Assembly (NCBI GenBank): GCA_017983795.1
Contig: JAGOAS010000004.1
Span: 62,001-126,000, forward strand
DNA length: 64,000 bases
From: Piscinibacter sp.
GTDB lineage: Bacteria > Pseudomonadota > Gammaproteobacteria > Burkholderiales > Burkholderiaceae_C
Reading direction: 5' to 3'
Below the pieces are notes generated by a model that saw nothing but the letters and a program-made list of their open reading frames with translations, searched no databases and was not told where the DNA came from. The position numbers and the translations under genes are program-made. Below, in pieces: positions 1 through 64,000 of this stretch. The first letter of the stretch is position 1, and each line of letters opens with the position of its first letter.

Positions 1-105
1 GATGAGTGCGCCGAGCTGGGCCTGCGTCAGGCCATGCCGCTTTCTCAACGCCCGCAGATGCTGGCGGAGTTGATTCGGGAAGCGGACGGGGAAGGCGTCG
101 GCCAT
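1..105 (-). CDS. XRE/HipB-like helix-turn-helix regulator, 5' part only
   Basis: The minus strand from 105 to the left edge encodes 35 residues beginning MADAFPVRFPNQLRQHLRAL and continuing through RKRHGLTQAQLGALI. The stretch RALRKRHGLTQAQLGALI is the first half of an XRE-type (HTH_3) DNA-binding domain like that of HipB antitoxins, so the product is probably a repressor or antitoxin. The gene is cut by the window edge, so its partner (for example a HipA kinase) cannot be checked. A TATAAT box lies only 7 bases upstream of the ATG, so the mRNA is probably leaderless. It is divergent from the large helicase fusion gene. Confidence 0.7.
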   Translation of the reverse strand, partial: MADAFPVRFPNQLRQHLRALRKRHGLTQAQLGALI

Positions 106-421
106 GGCGCACATTATAAGTCGTGGCCTGTGCCTGCAACAAATAAGCTACAGCAAGTCTGGTGAAGCTATCGGCCAAAGCAAGTGCCTTCACAACATAG
201 CCTGGAGGTTGTGCGGCGAGGGTGCGGTGCCTGTGCGGCCGCCGAAGCGTCGCTCGACCACCAGCACTTGGCTGCCACGCAGCCGCTCAGAGGACGGTTT
301 GCGCGGTCGGCAGCTTGCGATGCATCTCCAGTGGTCCGCCCGCCGTCACGTGACGCCCAGAACGGCATCGCCCGGCGCACCTGGTAGGCTTCACCGCAAC
401 AACACAGCACCGTTGCCGGGG
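106..421. other. Intergenic region between the XRE gene and the helicase fusion
   Basis: The helicase frame stays open upstream to 104, but the residues encoded before 422 are arginine-, serine- and proline-rich and resemble no domain. I therefore treat this 316-base stretch as a divergent promoter region. Apart from the minus-strand promoter at its left end I see no clear motif. Confidence 0.45.
113..142 (-). promoter_or_regulatory. Sigma70-type promoter of the XRE regulator, probably leaderless
   Basis: On the minus strand, TTGTTG (142-137) and a perfect TATAAT (118-113) are 18 bases apart. The expected transcription start, about 7 bases after the -10 box, falls at the ATG at 105. The transcript would then have little or no leader, a common arrangement for autoregulated small repressors. 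Confidence 0.5.
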
Positions 422-3400
422 ATGAGCGACAACGTCGAGTACTACCGACAGTTCGCTGCCGAGTTCTTTCGCACCACAGTCGCCGTCGACATGACGGCGC
501 TTCGGCAGCGGTTTCTCGCTGGCATCCCTGCCGGTGCTCGCATCCTTGACGCAGGCTGCGGCTCGGGACGGGACGCCAAGGCGTTCGCCGAACAGGGGTT
601 CGAGGTCACCGCGTTCGACGCCACGCCCGAGCTTGCCGCCCTAGCCACAGAGCATTGCGGCTTTCCAGTCAGCGTCCGCCGATTCGAGGATGTCGCGGAG
701 ACTTCCGCCTATGACGGGATCTGGTGTTGCGCGAGCCTGCTCCATGTCCCGGTCTCCGAGATGCACGACGCGCTGTCGCGGCTTTGGGCCGCACTGGCGC
801 CGGGCGGCACGCTCTACGTGAGCCTCAAGCACGGCCGAGGCGAGCGACTGCACAACGGGCGGCGCTTCACGGACGCCGACGAAGAGACGATCCGGACCTG
901 GTTCAGGCCTTTCGCCGAAGTACGCGGCGTAGAGCTCTGGCTGACACGAGATCAGCGCCCCGAGCGCGACGAGGTATGGACCAACGCGCTCATCACGAAG
1001 GAACCGTCGAGCGGCCGGCGACTCGTCACCGGCGAGACTGATCACTTCCTGCCACACCTCTCGGCTGCGATCGCAAGCGCCACGGAAGTCGAACTGGCCG
1101 TCGCCTTCATCAAGACTACGGGGTTGCGGCTACTGCTGCCTGACCTGCAGGCTGCCCTCGCACCGGAGTCGAAGCGTCGTGTCCGTGTCCTGACCAGCGA
1201 CTATCTGGACATCACCGACCCTGAAGCACTGCGCCTGCTACTGCTGCTGCGCGACCAGGGTGCCGACGTGCGCGTCTTCGTGACGCAGGGCAGCAGCTTC
1301 CACCTGAAGGCGTACATCTTCGCCGTCACGAACGATGACCAGCTAGTCAAGGGTACGGCCTTCATCGGGTCGAGCAACATCAGCCGCCAGGCCCTGCAAG
1401 AAGGTCTGGAGTGGAACTATCGTGTCGTCTACCCAGGCGACCTCGGCTTCTTGGAGGCGCGCGACCGCTTCGAGGCGCTCTTCGCCCATACCCGGACCGT
1501 CCCGCTGTCGGATGCCTGGATCGAAGCGTACGAGCAGCGTCGGCTACCGCCGCCGCGGGCCGTCGCGCCTGGCAGTCAGGAGCAGGAGGCCCCGCCGGTG
1601 CCCAACGCCATTCAGGTGGCGGCGCTGACGGCGCTTGAGGAGACGCGCGAGGAAGGCTTCCGGCGCGGCCTCGTGGTTTTGGCAACAGGTTTGGGGAAGA
1701 CCTGGCTGGCCGCGTTCGATGCTTCTCGAATTGGCGCACGGCGGGTGCTGTTCGTTGCACACCGGGAAGAGATCCTCGATCAGGCCGCTGCGACGTTCCT
1801 GCGCATCTGGCCGCGGGCGAGAGTCGGGTTCTACACAGGTCGCGCTCGCGACGCCGAGGTCCAGGTACTCTGCGCGTCGGTGCAGACGATCGGGAAGTCC
1901 GAGCATCTGGAGCGCTTCTCGCCGCAGCACTTCGACTATGTCGTGGTCGACGAATTCCACCATGCAGCGGCCACAACGTACCGCCGACTGTTAGCGCACT
2001 TCTCGCCTGCGTTCCTGCTTGGCCTGACGGCAACGCCCGATCGCACGGACCAGTCCGACATCCTGAGCCTCTGCGATGACAACCTCGTCTTCAGCTGCCA
2101 CCTGTTCGAGGGCATCAGGTCCGGGTTGCTGGCGCCGTTCCACTACTACGGCATCCACGACGAGTCGGTCGACTACCGGGAGGTTCCGTGGCGCAGTGGC
2201 CGCTTTGATCACGAGGCTCTTTCCAACAAGCTGGCCACATTGGCCCGTGCACGCCATGCCCTCAAGGAGTGGCGGCAGCGCTCACAGCAACGCACGCTGG
2301 CCTTCTGCGTTTCGACCCGCCACGCCGACTTCATGGCGGAGCAGTTCAGGCGCGCTGGAGTGAACTGCGCCGCGGTCTACTCGGGGTCGGAACTTGGGCG
2401 CGCACAGGCGCTGGAGTTGTTGTCCGCGGGCGAACTGAAAGTGCTCTTCACAGTCGACCTCTTCAACGAGGGCGTCGACCTGCCGAGCATCGACACCGTC
2501 ATGATGCTTCGGCCTACCGAGTCGAAGATCATGTTCCTGCAGCAGCTGGGCCGAGGACTTCGTCGCTGCGAAGGCAAGCAACACCTGGTGGTGCTCGACT
2601 TCATCGGCAACCACCGCAGCTTCCTGCAGAAGCCGCAGGCGCTGTTCGGCGTGGGATCGACCTACAGGGCGCTGGCAGCGTTTGCCCGGCAGGCGCAAGA
2701 AGGCCGGCTCGATCTCCCTGCGGGCTGCTACGTCAACTACGACCTGGCGATCATTGATTTGCTCAAGGCCCTGGACAGCGGCGGCCCGCAGAAGGAGTAC
2801 GAAGCGCTACGTGACGTGCTGAACCGTCGGCCTACGCTCGTCGAGTTCCATCGCGGCGGATCGAGCATCACCGCGATGCGGCAGCAGTTCGGCAGCTGGT
2901 TCGAGTTCGTCGCGACGATGGACGATCTGGACGATTTCGAGCGATCGGCGCTGGAGTGGCACAAAGGCCTGCTTCGCGAAGTCGAAGTTACCGCGATGAC
3001 GCGCAGCTTCAAGATGGTTCTCTTGGAGGCCTTTCTCGAGCTCGACGGCTTGACGGTGCCCTGCCCTCTGCCGATGCTCAACCAACGATCGCGGGAGGTG
3101 CTCGAGCGTCGTCGTCCGCTGCTGAGCGACTTGACCGAAGCCGTCGCAACGGTCACTGGCGACTCGGAGGCGTGGGCACGCTATTGGCGGGACAACCCCG
3201 TGCGCGCTTGGACGGGCGGCAATCTGGCAGGCCGGCGTGCCGCGCTATTCGCCACCACTGATGGTCGCTTCCAACTCGTCGATCCGCCTGCGGCCGAGTG
3301 GGCTGGCGCTCTCGCGACAATGTTGCAGGAGTTGGTCGACTTTCGATTGGCGACTTACGAGGCCAGGCGGTCCCAGCCGGCCGGCGGCAGCAACGTCGTG

Positions 3401-4258
3401 CCGTTCCCGCAGCGAAAGCCGTCGGGCGTCGAACTGGCGTACTTCCCCAACCTCAAGATCGCCTGTGGCCACTTCAAGACGGGACGTGCTGACGCTGAAG
3501 AGCACCGCTGGCTCCCGGCCAGCTACGGAACACTAGACCCCAGCCGGCACTTCATCGCGCGCGCCTCGGGTCGCTCAATGGACGGCGGCAAGTCGCCGAT
3601 TCGAGACGGCGACTACTTGCTGCTCGAGCTGCTGAGCCCGGCGCGCGCGGGCTCCATCACTGGGACGGTCATGGCCATCGAGCGTCAAGACGAGTCGGGC
3701 GACGACCAATACCTGCTGCGCGTGGTCACCAAGGGGCGCGATGGTCAGTACGTGCTGAAGGCCAACAACCCCGAGTATGAGGACATGCTCGCGACGGACG
3801 AGATGCGGACGCTGGCCCGACTGCGCGCCGTGATCGACCCGCTCGACCTCGCGTTGGGCCAGCGCTTCATGCGCGAGGACATCCCGGCGCTGTTCGGGGA
3901 GGTCTACAACGCCGGCAACTGGAACTCCGGCCATGTCGCGCTCAACGACAAGAAGGCCCACATCCTGCTGGTCACGTTGAGCAAGCGGGGCAGATCGGAG
4001 GACCATCGCTACGTCGACCACTGGATCGACGAGTACACCTTCCACTGGCAGAGCCAGAACCAGACGTCGCCGGACAGCAAGCGCGGTCAAGAGATCATCC
4101 AACACCAGGCCCGTGGCATCACGATCCATCTCTTCGTGCGTGACGAGAAGCTGGCCGGTGGCAAAGCGGCGCCTTTCACCTACTTCGGGCGCGTCACCTA
4201 CCGCTCACATCAAGGCAGTGAGCCGATGAGTGTGGTGTTCAGTGTCGACGGGCCGTGA
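422..4258 (+). CDS. Methyltransferase-PLD nuclease-SF2 helicase-S24-like-DUF3427 fusion protein
   Basis: This 1278-residue protein joins five modules. Residues 1-195 are a SAM-dependent methyltransferase with motif I DAGCGSGRD near 43-51. Residues 200-370 are a phospholipase-D-like nuclease domain with HLK (H294, K296) and GSSN (N319). Residues 400-730 are a superfamily II helicase: Walker A ATGLGKT (K426), DEFH box 510-513, TATPDRTD, and motif VI QQLGRGLRR at 707-715. Residues 1040-1120 resemble a LexA/S24 fold (GRSMDGG with S1052). Residues 1147-1275 are DUF3427, with the FHWQSQNQT and KAAPFTYFG motifs. The PLD-helicase-DUF3427 core is known from defence-type loci; the added methyltransferase is unusual. 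I chose the ATG at 422 because it directly precedes the methyltransferase; the Shine-Dalgarno is weak. Base composition is less GC-rich than downstream, suggesting transfer. A role in foreign DNA recognition is inference. Confidence 0.8.
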   Translation: MSDNVEYYRQFAAEFFRTTVAVDMTALRQRFLAGIPAGARILDAGCGSGRDAKAFAEQGFEVTAFDATPELAALATEHCGFPVSVRRFEDVAETSAYDGIWCCASLLHVPVSEMHDALSRLWAALAPGGTLYVSLKHGRGERLHNGRRFTDADEETIRTWFRPFAEVRGVELWLTRDQRPERDEVWTNALITKEPSSGRRLVTGETDHFLPHLSAAIASATEVELAVAFIKTTGLRLLLPDLQAALAPESKRRVRVLTSDYLDITDPEALRLLLLLRDQGADVRVFVTQGSSFHLKAYIFAVTNDDQLVKGTAFIGSSNISRQALQEGLEWNYRVVYPGDLGFLEARDRFEALFAHTRTVPLSDAWIEAYEQRRLPPPRAVAPGSQEQEAPPVPNAIQVAALTALEETREEGFRRGLVVLATGLGKTWLAAFDASRIGARRVLFVAHREEILDQAAATFLRIWPRARVGFYTGRARDAEVQVLCASVQTIGKSEHLERFSPQHFDYVVVDEFHHAAATTYRRLLAHFSPAFLLGLTATPDRTDQSDILSLCDDNLVFSCHLFEGIRSGLLAPFHYYGIHDESVDYREVPWRSGRFDHEALSNKLATLARARHALKEWRQRSQQRTLAFCVSTRHADFMAEQFRRAGVNCAAVYSGSELGRAQALELLSAGELKVLFTVDLFNEGVDLPSIDTVMMLRPTESKIMFLQQLGRGLRRCEGKQHLVVLDFIGNHRSFLQKPQALFGVGSTYRALAAFARQAQEGRLDLPAGCYVNYDLAIIDLLKALDSGGPQKEYEALRDVLNRRPTLVEFHRGGSSITAMRQQFGSWFEFVATMDDLDDFERSALEWHKGLLREVEVTAMTRSFKMVLLEAFLELDGLTVPCPLPMLNQRSREVLERRRPLLSDLTEAVATVTGDSEAWARYWRDNPVRAWTGGNLAGRRAALFATTDGRFQLVDPPAAEWAGALATMLQELVDFRLATYEARRSQPAGGSNVVPFPQRKPSGVELAYFPNLKIACGHFKTGRADAEEHRWLPASYGTLDPSRHFIARASGRSMDGGKSPIRDGDYLLLELLSPARAGSITGTVMAIERQDESGDDQYLLRVVTKGRDGQYVLKANNPEYEDMLATDEMRTLARLRAVIDPLDLALGQRFMREDIPALFGEVYNAGNWNSGHVALNDKKAHILLVTLSKRGRSEDHRYVDHWIDEYTFHWQSQNQTSPDSKRGQEIIQHQARGITIHLFVRDEKLAGGKAAPFTYFGRVTYRSHQGSEPMSVVFSVDGP

Positions 4259-4657
4259 GGGAGCCACAGCCCGACTCGTGCGACCATGAGCAGGCCGTCG
4301 ATGCGCTGATCGAACCGGCGACTGGCTGTGTCTCGCTGCGTCTCTATCGAGCACCGCGGAAACAGAACCATTTGCAAATTTCGCCAACTTCTGGACAGGA
4401 GCAAACGGCGGAGTATCGGTCTTCCAGGACAAGCGAGAGCGAGCACTGGCGTGGCCTGCCGCGCATCTTTGGAAGTTGCCCTTGCCACCAGGACGCCAAG
4501 CCCTTGATCCTTCACAGGATCGAGGGCATTTTCATGTCTCTTCGAGAGCCGGCAAGCCGCACGGCCCGTCGCAGGGTGACCACGCCAGCGAGCGGGGCAA
4601 GGGCGTTGCAGCACGATGCGTTCCGGTCACTGTCACCGGACTCTTTGGAGAAGCACC
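4259..4657. other. Intergenic region after the helicase fusion
   Basis: This 399-base stretch contains no coding frame with recognisable protein features. It holds a terminator-like hairpin at 4500-4531 and a small inverted repeat TCCGGT/ACCGGA (4622-4627 and 4635-4640) just ahead of the VOC gene. It marks the change from the less GC-rich left end to very GC-rich DNA and could contain the boundary of an acquired segment. I found no tRNA or direct repeat to prove an integration site. Confidence 0.5.
4500..4531 (+). terminator. Rho-independent terminator-like hairpin
   Basis: GCCCTTGATCC (4500-4510) pairs with GGATCGAGGGC (4517-4527) around a 6-base loop, with one T-G wobble. The stem is followed by ATTTTC. 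It lies about 240 bases beyond the helicase stop codon and before the VOC gene. Confidence 0.5.
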
Positions 4658-5137
4658 ATGGCCCCCAAGAACACGATCTGCATCTGGTACGACGGCGGCG
4701 CCCTCGACGCAGCGCGCTTCTACGCCGAGACTTTTCCCGACAGCCGCGTCGGCGCCGTGATGCGCGCGCCCGGCGACTACCCGAGCGGCAAGCAGGGCGA
4801 CGTGCTGACGGTCGAGTTCAGCGTGATGGGCATTCCCTGCGTCGGCCTGAACGGTGGGCCCGCCTTCAAGCAGACCGAAGCGTTCTCCTTCATGGTCGCC
4901 ACCGACGACCAGGCGGAGACCGACCGCCTGTGGAACGCGATCGTCGGCAACGGCGGCCAGGAGAGCGCCTGCGGCTGGTGCAAGGACCGCTGGGGCCTGT
5001 CGTGGCAGATCACGCCGCGCGCGCTGACCGACGCGCTGGCCAGCCCCGACCGGGCCGTCGCCAAGCGCGTGTTCGACGCGATGATGACCATGCGCAAGAT
5101 CGACATCGCCACCATCGAAGCGGCGCGCCGTGGCTGA
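4658..5137 (+). CDS. VOC family (PhnB-type) protein
   Basis: The 159-residue product starts MAPKNTICIWYDGGALDAAR and has the pattern of the 3-dimethylubiquinone-9-methyltransferase-like/PhnB branch of the vicinal oxygen chelate family: an ARFYAETFPDSRVG motif, LNGGPAFKQTEAFSFMV, and GQESACGWCKDRWGLSWQI near the C-terminal half. Members are small beta-alpha-beta-beta-beta proteins, often of unknown substrate; no metal-binding triad is obvious. The ATG at 4658 is preceded by TTTGGAG about 10 bases upstream. The gene overlaps the following DUF924 gene by 8 bases, so the two are probably co-translated. Confidence 0.85.
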   Translation: MAPKNTICIWYDGGALDAARFYAETFPDSRVGAVMRAPGDYPSGKQGDVLTVEFSVMGIPCVGLNGGPAFKQTEAFSFMVATDDQAETDRLWNAIVGNGGQESACGWCKDRWGLSWQITPRALTDALASPDRAVAKRVFDAMMTMRKIDIATIEAARRG

Positions 5138-5681
5138 AGCGGTCGGCCACGACGCGGTGCTGCGCTTCTGGTTCGAGGAGCTGGCGCCGGCGCAGTGGTG
5201 GAAGGTGGATGCGGCGCTCGACCGCCTCATCACCGAGCGCTTTGCCGAGCTGCATGCGCGGGCCGCGCGCGCCGAGCTGTTCGAGTGGCGCCGTGAGCCC
5301 GAGGGACGTCTGGCCGAGATCCTCGTGCTCGACCAGTTCTCGCGCAACATGTACCGCGGCACTGCGCTGGCTTTCGCCAGCGACACCCTCGCCTTGGCGC
5401 TGGCCCAGGAGGCGCTCGCCGCCGGCGCCGACCTGGCGCTGCCGCAGGCGCGGCGCCTCTTCGTCTACATGCCCTACATGCACAGTGAGTCGCGCGCGAT
5501 CCATCAGGTCGCCGAGCCGCTGTTCCGCGAGCGCGCCGCGCAGGACAACTACGAGTTCGAGCTTCGGCACAAGGCGATCATCGACCGCTTCGGCCGCTAC
5601 CCGCATCGCAATGAAGCGCTGGGCCGCCGCTCCACGCCCGAGGAACTGGCTTTCCTCGCGCAGCCGGGCTCGCGCTTCTGA
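5130..5681 (+). CDS. DUF924 family protein
   Basis: The 183-residue product uses a GTG start at 5130 that overlaps the end of the VOC gene by 8 bases. It carries the DUF924 hallmarks: an N-terminal VLRFWFEELAPAQWWK, then ILVLDQFSRNMYRGTALAFASD, then LFVYMPYMHSESRAIH and a C-terminal RYPHRNEALGRRSTPEELAFL. The family is an all-helical, TPR-like soluble protein of unknown biochemical function, common in proteobacteria. The length is normal for the family. No catalytic role can be assigned from sequence. Confidence 0.88.
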   Translation: MAEAVGHDAVLRFWFEELAPAQWWKVDAALDRLITERFAELHARAARAELFEWRREPEGRLAEILVLDQFSRNMYRGTALAFASDTLALALAQEALAAGADLALPQARRLFVYMPYMHSESRAIHQVAEPLFRERAAQDNYEFELRHKAIIDRFGRYPHRNEALGRRSTPEELAFLAQPGSRF

Positions 5682-5690
5682 GCGCGAGCG

Positions 5691-5999
5691 TCAGGTGCGC
5701 AGCTTGCGCCCGAGGCGCTGCTCGACCGCTTCGACCTTCGACTGCAGGCGTCCGCTGCGCCCGGCCCGGTAGTCGGCCTTGAGGTGCACGCTGATGCGCG
5801 GGCAGTCGGTCTTCAGCGCCTCGAAGCAGGCCGAGACCACGCCCATCACCTCGTCCCACTCGCCCTCGAGCAGCGTGCCCATGGCGGTGAGCTGGTAGGG
5901 CAGGCCGCTGCGGTCGATGATGTCGACGATGCGCGCCACGTCGGCGCTCAGGCTTTGTTCGTGGCCGCGGGGCGCCATCGCAAATTCAAGCAGCACCAT
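5691..5999 (-). CDS. UPF0045 / MTH1187 family thiamine-binding protein
   Basis: This 102-residue protein (MVLLEFAMAPRGHEQSLSAD...) matches the small UPF0045/MTH1187 family: a ferredoxin-like fold with a conserved AMGTLLEGEWDEVM segment and a C-terminal VEQRLGR. Some members bind thiamine or related ligands; the cellular role is unsettled. The ATG at 5999 follows a GGAG 10-13 bases upstream. The gene is convergent with the DUF924 gene and lies downstream of the CobT-like gene on the same strand, with a 69-base gap. Confidence 0.85.
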   Translation of the reverse strand: MVLLEFAMAPRGHEQSLSADVARIVDIIDRSGLPYQLTAMGTLLEGEWDEVMGVVSACFEALKTDCPRISVHLKADYRAGRSGRLQSKVEAVEQRLGRKLRT

Positions 6000-6068
6000 C
6001 TGCAGTTCTCCGGAGTCGTGGGGTGGTGGGGATAAGTGTGAGCGTGCTGATGCGGAGCGCGGCCCGGC

Positions 6069-7808
6069 TCAGCGCCGATGCCGGCCGCCGACGAGCGCCA
6101 TGATCTCGTGGAAGGTCGCGCGGCCGGGCAGGCCATCGAGCGCCAGCGTGTGGCAGCGGCCGTAGTAGGGGCTGAGGTCCAGGCCCACGCCCAGGCCCAG
6201 GATCTCCACGCCGCCGGTCGCCTCCTCGCGCGCCACCACCTGCCGCAGGTGATGGTCCAGGTAGTGCACGTCGTTGGCCAGGTTGGTGGCCGTCTCCATC
6301 GGGCTGCCGTCCGAGACGACGATGAGGATGCGCCGTTGCAGCGTGTCGTCGGTGGCCGCCTCGCGCAGGCGGGCGCAGGCCCACTCGACGGCTTCGCCAT
6401 CCACGCCCTCGCGGAAGAGATCGTTCTTCAGCAGCGCCGCCAGGCCGGCGCGGGCGCGGCGCCAGGTGGTCGCCAGATCCTTGAAGACGATATGCCGCCG
6501 CTCGGCCAGCCGCCCGGGGTGCGGCGGGCTGCCGGCGCGCTGCCAGTCGCGGCGGGCGCGCCCGCCTTGCCAGGAAGCGGTGGTGAAGCCGAGCACCTCG
6601 ACGCCGACGCCGGCCTCCTCGAGCGCGCGCGCCAGCATGTCCACCAGCGCGGCCAGCGGTTCGTTGTGGCGCTTCATCGAGCCCGAGCAGTCCAGCAGCA
6701 GGCTGACGACGCACTGCGCTTTCGGCTGCCAGTGCTCGTCGCGGAACAGCCGCCGCTCGGCGGGGTTGGCCACCAGCTGCGAGAGCCGCCGGCCGTCGAT
6801 GCGCCCCTGCTCCTGCCCGCTCGTCCAGTCGTCCGGCGCGGGCGTGGCCAGCAGGACGCGGAAGTCGCGCGCCAGCCGGCCGACGTTCAGCCCCGACTGC
6901 GCGACGAGCTCGTCCAGCCGCGCGCGCAGGCCGCGCAGCACTTCGGCGCGCGCCAGCTCGACCGCGCCGCGCTCCTCGTCGTAGGCCCGCGTGAAGACGG
7001 CATAGCGGTTCCCCGCCGCTTCCAGCACGCGGCTGTCGCCGTGCTCGGCCACCGGCGGCGGCGCCTCCGCTTCGTGCTCCAGCGCTTCCAGCAGCAGCGC
7101 GAAGCCGGGGGCGGCATCGGTCTGGCCGTCGCCGGCATCGTCGCGGTCGTCGCCGGCCTGCTGCTCGGCGAGCATGGCCACCACGGTGTCGGCCAGCGCC
7201 AGCGCGTGCCCGGCATAGGCCGCCTGGTCGCCGCGCGTGCGCTGCAGGGCGCGCAGCGTCACGCCGATGCGCGGCATCAGATCCCAGCGCGTCGACTCGA
7301 TGGCTTCTTCGGTCGGCTCGTACACGCCCTCGCCGGTGAGGCGGCTGCGCGTCACCTGCACCAGCGTGTAGAGCAGCAGCCCGCGCGTGCCCTCGAGCTG
7401 GCGCGAGGCCACCCAGGCCGCCGACCAGGATTCGAAGCGATGGCGCAGGTTGGCGCGCGCGCCCGGCCAATCGGGCGGCACCAGCGACTCGACGCGCAAC
7501 TGCTCGAGCACCTCGAATACGAAGCGCCGCGCGAGCTCCGGCGGCGCCAGGCGGCGGTGCAGGGCGAAGTCGGAGTGCGTCAGGCGCAGCGCCAGCGCGT
7601 CGGTCGCGCCGCGGAACGATGCGTAGTCGTCTTCTTCCAGCGAGGGATAGAGGTGCGGCGCGGCGAAGGGCAGCAGGTGCTCGCCCTGGTGCAGCCGGCG
7701 CGCCCGGAAGTGCAGGTCGGTGCGGCCGGCGAGCGCGCGCACCGCCGCGCCGCACAACTCCTCGATCTGCTGCTGCCGCCGCGCGGCAGCGGGCGCATGC
7801 TCAGCCAT
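6069..7808 (-). CDS. cobT: CobT-like VWA-domain protein (cobaltochelatase CobT homologue)
   Basis: This 579-residue soluble protein has the CobT layout: an N-terminal region of about 200 residues, a low-complexity acidic middle, and a C-terminal von Willebrand A domain. The VWA MIDAS motif is [16 protein letters not shown], followed by VVSDGSPME; the [14 protein letters not shown] end is typical of CobT. In aerobic cobalamin synthesis CobT and CobS form the ATPase module that drives cobalt insertion by CobN. No CobN or other cobalamin gene is in the window, so a MoxR/VWA-like chaperone role is also possible. The start overlaps the CobS-like stop by 8 bases, so the two genes are translationally coupled. 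Confidence 0.82.
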
Positions 7809-8790
7809 CGGCGCGCGCGTCGGCGCCCGCGTAGGACTCGGCCAGATCCTGGCCGAAGCAGCGCTGGTAGTACTCCGCCACGATAGCGCGCTCGGCCTCG
7901 TCGCACTTGTTGAGGAAGGACATGCGGAACGCGACTTCCGGGTCGCGGAAGATCTCGCAGTTCTCGGCCCAGGTGATCACGGTGCGCGGCGACATCAGCG
8001 TCGACAGGTCGCCCGCGGCGAAGCCCTTGCGCGTGAGATCGGCCACCGCGACCATCGCCCGCACATGCTGGCGCCCGCGCTCGCTGGCCGCCTTGCCCGG
8101 CACGCGCGCCAGCACGATGGCCACTTCCTCGTCGGCCGGCAGGTAGTTCAGCGAGGCGACGATATTCCAGCGGTCGATCTGCGCATGGTTGAGCTTCTGC
8201 GCGCCGTGGTACAGGCCGTTGAGGTTGCCCAGGCCGACGGTGTTGGCGGTGGCGAACAGGCGGAACGAGGGGTGCGGGCTGATGACGCGGTTCTGGTCGG
8301 TCAGCGTGAACTTGCCCTCACGCTCCAGGATGCGCTGGATCACGAACATCACGTCGGGCCGGCCCGCATCGTATTCGTCGAAGATCAGCGCCATCGGCCG
8401 CTGCAGCGCCCAGGGCACGATGCCCTCCTGGAACTCGGTGACCTGCTGGCCGTCGCGCAGCACCACGGCGTCGCGGCCGACCAGGTCGAGCCGGCTGATG
8501 TGGCCGTCCAGGTTGACGCGCACGCACGGCCAGTTCAGGCGCGCGGCGACCTGCTCGACGTGGGTCGACTTGCCGGTGCCGTGCAGCCCCTGCACCAGCA
8601 CGCGCCGGTTCTTCGCGAAGCCGGCGAGCAGCGCCAGCGTCACGTCGGGGTTGAAGCGATAGGCCGCGTCGATCTCGGGCACGTGGGCATCGCGCTCGGA
8701 GAACGCGGGCACGCGCATGTTGGTGTCGATGCCGAAGAGTTCGCGCACCGACACCTCGCGGTCGGGGCGTGTCTGCTGGAGGTCGGTCAC
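7801..8790 (-). CDS. cobS: CobS-like AAA+ ATPase
   Basis: The 329-residue protein begins with GTG at 8790, preceded by AAGGAG at good spacing. It opens with [18 protein letters not shown], characteristic of cobaltochelatase subunit CobS, followed by Walker [10 protein letters not shown], Walker [15 protein letters not shown] and the sensor motif [10 protein letters not shown]. It is an AAA+ motor expected to act with the VWA protein encoded next. The GTGA at 8787-8790 shares bases with the stop codon of the upstream IclR gene, so iclR, cobS and cobT look like one coupled operon. That is odd, because IclR proteins are not typical partners of cobalt chelatases. The nearest other gene is xsc. 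Confidence 0.85.
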
Positions 8791-9623
8791 GGTGCGCTCC
8801 TTGCGAGCGCCTCGGCGCTCTCGTCCTCGATGGCGGCCAGGGCGGCGGCGGCGCGTTGCAGCGCCGGCACGAGCTGCAGCGCCTTGTCGGCGGTGAGCCG
8901 CACCACCGGCGCCTGCACCGCCACGCACAGGTTGGAGCGCTTGCCGCCGCGCGCCGGCACCGGCACCGCGGCGCACAGCAGGCCGGGCAGGAACTCCTCG
9001 TTGTCCAGCGCGTAGCCGTCGCGCCGCACGCGCTTGAGCTCCTCGTCGAGCGCATCCAGGTCGGTCACGGTGCGCTGCGTGTAGGCCTCGAGCGGAGCGT
9101 GGGCCAGCAGCCGGCGCCGCTGCGCCGGCGCCATCTCGGCCAGGAAGAGCTTGCCGCTGGCCGAACAGTGCGCCGGCACGCGCGAACCCGGGTGCAGGTA
9201 GAAGCGCAGCGGCGCGGCGGTCTCGACGCGATCGAGGTAGACGACCTCCCCGCCCGACAGCGAGGTGATGTTGCAGCTTTCGCCGAGCTCCTCGACCAGC
9301 CGGCGCAGCACCGCGTGGCGGGCGCCGTGCGCGGTGTCGTTGAGCAGCAGTTGCTCGGCCAGCCGGCGCAGGCGCACGCCCGTGCCGTAGTGGCGGCCGC
9401 CGCCCTCGCGCTGCAGCCAGCCCGCGCCTTCGAGCTGCTGGAGCATGCGGTGCAGCGTGGGCTTGGGCGTGTCGGTTTCTTCCGCCAGGCCCTGCAGTGT
9501 GAAGGTCGTGTCCTGGCCGGCGATCACTTCCAGCAGCGCCAGCAGGCGCAGGGCCGGGGTCTCGGCGGTGGCGTCGGTGTTGTCGACGGTGAGCGTTGCG
9601 ATGGATGCCATGGGGTGAATCAT
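8787..9623 (-). CDS. IclR-family transcriptional regulator divergent from xsc
   Basis: The 278-residue protein has the IclR arrangement: an N-terminal winged helix ([12 protein letters not shown]...[21 protein letters not shown]) and a C-terminal GAF-like effector domain with [18 protein letters not shown] and [11 protein letters not shown]. It is divergent from xsc across a 152-base region that contains two TTCC/GGAA inverted repeats, so it probably controls xsc-pta and itself in response to a sulfonate or sulfoacetaldehyde-related signal. That role is inference from position. An alternative start at 9611 is possible; neither ATG has a strong Shine-Dalgarno. The stop is coupled to the CobS-like start. 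Confidence 0.85.
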
Positions 9624-9629
9624 ACGCCA

Positions 9630-9646
9630 GTTCCAAGTTCAGGAAC
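9630..9646. promoter_or_regulatory. Inverted repeat, candidate IclR operator near the regulator start
   Basis: GTTCC (9630-9634) and GGAAC (9642-9646) form an inverted repeat with a 7-base spacer, immediately upstream of the IclR start codon. This is a plausible autoregulation site. The half-sites resemble those at the other two IclR promoters in the window. Confidence 0.45.
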
Positions 9647-9673
9647 ATTGCATTCCATTTTTTGTGATTCTGG

Positions 9674-9702
9674 TTGACTGATGGCGTGTTGCCGCCTATA
9701 GT
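9674..9702 (+). promoter_or_regulatory. Sigma70 promoter of xsc-pta
   Basis: TTGACT (9674-9679) and TATAGT (9697-9702) are separated by exactly 17 bases, a near-consensus sigma70 promoter pointing toward xsc. The expected start is near 9709, leaving a leader of about 67 bases that contains a palindrome. Confidence 0.65.
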
Positions 9703-9710
9703 CCATCCAC

Positions 9711-9727
9711 ATTCCGGTTTTCGGAAT
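9711..9727. promoter_or_regulatory. Palindrome at the xsc transcription start, candidate IclR operator
   Basis: ATTCCG (9711-9716) and CGGAAT (9722-9727) form a perfect 6-base inverted repeat around GTTTT. The site lies just downstream of the -10 box, where a bound repressor would block initiation. Its 6-5-6 geometry matches the CGGAAC/GTTCCG site upstream of the GMC dehydrogenase gene. Confidence 0.5.
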
Positions 9728-9775
9728 CTTTTGTACCGTTTGCGCCCTCATCAACTTCAGAGCCAGGAGACCTCC

Positions 9776-11596
9776 ATGTCCGCGACCCCCAAGCCTGCCG
9801 CGCGTGCCGCCATCAGCGGCGTGCAGAAGATGACCCCGTCCGAGGCCTTCGTCGAGACGCTCGTGGCGCAGGGCGTCGACACGATGTTCGGCATCATGGG
9901 CTCGGCCTTCATGGACGCGATGGACATCTTCGCGCCGGCCGGCATCAAGCTCATCCCGGTCGTGCACGAGCAGGGCGCGGGCCACATGGCCGACGGCTAT
10001 GCCCGCGTCAGCGGCCGCCACGGCGTGGTGATCGGCCAGAACGGCCCCGGCATCAGCAACTGCGTCACCTCCATCGCCGCGGCCTACTGGGCGCACAGCC
10101 CGGTGGTCATCGTCACGCCCGAGACCGGCACCAACAGCATGGGCCTGGGCGGCTTCCAGGAAGCCCAGCAGCTGCCGATGTTCCAGGAGTTCACGCGCTA
10201 CCAGGGCCACGTCACGCACCCGGCGCGCATGGCCGAGTACACCGGCCGCTGCTTCGACCGCGCGATCTCCGACATGGGCCCGACCCAGCTGAACATCCCG
10301 CGCGACTACTTCTACGGCGAGATCAGCTGCGAGATCCCGCGGCCCATGCGCATCGAGCGCGGCGCCGGCGGCCCGGAGAGCCTGAAGGCCGCTGCCGACC
10401 TGCTGGCCTCGGCCAAGTTCCCGGTGATCCTGTCCGGCGGCGGCGTGGTGATGGGCGATGCGGTCGAGGCCTGCAAGGCGCTGGCCGAGCGGCTCGGCGC
10501 GCCGGTGTGCAGCGGCTACCTGCGCAACGACAGCTTCCCGGCCAGCCACCCGCTGTGGGCCGGCCCGCTGGGCTACCAGGGCTCGAAGGCGGCGATGAAG
10601 CTGATCAGCCAGGCCGACGTCGTGATCGCGCTGGGCTCGCGCATGGGGCCGTTCGGCACCCTGCCGCAGCACGGGCTCGACTACTGGCCGAAGGAGGCCA
10701 AGATCATCCAGGTCGAGGCCGACCACACCAACCTCGGGCTGGTCAAGAAGATCACGGTGGGCATCCACGGCGACGCCAAGGCGGTGGCCGAGGCCCTGCT
10801 GGGCCAGATCGCCGCGCGCACGCTCGCCTGCGACGCCACCAAGGCCGAGCGCGCCGCCAAGGTCAAGGCCGAGAAGGGCGCCTGGGAGAAGGAGCTGACG
10901 GAGTGGACGCACGAGCGTGACCCGTACAGCCTGGACATGATCGCGGAAGCCAAGGACGAGCGCACCTTCAACGGCGGCGTCTACCTGCATCCGCGCCAGG
11001 TGCTGCGCGAGCTGGAGAAGGCCATGCCGCCGCGCGTGATGGTCTCCACCGACATCGGCAACATCAACTCGGTGGCCAACAGCTACCTGCGCTTCGAGGA
11101 GCCGCGCAGCTTCTTCGCGCCCATGAGCTTCGGCAACTGCGGCTATGCGCTGCCGACCATCATCGGCGCCAAGGTGGCCGCGCCGGATCGCCCCGCGATC
11201 GCCTACGCCGGCGACGGCGCCTGGGCGATGAGCATGGTGGAGGTGATGACCGCGGTGCGCCACGACATCCCCGTCACCGCGGTGGTGTTCCACAACCGCC
11301 AGTGGGGCGCGGAGAAGAAGAACCAGGTCGACTTCTACAACCGCCGCTTCGTCGCCGGTGAGCTCGAGAGCCCCAGCTTCGCGGGCATCGCGCGCTCGAT
11401 GGGCGCCGAGGGCATCGTCGTCGACCGCCTCGAGGACGTGGGCGCGGCGCTCAAGAAGGCCATCGACCTGCAGATGAACCAGCGCAAGACCTGCGTCATC
11501 GAGATCATGTGCACGCGCGAACTGGGCGACCCGTTCCGCCGCGACGCCCTGCGCAAGCCGGTGCGCCTGATCGAGAAGTACAAGGACTACGTGTGA
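9776..11596 (+). CDS. xsc: Sulfoacetaldehyde acetyltransferase Xsc
   Basis: This 606-residue thiamine-diphosphate enzyme converts sulfoacetaldehyde and phosphate to acetyl phosphate and sulfite, the C-S cleaving step of C2-sulfonate catabolism. The N-terminus MTPSEAFVETLVAQGVDTMF is typical of Xsc. The catalytic glutamate is E65 in VVHEQGAGH, and the diphosphate-binding motif begins with GDG at 479-481 and ends at the HNRQWG asparagine. The length equals that of known Xsc proteins. The ATG at 9776 has AGGAG 7-11 bases upstream. The gene is followed by pta with a 4-base overlap and is preceded by a strong promoter with an IclR-type palindrome. It is the hub for the taurine, isethionate and sulfoacetate genes downstream. 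Confidence 0.95.
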   Translation: MSATPKPAARAAISGVQKMTPSEAFVETLVAQGVDTMFGIMGSAFMDAMDIFAPAGIKLIPVVHEQGAGHMADGYARVSGRHGVVIGQNGPGISNCVTSIAAAYWAHSPVVIVTPETGTNSMGLGGFQEAQQLPMFQEFTRYQGHVTHPARMAEYTGRCFDRAISDMGPTQLNIPRDYFYGEISCEIPRPMRIERGAGGPESLKAAADLLASAKFPVILSGGGVVMGDAVEACKALAERLGAPVCSGYLRNDSFPASHPLWAGPLGYQGSKAAMKLISQADVVIALGSRMGPFGTLPQHGLDYWPKEAKIIQVEADHTNLGLVKKITVGIHGDAKAVAEALLGQIAARTLACDATKAERAAKVKAEKGAWEKELTEWTHERDPYSLDMIAEAKDERTFNGGVYLHPRQVLRELEKAMPPRVMVSTDIGNINSVANSYLRFEEPRSFFAPMSFGNCGYALPTIIGAKVAAPDRPAIAYAGDGAWAMSMVEVMTAVRHDIPVTAVVFHNRQWGAEKKNQVDFYNRRFVAGELESPSFAGIARSMGAEGIVVDRLEDVGAALKKAIDLQMNQRKTCVIEIMCTRELGDPFRRDALRKPVRLIEKYKDYV

Positions 11597-12570
11597 GCGA
11601 GCGCGAAACGCCCCCGGCGGGGGGCGCCACGCCCGCGCCCCACCCGCGCCTGGCGGCGCTGGTGGAGCGTGCCCGCCAGCGTGCGGGCAACGCGCCGCCG
11701 GCGATCGGCCTGGTCCACCCCTGCGACGCGCTGGCGCTCTCCGCGGCGGCGCGCATCGCCGAGGCCGGCATCGCGCGGCCGGTGCTCGTCGGCCCGCGCG
11801 ACGGCATCGCGCGCGCGGCCGAGGCGGCGCAGCTCGACGCCGGCGCCTTCGAGATCGTCGACACGCCGGCGCATGCGCCCGAGGCCGCGGCACGCGCCGT
11901 GGCGCTGGCGCGCGACGGCGCGCTCGGCGCCTTGATGAAGGGCTCGCTGCACACCGACGAGCTGATGTCGGCGGTGGTCAAGCGCGATGCCGGGCTGCGC
12001 ACGGAAACGCGCATCAGCCATGCCTTCGTCTTCGACCTGCCGCGCTATCCCAAGCTGCTGTCGCTGGCCGATTGCGTGGTCAACATCGCGCCGGACCTGA
12101 AGACCAAGCGCGACATCCTGACCAACGCCGTGCGCCTGCTGCAGCGCGCGCTGGAGATCGCCGCGCCCAAGGTCGGCATCGTCGCCGCGGTGGAGACCGT
12201 CAACCCCGCCATTCCCGCCACGCTGGACGCGCATGCGCTCGTGCAGATGGCGCGCGAAGGCGCGTTCGAGGGCGCGCTCGTCGAAGGCCCGTTCGGCTTC
12301 GACAACGCCTTCTCCGCCGAGGCCGCGCGCATCAAGAAGATCGATTCGCAGGTGGCCGGCGACGCCGACCTGCTGCTGATGCCCGACCTGAACGCCAGCA
12401 ACATGCTCTACAAGAGCTTCATCTACGTCGGCGGCGGCGACTGCGCCGGCCTGGTGCAGGGCGCCCGCGTGCCCATCGTCATCACCTCGCGCGCCGATTC
12501 GGTGGCCTCGCGCATCGCGTCCGTCGCGCTGGCCGTGCTGGCCATGCCGGCCTCCGGCGGCGACCGCTGA
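11593..12570 (+). CDS. pta: Phosphate acetyltransferase
   Basis: The 325-residue protein belongs to the short PTA/PTB family. Recognisable segments are IGLVHPCDALALSAAARIAEAGI, GALMKGSLHTDELMSAVV, LSLADCVVNIAPDLKTKRDI, and the C-terminal DLNASNMLYKSFIYVGGGDCAGLVQGA. It transfers the acetyl group of acetyl phosphate to CoA, channelling the Xsc product into central metabolism. The GTG start at 11593 overlaps the xsc stop codon (GTGA), so the two are translationally coupled; the pair xsc-pta is a known operon in sulfonate degraders. It is convergent with the LysR gene, with only 10 bases between the stop codons. Confidence 0.92.
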   Translation: MSERETPPAGGATPAPHPRLAALVERARQRAGNAPPAIGLVHPCDALALSAAARIAEAGIARPVLVGPRDGIARAAEAAQLDAGAFEIVDTPAHAPEAAARAVALARDGALGALMKGSLHTDELMSAVVKRDAGLRTETRISHAFVFDLPRYPKLLSLADCVVNIAPDLKTKRDILTNAVRLLQRALEIAAPKVGIVAAVETVNPAIPATLDAHALVQMAREGAFEGALVEGPFGFDNAFSAEAARIKKIDSQVAGDADLLLMPDLNASNMLYKSFIYVGGGDCAGLVQGARVPIVITSRADSVASRIASVALAVLAMPASGGDR

Positions 12571-12580
12571 GCCTCGCCGG

Positions 12581-13483
12581 TCACCGGTGCGATCCCGGGC
12601 CGCCTTGCATCTCGGCGAGCAGGAAGTCGATGAAACAACGCGCCCGGGCCGACAACACGCGCGTCTGCGGATAGACGATGTTGATCGGCATCGGCATCGG
12701 GTAGTACTCGGGCAGCAGAGCCCGGAGCCTGCCGCTTTCGACGTCGTTGCCGACGATCCACGCCGGCAGCTTCGCGATGCCCACATCGCTCAGCACGGCG
12801 CTGTACATCGCATCGGCGCTGTTCAGGCCGAGGCTGCTCGGAACGTCCACGACCTGGCGCCCTTGCTCCGATTCGAAGACCCAGCGGTGCCCCTTGGCCG
12901 CCCCTGTGTAAACGATGCAGTTGCAGCGCGCCAGGTCCGTGGGCGCGTGCGGCTCGCCGCGCGTGGCCAGGTACTTCGGCGTGGCGACGATCAGGTGCTC
13001 GACGATGCCCAGCGGCCGCGCCACCAGCGTGCTCGAACTCAGCTCTCCAATGCGCACGCCGAGTTCCATCCCCTCCTCGATCAGGTTGATCGGGTTGTCG
13101 GTGAGGCGCACGTCGAGCCGCACCTTCGGAAAGCGGGCCAGGAACCGGGCCAATCGCGGCATCAGCTGCGAGCGGCCGTAGGAGTCCGGCATCGTCAGGC
13201 GCAGCAGTCCGCTCGGCTCGGCGCGCGGCCCGCCCAGCGAGGACTGGATCGCATCGGCCGCATCGAGCAGGTGCTGCACGCCCTCGTAGAGCAGGGCTGC
13301 CTCGTGCGTCGGGTTGAGCTTGCGCGTGGTGCGCGCGAAGAGCTGCACCCCGAGGCCCGCTTCCAGCGCCGCGATGTGCTTGCTCACCGTGGACTGCGTG
13401 AGGCCGAGTTCCCGGGCGACCGCCGAGAAACTGCCGAGTTCGTAGGCGCGGGCGAACGCGGTATAGGCGAGCAGGCTGGCCAT
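12581..13483 (-). CDS. LysR-family regulator divergent from the StyA-like monooxygenase gene
   Basis: The 300-residue protein has an N-terminal LysR winged helix (AYELGSFSAVARELGLTQSTVSKHIAALE) and a substrate-binding-like effector domain ending in RARCFIDFLLAEM. It is transcribed away from the StyA-like gene across a 127-base region with a CACTTG/CAAGTG dyad, so it probably activates the monooxygenase operon and regulates itself. The inducer cannot be read from sequence. The C-terminal half is of the type found in small regulators of oxygenase and dehydrogenase genes. Confidence 0.85.
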   Translation of the reverse strand: MASLLAYTAFARAYELGSFSAVARELGLTQSTVSKHIAALEAGLGVQLFARTTRKLNPTHEAALLYEGVQHLLDAADAIQSSLGGPRAEPSGLLRLTMPDSYGRSQLMPRLARFLARFPKVRLDVRLTDNPINLIEEGMELGVRIGELSSSTLVARPLGIVEHLIVATPKYLATRGEPHAPTDLARCNCIVYTGAAKGHRWVFESEQGRQVVDVPSSLGLNSADAMYSAVLSDVGIAKLPAWIVGNDVESGRLRALLPEYYPMPMPINIVYPQTRVLSARARCFIDFLLAEMQGGPGSHR

Positions 13484-13540
13484 CTCGAAGAGCAGCGTCG
13501 AATGCGGTGGATTCAGTCGGAACTCGAATGGATGTTATTG

Positions 13541-13565
13541 CACTTGTGATCTTCTCCGCCAAGTG
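13541..13565. promoter_or_regulatory. Dyad between the LysR gene and the styA-like gene
   Basis: CACTTG (13541-13546) and CAAGTG (13560-13565) are inverted repeats with a 13-base spacer, about 45 bases upstream of the monooxygenase start codon. Position and symmetry suit a LysR binding site. Confidence 0.4.
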
Positions 13566-13610
13566 AATCATTTCCACAATCGACGCCGACAACGACAAAT
13601 GGAGACAACG

Positions 13611-14858
13611 ATGAGCAAGCGCATCGCCATCGTGGGCGGTGGCGCCGGCGGCCTGCACCTGGGGCTGTACCTGCGCGATCACGACATCGACGTGACGATC
13701 CACACCGATCGTCGCCCCGAGGAATACCCGAAGCTCAGGCTGCTGAACACGGTGGCCCACCACAGCGTGACGGTGGCGCGCGAAGACCGGCTGCGCGTGA
13801 ATCACTGGCCGACCGATCGCTTCGGCTACTACTGCCACTACCACTACTTCGGCGGCCCGCAGCCGCTGTTCTTCCGCGGCGACTTCAAGTCGCCCAGCCG
13901 CGCGGTCGACTACCGGATCTACCTGCCGCGCCTGATGGAGGACTTCCTCGAACGCGGCGGCCGCATCGAGTACGGCGATATGAAGGCCGACGATGTGGCG
14001 CGTCTGGCCGGCGGCGCGGACCTGGTCGTCGTCTGCACCGGCAAGGGGCCGCTCGGGCAGATGTTCACGCACGATGCCGCGCATTCGCCGTTCGATCGCC
14101 CGCAGCGCCTGCTCTGCGTGGGGCTGTACAGCGGTATCGCCGAGGAAGACACGCGCAGCGTCACGCTGTCGGTCTCGCCGGGGCAAGGCGAACTGATCGA
14201 TATCCCGACCTACACGTTCGGCGGCATGGCACATGCGCTGCTGATGGAAAACGTGCCTGGCGGCGACATGGAGGAGCTCGCGCGCCTGCGCTACGACGAC
14301 AGCCCGCGCCGCTTCCTCGACACCGTGCTGGCCAAGCTGGAGAAGCACCACCCGACGGTGTACCGACGCGTCGACCGCTCGGCCTTCGCGCTGGCCGCCG
14401 GCCCGAACGACTTGCTGCAGGGCGGCGTGACGCCCACGGTGCGCCAGACTCGCGTGGCGCTGGCCGACGGCAAGTTCGCCATCGCGCTGGGCGACGTGCA
14501 GGCAGTGGTCGACCCGCTGTGCGGCCAGGGCGCCAACATGGCCTCGTACGCCGCGTTCGTGCTCGGCGAGGAGATCGTGCGCCAGTCGGTGTTCGACGAG
14601 CGCTTCTGCGAGACGGTGGATCAGCGCCGCCGCGACCGCGTGCTGTGCGCCTCGCGCTGGACCAACCTCTTCCTCACCCCGCCTTCGCCGGAGCTGATGC
14701 AGGTGATCGGCACGATGAGCCAGGACCGCGCGATGTGCGACGAGTTCACCGACAACTTCAATCGCCCCGAAGTGCAGTGGAACCGGCTGGCCAGTCCGCA
14801 GCGCATGCTGGCCTGGCTGGCCGAGCGGCAAGCCGCCCGGTCCACCGTAGCCGCCTGA
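13611..14858 (+). CDS. styA: StyA-like FAD-dependent styrene/indole monooxygenase
   Basis: This 415-residue flavoprotein has the length and sequence pattern of StyA, the oxygenase of two-component styrene or indole monooxygenases. An N-terminal FAD motif IAIVGGGAGGLHLGLYLRD is followed by FFRGDFKSPSRAVDYRIYLPRLMEDF and the late FAD contact ALGDVQAVVDPLCGQGANMAS. Such enzymes epoxidise a vinyl or indole double bond with reduced FAD from a partner reductase, probably the flavin reductase two genes downstream. The ATG at 13611 has GGAG 7-10 bases upstream. Its placement between sulfonate genes is unexpected, no styrene oxide isomerase is present, and the true substrate is unknown. Confidence 0.75.
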   Translation: MSKRIAIVGGGAGGLHLGLYLRDHDIDVTIHTDRRPEEYPKLRLLNTVAHHSVTVAREDRLRVNHWPTDRFGYYCHYHYFGGPQPLFFRGDFKSPSRAVDYRIYLPRLMEDFLERGGRIEYGDMKADDVARLAGGADLVVVCTGKGPLGQMFTHDAAHSPFDRPQRLLCVGLYSGIAEEDTRSVTLSVSPGQGELIDIPTYTFGGMAHALLMENVPGGDMEELARLRYDDSPRRFLDTVLAKLEKHHPTVYRRVDRSAFALAAGPNDLLQGGVTPTVRQTRVALADGKFAIALGDVQAVVDPLCGQGANMASYAAFVLGEEIVRQSVFDERFCETVDQRRRDRVLCASRWTNLFLTPPSPELMQVIGTMSQDRAMCDEFTDNFNRPEVQWNRLASPQRMLAWLAERQAARSTVAA

Positions 14859-14883
14859 CGAGACCTGTCCTGAGGAGTCCCGA

Positions 14884-15189
14884 ATGCACCGCTTGCTGGT
14901 GAGCTATCCAAAGCCGGCCGACCCGGCCCGCTTCCTCGACTACTACGAGACGCGCCATCTGCCGTTGGCGCGAACCTTGCCTGGCCTGCTCGGCTGCCGC
15001 TACGTCCGGCCGCAGGCGCTGGGTCCGGGCGATGGTGCCGCGTTCGTGCTCTTCGAGGCCGACTTCGCGAGCGAGGCTTCGATGGCCGCGGCGCTGGGCT
15101 CGGCCATCGGCGCGCGGGTCGCGGCCGACGTGCCCAACTACTCGCCGGCCGGCGCCGCGCTGATGCACTACGAGGTTCCGGAGAGCTGA
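14884..15189 (+). CDS. EthD-domain protein
   Basis: The 101-residue protein (MHRLLVSYPKPADPARFLDY...) has the dimeric alpha/beta-barrel pattern of the EthD family: an early YPKPADPARFLDYYETRHLPLARTLPGL and a C-terminal YSPAGAALMHYE. EthD proteins accompany oxygenase and degradation genes; their biochemical role is poorly known. It lies 25 bases after the StyA-like gene and 2 bases before the flavin reductase gene, so it separates the two expected components of the monooxygenase. Co-expression with them is very likely. Confidence 0.75.
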   Translation: MHRLLVSYPKPADPARFLDYYETRHLPLARTLPGLLGCRYVRPQALGPGDGAAFVLFEADFASEASMAAALGSAIGARVAADVPNYSPAGAALMHYEVPES

Positions 15190-15191
15190 GC

Positions 15192-15686
15192 ATGGTGCAC
15201 TCGGCTGCCCATGCCGCCGTCGACCCGGCGCAGTTCCGGCAGAGCGTCTCTCGCTTCGCCACCGGCATCGCGATCGTCAGCTGCCTGGACGACGACGAAC
15301 GCCCGCAGGGCATGACGATCAGCAGCTTCACCTCGGTCAGCCTGGACCCGGCCAGCGTGCTGGTGTCGCTGCGCCCCGGGCGCACGCACCAGCTGATCCG
15401 ACGTCGCGGCTGGTATGGCGTGAGCGTGCTCGCCGGTGACCAGGAGCCCTGGTCGCGGCACTTCAGCGGCAAGCCGCAGCCCGACGTCGTGCCGGTGTGG
15501 GACATGAAGTCGCACGCGCCCGTGCTGCGCGAAGCGCTCGCGTGGTTCGAGTGCGAGGTCGACAGCGTGCTGCAGGTGCACGACCACACGCTCTTCGTTG
15601 CGCGCGTGGTCGACTGCAGCCATGTCAACGGCGAACCGCTGATGTTCTACGCGAGCCGCTACCACCGGCCCGACGCCAGCGGCTGA
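15192..15686 (+). CDS. styB: Flavin reductase (StyB/HpaC-like)
   Basis: The 164-residue product is a flavin reductase-like domain protein: it begins DPAQFRQSVSRFATGIAIVSC and continues PQGMTISSFTSVSLDPASVLVSLRPG, a conserved FMN/FAD-binding pattern, and ends LMFYASRYHRP. Members use NADH to make free reduced flavin for a partner monooxygenase. Here the obvious partner is the StyA-like protein. The sequence does not distinguish StyB from other small reductases such as HpaC or RutF; the assignment rests on context. Confidence 0.75.
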   Translation: MVHSAAHAAVDPAQFRQSVSRFATGIAIVSCLDDDERPQGMTISSFTSVSLDPASVLVSLRPGRTHQLIRRRGWYGVSVLAGDQEPWSRHFSGKPQPDVVPVWDMKSHAPVLREALAWFECEVDSVLQVHDHTLFVARVVDCSHVNGEPLMFYASRYHRPDASG

Positions 15687-15729
15687 TGCGCCTGCAAGCG
15701 CCGCCACGCATCAACCTCGAGGAACCCCG

Positions 15730-17160
15730 ATGAAAACCTTCGACAACGTCGTCAATGGCCGCCGCGTGCGCTCGCCGCGCAGCTTCGAGTCGCGCAATCC
15801 GGCCACCGGCGAGACGATCGGCCTGGTACCGCACAGCAGCGCCGAGCAGGTGGCGCAGGCCGTAGCCGCCGCCAAGGCGGCTCAACCGGGCTGGGCAGCC
15901 CGGCCCGATGCCGAGCGCAAGGCAACGATGCTCGAGGTGGCCGAGGTGATCCATGCCAACGCCGAGATGCTGGCGGCCTGGGTGACGCGCGAACAAGGCA
16001 AACCGCTGGGCGGCGTCGGGCCCGATCAGGTGCCCGGCGCGCGCTTCGAGCTGTTCGGGTGCGAGGCCTGGACACGGGTGACAGCGAGCCTGGACCTGCC
16101 GGCCGAAGTCGTCTTCGAGGACGAAACCCGCCGCGACGAACTGCACCGCAGGCCCTTCGGCGTGATCGCGGCGATCGCGCCGTGGAACTGGCCGCTGTTG
16201 ATCGCCATCTGGCAGACCATCCCGTCGATCCGTGCCGGCAACACGGTGGTCATCAAGCCGTCGGAGTACACCAGCGTCGGCACGCTGGAACTCATGCGCC
16301 TGATTGCCGAGGTGTTGCCGCCGGGCGTGCTCAACACGGTCAGCGGGCCCGCCGAGGTCGGCGCAGCGCTGGTCGACAACCCGCAGGTCGACAAGATCAT
16401 GTTCACCGGCTCTGCCGCCAGCGGCGCCAGGATCGTCGCCGCGGCCGCCCGGCACCTGACGCCGACGACGATGGAACTGGGCGGAAACGACGCCGCCATC
16501 GTGCTGCCGGACGCCGACCCCAAGGCCATCGCGATGGGCCTGTTCTGGGGCGCGTTCATCAACATGGGACAGACCTGCGCCTGCATCAAGCGCCTGTACG
16601 TGCACGAGAGCCGGCACGACGCGCTGGTGGCCGAATTGACGGCCATCGCCGAGGCGATGCCGATGGGCAACGGCATGGAGCCGGGCATCGCGATGGGCCC
16701 GATCCAGAACCGCATGCAGTACGACAAGGTCGTTGCGCTCGTCGAGTCGGCTCGGGCCGAAGGGGCAAGCGTCGTTTGCGGCGGCCGGGCTGTGGGGGGT
16801 GCAGGCAATTTCTACCCGCTGACGCTCGTCACCGGGGTGGCCGACGGCTCCCGCCTGGTCGACGAAGAGCAGTTCGGGCCGGTGCTGCCGATCATTCGCT
16901 ACTGCGACCTGGAGGCGGCCATCACCAGCGCCAACCGCCTCGACGCGGGCTTGGGCGCCTCGGTCTGGTCAAGCGACATCGACAAGGCCCAGGCCGTGGC
17001 CGCCCGCCTGCAGGCGGGCACGGTGTGGATCAACCAGCACGGCACCATTCACCCGATGGTGCCCTTCGGCGGCGTCAAGGGCTCCGGCTGGGGCGTCGAG
17101 TTCGGCGTCGAGGGCCTGAAGGCGGTGACGCAGCCGCAGGTCATCAGCCTCAAGAAGTAG
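15730..17160 (+). CDS. NAD(P)-dependent aldehyde dehydrogenase in the monooxygenase operon
   Basis: This 476-residue enzyme is a typical aldehyde dehydrogenase: APWNWPLL, the cofactor motif FTGSAASG, the catalytic glutamate E249 in MELGGND and the nucleophile C283 in MGQTCACIKR. The end, PFGGVKGSGWGVEFGVEGLKAVTQ, is also standard. It oxidises an aldehyde to an acid. After the StyAB-like pair, a phenylacetaldehyde-type substrate would parallel the styrene pathway; a sulfonated or aliphatic aldehyde cannot be excluded. The start has GAGGAA about 7-12 bases upstream. It is convergent with tauC, with a 14-base gap. Confidence 0.85.
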   Translation: MKTFDNVVNGRRVRSPRSFESRNPATGETIGLVPHSSAEQVAQAVAAAKAAQPGWAARPDAERKATMLEVAEVIHANAEMLAAWVTREQGKPLGGVGPDQVPGARFELFGCEAWTRVTASLDLPAEVVFEDETRRDELHRRPFGVIAAIAPWNWPLLIAIWQTIPSIRAGNTVVIKPSEYTSVGTLELMRLIAEVLPPGVLNTVSGPAEVGAALVDNPQVDKIMFTGSAASGARIVAAAARHLTPTTMELGGNDAAIVLPDADPKAIAMGLFWGAFINMGQTCACIKRLYVHESRHDALVAELTAIAEAMPMGNGMEPGIAMGPIQNRMQYDKVVALVESARAEGASVVCGGRAVGGAGNFYPLTLVTGVADGSRLVDEEQFGPVLPIIRYCDLEAAITSANRLDAGLGASVWSSDIDKAQAVAARLQAGTVWINQHGTIHPMVPFGGVKGSGWGVEFGVEGLKAVTQPQVISLKK

Positions 17161-17174
17161 CCCGGCAGTCGGCC

Positions 17175-18074
17175 TCAGACCTTGCCCTTCCAGGGCACCA
17201 GCACCTTCTCGAGGTGGCGCATCAGCAGGTCGAAGACGAAGGCGAACAGGCCGATGACGATGATGCCCATGATGACGACGTCGGAGGCGAGGAACTCCGC
17301 CGCGTTGAGCACCATGAAGCCCAGGCCCTTGGTCGACGCCACCATCTCGCCGGCCACCAGCGTGGTCCAGCCGACGCCGATGCCGATGCGCATGCCGGTG
17401 AAGATCTCCGGCAGCGCCGACTTCAGGATCACGTGCCAGATCACCTGCATGCGCGTCGCGCCCATCGAGTAGGCGGCGTGGATCTGCTCGATCGACACCG
17501 AGCGCACGCCGGAGCGCGCGGCGATCGCCATCGGCGCGAAGATCGCCAGGAAGATCAGGTAGATCTTCGAGAACTCGCCGATGCCGAACCAGATGATGAC
17601 CATCGGCAGGTAGGCCAGCGGCGGCAGCGGGCGGTAGAACTCGATCGGCGGATCGAAGATGCCGCGCGCGACGCGGCTCACGCCCATCAGCACGCCGATC
17701 GGGATCGCGGTCGCGCAGGCCAGCGCGAAGGCGCCGAATACGCGCGCCAGGCTGGTCAGCGTGTGCTCGAGCAGCGTCGCGCCGGCGAAGCCTTCGGTCG
17801 CGACCTGGATGAACTTGCCGAACACCGCCTGCGGCGTCGGCAGGAACAGCGGTTTGACCAGCCCCGAGTTGCTGACGACGACCCACAGCAGCAGCAGCGC
17901 GACGACGGTGCCGGTGGCGATCGCCGCGGCGCTGCCCTGGCCGGGGGCGCCGAAATGTTCGCCCGGCTGCACCGAGCGCTTGGCGAACAGCGAGCCCAGG
18001 CGCCCGCCCGCCCAGTTCAAACGCTGCTGCCTGCCGTAGGACATGGACGCCTCGACCGTGGTGTCGTCACGCAT
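17175..18074 (-). CDS. tauC: Taurine/sulfonate ABC transporter permease
   Basis: The 299-residue membrane protein has about six hydrophobic segments and the permease signature around MGATRMQVIWHVILKSALPEIFTGMRIGIGVGWTTLVAGEM, typical of the SsuC/TauC family. It forms the transmembrane channel of a taurine importer with TauA and TauB. The N-terminal 60 residues are longer than in the shortest family members. Its start overlaps the tauB stop by 8 bases, giving an operon read tauA-tauB-tauC on the minus strand. Confidence 0.9.
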   Translation of the reverse strand: MRDDTTVEASMSYGRQQRLNWAGGRLGSLFAKRSVQPGEHFGAPGQGSAAAIATGTVVALLLLWVVVSNSGLVKPLFLPTPQAVFGKFIQVATEGFAGATLLEHTLTSLARVFGAFALACATAIPIGVLMGVSRVARGIFDPPIEFYRPLPPLAYLPMVIIWFGIGEFSKIYLIFLAIFAPMAIAARSGVRSVSIEQIHAAYSMGATRMQVIWHVILKSALPEIFTGMRIGIGVGWTTLVAGEMVASTKGLGFMVLNAAEFLASDVVIMGIIVIGLFAFVFDLLMRHLEKVLVPWKGKV

Positions 18075-18888
18075 GGCTGGCCTCCACGAGCTTCTCGCCG
18101 GCGCGCTCGTCGCCGTAGATGATGTTGAGCACGACTTCGCGCATGCGGATGAAGTCCGGGCTGGACTTGATCGCTCGCGCGTCGCGCGTCTCGAGGAAGC
18201 GCTTGTTGAAGTCGAGTTCGTAGCGATGCGTGATGCGGCCGGGGCGCGGCGACATCACGATCAGGTGGCTGGCGAGGAAGAGGGCCTCCTCGACGCTGTG
18301 CGTGATGAAGAAGAACATCTTCTGGGTCTTCTGCCAGACGTCCAGCAGCAGTTCCTGGATGGTCTCGCGCGTCAGGGCGTCCAGCGCGGCCATCGGCTCG
18401 TCCATCAGCAGCATGGCCGGGTTGCAGGTGAGCGCGCGGGCGATGCCGACGCGCTGCTGCATGCCGCCGGAGAGCTGGTAGATCATGTGGTTGTGGAAGT
18501 CCTTCAGGCCGACCAGCGCGAGGTTCTTGGCCGCCAGCTCGCGCCGCTGCTCCTTGGGCACGCCCTGCAGCTTCAGGCCGAATTCGGTGTTCTCCATCAC
18601 CGACAGCCAGGGCAGCAGCGCGTGCTTCTGGAACACGACGCCGCGGTCCGAGGCCGGGCCGACGATGGGGCGGCCGCCGAGCAGCATGTCGCCCTTGCTC
18701 GGCGCGATGAAGCCGGCCATCAGGCTGAGCAGCGTGGTCTTGCCACAGCCCGAGGCGCCGAGTGCGACGACGAAGTCGCCGCGGTTGATCGTGAGGTCGA
18801 TGTTGTCGAGCGCGTGCACGCGCTCGGTCGCCGTGCGCCCCGGATACACGACGCTGACGCCGCGCACCTGCAAAGACTGCTGAGTCAT
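18067..18888 (-). CDS. tauB: Taurine/sulfonate ABC transporter ATP-binding protein
   Basis: The 273-residue ATPase contains Walker A GASGCGKTT, Q-loop VVFQKHALLPWL, signature LSGGMQQRVGIARAL and Walker B MLLMDEPMAALD, in the form found in nitrate/sulfonate/taurine transporters. It energises import by TauAC. The ATG at 18888 follows AAAAGGAC. Between it and tauA is a strong hairpin at 18903-18926. Residues after about 230 (FNKRFLETRDARAIK...) are the usual C-terminal extension of TauB/SsuB proteins. Confidence 0.92.
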   Translation of the reverse strand: MTQQSLQVRGVSVVYPGRTATERVHALDNIDLTINRGDFVVALGASGCGKTTLLSLMAGFIAPSKGDMLLGGRPIVGPASDRGVVFQKHALLPWLSVMENTEFGLKLQGVPKEQRRELAAKNLALVGLKDFHNHMIYQLSGGMQQRVGIARALTCNPAMLLMDEPMAALDALTRETIQELLLDVWQKTQKMFFFITHSVEEALFLASHLIVMSPRPGRITHRYELDFNKRFLETRDARAIKSSPDFIRMREVVLNIIYGDERAGEKLVEASHA

Positions 18889-18902
18889 GGCCTGTCCTTT
18901 TC

Positions 18903-18926
18903 GCGGCGTCCCGCACGGGACGCCGC
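18903..18926 (-). repeat. Intra-operon stem-loop between tauA and tauB
   Basis: GCGGCGTCCCG (18903-18913) and CGGGACGCCGC (18916-18926) form a perfect 11-base inverted repeat with two bases between the arms. It lies directly after the tauA stop codon on the transcribed strand and has no T-tract. It is more likely a 3' mRNA-stabilising or attenuating element that lets tauA be expressed more than tauBC than a full terminator. Confidence 0.6.
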
Positions 18927-18935
18927 GTATCGCGT

Positions 18936-19970
18936 TTACTTCAGTTTCAGGGCCGCTTCGGCGTACTTCGGCGTCACGAAGGCGCTGTAGTCCGGCGCGA
19001 GCGCGTCGATGCGCTTCTGGTCCTTCAGGAACTCCGAGGTGGCCACCAGCGCCTTGACGGCGCCGCCGGCCTTGCCGCCGCCCAGCCAGGCCGCCGAGGC
19101 CTGCTGTTCGATCGACGGGTAGCCGTAGAGCTTGATCGCATCGGCAGCGTCCTTCGGCTCGCCGCCGATCTTGGCGGCGATCGCCTTGGCATTGGCCGAG
19201 TCGGCGCCCCACTGCGCCGGGTTGGCGCGGTACGAGGCGTCGGCGTCGGCGACGGCCTTGACGAACTTGGCCATGAAGTCGGCGTTCTGCTCGCCCCACT
19301 TCTTCTGCACGGCGATGCCGTCGAAGGTGGCCTTGCCCTTCTTGCTCAGCTCGCCGGAGGTGATGAGCACCTTGCCGCTCTGCTTGATGCGCGCCAGCGC
19401 GGGATCCCACACGTAGGCGGCGTCGATGTCGCCGCGCTCCCAGGCCGCGGCGATCTGGTTGGGCTGCATGTTGAGCAGGTGCACGTCGCTCGCCTTGATG
19501 CCCCACTGCTCGAGCGCGAACATGGTGTGGAAGTGCGTCGTCGAGACGAAGGGCACGCCGAGCTTCTTGCCCTTCAGGTCGGCCGGCTTGACGATGCCCG
19601 AGCCGTTGCGCACCACCATCGCCTCGGCCTCGTTGATGTCGTCGAGGATCCAGAACAGCTGCAGCTCGACGCCGCGGCTGACGGCGGCGGCCAGCGGGCT
19701 CGAGCCGATCACGCCGACCTGCACGTCGCCGGAGGTCATCGCGGTCGCGACCTTCGCGCCGGACTCGAACTGGCGCCAGTTGATCTTGTAGCCGGTGGCC
19801 TTCTCGATGGTGCCGTTGGCGATCGCGACGATCATCGGCCCGGCGATCTGCTGGTACGCGATCGTCACTTCCTTGGCCTGCGCGAAGGCCGCGTTCGGCA
19901 ACGCCAGCGTGCCGGCGGCGAGGCCGGCCAGCAGGGCGGCGCGGCGGGTCAGTTGTCTTATGCTCTTCAT
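18936..19970 (-). CDS. tauA: Taurine-binding periplasmic protein
   Basis: The 344-residue precursor has a signal peptide (MKSIRQLTRRAALLAGLAAG, cleaved near AFAQA; an RR pair is present but not a clear Tat motif). The mature part starts KEVTIAYQQIAGPMIVAIANG, as in TauA, and contains FESGAKVATAMTSGDVQVGVIGSSPLA and AYVWDPALARI. It captures taurine in the periplasm and delivers it to TauBC. The ATG at 19970 has GGAGA 6-10 bases upstream. The gene is divergent from tauR across about 250 bases. Confidence 0.93.
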   Translation of the reverse strand: MKSIRQLTRRAALLAGLAAGTLALPNAAFAQAKEVTIAYQQIAGPMIVAIANGTIEKATGYKINWRQFESGAKVATAMTSGDVQVGVIGSSPLAAAVSRGVELQLFWILDDINEAEAMVVRNGSGIVKPADLKGKKLGVPFVSTTHFHTMFALEQWGIKASDVHLLNMQPNQIAAAWERGDIDAAYVWDPALARIKQSGKVLITSGELSKKGKATFDGIAVQKKWGEQNADFMAKFVKAVADADASYRANPAQWGADSANAKAIAAKIGGEPKDAADAIKLYGYPSIEQQASAAWLGGGKAGGAVKALVATSEFLKDQKRIDALAPDYSAFVTPKYAEAALKLK

Positions 19971-20218
19971 CGATGTCTCCTTTAGCGACAAAACGATCGT
20001 CTCTCGTGCCTTGCGGCCACCTTCGCCCCGCATGCGGCATGCGCGGTCTCGAGCGCCCAGCGGCCGCAGTGTGTTCGCCGCCCCGGGCCGGCACTAGTGC
20101 CAGTTCGGCCCATTCGCTGAGGCCACATGGTGCGCGCTGGCGTGCTCTCCCTGGCGGCAATGGCCTCGTGATGCTCGCCCTATCAGGGAAAACAACTAGG
20201 CTCGCGGAGGGCCGCTGA
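19971..20218. promoter_or_regulatory. Divergent tauA/tauR control region
   Basis: This 248-base region holds a perfect 12-base palindrome GGCACTAGTGCC (20090-20101), a GAGGCCA site (20119-20125) and a TGGCCTC site (20161-20167). The last two are the two orientations of the motif that also forms the large inverted repeat in the tauX/tauY region, so they are candidate TauR boxes. I could not place convincing -35/-10 boxes. Confidence 0.5.
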
Positions 20219-21763
<1,545 letters not shown>

Positions 21764-22193
21764 CGGTGATCTTGCCGTCGCGGAAGGTCAGGACGTCCAC
21801 CATGCGCGCCTCGATGCGCGTGCCGTCGGCCTTGGTGCCCTTGAAGGTCGACTCCAGCACGGCGCGATCGCCGCAGACGAAGCAGTCGCCGTCGAGCCAG
21901 GCCGCGTCGGGGAAGGTCTGCCAGGCGAGCTGGAAACCTTCGCGCACCTGCGCGCGGCCGACGAAGCTGCGGCCGAGCAGATCGGGGCCGGCGACGGCGT
22001 GGAACTGGCAGTCGTCGTGCATGAAGCTCATCAGCGCGTCGATGTCGTGACGGTTCCATGCGTCGGCGAAGGCCATCACGAGTTGCACGTCGACGGCGGG
22101 GCGGGCGTTGGCCATTCGGGTTCTCTCCTGCGTTGGAAATCGGCGCCAAGGCTAGCGGCCGGCCGCGCGGCGCCCTAGGGCCAGATGGCGCCG

Positions 22194-22229
22194 ACCCATG
22201 AGGCCAGCAGTGCCGCTGGCCTCATGGGT
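22194..22229. promoter_or_regulatory. Large perfect inverted repeat between tauX- and tauY-like genes
   Basis: ACCCATGAGGCCAG (22194-22207) and CTGGCCTCATGGGT (22216-22229) are perfect 14-base arms with an 8-base spacer. There is no T-tract and it lies between divergent genes, so it is more likely an operator than a terminator. Its TGGCCTC core also occurs twice in the tauA/tauR region. Confidence 0.6.
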
Positions 22230-22327
22230 TGCCTCGAACTGGCGCTACGAGGCGCGCCGCACAAGGCCTAGTCTCGCTGCACCTCGCCGCCCGGCCGTGC
22301 ACCGGCGGCATCGGACAGGAGACGAAC

Positions 22328-23749
22328 ATGGACATGACCCAGCCGCACCCCGGTGTGCTCGCGCCCTACGACCCGCGCTACGACCCGCTGACCGCGCGCA
22401 ACCCCGGCCGCGGCACCGACTACGCGCCGACCTACTGGGTCGCCAGTGCCGGCGCGCCGCCGGAGGACGACGGCCCGATCGCGCAGGACACCGACGCCGA
22501 CGTCGTCATCGTCGGCTCGGGCTTCACCGGCCTGGCCACCGCACTCTTCCTCGCCCGCGAGCACGGCATCAAGGCGACCGTGCTCGAGGCCAACCGCGCC
22601 GTCTGGGGCTGCACCAGCCGCAACGGCGGCCAGGGGCAGAACGCCAGCGGGCGGCTGTACCGCTCGCAGTGGATCGCACGCTGGGGCAAGAAGACCGCGC
22701 TCGAGCTCGACGCCGAGATCCGCAGCGGCTTCGAGACCTTCAAGAGCCTGGTCGCCGAGTTTCCCGAGTGCGAGCCGCAGCCCGGCGGCCATCTCTACAT
22801 CGCGCACCGCGAGAAGAAGATGGACTTCCTGCGCAACGAGGCCAAGGTGATGCGCGAGGTGTTCGGCTACGACGCGCGCATGCTCTCGCCGGACGAGGTG
22901 CGCTCGCAGTACGTGAACGATGCCGAGAGCTTCTGCGCGCTGCACGAGCCCGACGGCATCGGCGTGCATCCGCTCAAGCTGGCCTTCGCCTACCTGCGCG
23001 CGGCGCGCAAGCTGGGCGTCAAGGTGCACCCGGCGTCGCCGGTGACCGGCTTCGAGACGAAGAACGGCGTGCACCACCTGAAGACCCCGGGCGGCACGGT
23101 GCGCGCCCGCGCCGTCGGCTTCGCCACCGGCGGCTACACCAGCAACGGCCTGCACCCCAGCCTCGACTCCAAGATCATGCCGATCCTGTCGAACTCGCTG
23201 GTCACGCGGCCGCTGACGCCGCAGGAGATCGCGGCGACGAACTTCCGCACGCACGAGGTCATCACCGACACGCGCACGCTGCGCTTCTACTACCGGCTGC
23301 TGCCCGATCTGCGCCTGCAGATCGGCAGCCGCAGCTCGATCACCGGCGCCGACGCGCCGAACCCCAGGCACATGGCGGTGCTCGTCAACGGCCTGCACCG
23401 CAAGTTCCCGGCGCTGCGCGACATCCGCATCGACTACTCGTGGTGGGGCTGGGTCGACGTGAGCCACGACATGATGCCGCGCATCACGCAGCCCGACCCG
23501 AGCCAGAGCGTGTTCTATGCGCTCGGCTACGGCGGCAACGGCGTGTCGTTCTCGGCGCATGCCGGGCGCCGCATGGCGCAGCGCATCGCCGGCCGCAGCG
23601 ACAAGGCCTTCTCGCTGCCCATCTACGGCTCGCAGCTCGAATACCCGAACGTCTTCAACACGGTGCGCTCGCGCGCCTTCGCGCCGTTCCGCCGCCTCGG
23701 GCAGCAGTTCCTCTACCGCTGGTACTACCTGCGCGACGAGAAGCTCTGA
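22328..23749 (+). CDS. tauY: FAD-dependent amine/taurine oxidoreductase (TauY/PuuB-like)
   Basis: The 473-residue flavoprotein belongs to the DAO (DadA/PuuB) family. An FAD-binding motif DADVVIVGSGFTGLATALFL near residues 55-75 is followed by WGCTSRNGGQGQNASGR and a C-terminal FYALGYGGNGVSFSAHAGRRMAQ that closes the FAD site. Such enzymes oxidatively deaminate amines; in this position the likely reaction is taurine to sulfoacetaldehyde with electrons passed to the respiratory chain, as in TauXY of Paracoccus. A gamma-glutamylputrescine oxidase-like activity is the alternative reading of the family. The ATG at 22328 has AGGAGA upstream. Confidence 0.72.
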   Translation: MDMTQPHPGVLAPYDPRYDPLTARNPGRGTDYAPTYWVASAGAPPEDDGPIAQDTDADVVIVGSGFTGLATALFLAREHGIKATVLEANRAVWGCTSRNGGQGQNASGRLYRSQWIARWGKKTALELDAEIRSGFETFKSLVAEFPECEPQPGGHLYIAHREKKMDFLRNEAKVMREVFGYDARMLSPDEVRSQYVNDAESFCALHEPDGIGVHPLKLAFAYLRAARKLGVKVHPASPVTGFETKNGVHHLKTPGGTVRARAVGFATGGYTSNGLHPSLDSKIMPILSNSLVTRPLTPQEIAATNFRTHEVITDTRTLRFYYRLLPDLRLQIGSRSSITGADAPNPRHMAVLVNGLHRKFPALRDIRIDYSWWGWVDVSHDMMPRITQPDPSQSVFYALGYGGNGVSFSAHAGRRMAQRIAGRSDKAFSLPIYGSQLEYPNVFNTVRSRAFAPFRRLGQQFLYRWYYLRDEKL

Positions 23750-23774
23750 GCGTCGAGCCGGCGCGGCCGCGCGA

Positions 23775-24572
23775 TCAGAGCAGCTCGGCCATGCGCGCCG
23801 CGGCCGCCTGCAGCGCGGGCAGCCGCGCCAGCGCGTCGTCGATCGACATGCGCGCGCTCGGCGCGTGGATTGCGATCGCGGCGCGCGTCTGGCCCTGCGC
23901 GTCCTTCACCGGCACCGCCGCCGCATTCAGCCCGGCGATGAACTCCTCGCGGTCGGTCGAGTAGCCGCGCGCGGCGATCGCATCGCACTCGGCGCGCAGC
24001 TGCTCGGGCGAGGTGATCGTCGTCGGCGTCAGCGCCTCGAGGCGCAGCCGCTCGATCAGCGCGTCGCGCCGCGCCGCCGGCATCGCGGCGAGGAACAGCT
24101 TGCCGCTCGCGGTGCAGTGCAGCGGCACATGCGCGCCGACGTCGAGCGTCAGCCGCCACGGCCAGGGCGCCTCGACGCGGTCGAGGTAGAGCACCGTCGC
24201 GCCGTCGAGCGTGGTGAAGTTGCAGGTCTCGCCGATGCCCGCCACCAGCTCGGCCAGCACCTGGTGGCGCAGCCCGCGCACGACGCCGTTGTTGAGCGTG
24301 TCGAGCGCCAGCCGGCGCAGCGCCGGGCCGACGCTGAAGGCGCGCTCGTCGGCATCGCGCATCAGCCAGTCGCCCTCCTGCAGCTGCGTGCAGATGCGGT
24401 GCGCCGATGCCTTCGGCAGGCCGAGCCGCGCCGACAGCTCGGCCAGCGACAGCGCCCGGCCTTCCGAGGCCACCAGCGCGAGCAGCGCGAGGCTGCGCTC
24501 CGAGGAGGATGAGGGCGCCGCGGCGCCGGCGCCGGCCGCGTCGGCCGGCGCGCCGGGAGAGAGCTCGTTCAT
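23775..24572 (-). CDS. iseR: IclR-family regulator of the isethionate genes
   Basis: The 265-residue protein has an IclR winged helix (RSLALLALVASEGRALSLAELSARLGLPKASAHRICTQLQ) and effector domain with TCNFTTLDGATVLYLDRVEAPWPWR and [14 protein letters not shown]. It is divergent from a GMC dehydrogenase gene followed by an MHS transporter gene, the same gene set as iseR-iseJ-iseU reported for isethionate use in Cupriavidus necator. Two GGAAC/GTTCC palindromes lie in the 118-base shared region. The effector would be isethionate or a related compound, by inference. Confidence 0.75.
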   Translation of the reverse strand: MNELSPGAPADAAGAGAAAPSSSSERSLALLALVASEGRALSLAELSARLGLPKASAHRICTQLQEGDWLMRDADERAFSVGPALRRLALDTLNNGVVRGLRHQVLAELVAGIGETCNFTTLDGATVLYLDRVEAPWPWRLTLDVGAHVPLHCTASGKLFLAAMPAARRDALIERLRLEALTPTTITSPEQLRAECDAIAARGYSTDREEFIAGLNAAAVPVKDAQGQTRAAIAIHAPSARMSIDDALARLPALQAAAARMAELL

Positions 24573-24591
24573 CAGGGTAAGTCCTAGAAAA

Positions 24592-24608
24592 CGGAACGTT
24601 GTGTTCCG
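24592..24608. promoter_or_regulatory. Palindrome 1 at the iseR/iseJ region, candidate IclR operator
   Basis: CGGAAC (24592-24597) and GTTCCG (24603-24608) form a perfect inverted repeat with a 5-base spacer. It covers the likely -35 box (TTGTGT, 24599-24604) of the GMC dehydrogenase promoter; the matching -10 is TACATT at 24622-24627 with a 17-base spacer. Confidence 0.5.
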
Positions 24609-24636
24609 AAATGCGCTCGCCTACATTGGCTTGGCC

Positions 24637-24651
24637 GGAACGAATCGTTCC
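24637..24651. promoter_or_regulatory. Palindrome 2 at the iseR/iseJ region, candidate IclR operator
   Basis: GGAACGAATCGTTCC is a perfect 7-base inverted repeat around one central base. It lies just downstream of the expected start of transcription of the GMC dehydrogenase gene, the same placement as the palindrome at the xsc promoter. Confidence 0.5.
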
Positions 24652-24690
24652 ACAGATCTTCAGCCATTCGGTTGATTCAGGGTAACGAGG

Positions 24691-26313
24691 ATGACACAGG
24701 AGTTCGACTACATCGTCGTGGGCGCCGGCTCGGCCGGCTGCGTGCTGGCCGCGCGGCTCAGCGAGGATCCGGCCACCCGCGTGCTGCTGCTGGAGGCGGG
24801 GCCGGCCGACCGGTCGTTCTGGATCCACCTGCCGATCGGCTACGGCAAGACGATGTGGGACCGGCGCGTCAACTGGTGCTTCGAGACCGACCCCGATCCG
24901 AACATGAACGGCCGGCGCATCTACTGGCCGCGCGGCAAGACGCTCGGCGGCTCGAGCTCGATCAACGGCCTGATCTACATCCGCGGCCAGCGCGAGGACT
25001 ACGACCACTGGGCCGCGCTCGGCAACCCGGGCTGGAGCTGGGACGAGGTGCTGCCGTACTTCGTCAAGTCCGAAGCCAACCAGCGCGGCGCGAGCGCGGT
25101 GCACGGCGCCGACGGCCCGCTGAAGGTGTCCGACATCGGCGCCAAGCACGAGCTGATCGAGGCCTTCATCGCCGGCGCCCGCCAGCGCGGCGTGCGCGGC
25201 ACCGACGACTTCAACGGCGGCGACCAGGAAGGCGCCGGCTACTACCAGCTCACCACCTCGAAGGGCTGGCGCTGCAGCACCGCCAAGGCCTACCTGAAGC
25301 CGGCGCGCGGCCGCGCCAACCTGCGCGTCGAGACCGAGGCGCAGGCCGCCGGCCTCGTCATCGAGAACGGCCGCGCGGTCGGTGTGCGCTACCGCCAGGG
25401 CGGCGTGATGAAGACGGCGCGCTGCCGTGCCGAGGTGCTGCTGGCCGCCGGCGCGATCCAGTCGCCGCAGCTGCTGCAGCTGTCGGGCATCGGCCCCGCC
25501 GATCTGCTGCGCCGCCGCGGCGTGCCCGTGGTTCGTGATCTGCCCGGCGTCGGCGAGAACCTGCAGGACCACCTGCAGATCCGCCTGATCTACGAGTGCA
25601 GCAAGCCGATCACCACCAACGACGCGATGAACTCGTGGTTCGGCCAGGCCCGGCTCGGGCTGCAGTGGCTGTTCACGCGCAGCGGCCCGCTGGCCGTCGG
25701 CATCAACCAGGGCGGCTGCTTCATGCGCGCGCTGCCCGACGAGGCGAAGACGCCCGACATCCAGTTCCACGTCGCGACGCTGTCGGCCGACATGGCCGGC
25801 GGCAAGGTGCATCCGTTCTCGGGCTTCACGATGTCGGTGTGCCAGCTGCGGCCCGAATCGCGCGGCCACATCCGCATCCGCTCGACCGACCCCTTCGAGC
25901 CGCCCGAGATGCAGCCGAACTACCTCTCGACCGAGCTGGACCGCCGCACCGCGGTCGCGGCCGTCAAGGCGGCGCGCGCCATCACCAGCTCGCCGGCGAT
26001 GCGCGGGCTCGTCAAGCGCGAGGTCAAGCCCGGCCCGGACAGCGCCGACGACGCCGCACTGCTCGAGTTCTGCCGCAACCACGGCGCGACCATCTTCCAC
26101 CCGAGCGGCACCTGCAAGATGGGCCACGACGCGATGGCCGTCGTCGACGCGCGCCTGCGCGTGCACGGCGTCGCGGCCTTGCGCGTCGTCGACTGCTCGG
26201 TCATGCCGACGCTGGTCTCCGGCAACACCAATGCACCGGCCGTGATGATGGCCGAGAAGGCGGTCGACATGATCCGCGAGGACGCACGCCGACCCCTGCC
26301 CGTTTCCCCGTGA
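24691..26313 (+). CDS. iseJ: GMC-family flavin dehydrogenase, probable isethionate dehydrogenase
   Basis: The 540-residue protein is a GMC oxidoreductase of the choline/alcohol dehydrogenase branch: FAD motif YIVVGAGSAGCVLAARLSE at 7-26, GGSSSINGLIYIRGQREDYDHW, GAIQSPQLLQLSGIGP, the catalytic-region HPSGTCKMG, and VVDCSVMPTLVSGNTNAP at the end. In Cupriavidus, IseJ of this family oxidises isethionate to sulfoacetaldehyde with transfer to the respiratory chain. The divergent IclR gene and the downstream MHS transporter gene match that cluster, and xsc is nearby. Choline or another alcohol as substrate cannot be excluded by sequence alone. Confidence 0.75.
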   Translation: MTQEFDYIVVGAGSAGCVLAARLSEDPATRVLLLEAGPADRSFWIHLPIGYGKTMWDRRVNWCFETDPDPNMNGRRIYWPRGKTLGGSSSINGLIYIRGQREDYDHWAALGNPGWSWDEVLPYFVKSEANQRGASAVHGADGPLKVSDIGAKHELIEAFIAGARQRGVRGTDDFNGGDQEGAGYYQLTTSKGWRCSTAKAYLKPARGRANLRVETEAQAAGLVIENGRAVGVRYRQGGVMKTARCRAEVLLAAGAIQSPQLLQLSGIGPADLLRRRGVPVVRDLPGVGENLQDHLQIRLIYECSKPITTNDAMNSWFGQARLGLQWLFTRSGPLAVGINQGGCFMRALPDEAKTPDIQFHVATLSADMAGGKVHPFSGFTMSVCQLRPESRGHIRIRSTDPFEPPEMQPNYLSTELDRRTAVAAVKAARAITSSPAMRGLVKREVKPGPDSADDAALLEFCRNHGATIFHPSGTCKMGHDAMAVVDARLRVHGVAALRVVDCSVMPTLVSGNTNAPAVMMAEKAVDMIREDARRPLPVSP

Positions 26314-26338
26314 CCGACACACACAACAGGAGACAAGC

Positions 26339-27664
26339 GTGAAGCCAAGGACAGAACAGGAACAGACCATCCGGCGCGTGGTGGCGTCCGCCCTCGTCGG
26401 CGCGACGATCGAGTGGTACGACTTCTTCCTCTACGGCGTCGTCGCCGGCATCGTCTTCAACAAGCTGTATTTCCCGGCCGGCGACCCGGTGGTCGCGACC
26501 CTGCTCGCCTACACGACCTTCGCGGTCGGCTTCGTCACGCGGCCGCTGGGCGGCGTTCTCTTCGGCCACTTCGGCGACAAGCTCGGCCGCAAGAGCATGC
26601 TGATCCTGACGCTGATGATCATGGGCATCGCGACCTTCCTGATCGGCCTCGTGCCCACCTACGAGTCGATCGGTATCTGGGCGCCGATCGCGTTGCTGCT
26701 GCTGCGCGTGCTGCAGGGCATCGGGCTCGGCGGCGAGTGGGGCGGCGCGGTGCTGATGGCCTACGAGTACGCGCCGAAGGAGAAGCGCGGCTTCTATGCC
26801 TCGCTGCCGCAGGTCGGCCTGGCCATCGGGCTGTGCATGGCCTCCGGCGTGGTCGCGCTGCTCTCGTCGCTGCTGAGCGACGCGCAATTTCTCGCCTGGG
26901 GCTGGCGCATCGCCTTCCTGCTCTCCGGCGTGATGGTCTTCGTCGGCATGTACATCCGCCTCGCGGTCAAGGAGACGCCGGAGTTCGCCGCCATCAAGGC
27001 GCGCAACGAAGCCAGCGCGATCCCCTTCTTCGACATGTTCCGCCGCTACCCGGGCAACGTGCTCAAGGGCATGGGCGCGCGCTACATCGACGGCGTCTTC
27101 TTCAACGTCTTCGGCGTCTTCTCCATCGGCTACCTGACCTCGACGCTGAAGATCAGTCGCACCGACGCGCTGCTCGGCGTGATGGCGGCGGCGCTGGTGA
27201 TGATCGTGACGATCCCGCTGTTCGGCCGGCTCTCCGACCGCATCGGCCGCACGCGCGTCTACTTCTGGGGCTCGCTGATCACCGCGCTGTCCGCCTTCCC
27301 GGGCTTCTGGCTGATGACCAACAGCGGCGGCAACATGCTGGCTATCTGGCTGGCGATCGTCGTGCCCTTCGGCATCTTCTACGCCAGCGTCTACGGCCCC
27401 GAGGCGGCGCTGTTCTGCGACCTGTTCGACGCCAAGGTGCGCTACACCGGCATCTCCTTCGTCTACCAGTTCTCCGGCATCTTCGCCTCGGGCATCACGC
27501 CCATCATCGCGACGGCGCTGCTGAAGTCCGGCGGCGGCCAGCCCTGGCAGATCTGCGCCTACGTGCTGTTCGCGGGCGTGGTGTCGGCCTTGTCGGCGGC
27601 GTGGATCGGGCGCGACGCCGCGCCGCGCTCAGCCGCCCTCAGCCAACCCACTCGAGCAGCTTGA
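26339..27664 (+). CDS. iseU: MHS-type major facilitator, probable isethionate uptake protein
   Basis: The 441-residue protein has 12 predicted membrane segments and the metabolite:H+ symporter (MHS) signatures: RRVVASALVGATIEWYDFFLYG at the N-terminus, FGHFGDKLGRKSMLILTL between helices 2 and 3, and LQGIGLGGEWGGAVLMAYEYAP. It would import a small organic anion with protons. It begins with GTG at 26339, preceded by CAGGAGA, 25 bases after the dehydrogenase gene, so both form one operon. By analogy with IseU the substrate is isethionate; sulfoacetate is an alternative because the sulfoacetate-type genes converge on it. The last 26 bases overlap the convergent ligase gene. Confidence 0.72.
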   Translation: MKPRTEQEQTIRRVVASALVGATIEWYDFFLYGVVAGIVFNKLYFPAGDPVVATLLAYTTFAVGFVTRPLGGVLFGHFGDKLGRKSMLILTLMIMGIATFLIGLVPTYESIGIWAPIALLLLRVLQGIGLGGEWGGAVLMAYEYAPKEKRGFYASLPQVGLAIGLCMASGVVALLSSLLSDAQFLAWGWRIAFLLSGVMVFVGMYIRLAVKETPEFAAIKARNEASAIPFFDMFRRYPGNVLKGMGARYIDGVFFNVFGVFSIGYLTSTLKISRTDALLGVMAAALVMIVTIPLFGRLSDRIGRTRVYFWGSLITALSAFPGFWLMTNSGGNMLAIWLAIVVPFGIFYASVYGPEAALFCDLFDAKVRYTGISFVYQFSGIFASGITPIIATALLKSGGGQPWQICAYVLFAGVVSALSAAWIGRDAAPRSAALSQPTRAA

Positions 27665-29138
27665 GCCGCTGCACCTTGCCCGAGGGCCCGCGCGGCAGTT
27701 CGTCGACGAAGCGGAATACCTTGGGCGTCTTGTAGCGGCCCAGCTTGCCCGTGCAGAACTCGCGCAGCGCGTCTTCGCTGCAAGTCGCGCCGGCGCGCAG
27801 CACGATGCAGGCCAGGATCTCCTGGCCGTAGTGCTTGTCGGGGATGCCGACCGCGGCGGCGTCGAGCACCGCCGGGTGCTGCAGCAGCGCTTCGTCGATC
27901 TCGCGCGGCGCGATGTTCTCGCCGCCCTTGATGATCAGCTCCTTGATGCGCCCGGTGACGAAGAAGAAGCCGTCGGCGTCGCGGTGGCCGAGATCGCCGG
28001 TGCGCAGCCAGCCGTCGGGCGTGAACGCGGCGGCGCTCGCCTGCGGGTTCTTGTAGTAGCCGCGCATCACGTTCGGGCCGCGGATCGCGAGCTCACCGGT
28101 GCTGCCGTCGGGCAGCGGCTGCAGCGCGGCGTCGATGATGCGCGCCTCGCAGCCCGAGGCGCGGCCCACCGCGCCGAGCTTGCGCCGCGCCGGATCGAGC
28201 GGGTTCGAGAACGAGGGCGCGACGGTCTCGGTCAGCCCCATGGTCTCGATGACGCCGATGCCGAACTTCTGCTCGAAGCCGCGCAGGTGCTCGGGCGGCA
28301 GCGCCGCCGAGGCCGAACGGCAGAAGCGGATGCGCGCGAGCGCCTCGCGCGGCGGCGTCTCGCCCTCGAGCAGGTAGGAGACGATCGTCGGCACCACGTT
28401 GATCCAGGTGCAGCGCGTCTGCGCCGCCTGCGCCCAGAAGCGCGCGGCCGAGAACTTGGGCGCCATCGCCACGCTGCCGCGCGACGCGAGCGGCGCGAGC
28501 ATGGTCACCGCGAAGGCGTTGATGTGGTACAGCGGCAGCACGCCCAGCACACGATCCGCCGGGCCGAGCGCGTGTTCGGCGGCGATCGCCGCGGCATTCG
28601 CCGCGAGGTTGGCCTGCGTGAGCATCACGCCCTTGGGCTTGCCGGTGGTGCCCGAGGTGTACATCAGCAGCGCCAGGTCTTCGGGCGCGGGCGGCGGCGC
28701 ATCGGCCTCGGGGCCTTCGCCGGGCAGCTGCCCGGCATCGGCGTCGACCACCACCAGCGCCACCGGCCGGCCGGCGTGCGCGAGCAGCTCGCGCACGCGC
28801 GCCTCCCACTCGGGCGCGACGAAGACCGCCTTGCAGTCGGAGTGTTCGAGCACGTAGCGCATCTGCTCGGGCTGCGCCAGCAGGTTGACCGGGTTGACGC
28901 AGCGGCCGGCCCACAGGGCGCCGAGCAGCAGGCGCAGCGTCGCCAGGCCGTTGGGCATGACCAGCGAGACGGTCTCGCCCGGCGCGATGCCCTGCGCGGC
29001 CAGCCAGGCCGCGACGCGCCGGCACGAGGCGAGCAGCGCGCGGTAGGCCAGGCTCGCGTCGTGCTCCGTGGCGAGCGCATAGACGGCGTCGGGTTGCTCG
29101 GCCGCGGCGCGGTCGATCAGCGCTCTGACCGTGTTCAT
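27639..29138 (-). CDS. sauS: AMP-forming acyl-CoA ligase, probable sulfoacetate-CoA ligase
   Basis: The 499-residue enzyme is an ANL-family ligase: P-loop YTSGTTGKPKG at 160-170, LPLYHINAF, ETMGLTET, hinge region GWLRTGDLGHRDADGFFFVTGRIKELIIKGGENIAP, and the catalytic lysine near the C-terminus in GPSGKVQRLKL. It activates a carboxylate through an acyl-adenylate to a CoA thioester. Its ATG overlaps the stop codon of an acylating aldehyde dehydrogenase gene (ATGA), a pairing that matches SauS/SauT of sulfoacetate degradation in Cupriavidus. Substrate specificity is inferred from that context; an oxalate or short-chain acid ligase would look similar. Confidence 0.72.
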   Translation of the reverse strand: MNTVRALIDRAAAEQPDAVYALATEHDASLAYRALLASCRRVAAWLAAQGIAPGETVSLVMPNGLATLRLLLGALWAGRCVNPVNLLAQPEQMRYVLEHSDCKAVFVAPEWEARVRELLAHAGRPVALVVVDADAGQLPGEGPEADAPPPAPEDLALLMYTSGTTGKPKGVMLTQANLAANAAAIAAEHALGPADRVLGVLPLYHINAFAVTMLAPLASRGSVAMAPKFSAARFWAQAAQTRCTWINVVPTIVSYLLEGETPPREALARIRFCRSASAALPPEHLRGFEQKFGIGVIETMGLTETVAPSFSNPLDPARRKLGAVGRASGCEARIIDAALQPLPDGSTGELAIRGPNVMRGYYKNPQASAAAFTPDGWLRTGDLGHRDADGFFFVTGRIKELIIKGGENIAPREIDEALLQHPAVLDAAAVGIPDKHYGQEILACIVLRAGATCSEDALREFCTGKLGRYKTPKVFRFVDELPRGPSGKVQRLKLLEWVG

Positions 29139-30571
29139 GTGCGCCCGTACTTGTCGAAGAAGGCGCCGAAGATCTCGCGCTCGCCCGGCATGCGCTCGGC
29201 GATCGGGCGCGAGATGCGCGTGATGTTCATGTAGTGGCGCACGGTCATGTTGTCGGAGAAGTTGTTGCGTCCCCAGGTGCCGCAGCCCATCGACAGCGAG
29301 AACGGCAATCCGTTGTCGAAGCTGCCGCCGGTGGCGATGCAGTGCGCCTGGTCGACGATGACGCGCGAGACCGGCAGCCGCTCGCCGAGCTTCAGCGCGC
29401 GCTCGGCCGTCGAGCCGTGCAGGCCGACCGAATGGCCGGCGCCCTGGTAGGCGTAGATGCGCTCGACGATGCGCATCGCGTCGTCGAAGTCGCGCGCGGT
29501 GTAGACGGTCAGCACCGGGCACAGCTTCTCGCCCGAGAAGGGATGCTCAGGGCCGAAGCCGCCGATGCCATCTTCGTCGACGAGCAGGATCTTCGGGTTG
29601 CGCTCGGCGATCGCGGCGAGCCCGGCACGCTCGGCGACGACCCGCGCCGACTGGCCGGTGACCGCCGAGGAGAGCTTGCCGTCCGGCCACATCAGGCGCT
29701 GCAGCTGCGCCTTCTGCGCCGCGTCGAGCCGAACCGCGCCGCGCCGCTCGAGCGCGGCCAGCATGCGCTCGCGCACCGGCGCGAGCAGCACCAGGTGGTT
29801 CTCCGAGGAGCAGCTGGTCGCGTTGTCGAAGGTCTTGGAGCGCAGCACGCGCTCGGCCGCGGCCTCGACGTCGGCGCTCTCGTCGACGATGCCGGCGACG
29901 TTGCCGGCGCCCACGCCGAAGGCCGGCGTGCCACAGGTGTAGGCGGCGCGCACGTTGGCCTGCGAGCCGGTGGCGACCACGAGATCGCACTGGCGCATCA
30001 GCTCGGCGGTCGAGGCCTTGCTGATCGGCGCGGGCAGCACCTGCACCAGATCGCGCGGCGCGGCGATGCGGTCGAACTGCGCGTGGATGAAGCCGACCAG
30101 CCGCTCGGCCGTGCTCGAACCCTTGGGCGAGGGCGCGACGATCACCGCGTTGCGCGCCTTCAGCGCGTTGATGATCTTGTTCGCCGGCGTGGCCGCCGGG
30201 TTGGTCGACGGCGTGATCGCGCACACCACGCCGACCGGCCGCGCAATCTCGACCAGGCCCTTGGCCGCGTCCTCGGCGATGACGCCGACGGTCTTGCAGC
30301 CCGCCAGGTCGCGCAGCAGGCCGAGCGTCTTGCGGTGGTTCTTGCGGATCTTGTCGTCGACGTTGCCGATGCCGGTGTCGGCCACCGCCAGCTCGGCCAG
30401 CGCGCGGTTGCGCTGCGGCTCGAGGATGGCCCAGCCCGCCGCGGCCACCAGCTCGTCGACGCGCGCCTGGTCGTAGCCGTCGGCGATGCGCTGCGCGGCG
30501 CGCGCGCGGCCCACCAGTTGCTCGACCATCGCCTGCACGGCGTCAGGCGCGGCCTTGTGCGTATCGTTCAT
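29135..30571 (-). CDS. sauT: CoA-acylating aldehyde dehydrogenase, probable sulfoacetaldehyde dehydrogenase
   Basis: The 478-residue protein belongs to the EutE/PduP/AdhE-N class of acylating aldehyde dehydrogenases. It has the VGVVCAITPSTNPAATPANK segment, the cofactor-loop VVATGSQANVRAAYTCGTPAFGVGAGN, and the nucleophile C254 in NATSCSSENHLV. This class interconverts an acyl-CoA and an aldehyde. Together with the coupled ligase it would reduce sulfoacetyl-CoA to sulfoacetaldehyde, which Xsc then cleaves. The gene follows the Bug-type binding-protein gene by 13 bases and is translationally coupled to the ligase. Confidence 0.75.
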   Translation of the reverse strand: MNDTHKAAPDAVQAMVEQLVGRARAAQRIADGYDQARVDELVAAAGWAILEPQRNRALAELAVADTGIGNVDDKIRKNHRKTLGLLRDLAGCKTVGVIAEDAAKGLVEIARPVGVVCAITPSTNPAATPANKIINALKARNAVIVAPSPKGSSTAERLVGFIHAQFDRIAAPRDLVQVLPAPISKASTAELMRQCDLVVATGSQANVRAAYTCGTPAFGVGAGNVAGIVDESADVEAAAERVLRSKTFDNATSCSSENHLVLLAPVRERMLAALERRGAVRLDAAQKAQLQRLMWPDGKLSSAVTGQSARVVAERAGLAAIAERNPKILLVDEDGIGGFGPEHPFSGEKLCPVLTVYTARDFDDAMRIVERIYAYQGAGHSVGLHGSTAERALKLGERLPVSRVIVDQAHCIATGGSFDNGLPFSLSMGCGTWGRNNFSDNMTVRHYMNITRISRPIAERMPGEREIFGAFFDKYGRT

Positions 30572-30584
30572 GGCTTCGGTCTGT

Positions 30585-31571
30585 TCAGTCTGCCTTGATG
30601 TTCGCCTGCTTCACGAGCTTGGCCCACTTGGGCAGCTCGGCCGCGACGACCTTGCCGAGCGTCTCGGGCGACCCGCCCACGCCCTCGCTGCCCTGGGCCA
30701 GCAGCTTGTCGCGGATCTCCGGGTCGGCGACGACCTGGTTCAGCGCCTTGTTGAGCTTGTCGATGACGGGCTTGGGCGTCTTTCCCGGCACGAACATCGC
30801 GTACCAGGAGTCGACCTCGAAATCCGCCACGCCCGCTTCCTGCACCGTCGGCACGTCGGGGAAGGCGGCGCTGCGCCGCGTCGTCGAGACGGCGAGCGCC
30901 TTCAGCCGGCCGGTCTTGACGAACTGCGCCGCGGCCGGGATCGACACCCACAGCAGCGGCACCTGCCCGCCGACCACGTCGTTGATCGCCGGGCCGCCGC
31001 CGCGGTAGGGCACATGCACGATGTCGGTGCCGGTGCGGATGTTGAACAGCTCGCCGGCCAGGTGCCCCGGCGAGCCGTTGCCGACCGAGGCGAACTGCAG
31101 GAAGCCGGGCCGCTCCTTCGCCACCTTGATCAGCTCGGCCACCGTGCTGGCCGGGAAGGACGGATGCGCGACGAGGATCTGCGGCAGCGAGGCGACCGTG
31201 CCGATCGGCTCGAAATCCTTCAGCGTGTCGAAGGGCAGCTTGGGGTAGATCGCCGGGTTGATGGTGTGCGAGCTGAGCGTGAACAGCACCGTGTAGCCGT
31301 CGGGCAGCGACTTCGCGGCGATGTCGGTGCCCAGCGAGCCGCCGCCGCCGCCGCGGTTGTCGATCACGATGGGCTGGCCGAGCACCTGCTGGAACTTGCC
31401 CTGCACGATGCGCGCGATCACGTCGGTGCCGCCGCCCGGCGGGTAGGGCACGACGAACCGGATGGGCTTGTCGGGGTAGCCGTTCTGCGCCGCGGCGCCG
31501 AACACGATGCCGAGGCTGGCGGCGGCGGCGAGCAGCGGCCGCAGCCGGCGTGCGAGAGTCGATCCGGTCAT
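30585..31571 (-). CDS. Bug/TctC-family periplasmic binding protein
   Basis: The 328-residue precursor has a signal peptide (MTGSTLARRLRPLLAAAASL, cleaved after AAAQ) followed by the Bug hallmark YPDKPIRFVVPYPPGGGTDVIAR, and later GSPGHLAGELF and HVPYRGGGPAINDVVGGQV. Bug proteins bind carboxylates and related anions, either for TctAB transporters or as sensors; no tctA or tctB is in the window. In the putative sulfoacetate operon it probably binds sulfoacetate. The ATG overlaps the stop of the upstream IclR gene by 4 bases and is preceded by GGAGACAACC. Confidence 0.88.
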   Translation of the reverse strand: MTGSTLARRLRPLLAAAASLGIVFGAAAQNGYPDKPIRFVVPYPPGGGTDVIARIVQGKFQQVLGQPIVIDNRGGGGGSLGTDIAAKSLPDGYTVLFTLSSHTINPAIYPKLPFDTLKDFEPIGTVASLPQILVAHPSFPASTVAELIKVAKERPGFLQFASVGNGSPGHLAGELFNIRTGTDIVHVPYRGGGPAINDVVGGQVPLLWVSIPAAAQFVKTGRLKALAVSTTRRSAAFPDVPTVQEAGVADFEVDSWYAMFVPGKTPKPVIDKLNKALNQVVADPEIRDKLLAQGSEGVGGSPETLGKVVAAELPKWAKLVKQANIKAD

Positions 31572-32395
31572 GGTTGTCTCCTGCGGATGGTGGGGGTGAC
31601 GGGCGCTTCTGTGGCGCCTCGGTAGCCGAGCGCGGCGCTCGCTTCGCCCGCGCAGGCGAGCAGCTGCTCGGCCAGCGCGCGCGCCTGGGCCCGCGCAAAA
31701 CGGATCGACGGCACGCTCATGCCGACGGCGGCAACCGGCTCGCCGCGTGCGTCGAACACCGGCGCGCCGAGGCCGCAGACGCCGAGCCGCCACTCCTCGC
31801 GGTTCTCGGCCCAGCCGCGCTCGCGGCTCTTCGCCAGCTCGGCCTCGAGCGCGGCGTAGTCGGTGATCGTGTGCTGCGTGTGCGCAACCAGCCGCCCGAG
31901 CCGCGCGCGCAACTCGGCCGCGGGCTCGCCCAGCGCCGCGAGCAGCGCCTTGCCGGAGGCCACGCAGTGCGCCGGTGCGCGGCCGCCGACGCGCGAATAC
32001 GCGGCGACCGGCAGCGGGCTGTCGAACTTGTCGAGATAGACGATCTCGGCCGCATCGAGCGCGGCGAGGTGGATCGTCTCGCCGCTGGCCTGCGCCAGCT
32101 TCGCGAGCACCGGCCGCAGCCGCGTGCGCAGATCGCTCGTGCCCTCGACCAGCGCCCCCATCTCGATCAGCCGCACGCTCGGGCGGTAGGCGCTGGTCGC
32201 CTCGTCCTGCACCGCCCAGCCGCATTCGACCAGCGTCTGCAGCGTGCGGTGCGCGTTGCTGCGCGCGATGCCGAGCGCCTCGGCGAGTTCGCTGACACGG
32301 CAGGGCCGGCGCTGGCGCACCAGCCATTCGAGTGCCGCGAGGCCCTTGGCGAGGGTCGAGTCCATGCGTTCCGTCGTCCGGTGAGATTTCATCAA
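31568..32395 (-). CDS. IclR-family regulator heading the sulfoacetate-type operon
   Basis: The 275-residue protein has the IclR winged helix (KGLAALEWLVRQRRPCRVSELAEALGIARSNAHRTLQTLVE) and effector domain (IHLAALDAAEIVYLDKFDSPLPV, HCVASGKALLAALGEP). It is the first gene of an operon with the Bug protein, acylating dehydrogenase and ligase, to which it is coupled by ATGA. A perfect GTTCCAA/TTGGAAC palindrome lies immediately upstream of its start codon, so it is likely autoregulated and controls the whole operon. A second in-frame ATG at 32365 is an alternative start. The position corresponds to a SauR-like regulator. Confidence 0.82.
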   Translation of the reverse strand: MMKSHRTTERMDSTLAKGLAALEWLVRQRRPCRVSELAEALGIARSNAHRTLQTLVECGWAVQDEATSAYRPSVRLIEMGALVEGTSDLRTRLRPVLAKLAQASGETIHLAALDAAEIVYLDKFDSPLPVAAYSRVGGRAPAHCVASGKALLAALGEPAAELRARLGRLVAHTQHTITDYAALEAELAKSRERGWAENREEWRLGVCGLGAPVFDARGEPVAAVGMSVPSIRFARAQARALAEQLLACAGEASAALGYRGATEAPVTPTIRRRQP

Positions 32396-32412
32396 GTTCC
32401 AATATTTGGAAC
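32396..32412. promoter_or_regulatory. Palindrome before the IclR-Bug-sauTS operon, candidate operator
   Basis: GTTCCAA (32396-32402) and TTGGAAC (32406-32412) form a perfect 7-base inverted repeat with a 3-base spacer, directly upstream of the IclR start codon. A bound protein would block initiation or ribosome access. The GTTCC/GGAAC half-sites resemble those at the other IclR promoters. Confidence 0.5.
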
Positions 32413-32448
32413 CTGATTCGCTTGCATGGAACGACTCTAGGAGACGCC

Positions 32449-33366
32449 CTAGCCCTTGTCAAGCGGCGGCCCGGCCGCCAGGCAATGGCGCAGGAAGCCC
32501 TGCGCCGCCGCGCCGAGCCGCTTGGTGCGGTGCACGACGATGGCCAGCGAGCGCCGCATCGCCGGCAGCGGTGTCTTCAGTTCCACCAGCCAGCCCGCGT
32601 GCAGCGCGTCGGCCACCGCGTGGCGCGAGAGGCAGCCGATGCCCAGCCCCGACGCGACGGCGCGCTTGACCGCCTCGTTGCTGCCCAGCTCGAGCTCGAC
32701 CTCGACGCGCGCCAGCTCGGCGCTCAGCCAGCGGTCCGATGCCTCGCGCGTGCCCGAGCCCGGCTCGCGCACGATCCAGGTCGCCGCGGCGAGCTGCTTG
32801 AGCGTCGCGCGGCGCGCGGCGAGCGGATGGCCGGGCGCGGCGACGACGATCAGCTCGTCGCTGAGCCAGCGCCGCACGATGAAGTCGGGGCCGGTGCGCG
32901 CGCCCTCGATGAAGCCGAGGTCGACGTCGAAGTCGGCCACCGCCTGCAGCACGTCGCGCGTGTTGGCGATGGCCAGCGTCACCTGGCCCTGCGCGTGCGC
33001 CGCCTTCCACTGCGAGATCAGCGGCGGCAGCAGGTACTCGCCGATGGTGAAGCTCGAGGCCAGCCGCAGCGGCGCGGCGTGCGCCGCCGAGAACAGCGCC
33101 TCGATCTCGGCCGCCTGCTCGACGATGGATGCGGCGCGCGGCCACAGCGCGCTGCCGTTCTCGTTGAGCACCAGCCGGCGGCCGACGCGGTCGAACAGCT
33201 GCACGCCGAGCGCCGCCTCCAGCTCGGCCAGCGCGGTGCTGGCGGCCGACTGCGAGCGCGCCACCTGGTCGGCGGCGGCGCGCGTCGAGCCGGCGCGGGC
33301 GGTGGCGGCGAAGACCTCGAGCTGGCGCAGCGTCAGGCGCAGGCGTTGATTCGGTTTTCCGGTCAT
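32449..33366 (-). CDS. LysR-family regulator divergent from soeABC
   Basis: The 305-residue protein has the LysR winged helix (LRQLEVFAATARAGSTRAAADQVARSQSAASTALAELE) and the CysL/CbbR-like effector half, with LASSFTIGEYLLPPLISQW, WIVREPGSGTREASDRWL and NEAVKRAVASGLGIGCLS. Regulators of this branch often control sulfite or CO2 assimilation genes. It is divergent from soeA with only 54 bases between the start codons, so it very probably regulates the sulfite dehydrogenase operon. A sulfite- or sulfonate-derived inducer is inference. Confidence 0.85.
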   Translation of the reverse strand: MTGKPNQRLRLTLRQLEVFAATARAGSTRAAADQVARSQSAASTALAELEAALGVQLFDRVGRRLVLNENGSALWPRAASIVEQAAEIEALFSAAHAAPLRLASSFTIGEYLLPPLISQWKAAHAQGQVTLAIANTRDVLQAVADFDVDLGFIEGARTGPDFIVRRWLSDELIVVAAPGHPLAARRATLKQLAAATWIVREPGSGTREASDRWLSAELARVEVELELGSNEAVKRAVASGLGIGCLSRHAVADALHAGWLVELKTPLPAMRRSLAIVVHRTKRLGAAAQGFLRHCLAAGPPLDKG

Positions 33367-33420
33367 GACGAACGAAATTATGTGCTTTCTCGCTCAGCGC
33401 GCGCTGCCTACCATGACTGC

Positions 33421-36360
33421 ATGAAGAACCTCTCCCCCGCGCCGCTGCACGACCCGATCGCCTCGCCGCGCCCCGGCGCGCACAAGGAGGTCAAGCACAC
33501 CACCTGCTACATGTGCGCCTGCCGATGCGGCATCCGCGTCCACCTCGAGGACGGCAAGCTGCGCTACATCGACGGCAACCCCGAGCACCCGCTGAACCAG
33601 GGCGTCATCTGTGCCAAGGGCTCGTCGGGGATCATGAAGCAGTATTCGCCGGCACGCCTGACGCAGCCGCTCAGGCGCAAGCCGGGCAGCGAGCGCGGCG
33701 CCGGCGAGTTCGAGGCTATCTCCTGGGAGGAGGCCTTCGCGACGCTGGAGCAGCGCCTGGCCGAGATCCGCGCCACCGACCCGAAGAAGTTCGCGCTCTA
33801 CACCGGCCGCGACCAGATGCAGGCGCTCACCGGCCTGTTCGCGCGCCAGTTCGGCACGCCCAACTATGCGGCGCACGGCGGCTTCTGCTCGGTGAACATG
33901 GCCGCCGGCATGATCTACACGATCGGCGGCTCGTTCTGGGAGTTCGGCGGGCCCGATCTCGACCGCGCCAAGCTGTTCATCATGATCGGCACGGCCGAGG
34001 ACCACCACTCGAACCCGCTGAAGATCGCGATCAGCAAATTCAAGCGCGCCGGCGGCCGCTTCGTCTCGATCAACCCGGTGCGCACCGGCTACTCGGCGGT
34101 CGCCGACGAGTGGGTGCCGATCCGCCCCGGCACCGACGGCGCGCTGCTGCTGGCCTTCATCCACGAGCTGATCCGCACCGGCCTGTACGACCGCGACTTC
34201 CTGGTGCGCTACTCGAATGCCGGACAGCTGATCCACGCCGACGAGGCCAGCGACGACTTCGGCCTGCACGTGCGCGACGCCGCGGCGCCCGAGGTCAATG
34301 CGATGTACCCGCAGAACAAGCTGTGGTGGGATCGCCTGAGCGACCGCCCCGTGGCGACGCACACCGAGGGCGCCGACCCGTTCCTGCTCGGCGAGTTCAC
34401 CTTGCCCGACGGCGAGCACAAGGGCAGCAAGGTCAAGCCGGCCTTCGCGCTGCTCGCCGAGCGCGTGCGCACCTGCACGCCGGAGTGGGCCGAGGGCATC
34501 ACCGGCATCGCGGCCGACACCATCCGCCGCCTCGCGCACGAGATGGGCATTGCCGCGCGCGACCAGAAGATCGAGCTGCCGATCGCCTGGACCGACTGCT
34601 GGGGCAAGGAGCACCAGACGGTGACCGGCAACCCGGTGGCCTTCCATGCGATGCGCGGCCTCGCGGCGCACAGCAACGGCTTCCAGACGATCCGCGCGCT
34701 GGCCATCCTGATGAGCCTGCTCGGCACCATCGACCGGCCGGGGGGCTTCCGCCACAAGTCGCCGTTCCCGCGCGCCATCCCGCCGAGCGCGAAGCCGCCC
34801 AGCAGCCCGGCGGCGATCAAGCCGAATACGCCGCTGGCCGGGCTGCCGCTGGGCTGGCCGGCTTCGCCCGACGATCTCTTCCTCGACGACGCCGGCCAGC
34901 CGGTGCGCCTGGACAAGGGCTTCTCGTGGGAGCACCCGCTGTCGGTGCACGGGCTGATGCACAACGCCATCACCAACGCCTGGCGCGGCGACCCGTACCC
35001 GATCGACACGCTGATGATCTTCATGGCCAACATGGCCTGGAACTCGACGATGAATACGTCCGAGGTCCGCAAGATGCTCAACGACAAGGGCGAGGACGGG
35101 CAGTACAGGATCCCGTTCCTGGTCGTCTGCGACGCCTTCCAGTCGGAGATGACGGCCTTCGCCGACCTCGTGCTGCCCGACACGACCTACCTCGAGCGCC
35201 ACGACGTGATGTCCATGCTCGACCGCCCGATCAGCGAGTTCGACGGGCCGGTCGATTCGGTGCGCGTGCCGGTGCTGCCCGTGACCGGCGACTGCAAGCC
35301 CTTCCAGGAGGTGCTGATCGAACTCGCCAGCCGGCTCAAGTTTCCGGCCTTCACCAAGCCCGACGGCGCGCGCAAGTTCCGCGACTACCCCGACTTCATC
35401 GTCAACTTCGAGACCGAGCCGGGCTCGGGCATCGGCTTCCTCGCCGGCTGGCGCGGCGCCGATGGCAGCAAGTTCATGAAGGGCGAGCCGAACCCGCGGC
35501 AGTGGGAGATGTACGCGAAGAACAACTGCGTCTTCCACCACGAGCTGCCCAAGTCCTACCAGTACATGCGCAACTGGAACAAGGGCTACATGCAGTGGGC
35601 GCAGCGCACGCGCTTGCGCCGCTTCGCCGAGCCGGTGCTGATCCAGCTGTGGAGCGAGGAGCTGCAGAGCTTCCGCTCGGCGGCGCAGGGCAAGCGCGCC
35701 GGCCGCCGGCCGCCCGAGCACCTGCGCGCGCGCATCGAACGCTGGTTCGATCCGCTGCCGTTCTGGAGCGTGCCGCTCGAGGTGCAGGCGAGCGATCTGC
35801 AGAAATACCCGCTCGCCGCGGTGACGCAGCGGCCGATGGCGATGTACCACTCGTGGGATTCGCAGAACGCCTGGCTGCGCCAGATCCACGCCCACAACTA
35901 CCTGTTCGTCAACCCGAAGACGGCGCGCGCCGCCGGCATCGCCGACGACGGCTGGATCTGGGTCGAGTCGCAGTGGGGCAAGGTGCGCTGCCAGTGCCGC
36001 TACACCGAGGCGGTCGAGCCCGGCACGGTCTGGACCTGGAATGCGATCGGCAAGGCGCAGGGCGCCTGGCAGCTCTCGGACGACGCCAACGAATCGCGCC
36101 GCGGCTTCCTGCTCAACCACCTGATCTCGGAGGAACTGCCCCACGGCCAGGGCCGCGTCTCGAACAGCGACCCGATCACCGGCCAGGCCGGCTGGTACGA
36201 CGTGCGCGTGCGCATCTACCCCGCGGCGGCGGACGAGCCCGCGGAGAGCTGGCCGCAGTTCGCGCCGATGCCCGATGCGCCGGGCGTCTGGGGCAAGGCG
36301 CGGCGCACCTGGCAGGCCTTCGTGGCCGGCCGCATCGATAGCGAGGAGAAGCGCGCATGA
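33421..36360 (+). CDS. soeA: Molybdopterin sulfite dehydrogenase catalytic subunit (SoeA-like)
   Basis: The 979-residue protein is a DMSO-reductase-family molybdoenzyme. A [4Fe-4S] motif C29-x2-C32-x3-C36-x27-C64 is followed by GVICAKGSSGIMKQYSPARL, HGGFCSVNMAAGM and FIMIGTAEDHHSNPLK; the C-terminal third is the molydopterin-dinucleotide-binding domain. No Tat signal precedes the cluster motif, so the enzyme faces the cytoplasm, as SoeABC does. Together with the iron-sulfur and membrane subunits downstream it would oxidise to sulfate the sulfite made by Xsc and pass electrons to quinone. I chose the ATG at 33421; the frame is open far upstream but antisense to the LysR gene. A polysulfide- or thiosulfate-reductase role is less likely in this context. 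Confidence 0.82.
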   Translation: MKNLSPAPLHDPIASPRPGAHKEVKHTTCYMCACRCGIRVHLEDGKLRYIDGNPEHPLNQGVICAKGSSGIMKQYSPARLTQPLRRKPGSERGAGEFEAISWEEAFATLEQRLAEIRATDPKKFALYTGRDQMQALTGLFARQFGTPNYAAHGGFCSVNMAAGMIYTIGGSFWEFGGPDLDRAKLFIMIGTAEDHHSNPLKIAISKFKRAGGRFVSINPVRTGYSAVADEWVPIRPGTDGALLLAFIHELIRTGLYDRDFLVRYSNAGQLIHADEASDDFGLHVRDAAAPEVNAMYPQNKLWWDRLSDRPVATHTEGADPFLLGEFTLPDGEHKGSKVKPAFALLAERVRTCTPEWAEGITGIAADTIRRLAHEMGIAARDQKIELPIAWTDCWGKEHQTVTGNPVAFHAMRGLAAHSNGFQTIRALAILMSLLGTIDRPGGFRHKSPFPRAIPPSAKPPSSPAAIKPNTPLAGLPLGWPASPDDLFLDDAGQPVRLDKGFSWEHPLSVHGLMHNAITNAWRGDPYPIDTLMIFMANMAWNSTMNTSEVRKMLNDKGEDGQYRIPFLVVCDAFQSEMTAFADLVLPDTTYLERHDVMSMLDRPISEFDGPVDSVRVPVLPVTGDCKPFQEVLIELASRLKFPAFTKPDGARKFRDYPDFIVNFETEPGSGIGFLAGWRGADGSKFMKGEPNPRQWEMYAKNNCVFHHELPKSYQYMRNWNKGYMQWAQRTRLRRFAEPVLIQLWSEELQSFRSAAQGKRAGRRPPEHLRARIERWFDPLPFWSVPLEVQASDLQKYPLAAVTQRPMAMYHSWDSQNAWLRQIHAHNYLFVNPKTARAAGIADDGWIWVESQWGKVRCQCRYTEAVEPGTVWTWNAIGKAQGAWQLSDDANESRRGFLLNHLISEELPHGQGRVSNSDPITGQAGWYDVRVRIYPAAADEPAESWPQFAPMPDAPGVWGKARRTWQAFVAGRIDSEEKRA

Positions 36361-37088
36361 CACAACTCGCGCTGGTCATCGACCTCAACGTCTGCGTCGG
36401 CTGCCACGCCTGCGTGACCTCGTGCAAGGAGTGGAATACCTCCGGCGCGGCCGGCACGCTGGCCGACTTCAACCCCTACGACGCGCAGCCGAACGGCACC
36501 TTCTTCAACCGCGTGCAGACCTTCGAGGTCGGCGAGTTCCCGAACACGCAGACGGTGCACTTCCCGAAGAGCTGCCTGCACTGCGAGGATCCGCCCTGCG
36601 TGCCGGTGTGCCCGACCGGCGCTTCGTACAAGCGCAAGGAGGACGGCATCGTCCTCGTCGACTACGACAAGTGCATCGGCTGCAAATACTGTTCGTGGGC
36701 CTGCCCCTACGGCGCGCGCGAGCTCGACGAGCAGCAGAAGGTGATGAAGAAGTGCACCCTGTGCGTCGACCGCATCTACGACGAGAGCCTGCCGGCGCGC
36801 GACCGCCAGCCTTCCTGCGTGCTCGCCTGCCCGACCAGCGCGCGCCTGTTCGGCGACATCCACGACGAGGAATCGGTCGTCTCGAAGGCGATCCGCGAGC
36901 GCAGCGGCTACGCGCTGATGCCCGAGTGGGGCACGCAGCCGGCCAACCACTACCTGCCGCGCCGGCGCACCGAAGCGCAGGCGCAGGAAGACCAGCTGGT
37001 GCGCGCCGACAACCCGCTGAAGAAGGACGGCAGGCTGCCGATCCCGAAGCCGAGCGACCCCTCGCTCGAAGACGTGACCTCGTGGTGA
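36357..37088 (+). CDS. soeB: Four-cluster iron-sulfur subunit (SoeB-like)
   Basis: The 243-residue protein carries four ferredoxin-type cysteine groups: CVGCHACVTSC (C13-C23), CLHCEDPPCVPVC, CIGCKYCSWAC, and CTLCVDRIYDE with a later CVLAC. This is the DmsB/PsrB/SoeB electron-transfer subunit, carrying electrons between the molybdenum subunit and the membrane anchor. There is no signal peptide. Its ATG overlaps the soeA stop by 4 bases (ATGA), and soeC follows after 13 bases, so the three are one operon. Confidence 0.9.
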   Translation: MTQLALVIDLNVCVGCHACVTSCKEWNTSGAAGTLADFNPYDAQPNGTFFNRVQTFEVGEFPNTQTVHFPKSCLHCEDPPCVPVCPTGASYKRKEDGIVLVDYDKCIGCKYCSWACPYGARELDEQQKVMKKCTLCVDRIYDESLPARDRQPSCVLACPTSARLFGDIHDEESVVSKAIRERSGYALMPEWGTQPANHYLPRRRTEAQAQEDQLVRADNPLKKDGRLPIPKPSDPSLEDVTSW

Positions 37089-37101
37089 TGGAGCCGCAGC
37101 G

Positions 37102-38058
37102 ATGAACCCCGCCCTCTCGGTTGTCTTCTTCACCACGCTGGCCGGCGCCGGCCAGGGCCTGCTGCTCGCGCTGGTCGCCGCCGAATGGTCGGCACGGCAC
37201 GGCTGGATAGCAGCGCCGCTCGCGCCCGGCTTCGCGGCGGCGGGCGCGCTGCTCGCGGCTGCGCTCGCCATCGCCGGCCTGGTCGCCAGCTTCTTCCACC
37301 TCGGCCACCCGGAGCGCGCCTGGCGCGCCGCGACGCAGTGGCGCAGCTCGTGGCTGTCGCGCGAGGTCATCGTGCTGCCCGGCTTCATCGCGCTGGTGCT
37401 CACCTACGCGGCCGCCGAAGCCGCCGGCCGCATCGAGCTGGCGCTGGCGCTGGGCGCGCTCGCCGCGCTGGCCGCGCTCGTGCTGTTCCTGTGCACCGGC
37501 ATGATCTACGCGTGCATCCGCTTCCTGCGCGAGTGGGCGACGCCACTGACGCCGCTGAACTTCCTGCTGCTCGGCTGCGCCAACGGGCTGACGCTGGCCA
37601 GCGCGCTGGCGGCGGCCGCGGCGCCGGCGCTGCTGCCCTTCTTCGCCATCGGCGCGATCGCCATCACGCTCGCCGGCCTCGCCGGGCGGCTCGCCGCCTG
37701 GCAGCGCAACGCGGGGTTGAAGCCGAAGTCGACGCTGCAGACGGCGATCGGCATCAAGCACCCGCGCATCGAGCAGCGTGCGCAGGGCTTCATGGGCGGC
37801 TCGTTCAATACGCGCGAGTTCTTCCACGGCCGCAGCGCGGCCACGCTGCGCGCCCTGCGCGTGGCGGCCGGCGCCGGCGCCTTCGCGCTGCCGCTGGTGC
37901 TGCTCGCGCTCGGCCTGGCCGGCATCGTGCCGGGCGCCGCGCTGCTGGCGCTGGCGGCCGCCGCGGCACTGCAGTACCTCGGCCTGCTGGCCGAGCGCTG
38001 GCTCTTCTTCGCCGAGGCGCAGCACCCGCAGAATCTCTACTACCAGCGCATGGCCTGA
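37102..38058 (+). CDS. soeC: DmsC/NrfD-type membrane anchor subunit (SoeC-like)
   Basis: The 318-residue integral membrane protein has eight or nine hydrophobic segments and the DmsC-type opening MNPALSVVFFTTLAGAGQGL with FFHLGHPERAWRAATQWRSSWLSREV. It anchors the sulfite dehydrogenase to the cytoplasmic membrane and hands electrons to quinone. The hydrophilic stretch KPKSTLQTAIGIKHPRIEQ lies between helices, as in related DmsC proteins. It follows soeB closely and is followed by two DUF202 genes on the same strand. Confidence 0.88.
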   Translation: MNPALSVVFFTTLAGAGQGLLLALVAAEWSARHGWIAAPLAPGFAAAGALLAAALAIAGLVASFFHLGHPERAWRAATQWRSSWLSREVIVLPGFIALVLTYAAAEAAGRIELALALGALAALAALVLFLCTGMIYACIRFLREWATPLTPLNFLLLGCANGLTLASALAAAAAPALLPFFAIGAIAITLAGLAGRLAAWQRNAGLKPKSTLQTAIGIKHPRIEQRAQGFMGGSFNTREFFHGRSAATLRALRVAAGAGAFALPLVLLALGLAGIVPGAALLALAAAAALQYLGLLAERWLFFAEAQHPQNLYYQRMA

Positions 38059-38087
38059 GCCTGCTTGCCCGACTGCCGAGACTTCCC

Positions 38088-38444
38088 GTGCGAGAACCTT
38101 CCTGGCGCCGCCAAGGCGAAGAACCCGACTACCGCTTCTCGCTGGCCAACGAGCGCACGCTGCTGGCCTGGATCCGCACCGCGCTCGCCCTGCTCGCCGG
38201 CGGCGTGCTGCTCGAGCAGTTCGCGACGCATCTCGGCCCGCACGGCGTGCTGGTCGGCCTGGCGATCGGCCTGGCCACGCTGGCCGCCGTGCTCAGCGTG
38301 ACCGCCTACCTGCGCTGGCGCGCCAACGAGATCGCGATGCGCCATCGGCGCGCGCTGCCCGCCACCATCGCCATCCCGCTGCTCGCGCTCGCCTCGACGC
38401 TGGTCTGCGCGGTGATCGCGCTGTTGCTGCTGCTGCAGAAGTGA
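38088..38444 (+). CDS. DUF202 (YidH-like) membrane protein
   Basis: The 118-residue protein (from GTG at 38088) has an N-terminal cytoplasmic segment with the DUF202 motif FSLANERTLLAWIRTALALLAGG, followed by three hydrophobic helices. DUF202 proteins are small inner-membrane proteins of unknown function. It is located between soeC and a TauE-type exporter gene and overlaps the next DUF202 gene by 4 bases (GTGA). A helper role in sulfite oxidation or anion export is inference from position. Confidence 0.78.
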   Translation: MREPSWRRQGEEPDYRFSLANERTLLAWIRTALALLAGGVLLEQFATHLGPHGVLVGLAIGLATLAAVLSVTAYLRWRANEIAMRHRRALPATIAIPLLALASTLVCAVIALLLLLQK

Positions 38445-38764
38445 TTCCCGCGCCGCGCGACCCGGGGCTGCAGGCCGAGCGCACCGCGCTGGCCTGGAAG
38501 CGCACCGCGCTCGCCATCCTCGTCAATGCGCTGCTGGCGCTGCGCACCGCGTGGGTGAGCGGCCAGGCGCTCGCCTCGGTGCTCGCCGCCGCGCTGTTCT
38601 TCGCGGCGGCGGCCGCCGCGGCCTGCGGTTGGTGGCGCCGGCGCGTGCTGCTCGGCGCGTCGCCAGCCATCGCGCCGCCGGCGCTGGCGATGCTGGCGGC
38701 CTGCGTCGTCGTCTGGCTGGCGAGCGCCGCGGCGCTCGCGGCTATCGCAGCGGGGCCGCGGTGA
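38441..38764 (+). CDS. Second DUF202-type membrane protein
   Basis: The 107-residue protein starts with GTG inside the stop codon of the preceding DUF202 gene. It has the same plan: RDPGLQAERTALAWKRTALAILVNALLAL followed by hydrophobic helices, so it is a diverged DUF202 paralogue. The pair could form a heteromeric membrane complex. Its stop codon in turn overlaps the GTG of the TauE-type gene, so soeC-DUF202-DUF202-tauE looks like one expression unit. Confidence 0.75.
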   Translation: MIPAPRDPGLQAERTALAWKRTALAILVNALLALRTAWVSGQALASVLAAALFFAAAAAAACGWWRRRVLLGASPAIAPPALAMLAACVVVWLASAAALAAIAAGPR

Positions 38765-39549
38765 ACGAACTGGCCGCGCCGCTGCCGGCCCTGCAGATGG
38801 CCTTCGCCGTCGCGGTCGTCGTCGCGGCCGGCATCGTGCGCGGCTTCGCCGGCTTCGGCTTCTCGGCGATCTCGGTCGCCGGGCTCGCGCTCGTGGTCTC
38901 GCCGGCCGCGGTGGTGCCGGCGATCTTCGTGCTGGAAGTGCTCGCCAGCCTGCGCCTGATCGGCAGCACCTGGCGCGAGGTCGACGCGCCCTGGCTCGGC
39001 TGGCTGGTATTCGGCAACGTGCTGGCGATTCCGCTCGGCCTCGCGCTGCTCGCGTGGTTGCCGGAAACCCCGCTGCGCCTGCTGATCGGCGCGCTGCTGC
39101 TGCTCGCCGCGCTGCTGCTGCGCAGCGGCTTCGCCGCCGGCCTCGCGCCGACGCGCGCGGCGCGGCTCGCGACCGGGCTCGCCTCGGGCTTCGTCAACGG
39201 CGTGGCGGCGATCGGCGGCATCGCGGTGGCCGTGCTGCTCAGCGCCACCGCGCTCACGCCGGCCGCGATGCGCGCCACGATGATCGCGCTGTTCCTCTTC
39301 ACCGACCTTTACGCGCTCGCCTGCGCGGGCCTGCTGGCCTGGGCCGCCGACGCGCCCAACGCGCTGCTGGGCGCCGACACGCTGCGCTGGGCGCTGTGGC
39401 TGCTGCCGGCCATGCTGGTGGGCGTCGCGATCGGCCAACGCGGCTTCGCCGGCGTCTCGCCGGCGGCGTTCCGCCGCCGCGTGCTGGAACTGCTGGTCGT
39501 CGTGTCGGCGCTGACCGTGCTGCGTGCGGCGCTGGCGCTGGCGGGCTGA
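38761..39549 (+). CDS. tauE: TauE/SafE-family sulfite/sulfate exporter-like permease
   Basis: The 262-residue membrane protein has about eight hydrophobic segments in two repeats and the TauE/SafE features GIVRGFAGFGFSAISVAGLALVVSPAAVVPAIFVLEV and GLASGFVNGVAAIGGIAVAVLL. Family members export sulfite, sulfate or organosulfur anions. With soeABC upstream and xsc in the cluster, export of sulfite or sulfate during growth on sulfonates is a coherent role. The GTG start at 38761 is coupled to the DUF202 gene. Confidence 0.82.
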   Translation: MNELAAPLPALQMAFAVAVVVAAGIVRGFAGFGFSAISVAGLALVVSPAAVVPAIFVLEVLASLRLIGSTWREVDAPWLGWLVFGNVLAIPLGLALLAWLPETPLRLLIGALLLLAALLLRSGFAAGLAPTRAARLATGLASGFVNGVAAIGGIAVAVLLSATALTPAAMRATMIALFLFTDLYALACAGLLAWAADAPNALLGADTLRWALWLLPAMLVGVAIGQRGFAGVSPAAFRRRVLELLVVVSALTVLRAALALAG

Positions 39550-39684
39550 GCGTCGGGCCGTGACGAATTCGCCGGAAGCTGCGCGGCCGTCCCGCAAGCG
39601 GCGTGCGCAGGGGCGTGTGTGGCGGATGATCCTGCACCCGCAGCACCGCCCGGGTGCGATCGGACACCGGCGTCGACACTCTCC

Positions 39685-40383
39685 ATGCAACTGATCAAAT
39701 TCCTGCTCGCGGCCGCGCTCGCGACCTTCACCCTGACCTGTGGCGCGGCCGACGCGCAGCCGGCCACCCTCACTGCGGGGCACACGGTGCTGACGCTGCC
39801 GGCGGGGATGCGGACGTACTCCGCGCCGTTGACGCGCCGATTCACGGGCGGTGACCCGGTGCGCATCGATCGCCAGCTCGTGCTGCTGTCGCAGGGAGCG
39901 CGCCCGCCCGTTGCGGCGATGCTGATCGAGTCGACCCGCGAGGCGGGGCGCTACATCTGGACCGAGAGTTGCAAGCAGCTGCACAACGACGCGCACACGT
40001 TCGTGTACAGCCCGTTCCAGGCCATGGGCAACGAGTGCGCCTTCGCCATCGGACCGACCGACCTCGGCGCGGTGATCGCCGAGTCCTTTCCCGAGCTCGA
40101 GTTGGCGCTGCGGGCTGGCGGTCAGCCGGTGCTGGAGGGCGTCGGCTATGTCATCAAGAGCACCTACGCATCCTCGAGCGGCTCGATGCTGAGCGCCATG
40201 GTCTTCGTGCGCGAGCCCCTCGCGCGGCTGTCCACGGCGCCCGAGACCATGCCCGACGACACCGGCGTGCCCACGCCGGTCGTTGCCTGGGCGCGTGCGT
40301 TCCACGACCAGGTTCGTGGCGCCATGCGCTCCTTCTCCGGCGCCTGGCAGCTGCCGCCGCTGGATGGCAGGAACGAGGACTGA
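39685..40383 (+). CDS. Exported protein of unknown function
   Basis: The 232-residue protein begins with a signal peptide (MQLIKFLLAAALATFTLTCG, probable cleavage after ADAQ) and has no membrane segment afterwards. The mature part has two cysteines (TESCKQLH and GNECAFAIG), which could form a disulfide. I do not recognise a family. An upstream in-frame start at 39619 is possible, but the signal peptide fits the ATG at 39685. It is read in the same direction as tauE after 135 bases and before an unrelated aldehyde dehydrogenase gene. Confidence 0.7.
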   Translation: MQLIKFLLAAALATFTLTCGAADAQPATLTAGHTVLTLPAGMRTYSAPLTRRFTGGDPVRIDRQLVLLSQGARPPVAAMLIESTREAGRYIWTESCKQLHNDAHTFVYSPFQAMGNECAFAIGPTDLGAVIAESFPELELALRAGGQPVLEGVGYVIKSTYASSSGSMLSAMVFVREPLARLSTAPETMPDDTGVPTPVVAWARAFHDQVRGAMRSFSGAWQLPPLDGRNED

Positions 40384-40505
40384 CGCGCCTCCCCCTCGCG
40401 TGACCGGATCCTAGAGAGCACAGTCGACTCCATCCCGCCCCGAACCGTCGCCAGCGCGGCGCCGCTGAGGCAAGATGGCGGCCCGCCATCTCCCGGGTCG
40501 ACGCC

Positions 40506-41948
40506 ATGTGCAACCCTCGCGACCGCGAAACCTCGCCGGCCGTCATCGACGCGCTGTTCGCCGGCCAGGCCGCGCGTGCGCTCGCCCTGCGCAAGAGCAG
40601 CGCCGCCGAGCGCAGCGCCCGGCTGGCACGCCTGCTCGATGCGCTGATGGCGCGCCGCGAGGCGTTCGCCGCGGCCTTCGCCAAGGATCTGGGCAAGCCG
40701 GCGGTGGAGGTCGATCTCACCGAGCTGCTGCCGGTGATCGACGACATCCGCCATGCGCAGAAGCACCTGAAGCGCTGGATGCGCCCGCAGCGCGTCGCGC
40801 CCACGCTCGTCACGCTGGGCACCAAGGCGCGCATCGTCTACCAGCCGCGCGGGCGCTGCCTGATCATCGGGCCCTGGAACTACCCGGTGTCCACGCTGGT
40901 GGGGCCGCTGGTGTCGGCGCTGGCGGCCGGCAATACGGCCATCCTCAAGCCCTCGGAGTTCACGCCCAATGTCAACGCGGTGATCGGCGAGATCGTCGCC
41001 GAGGTGTTCGAGCCTGCCGAGGTGGCGATGGTCGAGGGCGCGATCGAGACCTCCACGCACCTGCTCGCGCTGCCCTTCGAGCATGTGTTCTTCACCGGCT
41101 CGCCGGCGGTGGGCAAGGTGGTGATGGCGGCGGCGGCCAAGCACCTCGCCTCGGTCACGCTCGAGCTGGGTGGCAAGTCGCCGGTGGTGGTGGATGCCAG
41201 CGCCGATCTGCGCCACGCCGCCGAGCACGTGATGTGGGGCAAGCTCGTCAACGCCGGCCAGACCTGCGTCGCGCCCGACCACCTCTACGTGCACCGCTCG
41301 GTGATGGATCGCTTCGTGGCGCTGTGCCGCGAGGTGCTGGCTGAGCGCTTCGGCGCCGATGCCGCCGCGGTGGCATCGAGCGAGAGCCTCGGCCGCATGG
41401 TTCATTCGCGCCACGCGCAGCGCGTAGTCGCGCTGGTCGACGACGCCGTGGCGCAGGGCGCGCGCGTGCTCGCCGGCGGCGCGCACGATGCGCAGCGGCG
41501 CTACGTCGCGCCCACGCTGCTGGCCGAGGTGCCCGATGCCGCGCGCATCGCGCAGGAGGAGATCTTCGGCCCGGTGCTGCCGATCGCGCCCTTCGATTCG
41601 CTGGCCGAGGTGATCGCGCGCATCAACGCCGCGCCCAAGCCGCTCGCGCTCTACCTGTGGAGCCGCGACGCCGGCGCGGTGGAGCAGCTGCGCAGCGAAA
41701 CGAGCTCGGGCAGCTTCTGCGTCAACCTGTGCCTGCAGCAGTACGCACACCAGAACCTGCCCTTCGGCGGCGTCAACAACTCCGGCATCGGCAACGCGCA
41801 CGGCTTCTTCGGCTTCAAGGCCTTCTCGCACGAGCGCGCCGTGCTGGCGGGCGGGCCGTTTTCGGCGTTGAAGCTGCTGTTCCCGCCCTATACGCCGGGC
41901 AAGGTCAAGCTCAGCCAGCGGATGGTGGAGGCGATCCGGCGGCTGTGA
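40506..41948 (+). CDS. Class 3-type (coniferyl-like) aldehyde dehydrogenase
   Basis: The 480-residue enzyme has the short N-terminus and C-terminal LLFPPYTPGKVKLSQRMVEAIRRL extension of class 3 / coniferyl aldehyde dehydrogenases. The catalytic residues are visible as E220 in TLELGGKSP and C254 in AGQTCVAPDH, and the cofactor motif is FFTGSPAVGK. It oxidises medium-chain or aromatic aldehydes with NAD(P). There is no close operon partner: an exported-protein gene precedes it after 122 bases and a convergent small gene follows. The substrate cannot be told. Confidence 0.87.
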   Translation: MCNPRDRETSPAVIDALFAGQAARALALRKSSAAERSARLARLLDALMARREAFAAAFAKDLGKPAVEVDLTELLPVIDDIRHAQKHLKRWMRPQRVAPTLVTLGTKARIVYQPRGRCLIIGPWNYPVSTLVGPLVSALAAGNTAILKPSEFTPNVNAVIGEIVAEVFEPAEVAMVEGAIETSTHLLALPFEHVFFTGSPAVGKVVMAAAAKHLASVTLELGGKSPVVVDASADLRHAAEHVMWGKLVNAGQTCVAPDHLYVHRSVMDRFVALCREVLAERFGADAAAVASSESLGRMVHSRHAQRVVALVDDAVAQGARVLAGGAHDAQRRYVAPTLLAEVPDAARIAQEEIFGPVLPIAPFDSLAEVIARINAAPKPLALYLWSRDAGAVEQLRSETSSGSFCVNLCLQQYAHQNLPFGGVNNSGIGNAHGFFGFKAFSHERAVLAGGPFSALKLLFPPYTPGKVKLSQRMVEAIRRL

Positions 41949-41975
41949 AGGGCGCGGGGGGCGCGCCCTCGCCCG

Positions 41976-42023
41976 CTCAGGCCAGAGCGAAGGCCCTGCG
42001 AAGTTGGCCAGCGTCGGCCTGAG
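41976..42023. repeat. Inverted repeat after the aldehyde dehydrogenase gene
   Basis: CTCAGGCC (41976-41983) and GGCCTGAG (42016-42023) are 8-base inverted repeats with a 32-base spacer, between two convergent genes. A second, adjacent hairpin follows at 42025-42074. Together they could act as a bidirectional transcription stop, but neither has a clear T-tract. Confidence 0.35.
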
Positions 42024-42024
42024 T

Positions 42025-42074
42025 TGAGCCGCCTACGCTGCGCAATTGCATAGGCGCTTCGCTTCGGCGGCTCA
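42025..42074. repeat. Inverted repeat overlapping the end of the small exported-protein gene
   Basis: TGAGCCGCC (42025-42033) and GGCGGCTCA (42066-42074) are perfect 9-base arms with a 32-base spacer. The right arm includes the stop codon of the minus-strand gene. It could serve as a terminator for the gene, although no T-tract is present. Confidence 0.35.
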
Positions 42075-42470
42075 GGCCATCGTGTCGAGCGCTGCGATCT
42101 GCTGCGGCTCGTAGTCGACACGGCCGGCGCGGATTGCCCAGTCGAGCACGTCCTGGCGGTGGCTCATCGCCAGCGCCTGTTCGACGCCTTCGCGGCCCTG
42201 CGCATCGATCGAGCGCTGCTTGCGTTCGATCGTGGCCACCGCGTCGCGCAGCGAGGCGGCCTGCGCAGCATCGAGGCGATGCCGGTGCAGCTCGGCTGCG
42301 ATCCATTGCCGCTGCTGCGCGGCGCGGGCTTCCACGACGTGGTCGTGCAGCCGCGGGGCGGCGGCGTGGTGCGGCCTGGCAACAGGGTGCGGCGCGGTGG
42401 CCGCCTGGGCGCTGCCCAGGGCCGCGAGGCCGAGCACCAGGGTGGAGAGAGCGAGAACGGTCTTCTTCAT
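42072..42470 (-). CDS. Small exported protein, histidine-rich N-terminal region
   Basis: The 132-residue protein has a clear signal peptide (MKKTVLALSTLVLGLAALGS, cleaved after AQA). The mature protein is small, alpha-helical by composition and histidine-rich near its start (APHPVARPHHAAAPRLHDHVV). The size and helical character recall periplasmic CpxP/Spy-like stress proteins, but the LTxxQ motifs of that family are not visible, so no function is assigned. It lies 35 bases downstream of the HtrA-type protease gene on the same strand and may be co-transcribed, which would suit an envelope-stress role. Confidence 0.7.
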   Translation of the reverse strand: MKKTVLALSTLVLGLAALGSAQAATAPHPVARPHHAAAPRLHDHVVEARAAQQRQWIAAELHRHRLDAAQAASLRDAVATIERKQRSIDAQGREGVEQALAMSHRQDVLDWAIRAGRVDYEPQQIAALDTMA

Positions 42471-42505
42471 GATGTGTTCCTTTCACACGTTCGCGGGAGA
42501 GGCGG

Positions 42506-44005
42506 TCAACCCAGGCTGACCGGCACGAAGATCTGCTGGCCGTCGCGCACCACCAGCAGCGCCACCGACTTGGGCTTGGCGCGCAGCGCCTCGCGCACCT
42601 GCTCGATGCCGCGCACCGGCTTGCCGTTGAGCGCCAGCAGCACGTCGCCCGGCTGCACGCCGGCCAGCTGCGCCGGGCCCGACACCTGCTCGATGAGCAG
42701 GCCGTGGTCCAGCCCCGCGCTCTTCAGCTCGTCGCGCTGCAGCGGCCGCACCGCCAGGCCGAGCGAGCCGCCTTCGCCTTCGGCCGCGGCCTGCTTGCCT
42801 TCGGGCTCGGCGCGGCCGAGCGTCACCGCGACTTCGCTGCGCGACTTGTCGCGCCACAGCGCGAGGTTCAGGCGCTCGCCCGGCTTGGCCAGGCCGACGC
42901 GGTTGGAGACGTCGCCCGCCACCTGCACCGGCTCGCCGTTCACCGCGGTGATCACGTCGCCCGCTTTCAGACCGGCCTTGGCGGCGGCGCTGCCCGGCGC
43001 CACGCTGGCGACCAGCGCGCCATCGGGGGCCGGCAGGCCGAACGACGAAGCCAGCGGCGCCGACAGATCCTGCACCGTCACGCCCAGGCGCGCATGCTCG
43101 ACCTTGCCGTGCGCGACGATCTGCTCCTTCACGTGCAGCGCCACATCGAGCGGGATGGCGAAGGCCAGGCCCTGGAAGCCGCCGCTTTGCGAGTAGATCT
43201 GCGCGTTGATGCCGACCACGCGGCCGGCCGCGTCGAACAGCGGGCCGCCCGAGTTGCCGGGGTTCACCGCGGCGTCGGTCTGGATGAAGGGCACGTAGCT
43301 GTCGCCCGGCAGCGAGCGGCCCTTGGCGCTGACGATGCCCTGCGTGGCGGTCTGCTCGAATCCGTAGGGCGCGCCGATGGCCAGCACCCAGTCGCCCACC
43401 TGCACGGCGCGCGGATCGCCCAGCGTGACGGTGGGCAGGCCCTTGGCATCGACCTTGAGCACGGCGATGTCGGTGGCCGTGTCGCTGCCCAGCACGCGGG
43501 CGGCGAATTCGCGCCGGTCGGAGAGCTTCACCGTCACCTGCTTGGCGTCGCGCACCACGTGCGCGTTGGTGAGCACCAGGCCGTCGGCACTGACGATGAA
43601 GCCCGAGCCCTGGCCGCGGAAGGGCTGCGCGCCGCGTGGCTGCATGCGCAGGCCGGGGATGCCGCGGAAGAAGCGGAAGAAGGGGTCGGCATCGGCCGCC
43701 GGGCCTTCGTCGTCGTCCGAGGAATCCGAGGCATTGCGCAGCCCGGCGACGGTGACGCCCACCACCGCCGGCCCTTGCGACTGCACGATGGCGCGGTAGT
43801 TGGGCATCTGGCCGGCGCTCAGCGGCGCGACGCTGACCGGCGCGGCCGCCGAGGGCGCCGCGGTGGCCACGTGCGTGGCCGGGGCGGAGGCGGATTCGCC
43901 GCGTTGCAGCCAGGAAGGCAGCGTCCAGGCATCGGCGGCCGAGGTGGCGAGCGAGAGCACCAGCAGTGCCGAGGCGGCGGCGGTGGCAGTGAGCTTGCGG
44001 GACAT
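42506..44005 (-). CDS. DegP/HtrA-family periplasmic serine protease
   Basis: The 499-residue precursor has a signal peptide (to about residue 26), a trypsin-like domain with the catalytic triad H149 (NAHVV), D179 (TATDIAVLKV) and S252 (GNSGGPL), then two PDZ domains (about 300-385 and 405-495, with ITAVNGEPV and LLALNGKPV). It degrades or refolds damaged envelope proteins. I chose the ATG at 44005, preceded by AAAGGAG, over an in-frame ATG 15 bases upstream. A Ser/Asp-rich linker DSSDDDEGP lies before the protease domain, as in MucD-type proteins. It is divergent from a lipoprotein gene. Confidence 0.92.
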   Translation of the reverse strand: MSRKLTATAAASALLVLSLATSAADAWTLPSWLQRGESASAPATHVATAAPSAAAPVSVAPLSAGQMPNYRAIVQSQGPAVVGVTVAGLRNASDSSDDDEGPAADADPFFRFFRGIPGLRMQPRGAQPFRGQGSGFIVSADGLVLTNAHVVRDAKQVTVKLSDRREFAARVLGSDTATDIAVLKVDAKGLPTVTLGDPRAVQVGDWVLAIGAPYGFEQTATQGIVSAKGRSLPGDSYVPFIQTDAAVNPGNSGGPLFDAAGRVVGINAQIYSQSGGFQGLAFAIPLDVALHVKEQIVAHGKVEHARLGVTVQDLSAPLASSFGLPAPDGALVASVAPGSAAAKAGLKAGDVITAVNGEPVQVAGDVSNRVGLAKPGERLNLALWRDKSRSEVAVTLGRAEPEGKQAAAEGEGGSLGLAVRPLQRDELKSAGLDHGLLIEQVSGPAQLAGVQPGDVLLALNGKPVRGIEQVREALRAKPKSVALLVVRDGQQIFVPVSLG

Positions 44006-44178
44006 GGAGGCTCCTTTCATCGAGGCGCAGCCCGGAGGCGGGCAGCGGATAAGGGCACTCTAGGCAGGGGGGGTGAAGAGGGCGTGAGGGCAGGATTAGG
44101 CGGGCGTGAAGACCCCGAGCTCCCGGACTTGTACGATTCGAACTTGCCGCATGCACTCGAGATTCGAGCGATCCAACG

Positions 44179-45243
44179 ATGAGCCTTGCAATGAACCCGA
44201 TTCCGACGACTGCCGCCGCGCACGCTGCCGCACTGAGTCTCGTGCTGAGCCTCGCCGCCTGCGGTGGAGGCGGAGGCGACGCGGGCAGCGGAGGCGGCGG
44301 GCTGCCGGGCGGCCTCAGCCTGCAGGCACGAACCGCGGCGGCGACGGCGACGGCGCAAAGCGCTGCCAACGCCTGCGCGCCCATCCAGCCCTTCTACTGG
44401 GAAGTGGGCGACCAGGGCGCTCGCCTGGCGTCGGGCTCGGTGCCGTCCAACAACGGCAATCCGGTCTATACCGGCGCCACGCTGATGAGCATCGCCTCGG
44501 CGTCCAAGTGGCTGTACGGCGCCTATGTGGTCCAGCAGCGGCAGGGGCAGCTCACCGACAGCGACATCAAGTTCCTGACCTTCCGCAGCGGCTACACCAA
44601 CTTCACGCGCTGCCTGCCGGGCCAGACGGTGGACGGCTGCGTCGCCTACCTGAACAACGGCGTGTATTCGACGGCGACCGACGGACTGTTCTCCTACGGT
44701 GGCGGCCACATGGAAAAGCATGCCAGCCTCAACGGCCTGGGCGCGCTGAACAATGCCTCGCTGGCGGCCGAGATCCGCGCGCAACTCGGCAGCGACATCA
44801 CGCTGGCCTACAGCCAGCCGCAGCTCGCCGGCGGCGTGGTCAGCAGCGCCGACGCCTACGCGGTGTTCCTGCGCAAGCTGCTGGCCGGCTCGCTGCAGAT
44901 GAAGGCGGCGCTCGGCAGCCACGCGGTCTGCACCAACCCGGCCACCTGCGCGCAGGCGCGCAACGCGCCGGTGCCGGCCACGGTGAGCTACCACTATTCG
45001 ATCGGCCACTGGGTGGAAGACGATCCCGATCCGGCCAAGGGCGACGGCGCCTTCAGCAGCGCCGGGGCCTTCGGCTTCTACCCCTGGATCGACAAGAGCA
45101 AGACCTGGTACGGCATCGTCGCAAGGATGGACAACAACGGCACGACGGACCCCGGCGACCCCGACTCCGCCGGGCACGGCTTTGCTTCCCTGCAGTGCGG
45201 GCGCCTGATCCGCGCGGCGTGGATGGACGGCGTGGCGCGGTAG
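44179..45243 (+). CDS. Serine-hydrolase (beta-lactamase-like) lipoprotein
   Basis: The 354-residue precursor carries a lipoprotein signal ending in LAACGGGGG. The mature protein contains an SxxK motif, SASK, in LMSIASASKWLYGAYVV, the arrangement of class C beta-lactamase-like and penicillin-binding-type serine hydrolases. A late GAFSSAGAFGFYPWIDKSKTWYGIVARM resembles the closing strand of this fold, though the usual HTG/KTG box is changed to SSAG. It would be a membrane-anchored periplasmic or surface hydrolase; the substrate is unknown. It is convergent with the QseC-like kinase gene. Confidence 0.7.
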   Translation: MSLAMNPIPTTAAAHAAALSLVLSLAACGGGGGDAGSGGGGLPGGLSLQARTAAATATAQSAANACAPIQPFYWEVGDQGARLASGSVPSNNGNPVYTGATLMSIASASKWLYGAYVVQQRQGQLTDSDIKFLTFRSGYTNFTRCLPGQTVDGCVAYLNNGVYSTATDGLFSYGGGHMEKHASLNGLGALNNASLAAEIRAQLGSDITLAYSQPQLAGGVVSSADAYAVFLRKLLAGSLQMKAALGSHAVCTNPATCAQARNAPVPATVSYHYSIGHWVEDDPDPAKGDGAFSSAGAFGFYPWIDKSKTWYGIVARMDNNGTTDPGDPDSAGHGFASLQCGRLIRAAWMDGVAR

Positions 45244-45246
45244 CGC

Positions 45247-46560
45247 TCAGGCGCGCAGCTGCACCGCCAGGCCGCCCAGCCGGCTGGTGGCGACCTCCAC
45301 CGCCGCCCCATGCCGCCGCGCCACCGCCTGCACGATCGCCAGCCCCAGCCCGCTGCCCTCGACCTCGCGCGCCTCGCCGCGCTGGAAGCGGTCGAACATG
45401 CGCTCGCGCTGCTCGCTCGGGATGCCCGGCCCGTCGTCGTCGACGCGCACCTGCCAGCCGCTCGCCTCGGCCTGCACGCTCAGCTCGACATGCCGGCCGC
45501 CGTACTTCACCGCGTTGTCGAGCAGGTTGCGCATGGCGCTGCGCAGCGCCTGCGCGTCGCCGCGCATCGGCACGGGCGCGGGCGCAGCCAGCGTGATCTG
45601 CGCACCCTGGCGTGTGGCCAGCGGCTCGGCGTCGGCGAGCGCCTGGCGCGCCACTTCGGCGAGGTCGATCTCGGCCATCGGCGCGGCGGCCGCGCCGGGC
45701 TCGGCGCGGGCGAGGGCGAGCAACTGCTCGACGAGGTGGGTGGCGCGGTCGACGCCGGCGCGCAGCCGGGCGATGGCCTGGTCCTGCTCGGGCCCGGCGG
45801 GCGTGCCTTGCAGCAAGCCGATCTGCAGCTTCAGCGCTGTCAGCGGCGTGCGCAGCTCGTGCGCCGCGTCGGCCACGAAATGCCGCTGCGCCTCGAAGGC
45901 GCTGGCCAGCCGTTCGAGCAGGCCGTTGAAGGCGCCCACCAGCGGCTGCAGCTCCTGCGGCAGCCCTTCCGCGGGCAGCGCCTGCAGGCTGTCGGCGCCG
46001 CGCGCGCGCGCCGCCTGCGTGACGCGCTGCAGCGGCGCCAGCGAGACGCCGATGATCCACCACAGGCCGAGCGCCACCAGCGGCGCGGCCAGCGCGATGG
46101 GCAGCACGCTGCGCAGCGCCGAAGCGGCGGCCAGGTCGCGCCGCACCGCCAGCGGCTGCGCCACCTGCACCACGCGCAGCGGCGTGGCGGCGGCGAACAC
46201 GCGCCAGTCCTCGTCGCCCAGGCGCGTCTCGCTGTAGCCGAGCACGGCGCGCGGCGGCAGCGCCTGGGTGAGCCCCTGCGGGCGGCTGCTGTACAGCGTG
46301 AGCCCGTCCATAGCCCACACCTGCACCACGTAGTCGAACTCGGGGTTGGCCAGTGCCTCGCGCTCCTCCTCGCCGATGCGGCCCTGGTCGCGCAGCGACA
46401 GCGCCATCTGGCGCAGGTGGTAGTCGAACAGCGCATCGGCCTCGGCGCGCACGCTGACGTAGGTGGCGCAGCCCACCGCCAGCGCGGTGATGCCGGCCAG
46501 CGCCAGCATGAAGGCGAACAGCCGCCCGCGCAGCGAACCGGGCAGCGCGGCGATCTTCAA
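45247..46560 (-). CDS. QseC-like sensor histidine kinase
   Basis: The 437-residue membrane kinase has an N-terminal transmembrane helix, a periplasmic sensor of about 130 residues, a second helix near 165-185, then a HAMP segment, the phospho-acceptor H234 in AAHELRTPLTALKLQ, and an ATPase domain with N-box NLLDNAVKYGG, G1 DDGPGIP and G2 GSGLGLAIV. Its start overlaps the stop codon of the response-regulator gene by 4 bases, so both are one unit on the minus strand. The signal sensed is not evident from sequence. Confidence 0.9.
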   Translation of the reverse strand: MKIAALPGSLRGRLFAFMLALAGITALAVGCATYVSVRAEADALFDYHLRQMALSLRDQGRIGEEEREALANPEFDYVVQVWAMDGLTLYSSRPQGLTQALPPRAVLGYSETRLGDEDWRVFAAATPLRVVQVAQPLAVRRDLAAASALRSVLPIALAAPLVALGLWWIIGVSLAPLQRVTQAARARGADSLQALPAEGLPQELQPLVGAFNGLLERLASAFEAQRHFVADAAHELRTPLTALKLQIGLLQGTPAGPEQDQAIARLRAGVDRATHLVEQLLALARAEPGAAAAPMAEIDLAEVARQALADAEPLATRQGAQITLAAPAPVPMRGDAQALRSAMRNLLDNAVKYGGRHVELSVQAEASGWQVRVDDDGPGIPSEQRERMFDRFQRGEAREVEGSGLGLAIVQAVARRHGAAVEVATSRLGGLAVQLRA

Positions 46561-47231
46561 GCGCCGCCGTCCTTGGCCGGGCCGGCGTAGTAGCCCAGGC
46601 CGCGCACGGTGTGCAGCAGGTCGTCGCCGAGCTTCTTGCGCAGCTGGTGCATGTAGACGCTGATGGCGTTGCTCTCCAGCTCCTCGCCCCAGCCGTAGAG
46701 CCGGTCTTCGAGCTGCGCGCGTGAGAGGATGGCGCCGGGCCGCTCGAGCAGCGCCTGCAGCACGGCGAACTCGCGCGCCGACAGCAGCACCGGGCGGCCG
46801 CCGCGCTGCACCTCGCGCGTGGCCGGGTCGAGCGTGAGGTCGGCCACCTGCAGCAGGCTGCGGGTGCGGCCTTCCTGGCGCCGCCGCAGCGCGCGCAGGC
46901 GGGCCAGCAGTTCGTCGAGCTCGAAGGGCTTGACGAGGTAGTCGTCGGCGCCGCTGTCCAGGCCCGTCACCTTGTCGGGCAGCGCATCGCGCGCGGTCAG
47001 CACGATCACCGGCGTCGCGTCGCCGCGCGCGCGCAGGCTGCGCAGCACCTCCAGGCCGTCGCGCTGCGGCAGGCCGAGGTCGAGCAGCACCGCATCGAAA
47101 CGCTCGCTGGCGAGCACGGCCTCGGCGGCGCGGCCGTCGCGCACCCAGTCGCAGGCCATGGCCTGGCGGCGCAAGGCCTCGCGCAGGCTCTCGCCGATCA
47201 TCGTGTCGTCTTCCACCAGCAGCACGCGCAT
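46557..47231 (-). CDS. OmpR-family response regulator (QseB-like)
   Basis: The 224-residue protein has a receiver domain with acidic pocket E7-D8-D9, phospho-acceptor D51 in LLLDLGLPQRDG and K in YLVKPFE, followed by an OmpR/PhoB winged helix (LLSAREFAVLQALLERPGAILSRAQLEDRLYGW...VYMHQLRKKLG). It is the partner of the kinase encoded immediately downstream and binds DNA as a phosphorylated dimer. Target genes are not evident. Confidence 0.92.
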   Translation of the reverse strand: MRVLLVEDDTMIGESLREALRRQAMACDWVRDGRAAEAVLASERFDAVLLDLGLPQRDGLEVLRSLRARGDATPVIVLTARDALPDKVTGLDSGADDYLVKPFELDELLARLRALRRRQEGRTRSLLQVADLTLDPATREVQRGGRPVLLSAREFAVLQALLERPGAILSRAQLEDRLYGWGEELESNAISVYMHQLRKKLGDDLLHTVRGLGYYAGPAKDGGA

Positions 47232-47289
47232 GGCGGGAATGATGCCAGCGCGGCGGTGAGGCGGAGGTGAAGGCGGCGCTCGCCGCCGC

Positions 47290-48183
47290 TCAGGCCAGTG
47301 CTTCGCCGGCGATGGCCTCGACCGCCTCGCGCAGCCAGCGGTGTGCCGGGTCGTGCTGGCGGCGCAGGTGCCAGACCATGTACATCGGCATCGCCGGCGT
47401 GGCCACCGGCACCGGCGCGCTGGCGAACTCGCGCAGCACGCCGCGCGCCAGCAGCGCGGGGCCGGTGGCGAGCCGCTCGCTGCCGCGCAGCAGCGCGGCG
47501 ATGCCGGCGTAGCCCGGCACGGTGGCCACCACCTCGCGCTGCACGCCGCGGCCGGCCAGCCAGCCGTCGATGTCGATGCTGCGGCCGTCTTCGTAGCGCA
47601 CGCTGATGTGCTGCGCCCCGAGGTAGGCCGCGCGCGTCTTCGGCGCGCGGCGCACGGCCGGGTCGAAGAACACCGCGTAGCGATCCTGGAACAGGCGCTT
47701 CTGCACCAGGTCGGCGGCTTCCGGCGGGCGCGGCGTGACGACCAGGTCGCAGCCCTGGTCGCGCAGCAGTTCGGGCCGCGGCGCCTGCGAGGGCCACACG
47801 CGCAGCCGCACGCCGGGGCATTGCGACTGCAGCCGCGCCAGCAGCGGCGGCACCAGCAGGTCGCGCTGCAGGTCGTTGGCCGCGACGGTGATCGTGCCTT
47901 CCCAGCGCGCCGGGTCGAAGCCGGCGGCGTGGCTGAAGGCGCGCAGCTCGTCGATCAGCGCGCGGGCGCGCGGCACCAGCGCGTCGGCCTGCGCGGTGGC
48001 GACGATGCCGCGGCCCGAGCGCACGAAGAGGGCGTCGCCGGTGAGGGCGCGCAGCTTGTCGAGCGCGTGGCTGACCGCCGACTGGGTGAGCCCGAGCCGC
48101 TGCGCGGCGCGCGTCACCGAGCCTTCCTCGTGCACGGCAAGCAGCAGATGCAACGCGTGGCCGTCGAGATCCAGCGGGTCCAT
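47290..48183 (-). CDS. LysR-family regulator divergent from ligAB
   Basis: The 297-residue protein has a LysR winged helix (LHLLLAVHEEGSVTRAAQRLGLTQSAVSHALDKLRALTGDALF, the NodD/LinR-like variant) and an effector-binding half. I use the ATG at 48183, because residues encoded further upstream do not belong to the domain. It is divergent from ligA across 100 bases that hold a TCAT-N7-ATGA site, so it is the likely regulator of the dioxygenase genes, responding to protocatechuate or a related acid by inference. Confidence 0.85.
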   Translation of the reverse strand: MDPLDLDGHALHLLLAVHEEGSVTRAAQRLGLTQSAVSHALDKLRALTGDALFVRSGRGIVATAQADALVPRARALIDELRAFSHAAGFDPARWEGTITVAANDLQRDLLVPPLLARLQSQCPGVRLRVWPSQAPRPELLRDQGCDLVVTPRPPEAADLVQKRLFQDRYAVFFDPAVRRAPKTRAAYLGAQHISVRYEDGRSIDIDGWLAGRGVQREVVATVPGYAGIAALLRGSERLATGPALLARGVLREFASAPVPVATPAMPMYMVWHLRRQHDPAHRWLREAVEAIAGEALA

Positions 48184-48196
48184 CGATCGATTCGGC

Positions 48197-48211
48197 TCAT
48201 GGTTCGAATGA
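48197..48211. promoter_or_regulatory. LysR-type box upstream of ligAB
   Basis: TCATGGTTCGAATGA is an interrupted dyad (TCAT-N7-ATGA) of the T-N11-A form typical of LysR recognition sites. It lies between the LysR gene and ligA, 14 bases from the regulator start. Confidence 0.45.
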
Positions 48212-48283
48212 AGAATCATCGCTTTATCGCATGCGAGGTCTTTCCCATACTGACCTGCATCAATCGCAGTCCAGGAGACCCCC

Positions 48284-48625
48284 ATGAGCTTCGACATCCC
48301 CGGCACCACGCTCTTCGACGCCGCGCAGGCGCGCAAGGGCTACGCGCTGAACAAGATGTGCTTCTCGTTCAACGACGCGGCCAACCGCAAGGCCTTCGCG
48401 GCCGACGAGGAGGGCTATTGCACGAAGTACGCGCTCAATCCGCAGCAGCGTGAGGCGATCCGCGAGCGCAACGTGCTCAAGCTGATCGCCGCCGGCGGCA
48501 ACGTCTACTACCTCGCCAAGTTCGCCGGCATCTTCGGCCTGGACGTGCAGGACATCGGCGCGCAGCAGACCGGCATGAGCAAGGACGCCTTCAAGGCCAT
48601 GCTGGTTGAGCAGGGCAAGCAGTAA
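48284..48625 (+). CDS. ligA: Protocatechuate 4,5-dioxygenase alpha subunit
   Basis: The 113-residue protein matches LigA: DIPGTTLFDAAQARKGYALNKMCFSFNDAANRKAFAADEEGYC at the N-terminus and LIAAGGNVYYLAKFAGIFGLDVQDIGAQQTG later. The alpha subunit closes the active site of the extradiol dioxygenase formed with LigB, which opens protocatechuate between carbons 4 and 5. The ATG at 48284 has CCAGGAGACC just upstream. LigB follows after 24 bases. Confidence 0.92.
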   Translation: MSFDIPGTTLFDAAQARKGYALNKMCFSFNDAANRKAFAADEEGYCTKYALNPQQREAIRERNVLKLIAAGGNVYYLAKFAGIFGLDVQDIGAQQTGMSKDAFKAMLVEQGKQ

Positions 48626-48649
48626 CAAGCGAACAAGGAGCAACGCACC

Positions 48650-49492
48650 ATGGCCAACATCGTCGGCGCCATCACCACCTCGCACGTGCCCGCCATCGGC
48701 CGCGCGATCGCCAAGAACCTGCAAACCGATCCGTACTGGAAGCCTTTCTTCGACGGCTGGCCGCCTGTGCACCGCTGGCTCGAGAACGTGAAGCCGGACG
48801 TGGCGGTGGTCTTCTACAACGACCACGGGCTCAACTTCTTCCTCGACAAGATGCCCACCTTCGCGGTCGGCGCGGCGCCCGAATACCGCAGCACCGACGA
48901 GGGCTGGGGCATCCCGCAGGTGCCGCCCTTCCAGGGCGAGCAGGATCTGTCGTGGCACCTGATCGAATCGCTGGTGGGCGACGAGTTCGACGTGGTGAGC
49001 TGCCAGGAGATGGTGGTCGACCACGCCATCACGCTGCCGATGGCGCTGATGTATCCCTCGCAGGCCTGGCCGCTGAAGATCGTGCCGGTGTGCATCAACA
49101 CCGTGCAGTTCCCGCTGCCTTCGGCGAAGCGCTGCTACGCGCTGGGCGAGGCGGTGGGCCGCGCGGTGCGCGCCTGGAAGAGCGATGCGCGCGTCGTCGT
49201 GCTCGGCACCGGCGGGCTCTCGCACCAGCTCGACGGCGAGCGCGCCGGCTTCATCAACAAGGACTTCGACCTCGCCTTCATGGAGAGCCTGCTGCACGAC
49301 CCGCGCTGGGCCACGCAGTTCGATTCCAGGCAGCTGGTCGAGAAGGCCGGCACGCAGGGCATCGAGCTGCTGATGTGGCTGGCGGCGCGCGCCGCGCTGG
49401 GCGAGCAGCGCGTGAGCGCGGTGCACCGCAACTACCACATTCCCATCTCCAACACCGCCTCCGGGCTGATGGTGATGACGCCCGCGGCCTGA
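48650..49492 (+). CDS. ligB: Protocatechuate 4,5-dioxygenase beta subunit
   Basis: The 280-residue protein is a class III extradiol dioxygenase. The Fe(II) ligands correspond to H12 (TTSHVPA), H59 (YNDHGLNFF) and E239 (TQGIELL), and the catalytic base to H192 (GGLSHQL). It produces 4-carboxy-2-hydroxymuconate semialdehyde with LigA. The rest of the 4,5-cleavage pathway (ligC, ligI, ligJ, ligK) is not in the window. Gallate as an alternative substrate is possible within this family. A strong terminator follows directly. Confidence 0.92.
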   Translation: MANIVGAITTSHVPAIGRAIAKNLQTDPYWKPFFDGWPPVHRWLENVKPDVAVVFYNDHGLNFFLDKMPTFAVGAAPEYRSTDEGWGIPQVPPFQGEQDLSWHLIESLVGDEFDVVSCQEMVVDHAITLPMALMYPSQAWPLKIVPVCINTVQFPLPSAKRCYALGEAVGRAVRAWKSDARVVVLGTGGLSHQLDGERAGFINKDFDLAFMESLLHDPRWATQFDSRQLVEKAGTQGIELLMWLAARAALGEQRVSAVHRNYHIPISNTASGLMVMTPAA

Positions 49493-49499
49493 GGGCGGC

Positions 49500-49537
49500 G
49501 GCCTGCGGCGCAAAGCCGCAGGCCGTTACGACTTTTT
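49500..49537 (+). terminator. Rho-independent terminator of ligAB
   Basis: GGCCTGCGGC (49500-49509) pairs perfectly with GCCGCAGGCC (49515-49524) around a 5-base loop. A T5 run follows at 49533-49537, seven bases after the stem. It lies 8 bases after the ligB stop codon. Confidence 0.75.
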
Positions 49538-49598
49538 GCTCAAGCGCGCCGCGGGGCGGCCGAAGTCCGCGCCAAGCAACTTCGTCCTCTCGACCGCC

Positions 49599-51134
49599 AT
49601 GTTCGCCTCGCTGCGCCTCGGGGAGCGCCTCGCTCTCGCCTTCGGCATCGTCATCGCCCTGATGGGCGTGACGCTGGCCTTCACCCTCACCGAAACCTTC
49701 CGCGCCCAGGCCCGCATCGACGAGATGGTGCTCGTGCAGGCCGAGCGCCTGGCGCTGGCGCGCGAGTGGAAGGAGAACATCGCCGTCAACTCGCAGCGCG
49801 CCATCGCGATGGGCCTGTCCAGCGACGCCGCGCTCGGCGGCCACTTCGCCGAGAAGATCAAGGCCGTCAGCGAGCGCACCACGGTGATCCAGAAGCGCTA
49901 CGCCGAGATCGAGACCACGCCCGAGGGCCGCGCCGGGCAGGACCGGATGGCCGACGTGCGCAAGCGCTATCTGGCGCAGCGCGAGACGCTGTTCAAGGCG
50001 CGCGGCGACGCGGCGCGCATGGCCAGCGAAGGCGATGTCTTCAAGCGCATCACCGACGAGTACAACGCTGCCGCCGACGCGGTGGTGGCCTACCAGGTCA
50101 AGCGCCAGGCGCAGACCGCCGAGGCGGTGGTCGGCAGCATGTCGCAGCTGCGCTGGATGGCGGCCGGCGCCACGCTGGCGAGCATCGTGCTCGCCGCCGT
50201 GCTGGGCTGGCGCGTGGCGCACAGCGTGACGCGGCCGCTGCAGGCGCTGCGCCGCACCGCGCAACGCGTGGCCAGCGGCGACCTGACCGAAGATCTGCGC
50301 ACCGAGGCCGGGCGCGCCGAGACGGCGCTGCTGGCCAACGACATCGCCGCCATGCAGGCCGCGCTGCGCAGCCTGGTGGCCCAGGTGCGCGATTCGACCG
50401 ATTCCATCGAGACGGCCAGCCGCGAGGTGGCCGCCGGCAACGCCGACCTCAGCGCGCGCACCGAGCTCACCGCTTCCAGCCTGCAGGAGACGGCCAGCTC
50501 CATGCACCAGCTCACCGGCACCGTGCGCCAGAGCGCCGAGGCCGCGCGCACCGCCAACACGCTGGCGCAGGCCGCCGGCGACGTGGCGCGCCGCGGCGGC
50601 GGCGTGGTGCAGGAGGTGGTGCGCACCATGGACGAGATCAATGCGTCCAGCCGCAAGATCTCCGACATCATCGGCGTGATCGACGGCATCGCCTTCCAGA
50701 CCAACATCCTGGCGCTCAACGCCGCCGTCGAGGCGGCGCGTGCCGGCGAGCAGGGGCGCGGCTTCGCGGTGGTGGCCAGCGAAGTGCGCGCACTGGCGCA
50801 GCGCTCGGCCGGTGCGGCGCGCGAGATCAAGGCGTTGATCGGCAGCTCGGTGGAGCGCGTCGACAGCGGCGCCGCCCTGGTCGGCCAGGCCGGCCAGACC
50901 ATGGCCGAGATCGTGAGCTCGGTGCAGCGCGTCACCGACGTCGTCAACGAGATCAGCGTCGCGGCCTCGGAGCAGAGCGACGGGCTCGGCGGCGTCAACG
51001 GCGCGGTGACGCAGATCGAGCAGTCGACGCAGCAGAACGCCGCGCTGGTCGAGCAGTCGGCTGCCGCGGCGGCCAGCCTGCGCGAGCAGGCGCAGCGCCT
51101 GACCAGCGTGGTGGCCGGTTTCCGCCTGGCCTGA
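49599..51134 (+). CDS. Methyl-accepting chemotaxis protein
   Basis: The 511-residue receptor has a transmembrane helix near 8-28, a four-helix-bundle-type periplasmic domain to about 185, a second helix (WMAAGATLASIVLAAVLGW), a HAMP segment and a cytoplasmic signalling domain. The hairpin region contains the invariant FQTNILALNAAVEAARAGEQGRGFAVVASEVRALAQRSA sequence. It would steer flagellar motility through CheA/CheW. I use the ATG at 49599; a TTG further upstream falls inside the ligAB terminator. Location after ligAB could mean an aromatic ligand, but the terminator separates them. Confidence 0.88.
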   Translation: MFASLRLGERLALAFGIVIALMGVTLAFTLTETFRAQARIDEMVLVQAERLALAREWKENIAVNSQRAIAMGLSSDAALGGHFAEKIKAVSERTTVIQKRYAEIETTPEGRAGQDRMADVRKRYLAQRETLFKARGDAARMASEGDVFKRITDEYNAAADAVVAYQVKRQAQTAEAVVGSMSQLRWMAAGATLASIVLAAVLGWRVAHSVTRPLQALRRTAQRVASGDLTEDLRTEAGRAETALLANDIAAMQAALRSLVAQVRDSTDSIETASREVAAGNADLSARTELTASSLQETASSMHQLTGTVRQSAEAARTANTLAQAAGDVARRGGGVVQEVVRTMDEINASSRKISDIIGVIDGIAFQTNILALNAAVEAARAGEQGRGFAVVASEVRALAQRSAGAAREIKALIGSSVERVDSGAALVGQAGQTMAEIVSSVQRVTDVVNEISVAASEQSDGLGGVNGAVTQIEQSTQQNAALVEQSAAAAASLREQAQRLTSVVAGFRLA

Positions 51135-51207
51135 TCGCCTCAGCGCCGCGCGCATCGGCCGAACGGCCGGCTGGCGCGGCTGCGACGGCCGGCGAGAATC
51201 CGGGCCG

Positions 51208-53553
51208 ATGAACGACACCCTCGCGCGCGTTCCGCCGCATCGCCTCGCCGGCTGGGCGCGTCTGGTGCTTCTGCTGCTGGTGCTGTGCGTGGCCTGGGCG
51301 CTGCTGTACGGCTGGAGCGTGCGAGCCGAGGCGCAGGACGCGCCGCAGGTGCTGACGCTGGCCGAGATGGCGCCGGGCCTGCCTGGCTCACCGGCCGAGT
51401 GGCGCGCGGTGACGCTGCCCGACACCTGGGCGCGCCACGGCCTGGGCCGCTTCGGCCCGGCACGCTACCGCGCCCGCCTCGTTCTCGAAGCGGCGCCCGC
51501 CGAGGTCTGGGCGCTGCGCATCGACCGCCTCAGCACGCGCGCCGACGTGCGCGTCAACGGCGCGCTGGTGCACGGCATGCTGACGGCGGGCCCGAAGGCG
51601 CTGCGCCGCCCGGTGCCGGCGCTGATCGCCCTGCCGCCGACGCTGCTGCACGCCGGCGAGAACCTGCTCGAGATCGACGTCGACCATGGCGCGCGCGGCG
51701 GGCTCTCGCCGCTGCTGCTCGGCCCGATGGAGCAGCTCGAAGGCGCCTTCGCCGCCGGCTACCACCTCAGCGTCGACCAGCCGCGCGCGCTCAACATCGT
51801 CAGCGCCGGGGCCTGCCTGGTCGCGCTGCTGGTCTGGTGGCGGCGCCGCAGCGAGGTGGCGCTGGGCAGCTTCGCGGCGCTCGGGCTGCTGGCCTCGCTG
51901 CGCAACGTCTCGTACTCGGCGGTCGGCTCGCCGCTGCCGCTCGAGCTGGTCGACTGGATGTTCTTCGCCACACAGGTCGCCTCGGTCGTGCTGGTCGGGC
52001 TGTTCGCGCTGGCCGTGGCCGGGCGCTTCGACTCGCGCTGGCGCAGCGTCTGGCTGATCGGCGGCGCCGTGATGGCCGTGCTCGGCAGCGTCGCTGCCGC
52101 CGGCCACTGGCTGCAGCAGGCGCGTGCGCTGCTCTACCCGATCCTGCTGCTCGGCCTGCTGGTCGCGCTGACCCTGGTCTGGCGCACCATGCGGCGGCTG
52201 CCCGGCCCGACGCAGCTGCTGCTGATGCTGGGCATGGCGGCGGTATTCGGCGCCGGCGTGCACGACTACTTCTACCAGCAGGGCCTGACCTCGGTGATGG
52301 ACAGCTACTGGATGCCCTACGCCGTGCCGCTGGCGGTGCTGGGCTTCACGGCCATGCTGGTGCGCCGCGTGGTCGACGCGATGCACGGCGTCGAGGTGGC
52401 CAACGCCGCGCTCGAGCTGCGCGTGCGCGAGCGCACCGAGGCGCTGGAGCAGGCCAATGCCGCCAAGGGCCGCTTCATCGCCGCGGCCAGCCACGACCTG
52501 CGCCAGCCGGTGGCGAGCATCGGCCTGCTCGCCGGCCTGCTGCGCGAGCCGATGGGCGAGGCGCGCCAGCGCTCGCTGATCGAGCGCATCGAGCAGGCCA
52601 CGGCCGCGCTCGAATCGCTGCTCAAGGGCCTGCTCGACCTGTCGCGCCTGGATGCCGGCACGGTGCAGCCGCGCCTGGCCGCGGTGCCGCTGCAGCCGCT
52701 GTTCGACGCCATCGCCGCGCACGAGGCGGCCGGCGCGCGCGCACGCGGCATCCACCTGCGCTTCCGGCCGACCGGCTGCGTGGTCGTCTCGGATGCGCTG
52801 CTGCTCGAGCAGATGCTGCGCAACCTGGTCGGCAACGCGGTGCGCTGCACGGCGCGCGGCGGCGTGCTGGTGGCGGCGCGGCGGCGCGGCGAGCATGTGC
52901 TGCTGCAGGTGTGGGACAGCGGCGTCGGCATGGACGAGGCGCAGCAGGCGCAGGCCTTCGAGGATTTCGTGCAGTTCGAGCCGGCCGGCGCCGAGGGCGC
53001 GGTGCGCGGCCTGGGGCTGGGCCTGGCGATCGTGCAGCGCAGCGCGCGCCTGCTCGGCCATGCGCTCACGCTGCGCTCGCAGCCGGGGCGCGGCAGCTGC
53101 TTCACGCTCGAATTGCCGCTGGAGCGGCGCAGCCTGCTGCGCGATGCGCCGGCGCCGGTCGCGCCGGTGCGGCCGCTGGCCGGGCGCTGCGTGCTGGTGG
53201 TCGACGACGAGCCGGCCGTGCGCGAGGCGCTGCAGTGGCGCCTGGAAGCCTGGGGCGCGCAGGTGCGCGCCTACGCCGGCATGAGCGCGCTCACCGAAGG
53301 CCTGGCCGGCGGCGCGGCCGACGCCGCCGACCTGCTGATCACCGATCTGCGCCTGCCCGACGGCGACGGCCTCGAGGTGGTGTCGCGCGTGCAGGCCCTG
53401 CGCCCGGCGCTGCCCGCGCTGGTGGTCACCGGCAACACGCTGCCGGCCGAGCTGGCGCGCCTGGCCGGCAGCGGCGTCGCGGTGCTGAACAAGCCCTTCC
53501 GCGCCGAGGCGTTGCTGGCGGCGCTGCAGGCGCTGGCGCCGCGTTCTGTTTGA
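51208..53553 (+). CDS. Hybrid sensor histidine kinase with 7TM sensor and C-terminal receiver
   Basis: The 781-residue protein has an N-terminal helix, an extracytoplasmic beta-sandwich segment of about 140 residues (RIDRLSTRADVRVNGALVHGML), a block of seven hydrophobic helices (about 195-390, 7TMR-DISM type), a kinase core with H429 in AASHDLRQPVASIGLLAGL, the N-box NLVGNAVRC, DSGVGM and GLGLGLAIV, and a C-terminal receiver with phospho-acceptor D713 in LLITDLRLPDGDG. The SHDLRQP H-box is typical of hybrid kinases paired with LuxR-type regulators. Such a regulator gene is convergent, 10 bases away. The ligand is unknown. Confidence 0.88.
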   Translation: MNDTLARVPPHRLAGWARLVLLLLVLCVAWALLYGWSVRAEAQDAPQVLTLAEMAPGLPGSPAEWRAVTLPDTWARHGLGRFGPARYRARLVLEAAPAEVWALRIDRLSTRADVRVNGALVHGMLTAGPKALRRPVPALIALPPTLLHAGENLLEIDVDHGARGGLSPLLLGPMEQLEGAFAAGYHLSVDQPRALNIVSAGACLVALLVWWRRRSEVALGSFAALGLLASLRNVSYSAVGSPLPLELVDWMFFATQVASVVLVGLFALAVAGRFDSRWRSVWLIGGAVMAVLGSVAAAGHWLQQARALLYPILLLGLLVALTLVWRTMRRLPGPTQLLLMLGMAAVFGAGVHDYFYQQGLTSVMDSYWMPYAVPLAVLGFTAMLVRRVVDAMHGVEVANAALELRVRERTEALEQANAAKGRFIAAASHDLRQPVASIGLLAGLLREPMGEARQRSLIERIEQATAALESLLKGLLDLSRLDAGTVQPRLAAVPLQPLFDAIAAHEAAGARARGIHLRFRPTGCVVVSDALLLEQMLRNLVGNAVRCTARGGVLVAARRRGEHVLLQVWDSGVGMDEAQQAQAFEDFVQFEPAGAEGAVRGLGLGLAIVQRSARLLGHALTLRSQPGRGSCFTLELPLERRSLLRDAPAPVAPVRPLAGRCVLVVDDEPAVREALQWRLEAWGAQVRAYAGMSALTEGLAGGAADAADLLITDLRLPDGDGLEVVSRVQALRPALPALVVTGNTLPAELARLAGSGVAVLNKPFRAEALLAALQALAPRSV

Positions 53554-53563
53554 TCAGGGTGGT

Positions 53564-54190
53564 CTAGGCCAGCTGCAGGCCGAGGCGCGCCGCCGCCACC
53601 ACCGCCTGGGTGCGCGAGCTCACGCCGAGGCGGCGGAAGATCGCCTGCAGGTGCGTCTTGACGGTCGACTCGGAGAGATCGAGCTCGCGCATGATCATCT
53701 TGTTGCTGCGCCCCTCCACCAGCAGGCGCAGCACGTCGACCTGGCGCGGCGAGAGGCCGAGCGCCTCGCCGTCGTCGGCCTGCGCCGTGTCCGCGCCGAG
53801 CAGCGCCTGGCGCGGCAGGTGCACGCGGCCGTCGAGCACCTCGCGCAGCGCGCCGGCGAAGGCGGCGCTGTCGGCACTCTTGGGGATGAAGCCGGCGGCG
53901 CCGCGGTCGATCGCACCGAGCACCGTCTCGGGCCGGTCGTCGGCCGAGAGCACGACGATGGGCAGCGCCGGCGCCAGCTCGCGCAGCCGCGCGATGCCGT
54001 CCAGGCCGTGGCTGTCGGGCAGGCCCAGATCGAGCAGCGCGAGCCGGCAGTCGGGGTGTGCGGCGAGCACGCTGCGCGCGGCGTTCAGGTCGCCGGCCAG
54101 ATGCAGGGCGACGCCCGGCATGCGCTGCTCGACGAGCGCGGCGACACCTTCGCGGAACAGGGCATGGTCGTCGATCAGCAGCAGCTTCAT
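53564..54190 (-). CDS. NarL/LuxR-family response regulator
   Basis: The 208-residue protein has a receiver with D7/D8 and phospho-acceptor D54 (LALLDLGLPDSHG), and a C-terminal LuxR helix-turn-helix (GLSPRQVDVLRLLVEGRSNKMIMRELDLSESTVKTHLQAIFRRLGVSSRTQAV). It is convergent with the hybrid kinase gene and is its likely phosphotransfer partner, since the H-box type of that kinase usually pairs with this class. A lipoprotein gene is upstream on the same strand, 64 bases away. Confidence 0.9.
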   Translation of the reverse strand: MKLLLIDDHALFREGVAALVEQRMPGVALHLAGDLNAARSVLAAHPDCRLALLDLGLPDSHGLDGIARLRELAPALPIVVLSADDRPETVLGAIDRGAAGFIPKSADSAAFAGALREVLDGRVHLPRQALLGADTAQADDGEALGLSPRQVDVLRLLVEGRSNKMIMRELDLSESTVKTHLQAIFRRLGVSSRTQAVVAAARLGLQLA

Positions 54191-54254
54191 CGGCCGTGGC
54201 GGGCAGCTCGGACGGCGCGCATTAGAGCACGCGCCCGAGCGCTGCGCGCCGCGG

Positions 54255-56117
54255 CTAGGGCTGCGTCACCGAGAAGGCGAAGCGGCTGTTGGTGCCGGCC
54301 TGGTTGTTGGCCGGCAGCCAGTAGGCCGAGACGCCGATGCCCAGCTTGAGCGAGTACATCGCACGCACCGTCACGCTCGAGCCGTCGCTGCCCGCGGCGG
54401 TGCCGGCGGCGCGGTAGACCCAGCCGTTGCGCGCCTTGTTCACTTGCAGGGTTTGCGAGTGGCTGACATTGGTGGCCAGCGCCGTGACCGTGCGGGTCAG
54501 GCTGCCCGTGCTCGTGTCGATGCCGGTGATCTCGAAGCGGTTGTAGGCGAGCGGATCGTTGGCGACGAAGGCGTTGTTGAGCGCCACGTTCCAGGCCTTG
54601 TGCGTGTCGCCGACGCTCGCGTTCGACAGCGTGCGATAGGGCGTGAGGATGTGCACCCCGCCGTCGGCGCGCAGGATGGTCACCACCGTCGTGCCGTTGC
54701 CGGCGCGGAAGCCCCAGGCACGCAGCTTGTGCACGATGCTGCCGTCGCTGAAGCTGAGGTCGAAGCCGCCGTCGGCGTTGGCCACGAAGCTGCTGTGGTT
54801 GACGTCGGTGCAGCCGGTCTCGGGCGTGGAGGGGTCGTTGGTGCTGCAGGTGATGTTCGCGGCGCCGGCGGCGTCGATCGTCACCAGGCCCGGGTCGACG
54901 ATGTTGCCGGCGGCATTCGCCTCCCAGCCGAAGCCGTTCCACTTGCCGGCCAGATCGGCCAGCGTCATCGCCTGGGTCGGGATCGCGATGGCCATGCGCC
55001 AGGCCGCGTCCGGGGCGGCCTCGCCATCGGTCCAGGTGTTGGAGAGACGGCCCACCGCGTAGCCCGAGGGCGAGATCACGAACTCGCCGGTCACGCCGTC
55101 GGTGCCGGCCACCGTGTAGTGGCAGTTCTCGCCGGCCACCGGCGTCAGCGTCACCGTGCCGTCGCCGAAGTCCCAGGTCGGGCCGGCGGCGGCGGCGACG
55201 TCCATCGTGGCGTTGCCGGTGGTGGTGACCGGGTCGCCCGGGTTGGTCGACGCCGAAGGCTTGGCGATGAGGAAGCGGTAGCTGCCGTTGCGCAGCGCGT
55301 CGCAGCTCGCGGCCTTGGGCTTGAGCAGCAGCGTCGCGGGCAGCAGGCTGGTGGTGGCGGCTTCGCTGCTCGAGGCGGTGGTCGAGCTGGCGGTGGTGGA
55401 GGCCGGCGAGTTCGCGGCGACCGTGGCGGTCAGCGTGGCCAGCGTCGCGCCGCTGCTGGCCAGCGTGCTGCCGAGCGTGTCCAGCACGCCGTCGTAGCCG
55501 CTGCCGCTGCCGGCGGCCAGCGTGCCGGTGAGCGGGTCGCCCACCGCCGTGGTGTCCAGGCCCGCCGCAGCCAGCGTCTGCACCACCGACTGCGAGGCGG
55601 CGGCGACGGCGTCGGTCGTCACCGTGCTGGCGATGCTCGCCGAGCCGGCCGTCGTGCCGGCGAAGAAGGTGGCCGGATCCTGGCCGCTGAGCTGCGCCAC
55701 CACCAGTTCGGTGACGGGCGTGATGTTGGCCGTGGCCGTCGTGCCGCTGCCGCTGGCCAGCGAGTGCAGCGTGGTGCTGCCGCTGCTGGCTTCGAGCACG
55801 CAGGGCAGCACGCCATCGGTGATGGACAGCGTGTAGCTGCCGTCTGTGCCGGTCGTGCCGGTCTGCGTGCCGGTGGCGCACTTGGCCGTGACGTTGGCGC
55901 CGGTGAGCGCGGCGCCGGTGGCGGCCACGCCGTGCACGCTCAGCGTGGTGCTGGTGCCGCCGCCGCCGCCGCCGCCGCCACCCGTGCCGCCGCCCGGTGT
56001 CGTGCTGCTGTCGCCGCCACCGCCGCCGCAGGCGGCCAGTGCCGCGGCGGCGATCACCGCGAGGACGAAGGAACGGGGGCGAACGTCGTGGGTGCGTGCG
56101 GCATGGCGCATGGGCAA
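54255..56117 (-). CDS. Large glycine-rich lipoprotein of unknown function
   Basis: The 620-residue precursor has a lipoprotein signal ending in LAACGGGGGD, then a poly-glycine linker encoded by a GCC/CCG repeat, then a carboxypeptidase-regulatory-like beta segment (TLSVHGVAATGAALTGANVTAKCATGTQTGTTGTDGSYTLSITDG). The rest is Ala/Thr/Ser-rich and beta-strand-like, with several cysteine pairs (CDALRNGSYRF, CSTNDPSTPETGC). It is probably anchored to the outer membrane and surface-exposed. No enzymatic motif is visible. A second ATG at 56111 is an equally good start. Confidence 0.75.
   Translation of the reverse strand: MPMRHAARTHDVRPRSFVLAVIAAAALAACGGGGGDSSTTPGGGTGGGGGGGGGTSTTLSVHGVAATGAALTGANVTAKCATGTQTGTTGTDGSYTLSITDGVLPCVLEASSGSTTLHSLASGSGTTATANITPVTELVVAQLSGQDPATFFAGTTAGSASIASTVTTDAVAAASQSVVQTLAAAGLDTTAVGDPLTGTLAAGSGSGYDGVLDTLGSTLASSGATLATLTATVAANSPASTTASSTTASSSEAATTSLLPATLLLKPKAASCDALRNGSYRFLIAKPSASTNPGDPVTTTGNATMDVAAAAGPTWDFGDGTVTLTPVAGENCHYTVAGTDGVTGEFVISPSGYAVGRLSNTWTDGEAAPDAAWRMAIAIPTQAMTLADLAGKWNGFGWEANAAGNIVDPGLVTIDAAGAANITCSTNDPSTPETGCTDVNHSSFVANADGGFDLSFSDGSIVHKLRAWGFRAGNGTTVVTILRADGGVHILTPYRTLSNASVGDTHKAWNVALNNAFVANDPLAYNRFEITGIDTSTGSLTRTVTALATNVSHSQTLQVNKARNGWVYRAAGTAAGSDGSSVTVRAMYSLKLGIGVSAYWLPANNQAGTNSRFAFSVTQP
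55956..55979. repeat. Eight-unit GCC trinucleotide repeat in the lipoprotein gene
   Basis: Eight perfect GCC units run from 55956 to 55979 and encode part of the poly-glycine linker on the minus strand. Changes in copy number would alter linker length without a frameshift. Confidence 0.7.
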
Positions 56118-56258
56118 TGGCTCCGTGGTGTTGGGATGACGCAGCCATGCTAGGAATCGCCCACCGCACCAGCCATCGACCGATCGGCCGAGACGCGCGG
56201 GCGGATTTCACGCGCCGGCCGCGTGGCCGCTGCGCCAGTGCAGTGCGATGATGCGCAG

Positions 56259-57107
56259 ATGCGCGCCATCGCTCACGAATTGATCGCCTTGCTCGAACGC
56301 CTTGCCGCACTCGGCCCGCTGCCGCGCGTGAAGCGGCTGCTGCTGCCGCCGCCCGGTGCCGACGGCACGCACGCCGGCGAGTTCTGTGCCGTCGAGCTGG
56401 ACGACGGTTCGCTCGGCCTGAGCTTCGTGCTGCTGGGCGACACGCTGGCGCAGCTGCGCGGCGGCGCCGGCGAGCGCCTGGCCGCGATGCCGGCGCTCGA
56501 ACTGGCGCGTTGCTACGCCGAGAGCGAGGGCGTGCAGCGCACGCTGGGTTTCGCGGCCGTCAATGCGCTGACGCGCCACCTGTTCGACCGTGCCGGCTAC
56601 GCACCGCCGCCTGCGCAGGGCTCGACGGGCGATCTCGCGCTCCAGCCGGGCGACCATGTCGGCATGGTCGGCCTGTTCCCGCCGCTGGTGAAGCAGGTGC
56701 TGGCCACGGGCGCGCGCCTGACGGTGGTGGAACTGCGCGAGGATCTCGTCGGCGCGCACGAGGGCTGGCACGTCACCCTCGATCCGGCCGAACTGCGTGG
56801 CTGCAACAAGGTGCTCTCGACCAGCACCGTGCTGCTCAACGACACGCTCGATGCGTTGCTCGGCCATTGCCGCGGTGCCGAACGCATCGCGCTGATCGGC
56901 CCGGGGGCGAGCTGCCTGCCCGATCCGCTGTTCGAGCGCGGCGTCACGCTGCTGGGCGGCAGCTGGATCGCCGACGCCGAAGGCTTCAAGAATGCACTGC
57001 TCGCCGGAACGTCGTGGAGCGGCTGCGCACGCAAGACCGCCATCGCACGCGACGCCTGGCCGGGCGCCGCGGCGCTGCTGGCGCGCGCTGCCTCAGTGCA
57101 GCGTTGA
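56259..57107 (+). CDS. DUF364 / DUF4213-type protein (putative metal-chelation Rossmann fold)
   Basis: The protein of about 282 residues has the two-part DUF4213-DUF364 arrangement: an N-terminal domain ending in ALTRHLFDRAG and a C-terminal Rossmann-like part with GDHVGMVGLFPPLVKQVLATGARLTVVEL, NKVLSTSTVLLNDTLDALL and IALIGPGASCLPDPLFERGVTLLGGSWI. The family is annotated as putative heavy-metal chelation and is often found near molybdenum, nickel or cobalt-related genes. A GTG at 56223 in the same frame would add 12 residues; neither start has a good ribosome-binding site. It lies 108 bases upstream of a molybdenum hydroxylase gene. Confidence 0.75.
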   Translation: MRAIAHELIALLERLAALGPLPRVKRLLLPPPGADGTHAGEFCAVELDDGSLGLSFVLLGDTLAQLRGGAGERLAAMPALELARCYAESEGVQRTLGFAAVNALTRHLFDRAGYAPPPAQGSTGDLALQPGDHVGMVGLFPPLVKQVLATGARLTVVELREDLVGAHEGWHVTLDPAELRGCNKVLSTSTVLLNDTLDALLGHCRGAERIALIGPGASCLPDPLFERGVTLLGGSWIADAEGFKNALLAGTSWSGCARKTAIARDAWPGAAALLARAASVQR

Positions 57108-57215
57108 ATCGGCGGCGCGCGGCAGCATCATCCCCCCGTCCCAGCGGGCCCGCGCGCTCCGCACTAGCATGACGCCCGCCTGTCCACGGGCCACCTGCAT
57201 CAGAGGAGCGCGCGC

Positions 57216-59558
57216 ATGAGCAGCAACAGCGTCGAAGCCGGCCGCTACGGCAGCGGCAGGGAGGTGCGCCGCATCGAGGATCCGGCGCTGCTGCGCGGCG
57301 AGGGGCGCTTCACCGACGATCTGGTGCGCGAAGGGCAGACGCATCTCGTCTTCCTGCGCTCGCCCTACGCGCATGCGCGCATCGTCGGCGTCGACACGAG
57401 CGCGGCCAAGGCCGTTCCGGGCGTGCTGGCGGTATTCAGCGGCGCCGAGCTGCACGCGGCCGGCGTCCAGCCCATCGGCCCGGCCGTGCCCTTTCCGCGC
57501 CCCGACGGAACGCCCGGCGCCTCGGCGCCGCGCCACCCGCTCGCGCTCGATCGCGTGCGCTATGTCGGCGAGGCGGTGGCGGCGGTGGTGGCCGAGTCGC
57601 GCGAGGCCGCGCTGGACGGTGCCGAGGCGATCGTCGTCGACTACGAGGAGCTGCCCGCCGTCACCGACCCGTTCGCCGCCATGCGCGCCGGCGCGCCGCT
57701 GCTGTGCGACGCGGCGCCCGACAACATCGCCGCCGAGATGCGCCACGGCGATGCCGCGGCCACCGAAGCGGCCTTCGCGCAGGCGGCGCACCGCGTGTCG
57801 CTGGAGCTCGTCAACCAGCGCCTCGCGCCGGCGTCCATCGAGCCGCGCGTGGTGCTGGCCGAACCCGAGGGCGGGCGCCTCGCCATCACGCTCGCCAGCC
57901 AGATGCCCACCGCGGTGCGCGACGGCGTGGCCGGTGCGCTCGGCCTCGCCAAGGAGCAGGTGCGCGTGATGGTGGGCGACGTGGGCGGCGGCTTCGGCAT
58001 GAAGACCGGGCTCTACCCGGAAGACGTCGTCGTTGCCCATGCCGCGCGCACGCTGCAGCGTCCGGTGAAGTGGTGCGCCCAGCGCCTGGAGGAGTTCACC
58101 GCCTCGGTGCACGGCCGCGACCTGATCACGCACGCCGAGCTGGCGCTCGATGCGAACGGCAAGGTGCTGGCGCTGCGCGCGCGCTCGGTGGCCAACGTGG
58201 GCGGCTACGCCTTGACGGTGGGCGTGGCGATCCAGTTGCTCATCGGGCCCTGGGTGATCACCAGCATCTACGACATCCCGACCATCGCGCTGCAGCTCAC
58301 GGCGGTGATGACCAACACCACGCCCACCGGCGCCTACCGCGGCGCGGGCCGGCCCGAGGCGATCTACATCATCGAGCGCCTGATGGACGCGGCGGCGCGC
58401 GAGCTGAAGCTCGACGGCGCCGAGCTGCGCCGGCGCAACATGATCCGCCCCGAGCAGATGCCCTACAAGAATCCCATGGGGCAGGTCTACGACGTCGGCC
58501 AGTTCGAGAAGATGCTCGACCAGGGCCTGGCGCTGGCCGACTGGAAGGGCTTCGAGGTGCGGCGTGCGCAATCGAAGGCGCGCGGCAGGCTGCGCGGGCG
58601 CGGCATCGCCAGCTTCCTCGAGTGGACCGGCGGCAACGTGCTCTCCGAGCAGGTGACGGTGAACGTGCTGCCCGAGGGTGTCGTCGAGCTGAGCGTGGCC
58701 GTCATGCCCATGGGGCAGGGCATCGCCACCAGCCTGGCGCAGCTGGCGGTGGACGTGTTCGACCTGCCGATCGAGCGCATCCGCATCCGCCACGGCGACA
58801 CCGACCGCGCCAACGGCTTCGGCAGCGCCGGTTCGCGCTCGATCTTCACCGGCGGCGCGGCGGTGCAGGTGGCGTCGGAGAACACCCTCGCGCATGCGAA
58901 GGTTCTCGCCGGCGAGGCGCTCGAAGCCGCGCCGCGCGATATCGAATACCGCGCCGGCCGCTTCGGCATCGCCGGCACCGACCGCGGCATCGGCCTGTTC
59001 GAACTCGCCGCGCGGCAGAGCGCGGCGCGCATCACGGCCGAAGGCGGCGCCAGCGCCAGCGCGCCGAGCTGGCCGAACGCCTGCCATGTGTGCGAGGTGG
59101 AGATCGACCCCGAGACCGGCGCGGTGCAGATCGTCGCCTACGCCTCGGTGAACGACATCGGCCGCGTCGTGAGCCCGGTGATCGTGCGCGGCCAGATCGA
59201 GGGCGGCGCGGTGCAGGGCATCGGCCAGGCGCTCGGCGAGGTGCTGCGCTACGAGCCCGAGAGCGGCCAGCTCGTCAGCGCCAGCTTCATGGACTACGCG
59301 CTGCCGCGCGCCGATACCTTCATCGCCTTCGAGACCGTGTTCGACACCTCCGTGCCCTGCAGCACCAATCTGCTGGGCGTGAAGGGCGTGGGCGAGCTCG
59401 GCACCATCGGCGCCACGCCGGCGGTGGTCAACGCGGTGGTGGATGCGCTGGCCGCCAGCGGCCTGGGCCGCGCCGCCGAGCGGGTGCAGATGCCGCTCAC
59501 CGCGCCGACCGTGTGGCGCGCGCTGCAGGGGAACTTCGATGCCGTCGCCTTCGAATGA
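57216..59558 (+). CDS. Xanthine dehydrogenase/CO dehydrogenase-family molybdenum large subunit
   Basis: The 780-residue protein is a molybdopterin-cytosine-dinucleotide hydroxylase large subunit: RRIEDPALLRGEGRFTDD at the start, GGGFGMKTGLYPEDVV, AYRGAGR at 373-379 (the form seen in non-CO-dehydrogenase members), GSAGSRS, and the catalytic glutamate E727 in GVKGVGELG. It would hydroxylate an aldehyde or N-heterocycle. The usual FAD (CoxM) and 2Fe-2S (CoxS) subunit genes are not adjacent; the next gene is a DUF1810 protein with a 20-base overlap. The partners must be encoded elsewhere or another electron acceptor is used. Confidence 0.88.
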   Translation: MSSNSVEAGRYGSGREVRRIEDPALLRGEGRFTDDLVREGQTHLVFLRSPYAHARIVGVDTSAAKAVPGVLAVFSGAELHAAGVQPIGPAVPFPRPDGTPGASAPRHPLALDRVRYVGEAVAAVVAESREAALDGAEAIVVDYEELPAVTDPFAAMRAGAPLLCDAAPDNIAAEMRHGDAAATEAAFAQAAHRVSLELVNQRLAPASIEPRVVLAEPEGGRLAITLASQMPTAVRDGVAGALGLAKEQVRVMVGDVGGGFGMKTGLYPEDVVVAHAARTLQRPVKWCAQRLEEFTASVHGRDLITHAELALDANGKVLALRARSVANVGGYALTVGVAIQLLIGPWVITSIYDIPTIALQLTAVMTNTTPTGAYRGAGRPEAIYIIERLMDAAARELKLDGAELRRRNMIRPEQMPYKNPMGQVYDVGQFEKMLDQGLALADWKGFEVRRAQSKARGRLRGRGIASFLEWTGGNVLSEQVTVNVLPEGVVELSVAVMPMGQGIATSLAQLAVDVFDLPIERIRIRHGDTDRANGFGSAGSRSIFTGGAAVQVASENTLAHAKVLAGEALEAAPRDIEYRAGRFGIAGTDRGIGLFELAARQSAARITAEGGASASAPSWPNACHVCEVEIDPETGAVQIVAYASVNDIGRVVSPVIVRGQIEGGAVQGIGQALGEVLRYEPESGQLVSASFMDYALPRADTFIAFETVFDTSVPCSTNLLGVKGVGELGTIGATPAVVNAVVDALAASGLGRAAERVQMPLTAPTVWRALQGNFDAVAFE

Positions 59559-59982
59559 AGCGGATCGCTTCGATCTGCAGCGCTTCGTCGCCGCGCAGGC
59601 GCCGGTGTTTGCTCAGGTGCTCGCCGAGCTGCGCGCCGGCCGCAAGGCCAGCCACTGGATGTGGTTCGTCTTCCCGCAGCTGGCCGGGCTGGGCACGAGC
59701 GCGATGGCGCAGCGCTATGCGATCAGCGGCCGCGACGAGGCGCTCGCCTACCTCGTTCACCCGCTGCTCGGCGCACGCCTGCGCGAATGCAGCGCGCTGG
59801 TGATGGCGGTTCAGGGGCGCAGCCTGCGCGGGATCCTCGGCACGCCCGACGACCTCAAGTTCCGCTCCTGCATGACGCTGTTCGAGGCCGTCTCGGGCGA
59901 GGCGCTGTTTGCCGACGCGCTGCAGCGCTGCTGCGGCGGCGAGCGCGATGCGCGCACGCTGGAGTTGCTCGGCCGCGCCTAG
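59539..59982 (+). CDS. DUF1810 family protein
   Basis: The 147-residue protein carries the DUF1810 pattern DRFDLQRFVAAQAPVFAQVLAELRAGRKASHWMWFVFPQLAGLG, then SRDEALAYL-like GRDEALAYLVHPLLGARLREC, and ILGTPDDLKFRSCMTLFEAV. The family is a small soluble helical protein without a known biochemical role. I use the ATG at 59539, preceded by AGGGGAAC, inside the end of the hydroxylase gene. Its stop codon shares the CTAG at 59979-59982 with the stop of the convergent gene. Confidence 0.87.
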   Translation: MPSPSNEADRFDLQRFVAAQAPVFAQVLAELRAGRKASHWMWFVFPQLAGLGTSAMAQRYAISGRDEALAYLVHPLLGARLRECSALVMAVQGRSLRGILGTPDDLKFRSCMTLFEAVSGEALFADALQRCCGGERDARTLELLGRA

Positions 59983-60281
59983 CTGGACTTGCCCAGCAGC
60001 GTGAAGTGTTCCACCACCGGCGGCTGCGCGAAGAAGGGGCCGACGATGGCGCGCCACTGCGCGAACAGCGGGCCGCCACGGAAGTGCACGGTGTGGTCTT
60101 CCAGCGTCTCCCAGAAGATCTGCAGCACGTAGCGCTCGGGCGATTCGATGCCCTTCTCGACCTTCCAGCCGCGGAAGCCCTTGGCCTGGGCGATCACGCT
60201 GGTGACGCCGCGCACGATGGCTTCGTCGAAGGCGGCCTGCTGGCCGGGCTGGATGCGGATGTCGGCGAGTTCGAGGATCAT
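59979..60281 (-). CDS. Antibiotic biosynthesis monooxygenase (ABM)-domain protein
   Basis: The 100-residue protein (MILELADIRIQPGQQAAFDEAI...) is a dimeric ferredoxin-like ABM-family protein: AQAKGFRGWKVEKGIESPERYVLQIFWETLEDHTVHFRGGPLFAQWR. Members include quinol monooxygenases and heme-degrading enzymes, but many have no known function. It follows the livF gene by 20 bases on the same strand and may be co-transcribed with the transporter operon. The two stop codons at its 3' boundary overlap. Confidence 0.85.
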   Translation of the reverse strand: MILELADIRIQPGQQAAFDEAIVRGVTSVIAQAKGFRGWKVEKGIESPERYVLQIFWETLEDHTVHFRGGPLFAQWRAIVGPFFAQPPVVEHFTLLGKSS

Positions 60282-60301
60282 GGTGCTTCCATCATAGAGG
60301 C

Positions 60302-61003
60302 TCAGACGCCGAGCAACTGGGTCAGCGCCGAGCTGTCGCCAGCCAGCGTGTCGCTCGCGCCGGCCATCACGATGCGGCCCTTCTCCATCACCGCCGCGCG
60401 GTCGGTGTGGGCGAGCACGCGGCGATAGTCGCGGTCGACGATCAGCGTGCTGATGCCGGTGTCGCGGATCTGGCCGATCACGCGCCAAATCTCGGCCACG
60501 ATCAGCGGCGCCAGGCCTTCGGTGGCTTCGTCGAGGATCAGCAGCCGCGGGTTGGTCATCAGCGCGCGGCCGATGGCGAGCATCTGCTGCTCGCCGCCGG
60601 AGAGCTGGCCGCCGCCATGCGCGAGGCGCTCGGTCAGGCGCGGGAAGGTGGCGAGCACGCGCGCTTCGGTCCACTCGCGCTTGCCGTCGACGCCGGCGCG
60701 CGCGCTCATCAGCAGGTTCTCGCGCACCGAGAGGTTGGGAAAGACGCCGCGACCCTCGGGCACGTAGCCGATGCCGAGCCGTGCCATGCGCTCCGGGGCC
60801 CAGCCGTTGACGTCCTGGCCTTCCCAGGCGATGCGGCCGCCGGCCGGGCGCACGTAGCCCATCAGCGTGCGGATCAGCGTGGTCTTGCCCATGCCGTTGC
60901 GGCCCAGCAGGCCCAGCGCCGTGCCGGCCGGCAGCTCCAGCGAGGCGCCGCGCAGGATGTGCGCTTGTCCGTAGTAGGTGTGGAGATCGACGATCGACAG
61001 CAT
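60302..61003 (-). CDS. livF: Branched-chain-type ABC transporter ATPase LivF
   Basis: The 233-residue ATPase contains Walker A GLLGRNGMGKTTLIRTLMG, Q-loop region YVPEGRGVFPNLSV, signature LSGGEQQMLAIGRAL and Walker B LLILDEATEGLAP, the LivF pattern. It works with LivG on the LivHM permease. One residue after the D-loop is unusual: the switch region reads LIVDRDYRRVL where LivF proteins usually have a histidine (VEQN or EHD forms). The start lies 2 bases after the livG stop codon. The substrate is not set by the ATPase. Confidence 0.92.
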   Translation of the reverse strand: MLSIVDLHTYYGQAHILRGASLELPAGTALGLLGRNGMGKTTLIRTLMGYVRPAGGRIAWEGQDVNGWAPERMARLGIGYVPEGRGVFPNLSVRENLLMSARAGVDGKREWTEARVLATFPRLTERLAHGGGQLSGGEQQMLAIGRALMTNPRLLILDEATEGLAPLIVAEIWRVIGQIRDTGISTLIVDRDYRRVLAHTDRAAVMEKGRIVMAGASDTLAGDSSALTQLLGV

Positions 61004-61005
61004 GA

Positions 61006-61755
61006 TCAGTGGCTCTCGCCGAGGTAGGCGGTCTGCACCTCGTGATTGCTGCGGATCGCCGCCGGCGCATCGCTGGCGATCACCTCGCCGTTGACCATCA
61101 CGGTGATGCGGTCGGCGATGCGGAATACCGCGTCCATGTCGTGCTCGACCAGCAGCACCGCGTGCTCCGATTTCAGCGAGGCGAGCAGCGCCAGCATGCG
61201 CTCGGTCTCCTCGGCGCCCATGCCGGCCAGCGGCTCGTCGAGCAGCAGCACGCGTGGTTTGGTGGCCAGGCACATGGCGATCTCGAGCTGGCGCTTGCCG
61301 CCGTGGCTGAGCGTGCCGGCGCCGCGCTGCGCGACGTCGGCCAGGCCCGCCGCCGCGAGCGCCTCGTGTGCCACCGCGAGGCTGGCGGCGCAGCGCTGCG
61401 CCGCCTCCCACAGCGCCCAGGCGCGCGGCAGCGCGGCCTGCGCGCACAGGCGGCAGTTCTCCAGCACCGTGAATTCGGGAAAGATGGTCGTGCGCTGGTA
61501 GCTGCGGCCGATGCCGGCACGCGCGCGCTTCGGCTGCGACCAGTCGGTGACGTCGCGCCCGGCGAATTCGATGCTGCCACCCGACGGCGCGATCTCGCCG
61601 GAGAGCATGTTGATCAGCGTGGACTTGCCCGCGCCGTTGGTGCCGATCACCGCATGCACCTCGCCGCGGCGCAGCTCGAGCGAGACGCCGTCGACCGCGG
61701 TGAGCCCGCCGAAGCGGCGCGTCAGCAGGTTGGAGGACAGCAGCGCTTCAGTCAT
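61006..61755 (-). CDS. livG: Branched-chain-type ABC transporter ATPase LivG
   Basis: The 249-residue ATPase has Walker A GTNGAGKSTLINMLSGE, the LivG feature GIGRSYQRTTIFPEFTVLENC, signature LSHGGKRQLEIAMCLA, Walker B VLLLDEPLAGMGAEE and switch VEHDMDAVF. It pairs with LivF to drive import. Its start overlaps the livM stop by 8 bases. Confidence 0.92.
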   Translation of the reverse strand: MTEALLSSNLLTRRFGGLTAVDGVSLELRRGEVHAVIGTNGAGKSTLINMLSGEIAPSGGSIEFAGRDVTDWSQPKRARAGIGRSYQRTTIFPEFTVLENCRLCAQAALPRAWALWEAAQRCAASLAVAHEALAAAGLADVAQRGAGTLSHGGKRQLEIAMCLATKPRVLLLDEPLAGMGAEETERMLALLASLKSEHAVLLVEHDMDAVFRIADRITVMVNGEVIASDAPAAIRSNHEVQTAYLGESH

Positions 61756-62713
61756 GCCTGCTCCCGATGCCGAGGCGCTGCTTCAACCCGATCAAGCCCT
61801 TGGGCAGCAGCGCGACGAAGGCGATGATGGTGAAGCCCAGCGTCAGCTGCCAGTGGCCCGCCAGCGGCCCGAGCAGCGCCTCGCTCTGGAACAGCTCCTG
61901 CAGCAGCGTGAAGGCGGCGGCGCCGATCACCGCGCCGCGCAGGCTGCCGATGCCGCCGAGGATGATCATCAGCAGCACCGCGCCCGACTGGTGCCACGAC
62001 AACAGCTCGGGGTTGACCGCGCCGTCCTTCACCGCCATCAGAAAGCCGGCGAGGCCTGCGAGGCTGCCGCCGATCACGAACGCGGCGAGCTTGTAGCCGT
62101 AGGTGCGAAAGCCCGCCGCGCGCATGCGCTGCTCGTTGACGCGGATGCCGGCCAGCGCATGGCCGAGGCGCGAGCGCGCGATCAGCGCCAGCAGGCCGTA
62201 GGTGAAGGCGAGCGCCGCCAGCACGAGGTAGTAGAAGTGCGCCTTGTCGTCGAGGTCGAGCAGGGTGCGGCTGCCGATGGCGAGCACCGGCTTGCTGTAG
62301 AGAAAGATGCCGTCGCTGCCGCCGCCGAGCTTGGTGTCGTGGAAGACGAAGTAAGCCATCTGCGCGAAGGCCAGCGTCACCATGATGAAGTAGACGCCGC
62401 TGGTGCGCAGGCTGAGCGCGCCGACGAAGAGCGCGTAGAGCGCTGCGGCACCCATCGCCGCCGGCAGCAGCCACAGCAGCGAGGCCGGCCCGGCATCGCC
62501 CGTGGCCAGCACGGTGACGTAGGCCCCGATGCCGAAGAAGGCCGCATGGCCCAGGCTCACCAGGCCGGTGCTGCCCACCAGCAGTTCGAGGCTGAGCGCG
62601 AAGATCGCGAACACGGCGATCTTGAGCACCAGGTCCTGCGTATAGGGCGTCAGCACGGTTGGCAGTGCGGCGACTGCAATGAGTGCGATGACAGGGGCGA
62701 TCCAGGTTCGCAT
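61748..62713 (-). CDS. livM: Branched-chain-type ABC transporter permease LivM
   Basis: The 321-residue membrane protein has about nine hydrophobic helices and the LivM signatures LELLVGSTGLVSLGHAAFFGIGAYV and GHALAGIRVNEQRMRAAGFRTYGYKLAAFVIGGSLAGLAGFL. It forms half of the channel with LivH. I use the ATG at 62713; the frame stays open further upstream, but there it runs through the hairpin repeats between livH and livM. Confidence 0.92.
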   Translation of the reverse strand: MRTWIAPVIALIAVAALPTVLTPYTQDLVLKIAVFAIFALSLELLVGSTGLVSLGHAAFFGIGAYVTVLATGDAGPASLLWLLPAAMGAAALYALFVGALSLRTSGVYFIMVTLAFAQMAYFVFHDTKLGGGSDGIFLYSKPVLAIGSRTLLDLDDKAHFYYLVLAALAFTYGLLALIARSRLGHALAGIRVNEQRMRAAGFRTYGYKLAAFVIGGSLAGLAGFLMAVKDGAVNPELLSWHQSGAVLLMIILGGIGSLRGAVIGAAAFTLLQELFQSEALLGPLAGHWQLTLGFTIIAFVALLPKGLIGLKQRLGIGSRHD

Positions 62714-62742
62714 CTCAGTCGCCCCACTGCCACCACCGAGCG

Positions 62743-62815
62743 CGGCGAGGCCGGGGCCTGCCGGTCTGTGCGCGGCCCGATATCCGTGCTCGACCGGCAG
62801 GCCCCGGCCTCGCCG
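62743..62815. repeat. Hairpin element 1: 23-bp stem, 27-nt conserved loop
   Basis: The left arm (62743-62765, starting CGGCGAGGCC) and right arm (62793-62815, ending GGCCTCGCCG) are perfect 23-base inverted repeats. The 27-base loop (62766-62792, CTGTGCGCGGCCCGAT... to GTGCTCG) is the exact reverse complement of the loop of element 2. An 11-base direct repeat flanks the element. Confidence 0.85.
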
Positions 62816-62864
62816 TGCCACCACCGGGCGCGCCCAAAGAATGCGCAGTGCACCGCTGCTGCCA

Positions 62865-62937
62865 CAGCGCTGGCCTGGGGGGCTGGGCGAGCACGGATAT
62901 CGGGCCGCGCACAGCCCAGCCCCCCAGGCCAGCGCTG
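62865..62937. repeat. Hairpin element 2: 23-bp stem of different sequence, same loop inverted
   Basis: The left arm (62865-62887, starting CAGCGCTGGCC) and right arm (62915-62937, ending GGCCAGCGCTG) are perfect 23-base inverted repeats unrelated in sequence to those of element 1. The 27-base loop (62888-62914, CGAGCACGGATATCGG... to GCACAG) is identical to that of element 1 in inverted orientation. Both elements have the same 23-27-23 dimensions. Confidence 0.85.
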
Positions 62938-62980
62938 CGCTCCGGCGATTGCATGAAGGGCGAGGGCGCGCGCAACAAGC

Positions 62981-63853
62981 TCAATGCCCTCGCTTCATCA
63001 AGCCCTCGGGCCGCCACACGAGCACGATCGCCATCAGCAGGTAGACGCCGATGCCGCTGTATTCGGCGAAGAACACCTTGCCGAAGGTGTCGACGAAGCC
63101 GACCAGCAGCGAGGCGATCAGCGCGCCGCTGATCGAGCCGATGCCGCCGATCACCACCACCACGAAGCAGATGATCAGCACGCTGCCGCCCATGCCCGGG
63201 TACACCGACGACAGCGGCGCGGCGATCATGCCGGCCAGCGCCGCCAGCGCCACGCCGCCGGCGAACACGATGCGATAGAGGCGCTGGATGTCGATGCCCA
63301 GGCCGCGCACCATGTCGCGGTTGCTGGCGCCGGCGCGGATCATCATGCCGAGCCGGGTGCGGTTCACCACCCAGTACAGCGCCACCGCGAGCACGATGCA
63401 GGCCACCGAGGCGAACACGCGGTACCAGGGGTAGCTCATCAGCTCGCCGAGCTTGAAGCCGCCGGCCAGCCAGGCCGGCGCCTGCACGCCGTGCACGTCG
63501 TTGCCGACGGTCAGCGAGCGCAGTTCCTCGAACACCAGGATCAGCGCATAGGTCATCAGCACCTGCTGCAGGTGGTCACGCTGGTAGAGGAAGCTGAAGA
63601 AGGCCCATTCCAGCAGGTAGCCGAACAGCGCCGCGAGGATCACGCCGGCCAGCAGCTTGCTCAGGTACCAGTCGCCGAACCAGGGCGCCAGCACGAAGGC
63701 CAGGTAGGCGCCGATCATGTAGAAGCTGCCGTGGGCGAGGTTGATCACGCCCATGATCCCGAAGATCAGCGTCAGGCCACTGGCGACCAGGAACAGCAGC
63801 AGGCCGTACTGGACGGCGTTGAGGCACTGGACGAGGAAGGTGGCGAGATCCAC
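62981..63853 (-). CDS. livH: Branched-chain-type ABC transporter permease LivH
   Basis: The 290-residue membrane protein has eight or so helices and the LivH pattern FLVQCLNAVQYGLLLFLVASGLTLIFGIMGVINLAHGSFYMIGAYL at the N-terminus and RDMVRGLGIDIQRLYRIVFAGGVALAALAGMIAAPL later. It starts with GTG at 63853, ten bases after the binding-protein stop codon. It forms the channel with LivM. Confidence 0.92.
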   Translation of the reverse strand: MDLATFLVQCLNAVQYGLLLFLVASGLTLIFGIMGVINLAHGSFYMIGAYLAFVLAPWFGDWYLSKLLAGVILAALFGYLLEWAFFSFLYQRDHLQQVLMTYALILVFEELRSLTVGNDVHGVQAPAWLAGGFKLGELMSYPWYRVFASVACIVLAVALYWVVNRTRLGMMIRAGASNRDMVRGLGIDIQRLYRIVFAGGVALAALAGMIAAPLSSVYPGMGGSVLIICFVVVVIGGIGSISGALIASLLVGFVDTFGKVFFAEYSGIGVYLLMAIVLVWRPEGLMKRGH

Positions 63854-63863
63854 GCCGAGGCGA

Positions 63864-64000
63864 TCAGAGTTTGCAGCCTCGTGCCGGATCCGCCAGCGCC
63901 TTCACCGCCACCGCGCGGTACTCGTTGTTCTCGCCCTTGGCCTCGCGCAGGTACATGTCCTGCACCGGGTTGCCGGCCGCCGAGAGCGTGAACTTGCCGC
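63864..64000 (-). CDS. livK: LivK-type periplasmic binding protein, C-terminal end only
   Basis: The last 45 codons of a minus-strand gene are present, reading GKFTLSAAGNPVQDMYLREA and then KGENNEYRAVAVKALADPARGCKL before TGA. The NPVQDMYLREAKGE-type segment is the usual C-terminus of amino-acid-type binding proteins of the LivK family. It is the first gene of the liv operon in this window and is cut by the right edge, so ligand and signal peptide cannot be examined. Confidence 0.75.
   Translation of the reverse strand, partial: GKFTLSAAGNPVQDMYLREAKGENNEYRAVAVKALADPARGCKL

Follow-up and report, generated by a model that had tools for sequence, protein, structure and literature searches.

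A twin-hairpin repeat between livH and livM of a Piscinibacter operon and its proposed role as a translation relay

Introduction

Between two genes for branched-chain amino acid ABC permeases, livH and livM, the genome of a Piscinibacter species (GenBank assembly GCA_017983795.1) carries two large hairpins in inverted arrangement, at a junction that is all but closed in its congeners. What kind of sequence is this, and how can an operon accommodate it between two of its genes? The window that we analysed is a stretch of 64,000 nucleotides (contig JAGOAS010000004.1, positions 62,001 to 126,000; C43:62001-126000 of genome G000 in our numbering). A preliminary description of this DNA had read the hairpins as a possible small mobile element with unrelated stems and an identical loop, maintained for its structure.

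Our best reading is that the element is tolerated, or works, as a translation relay. On balance, we consider it probable that it is a palindromic, mobile-type interspersed repeat which settles between stop and start codons inside operons, and we propose that it is kept because its reading frame works as a relay that preserves translational coupling.

Results

Architecture and fold of the window element

The insert comprises two hairpins of 73 nt each (Table 1). The preliminary description gave them a 23-27-23 geometry; their equal dimensions and perfect stems hold, but the actual arms measure 24 nt and the centres 25 nt. Over these central 25 nt, the two loops are exact reverse complements, as described. 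When folded, the element reaches z = -12.0 as RNA and z = -10.0 as DNA, with none of 200 shuffles as stable in either, and the loop pattern has exactly two matches in the window, against a mean of 0 in shuffled sequence. The centre, which had been taken for a plain unpaired loop, pairs further: up to five standard pairs and one non-standard position surround an 8-nt apex (ATATCGGG), which is invariant across 25 aligned hairpins, and in 24 of these the non-standard position is A.C (G.U on the other strand). No T-run of the kind expected for an intrinsic terminator follows the hairpins (by eye), which sit within operons. Likewise, Rfam returned no match above gathering score; its 28 matches at E values up to 1 are all to microRNA families and fall below theirs.

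Table 1. Features of the livH-livM junction (positions in the window)
Feature	Position	Strand	Description	Basis
Twin-hairpin element	62737..62944	-	Order in transcript: hairpin B, spacer, hairpin A; ends approximate	11-locus alignment, BLAST among copies, census
Whole livH stop-livM start interval	62714..62980	.	267 nt; missing in congeners, whose livH and livM overlap or almost abut	Empty sites L088-L092 and L098, gap length
Hairpin A	62743..62815	-	24-bp stem (perfect arms 62743-62766/62792-62815), 25-nt centre; type A stem ..GGCCTGCCGGTC	
Hairpin A centre	62767..62791	-	GAGCACGGATATCGGGCCGCGCACA on minus strand; self-pairing possible, leaving apex ATATCGGG	
Hairpin B	62865..62937	+	24-bp stem (perfect arms 62865-62888/62914-62937), 25-nt centre; type B stem end in this copy ..GGGGGCTGGGC	
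Hairpin B centre	62889..62913	+	Exact reverse complement of hairpin A centre	
Proposed relay ORF	62715..62984	-	89 codons + stop; TTG start overlapping livH stop codon (62981-62983); first in-frame ATG 62952-62954; TGA 62715-62717, 1 nt ahead of livM ATG	
livH-type branched-chain amino acid ABC permease (upstream gene)	62981..63853	-		PF02653, 2e-36
livM-type permease (downstream gene)	61748..62713	-	Start ATG 62711-62713, inferred from congeners	PF02653, 1.3e-40 for slightly longer frame 61748-62719

Copies and distribution

The window element is one of 11 loci in its genome. Allowing up to 3 mismatches, the whole genome holds 19 loop matches, against 0 for a reversed control pattern, and these make up eight two-hairpin and three one-hairpin loci. 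Four further loci, with eight loop matches, occur in Piscinibacter aquaticus KACC 15278 (G005), and among the 60 genomes searched, the element's own included, true copies are confined to these two. In BLAST among copies, full ones match each other at about 74-88% across some 200 bp, the element as a whole measuring ~205 bp with ends that by eye are inverted (GGAGCGCGGC / GCCGCGCTC(C/G)). The expectation that the loop would recur only between perfect arms of unrelated sequence is borne out in part: all 27 loop matches in the two carriers fall within hairpin elements, 25 of which align in register (98.0% of stem cells paired), but two have damaged or shifted arms, the stems are related to one another, and armless matches exist elsewhere.

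These armless matches comprise L020, the third hit in the set of 60 genomes, three extra matches at 3 mismatches in G001 and G003 among the eight genus genomes, and L044, the one match besides P. aquaticus in the collection of named genomes; they look like chance. Searching with a copy of the element brought in nothing beyond short or marginal matches, the best at E 2.4e-4. Among the matches listed for a hairpin model (R1) in 299 family genomes, with 15 candidates scored per genome and G005 absent from the list, only G000 and one weak match of 32.7 bits appeared; the latter (L047) has a different loop and was rejected as a wider-spread copy. That locus, in G167 (C172), is a long, perfect-looking inverted repeat, unrelated by loop sequence. 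An origin from phage, plasmid or virus was rejected as well, on the absence of matches to a 236-nt region in phage and plasmid collections and of the exact 22-nt pattern in viral contigs. At one locus of G000 (L015, on C40), an N run and then a repeated copy of the element end lie beyond the element; the run is probably a scaffold gap, with the downstream gene incomplete there.

The element is a low-copy palindromic repeat, placed in the manner of the mycobacterial MIRUs discussed below. It is not a chance pattern, nor do we find support for a recent local inversion of one sequence, which the preliminary description had considered. The literature matches listed for Betaproteobacteria contain no description of it.

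Stem types and covariation

The stems, first described as completely different, belong to two types that each recur across copies, type A ending in ..CTGCCGGTC or close variants and type B in ..GGCTGGGC or ..GGCCGGGC or close variants. We aligned 25 of the 27 hairpins (alignment A1), leaving out hairpin B of L016, in which an arm is replaced, and hairpin B of L024, in which the arms are shifted. In this alignment, 17 of the 30 stem pairs show at least one double, compensatory change, and the covariation score is 0.428, compared to 0.103 for shuffled and no more than 0.093 for slid versions, in line with the earlier suggestion that structure is maintained together with a fixed loop. However, template-switch repair of imperfect palindromes can also produce compensatory changes, and compensation alone is therefore no proof of selection on RNA.

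Exact identity of the two loops, by contrast, is not the rule. It is found in only 2 of the 12 two-hairpin copies (the window copy and L014), whereas 8 differ at both positions 7 and 18. These positions pair at the centre as C-G in 9 of 13 A hairpins and as G-C in 12 of 12 B hairpins; in the window, hairpin A carries the B form, and this accounts for the exact match of the two loops there.

Mismatches in the GAGCAC strand of both hairpin types are G.T(U) in 17 cases and A.C in 2 across the 25 aligned hairpins, a count that omits the near-invariant A.C position and in which several mismatches are common to more than one copy. Hairpins A and B lie on opposite strands, yet both show this excess, which hints at a role as single-stranded DNA. 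Such a role bears on an alternative in which the element is a REPIN/BIME-like, non-autonomous palindromic repeat that serves its own propagation only, lies between genes because insertion is tolerated there, and has open frames as a by-product of high G+C and common descent. A bias on opposite-strand hairpins fits recognition of single-stranded DNA better than a single RNA, and the inverted hairpin pair, conserved apex and compensatory stems are as given for REPINs in the available part of PMC3116915. On the other hand, the RAYT/Y1 transposase family (PF01797) is unmatched in both carriers, G000 and G005 (the latter genome 77% complete), and among the eight genus genomes matches only in G004; we rejected it as the mobiliser on this account.

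Placement and orientation

The dominant regularity of the family is its placement and orientation between stop and start codons, together with a reading frame through the element. Of 15 copies, 14 have co-directional genes on either side, L009 being convergent, and 13 of these 14 follow the order upstream stop, hairpin B, hairpin A, downstream start; L017 is reversed. This uniformity speaks against a repeat concerned with propagation only. By Pfam, the neighbours include livH-livM, an Acyltransferase / CTP_transf_1 pair, NnrS, QueF and several ABC-transporter genes; the names dppB-dppC, ugpA-ugpE and livG-livF are our own reading of Pfam hits and sequences. Gene pairs for ABC transporters flank 5 of the 13 distinct sites (L014, L016, L019, L021, L027), a figure based on Pfam for at least one partner and on our reading for the other.

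One might instead see in the element an RNA that regulates or stabilizes transcripts between cistrons and lets the genes of an operon be expressed at different levels, as has been proposed for intercistronic REPs. It is transcribed in the same direction in 13 of the 14 co-directional copies, and its presence between ABC-transporter genes at these sites might suit such a function, as would the apexes CCCGATAT and ATATCGGG, which are invariant in the aligned hairpins and, as the preliminary description had suggested, mutually complementary, so that the loops could kiss. Yet complementarity follows from the inverted repeat itself and need not be selected, hairpin B in mRNA would bear A.C rather than G.U mismatches, and both hairpins would be melted if the frame described below is translated. 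We regard an RNA element as improbable; the conserved apex may serve either mobility or loop-loop pairing.

Empty sites

Flank queries against the eight genus genomes covered 10 of the 13 distinct sites (L009 and L015 lie outside this survey; L069 and L100 were not placed), and all 10 are empty in at least one congener. At 9 of the 10 empty junctions, stop and start lie within about 20 nt of each other, overlapping or almost touching at several of them in forms such as TGATG, TGANATG and ATGA; at the L017 site, their distance is about 45 nt. The livH-livM junctions of congeners, a comparison called for in the preliminary description, are empty too, but the inserted DNA is the full 267 nt with both hairpins and not one hairpin. 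Between the two carriers, P. aquaticus lacks the element at five sites where G000 has it (L071, L074, L078, L081, L091), and G000 lacks it at the ugpA-ugpE-like site occupied in P. aquaticus (L094); the livG-livF site of P. aquaticus is empty in the window, where there are only two loop matches. Two sites are common to both (L011/L024 and L018/L029), and at each of them G000 is without part of the element that is present in P. aquaticus. The idea of a small mobile element thus stands as far as its type is concerned, given 11 and 4 loci and empty sites, but not with a single hairpin as the unit; the twin-hairpin element probably moves.

An 11-base direct repeat beside hairpin A (TGCCACCACCG), suggested as a target-site duplication, does not look like one: in several copies at other sites, hairpin A has CACCGAG-like sequence to either side (by eye). 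A duplication of the stop-start junction is suggestive at L014 and L016 and clean at none of the sites read. As to a preference for DTGA targets, upstream stops stand in this context in 10 of 13 cases, no more than the chance expectation of 3 in 4. At the orthologues of the L017 junction in G007 and G001 (L083, L084), we observed two more, different hairpin-rich stretches.

A reading frame from stop to start

We scored a relay frame where an ATG, GTG or TTG lies no more than 4 nt ahead of the first base of the upstream stop and no more than 9 nt behind it, and where the frame stays open through the insert to a stop that falls within 20 nt ahead of the downstream ATG or 4 nt behind it. The tests comprise the 13 co-oriented copies and leave out L009 (convergent) and the reversed L017, which has no relay frame. 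By this rule, 11 of the 13 carry one, the exceptions being L012 and L021. When interiors are permuted among sites, the mean is 5.9 of 13 (P 0.0019); with other windows, other start codons or one member per shared site, P ranges from 0.0007 to 0.023, including 0.0025 and 0.0064 for one member per shared site, and under a further window setting 80 of 20,000 permutations reach the observed count. Limiting starts to ATG and GTG leaves 10 of 13 (P 0.0008) and removes the window copy, which qualifies only with TTG as start and has an in-frame ATG 30 nt further on. Deletions of 1-2 nt leave the frame in 2-4 of 13 copies.

This site-specific phase argues against frames that are a by-product in a REPIN-like repeat, although that alternative draws support from the interior shuffles, which leave a frame in about half of the copies (6.1 of 13 on average over 500 rounds, at most 11); with the interiors reversed, 7 of 13 keep it. 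The inserts have 70-77% G+C, at which open frames are common, and the copies share descent, so that the permutation test alone carries moderate weight; the in-phase excess may in part reflect inheritance and not selection. Loop spacing differs by a multiple of 3 in 4 of 8 copies, which is no clear excess. In L024 and L027 of P. aquaticus, the frame through hairpin B is shifted, yet an open frame still connects the upstream stop with the downstream start. Three copies (L011, L016 and L018) are cut down to about one hairpin, and in all three the remaining frame still links stop and start.

Could the frame encode a functional small protein of about 40-90 amino acids? Peptides such as GPISVLAQPARP and GRAPISGGAQTGRPRP are shared among copies, and the synonymous fraction peaks in the relay frame, at 0.355 for hairpin A and 0.404 for hairpin B, the other frames reaching 0.058-0.212 (the analysis covered 12 of 13 A and 9 of 12 B rows). 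However, these values are close to the expected 0.317 and 0.325, so that peptide-level selection is weak; Pfam has no match for any of the three relay peptides tried, hairpin B is read in another frame in two copies, and one half is absent in three. We therefore give a small protein very little credence.

In the translation relay that we propose, ribosomes finishing the upstream gene, here livH, would restart at a start codon that overlaps or lies near its stop, translate through both hairpins and melt them, terminate at a codon overlapping or near the next start, here that of livM, and hand over to it. With the relay translated, livH-livM coupling would survive the insertion, and the operon would be spared a long untranslated and strongly structured stretch of RNA. 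Two models of coupling, re-initiation and RNA unfolding, are set out in the available part of PMC12548453, and the relay most likely combines both. That the frame is translated and couples expression is what we infer from its position and phase.

A second, unrelated hairpin family

A second intercistronic hairpin repeat, unrelated in sequence (core GCTCACTTCGTTCGCTGCCCCCCGAGGGGGC, loci L102-L163), is also present in other Burkholderiales. Its second loop is largely constant, its second stem variable, and it holds a relay frame of ~25 codons. The core has 62 matches in the eight genus genomes and occurs at 10 places in G000 (e.g. L107, L119, L125). An automatic rule, applied to the 62 loci by script, assigned 45 to co-directional genes in one orientation and 1 to the reverse, with 16 unclear and uncounted. 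Relay frames, typically running from ATG AAA CCC CC.. to ..CAC TGA N ATG, are found in 35 of the 45, whereas permuted interiors give a mean of 16.1 and a maximum of 27 in 5,000 rounds. With duplicate sites removed, 33 of 43 compare to a permuted mean of 15.4 (0 of 20,000 permutations), with narrower windows 27 of 43 to 13.0 (1 of 20,000), and 18 of 43 remain with reversed interiors. Twenty of the 35 frames depart by whole codons from the commonest length, 25 codons. As both the ATG and the stop seem to be borne by the element, what the test chiefly establishes is that the element forms a unit with a frame from start to stop.

Outside the genus, the second family is represented on plasmids, in 12 records from Variovorax, Paraburkholderia, Burkholderia and Azoarcus (seven of them read), and at 11 loci from other genomes of the order, five of which lack the exact core and were left out. 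Here the picture is mixed: among the 13 loci read, five have a start beside the stop and a stop beside the ATG (L169, L180, L181, L185 and L186, with gene ends annotated in only two), three run past the next start (L167, L182, L183) and about five are unclear. Two Variovorax plasmid records with annotation place gene ends and gene starts at the element. In a Paraburkholderia largidicola plasmid (L183, 1195-1551), an insert is read through and gives the annotated succinate dehydrogenase assembly factor 2 an extended N terminus.

The two families also meet at the same junctions in different species. The livH-livM junction of G007 holds an insert of ~80 nt from the second family (L093; first family, L019), as does the ugpA-ugpE-like junction of G004 (L117; first family, L021). 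This suggests that some operon junctions are favoured by inserts, with both families using the same two.

That a second, unrelated family obeys the same rule weighs further against the REPIN-like alternative, which we consider unlikely. A broader form of the relay proposal is more tentative, and we raise it as a possibility that is open to doubt: at least two unrelated palindromic repeat families of Betaproteobacteria may have converged on stop-start junctions and on a hairpin ribosome relay opened by a short frame, in which the hairpins would silence independent downstream initiation and each insert would be a translation gate tying the downstream gene to the upstream one.

Discussion

Implications of a proposed translation relay

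If the relay exists, a compact genome can take up repeats within its operons and keep translational coupling intact, and the trick proposed for mycobacterial MIRUs also occurs in another phylum, with different, hairpin-rich sequences. The copies would then be natural test cases for how far coupling reaches across strong RNA structure, several of them with empty-site controls in sister species. For annotation, they are a warning that such frames may be relay frames and not genes.

Comparison with known systems

Among known repeats, REPINs and BIMEs share with the twin-hairpin element the use of two inverted palindromes as a unit, compensatory stem changes and an extragenic location, as far as the available part of PMC3116915 describes them. 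Their stems are shorter, with 5-13 bp in GTAG and 8-9 bp in CGTC families according to the available part of PMC3733652, compared to 24 bp in the element, which by eye has no GTAG or CGTC tag at the hairpin feet. It differs further in occurring at 11 and 4 loci, with a fixed orientation and a relay frame.

Palindromic or MITE-like repeats compatible with reading frames are known from the Rickettsia palindromic elements and from enterobacterial RU/ERIC repeats with ORFs (available parts of PMC10969869 and PMC2759123). In these accounts, they lie inside coding genes or are fused to them, whereas the twin-hairpin element forms a separate frame between stop and start; its sites are intergenic, with no in-frame insertion inside coding genes of the Rickettsia kind. 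The Chunjie MITE of Geobacter uraniireducens has terminal inverted repeats and direct repeats in the part of its description available. Our element has ends that are inverted by eye and no clean duplication. To our knowledge, no relay ORF has been described for Chunjie.

A further parallel is offered by the MIRUs (mycobacterial interspersed repetitive units), with which we compared the element by description and not by sequence. MIRUs measure 46-101 bp, have no known dyad symmetry and insert into DTGA sites, and their ORF runs in the same direction as the genes and overlaps both neighbours. The twin-hairpin element, by contrast, is found in Betaproteobacteria, measures ~205 bp and has two 24-bp stems. 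It lacks defining features of MIRUs as well as of REPINs, and we therefore claim membership of neither group. Its likeness to MIRUs lies elsewhere: in 13 of 15 copies (14 co-directional, including one reversed, and one convergent), it stands between stop and start in gene direction, and in 11 of the 13 co-oriented copies its ORF overlaps or lies close to both neighbours. According to the available part of PMC12548453, MIRUs are repeats that seem to be mobile, insert at start codons and bring an ORF coupled to the gene; by this comparison, the twin-hairpin element resembles them in logic, though not in structure.
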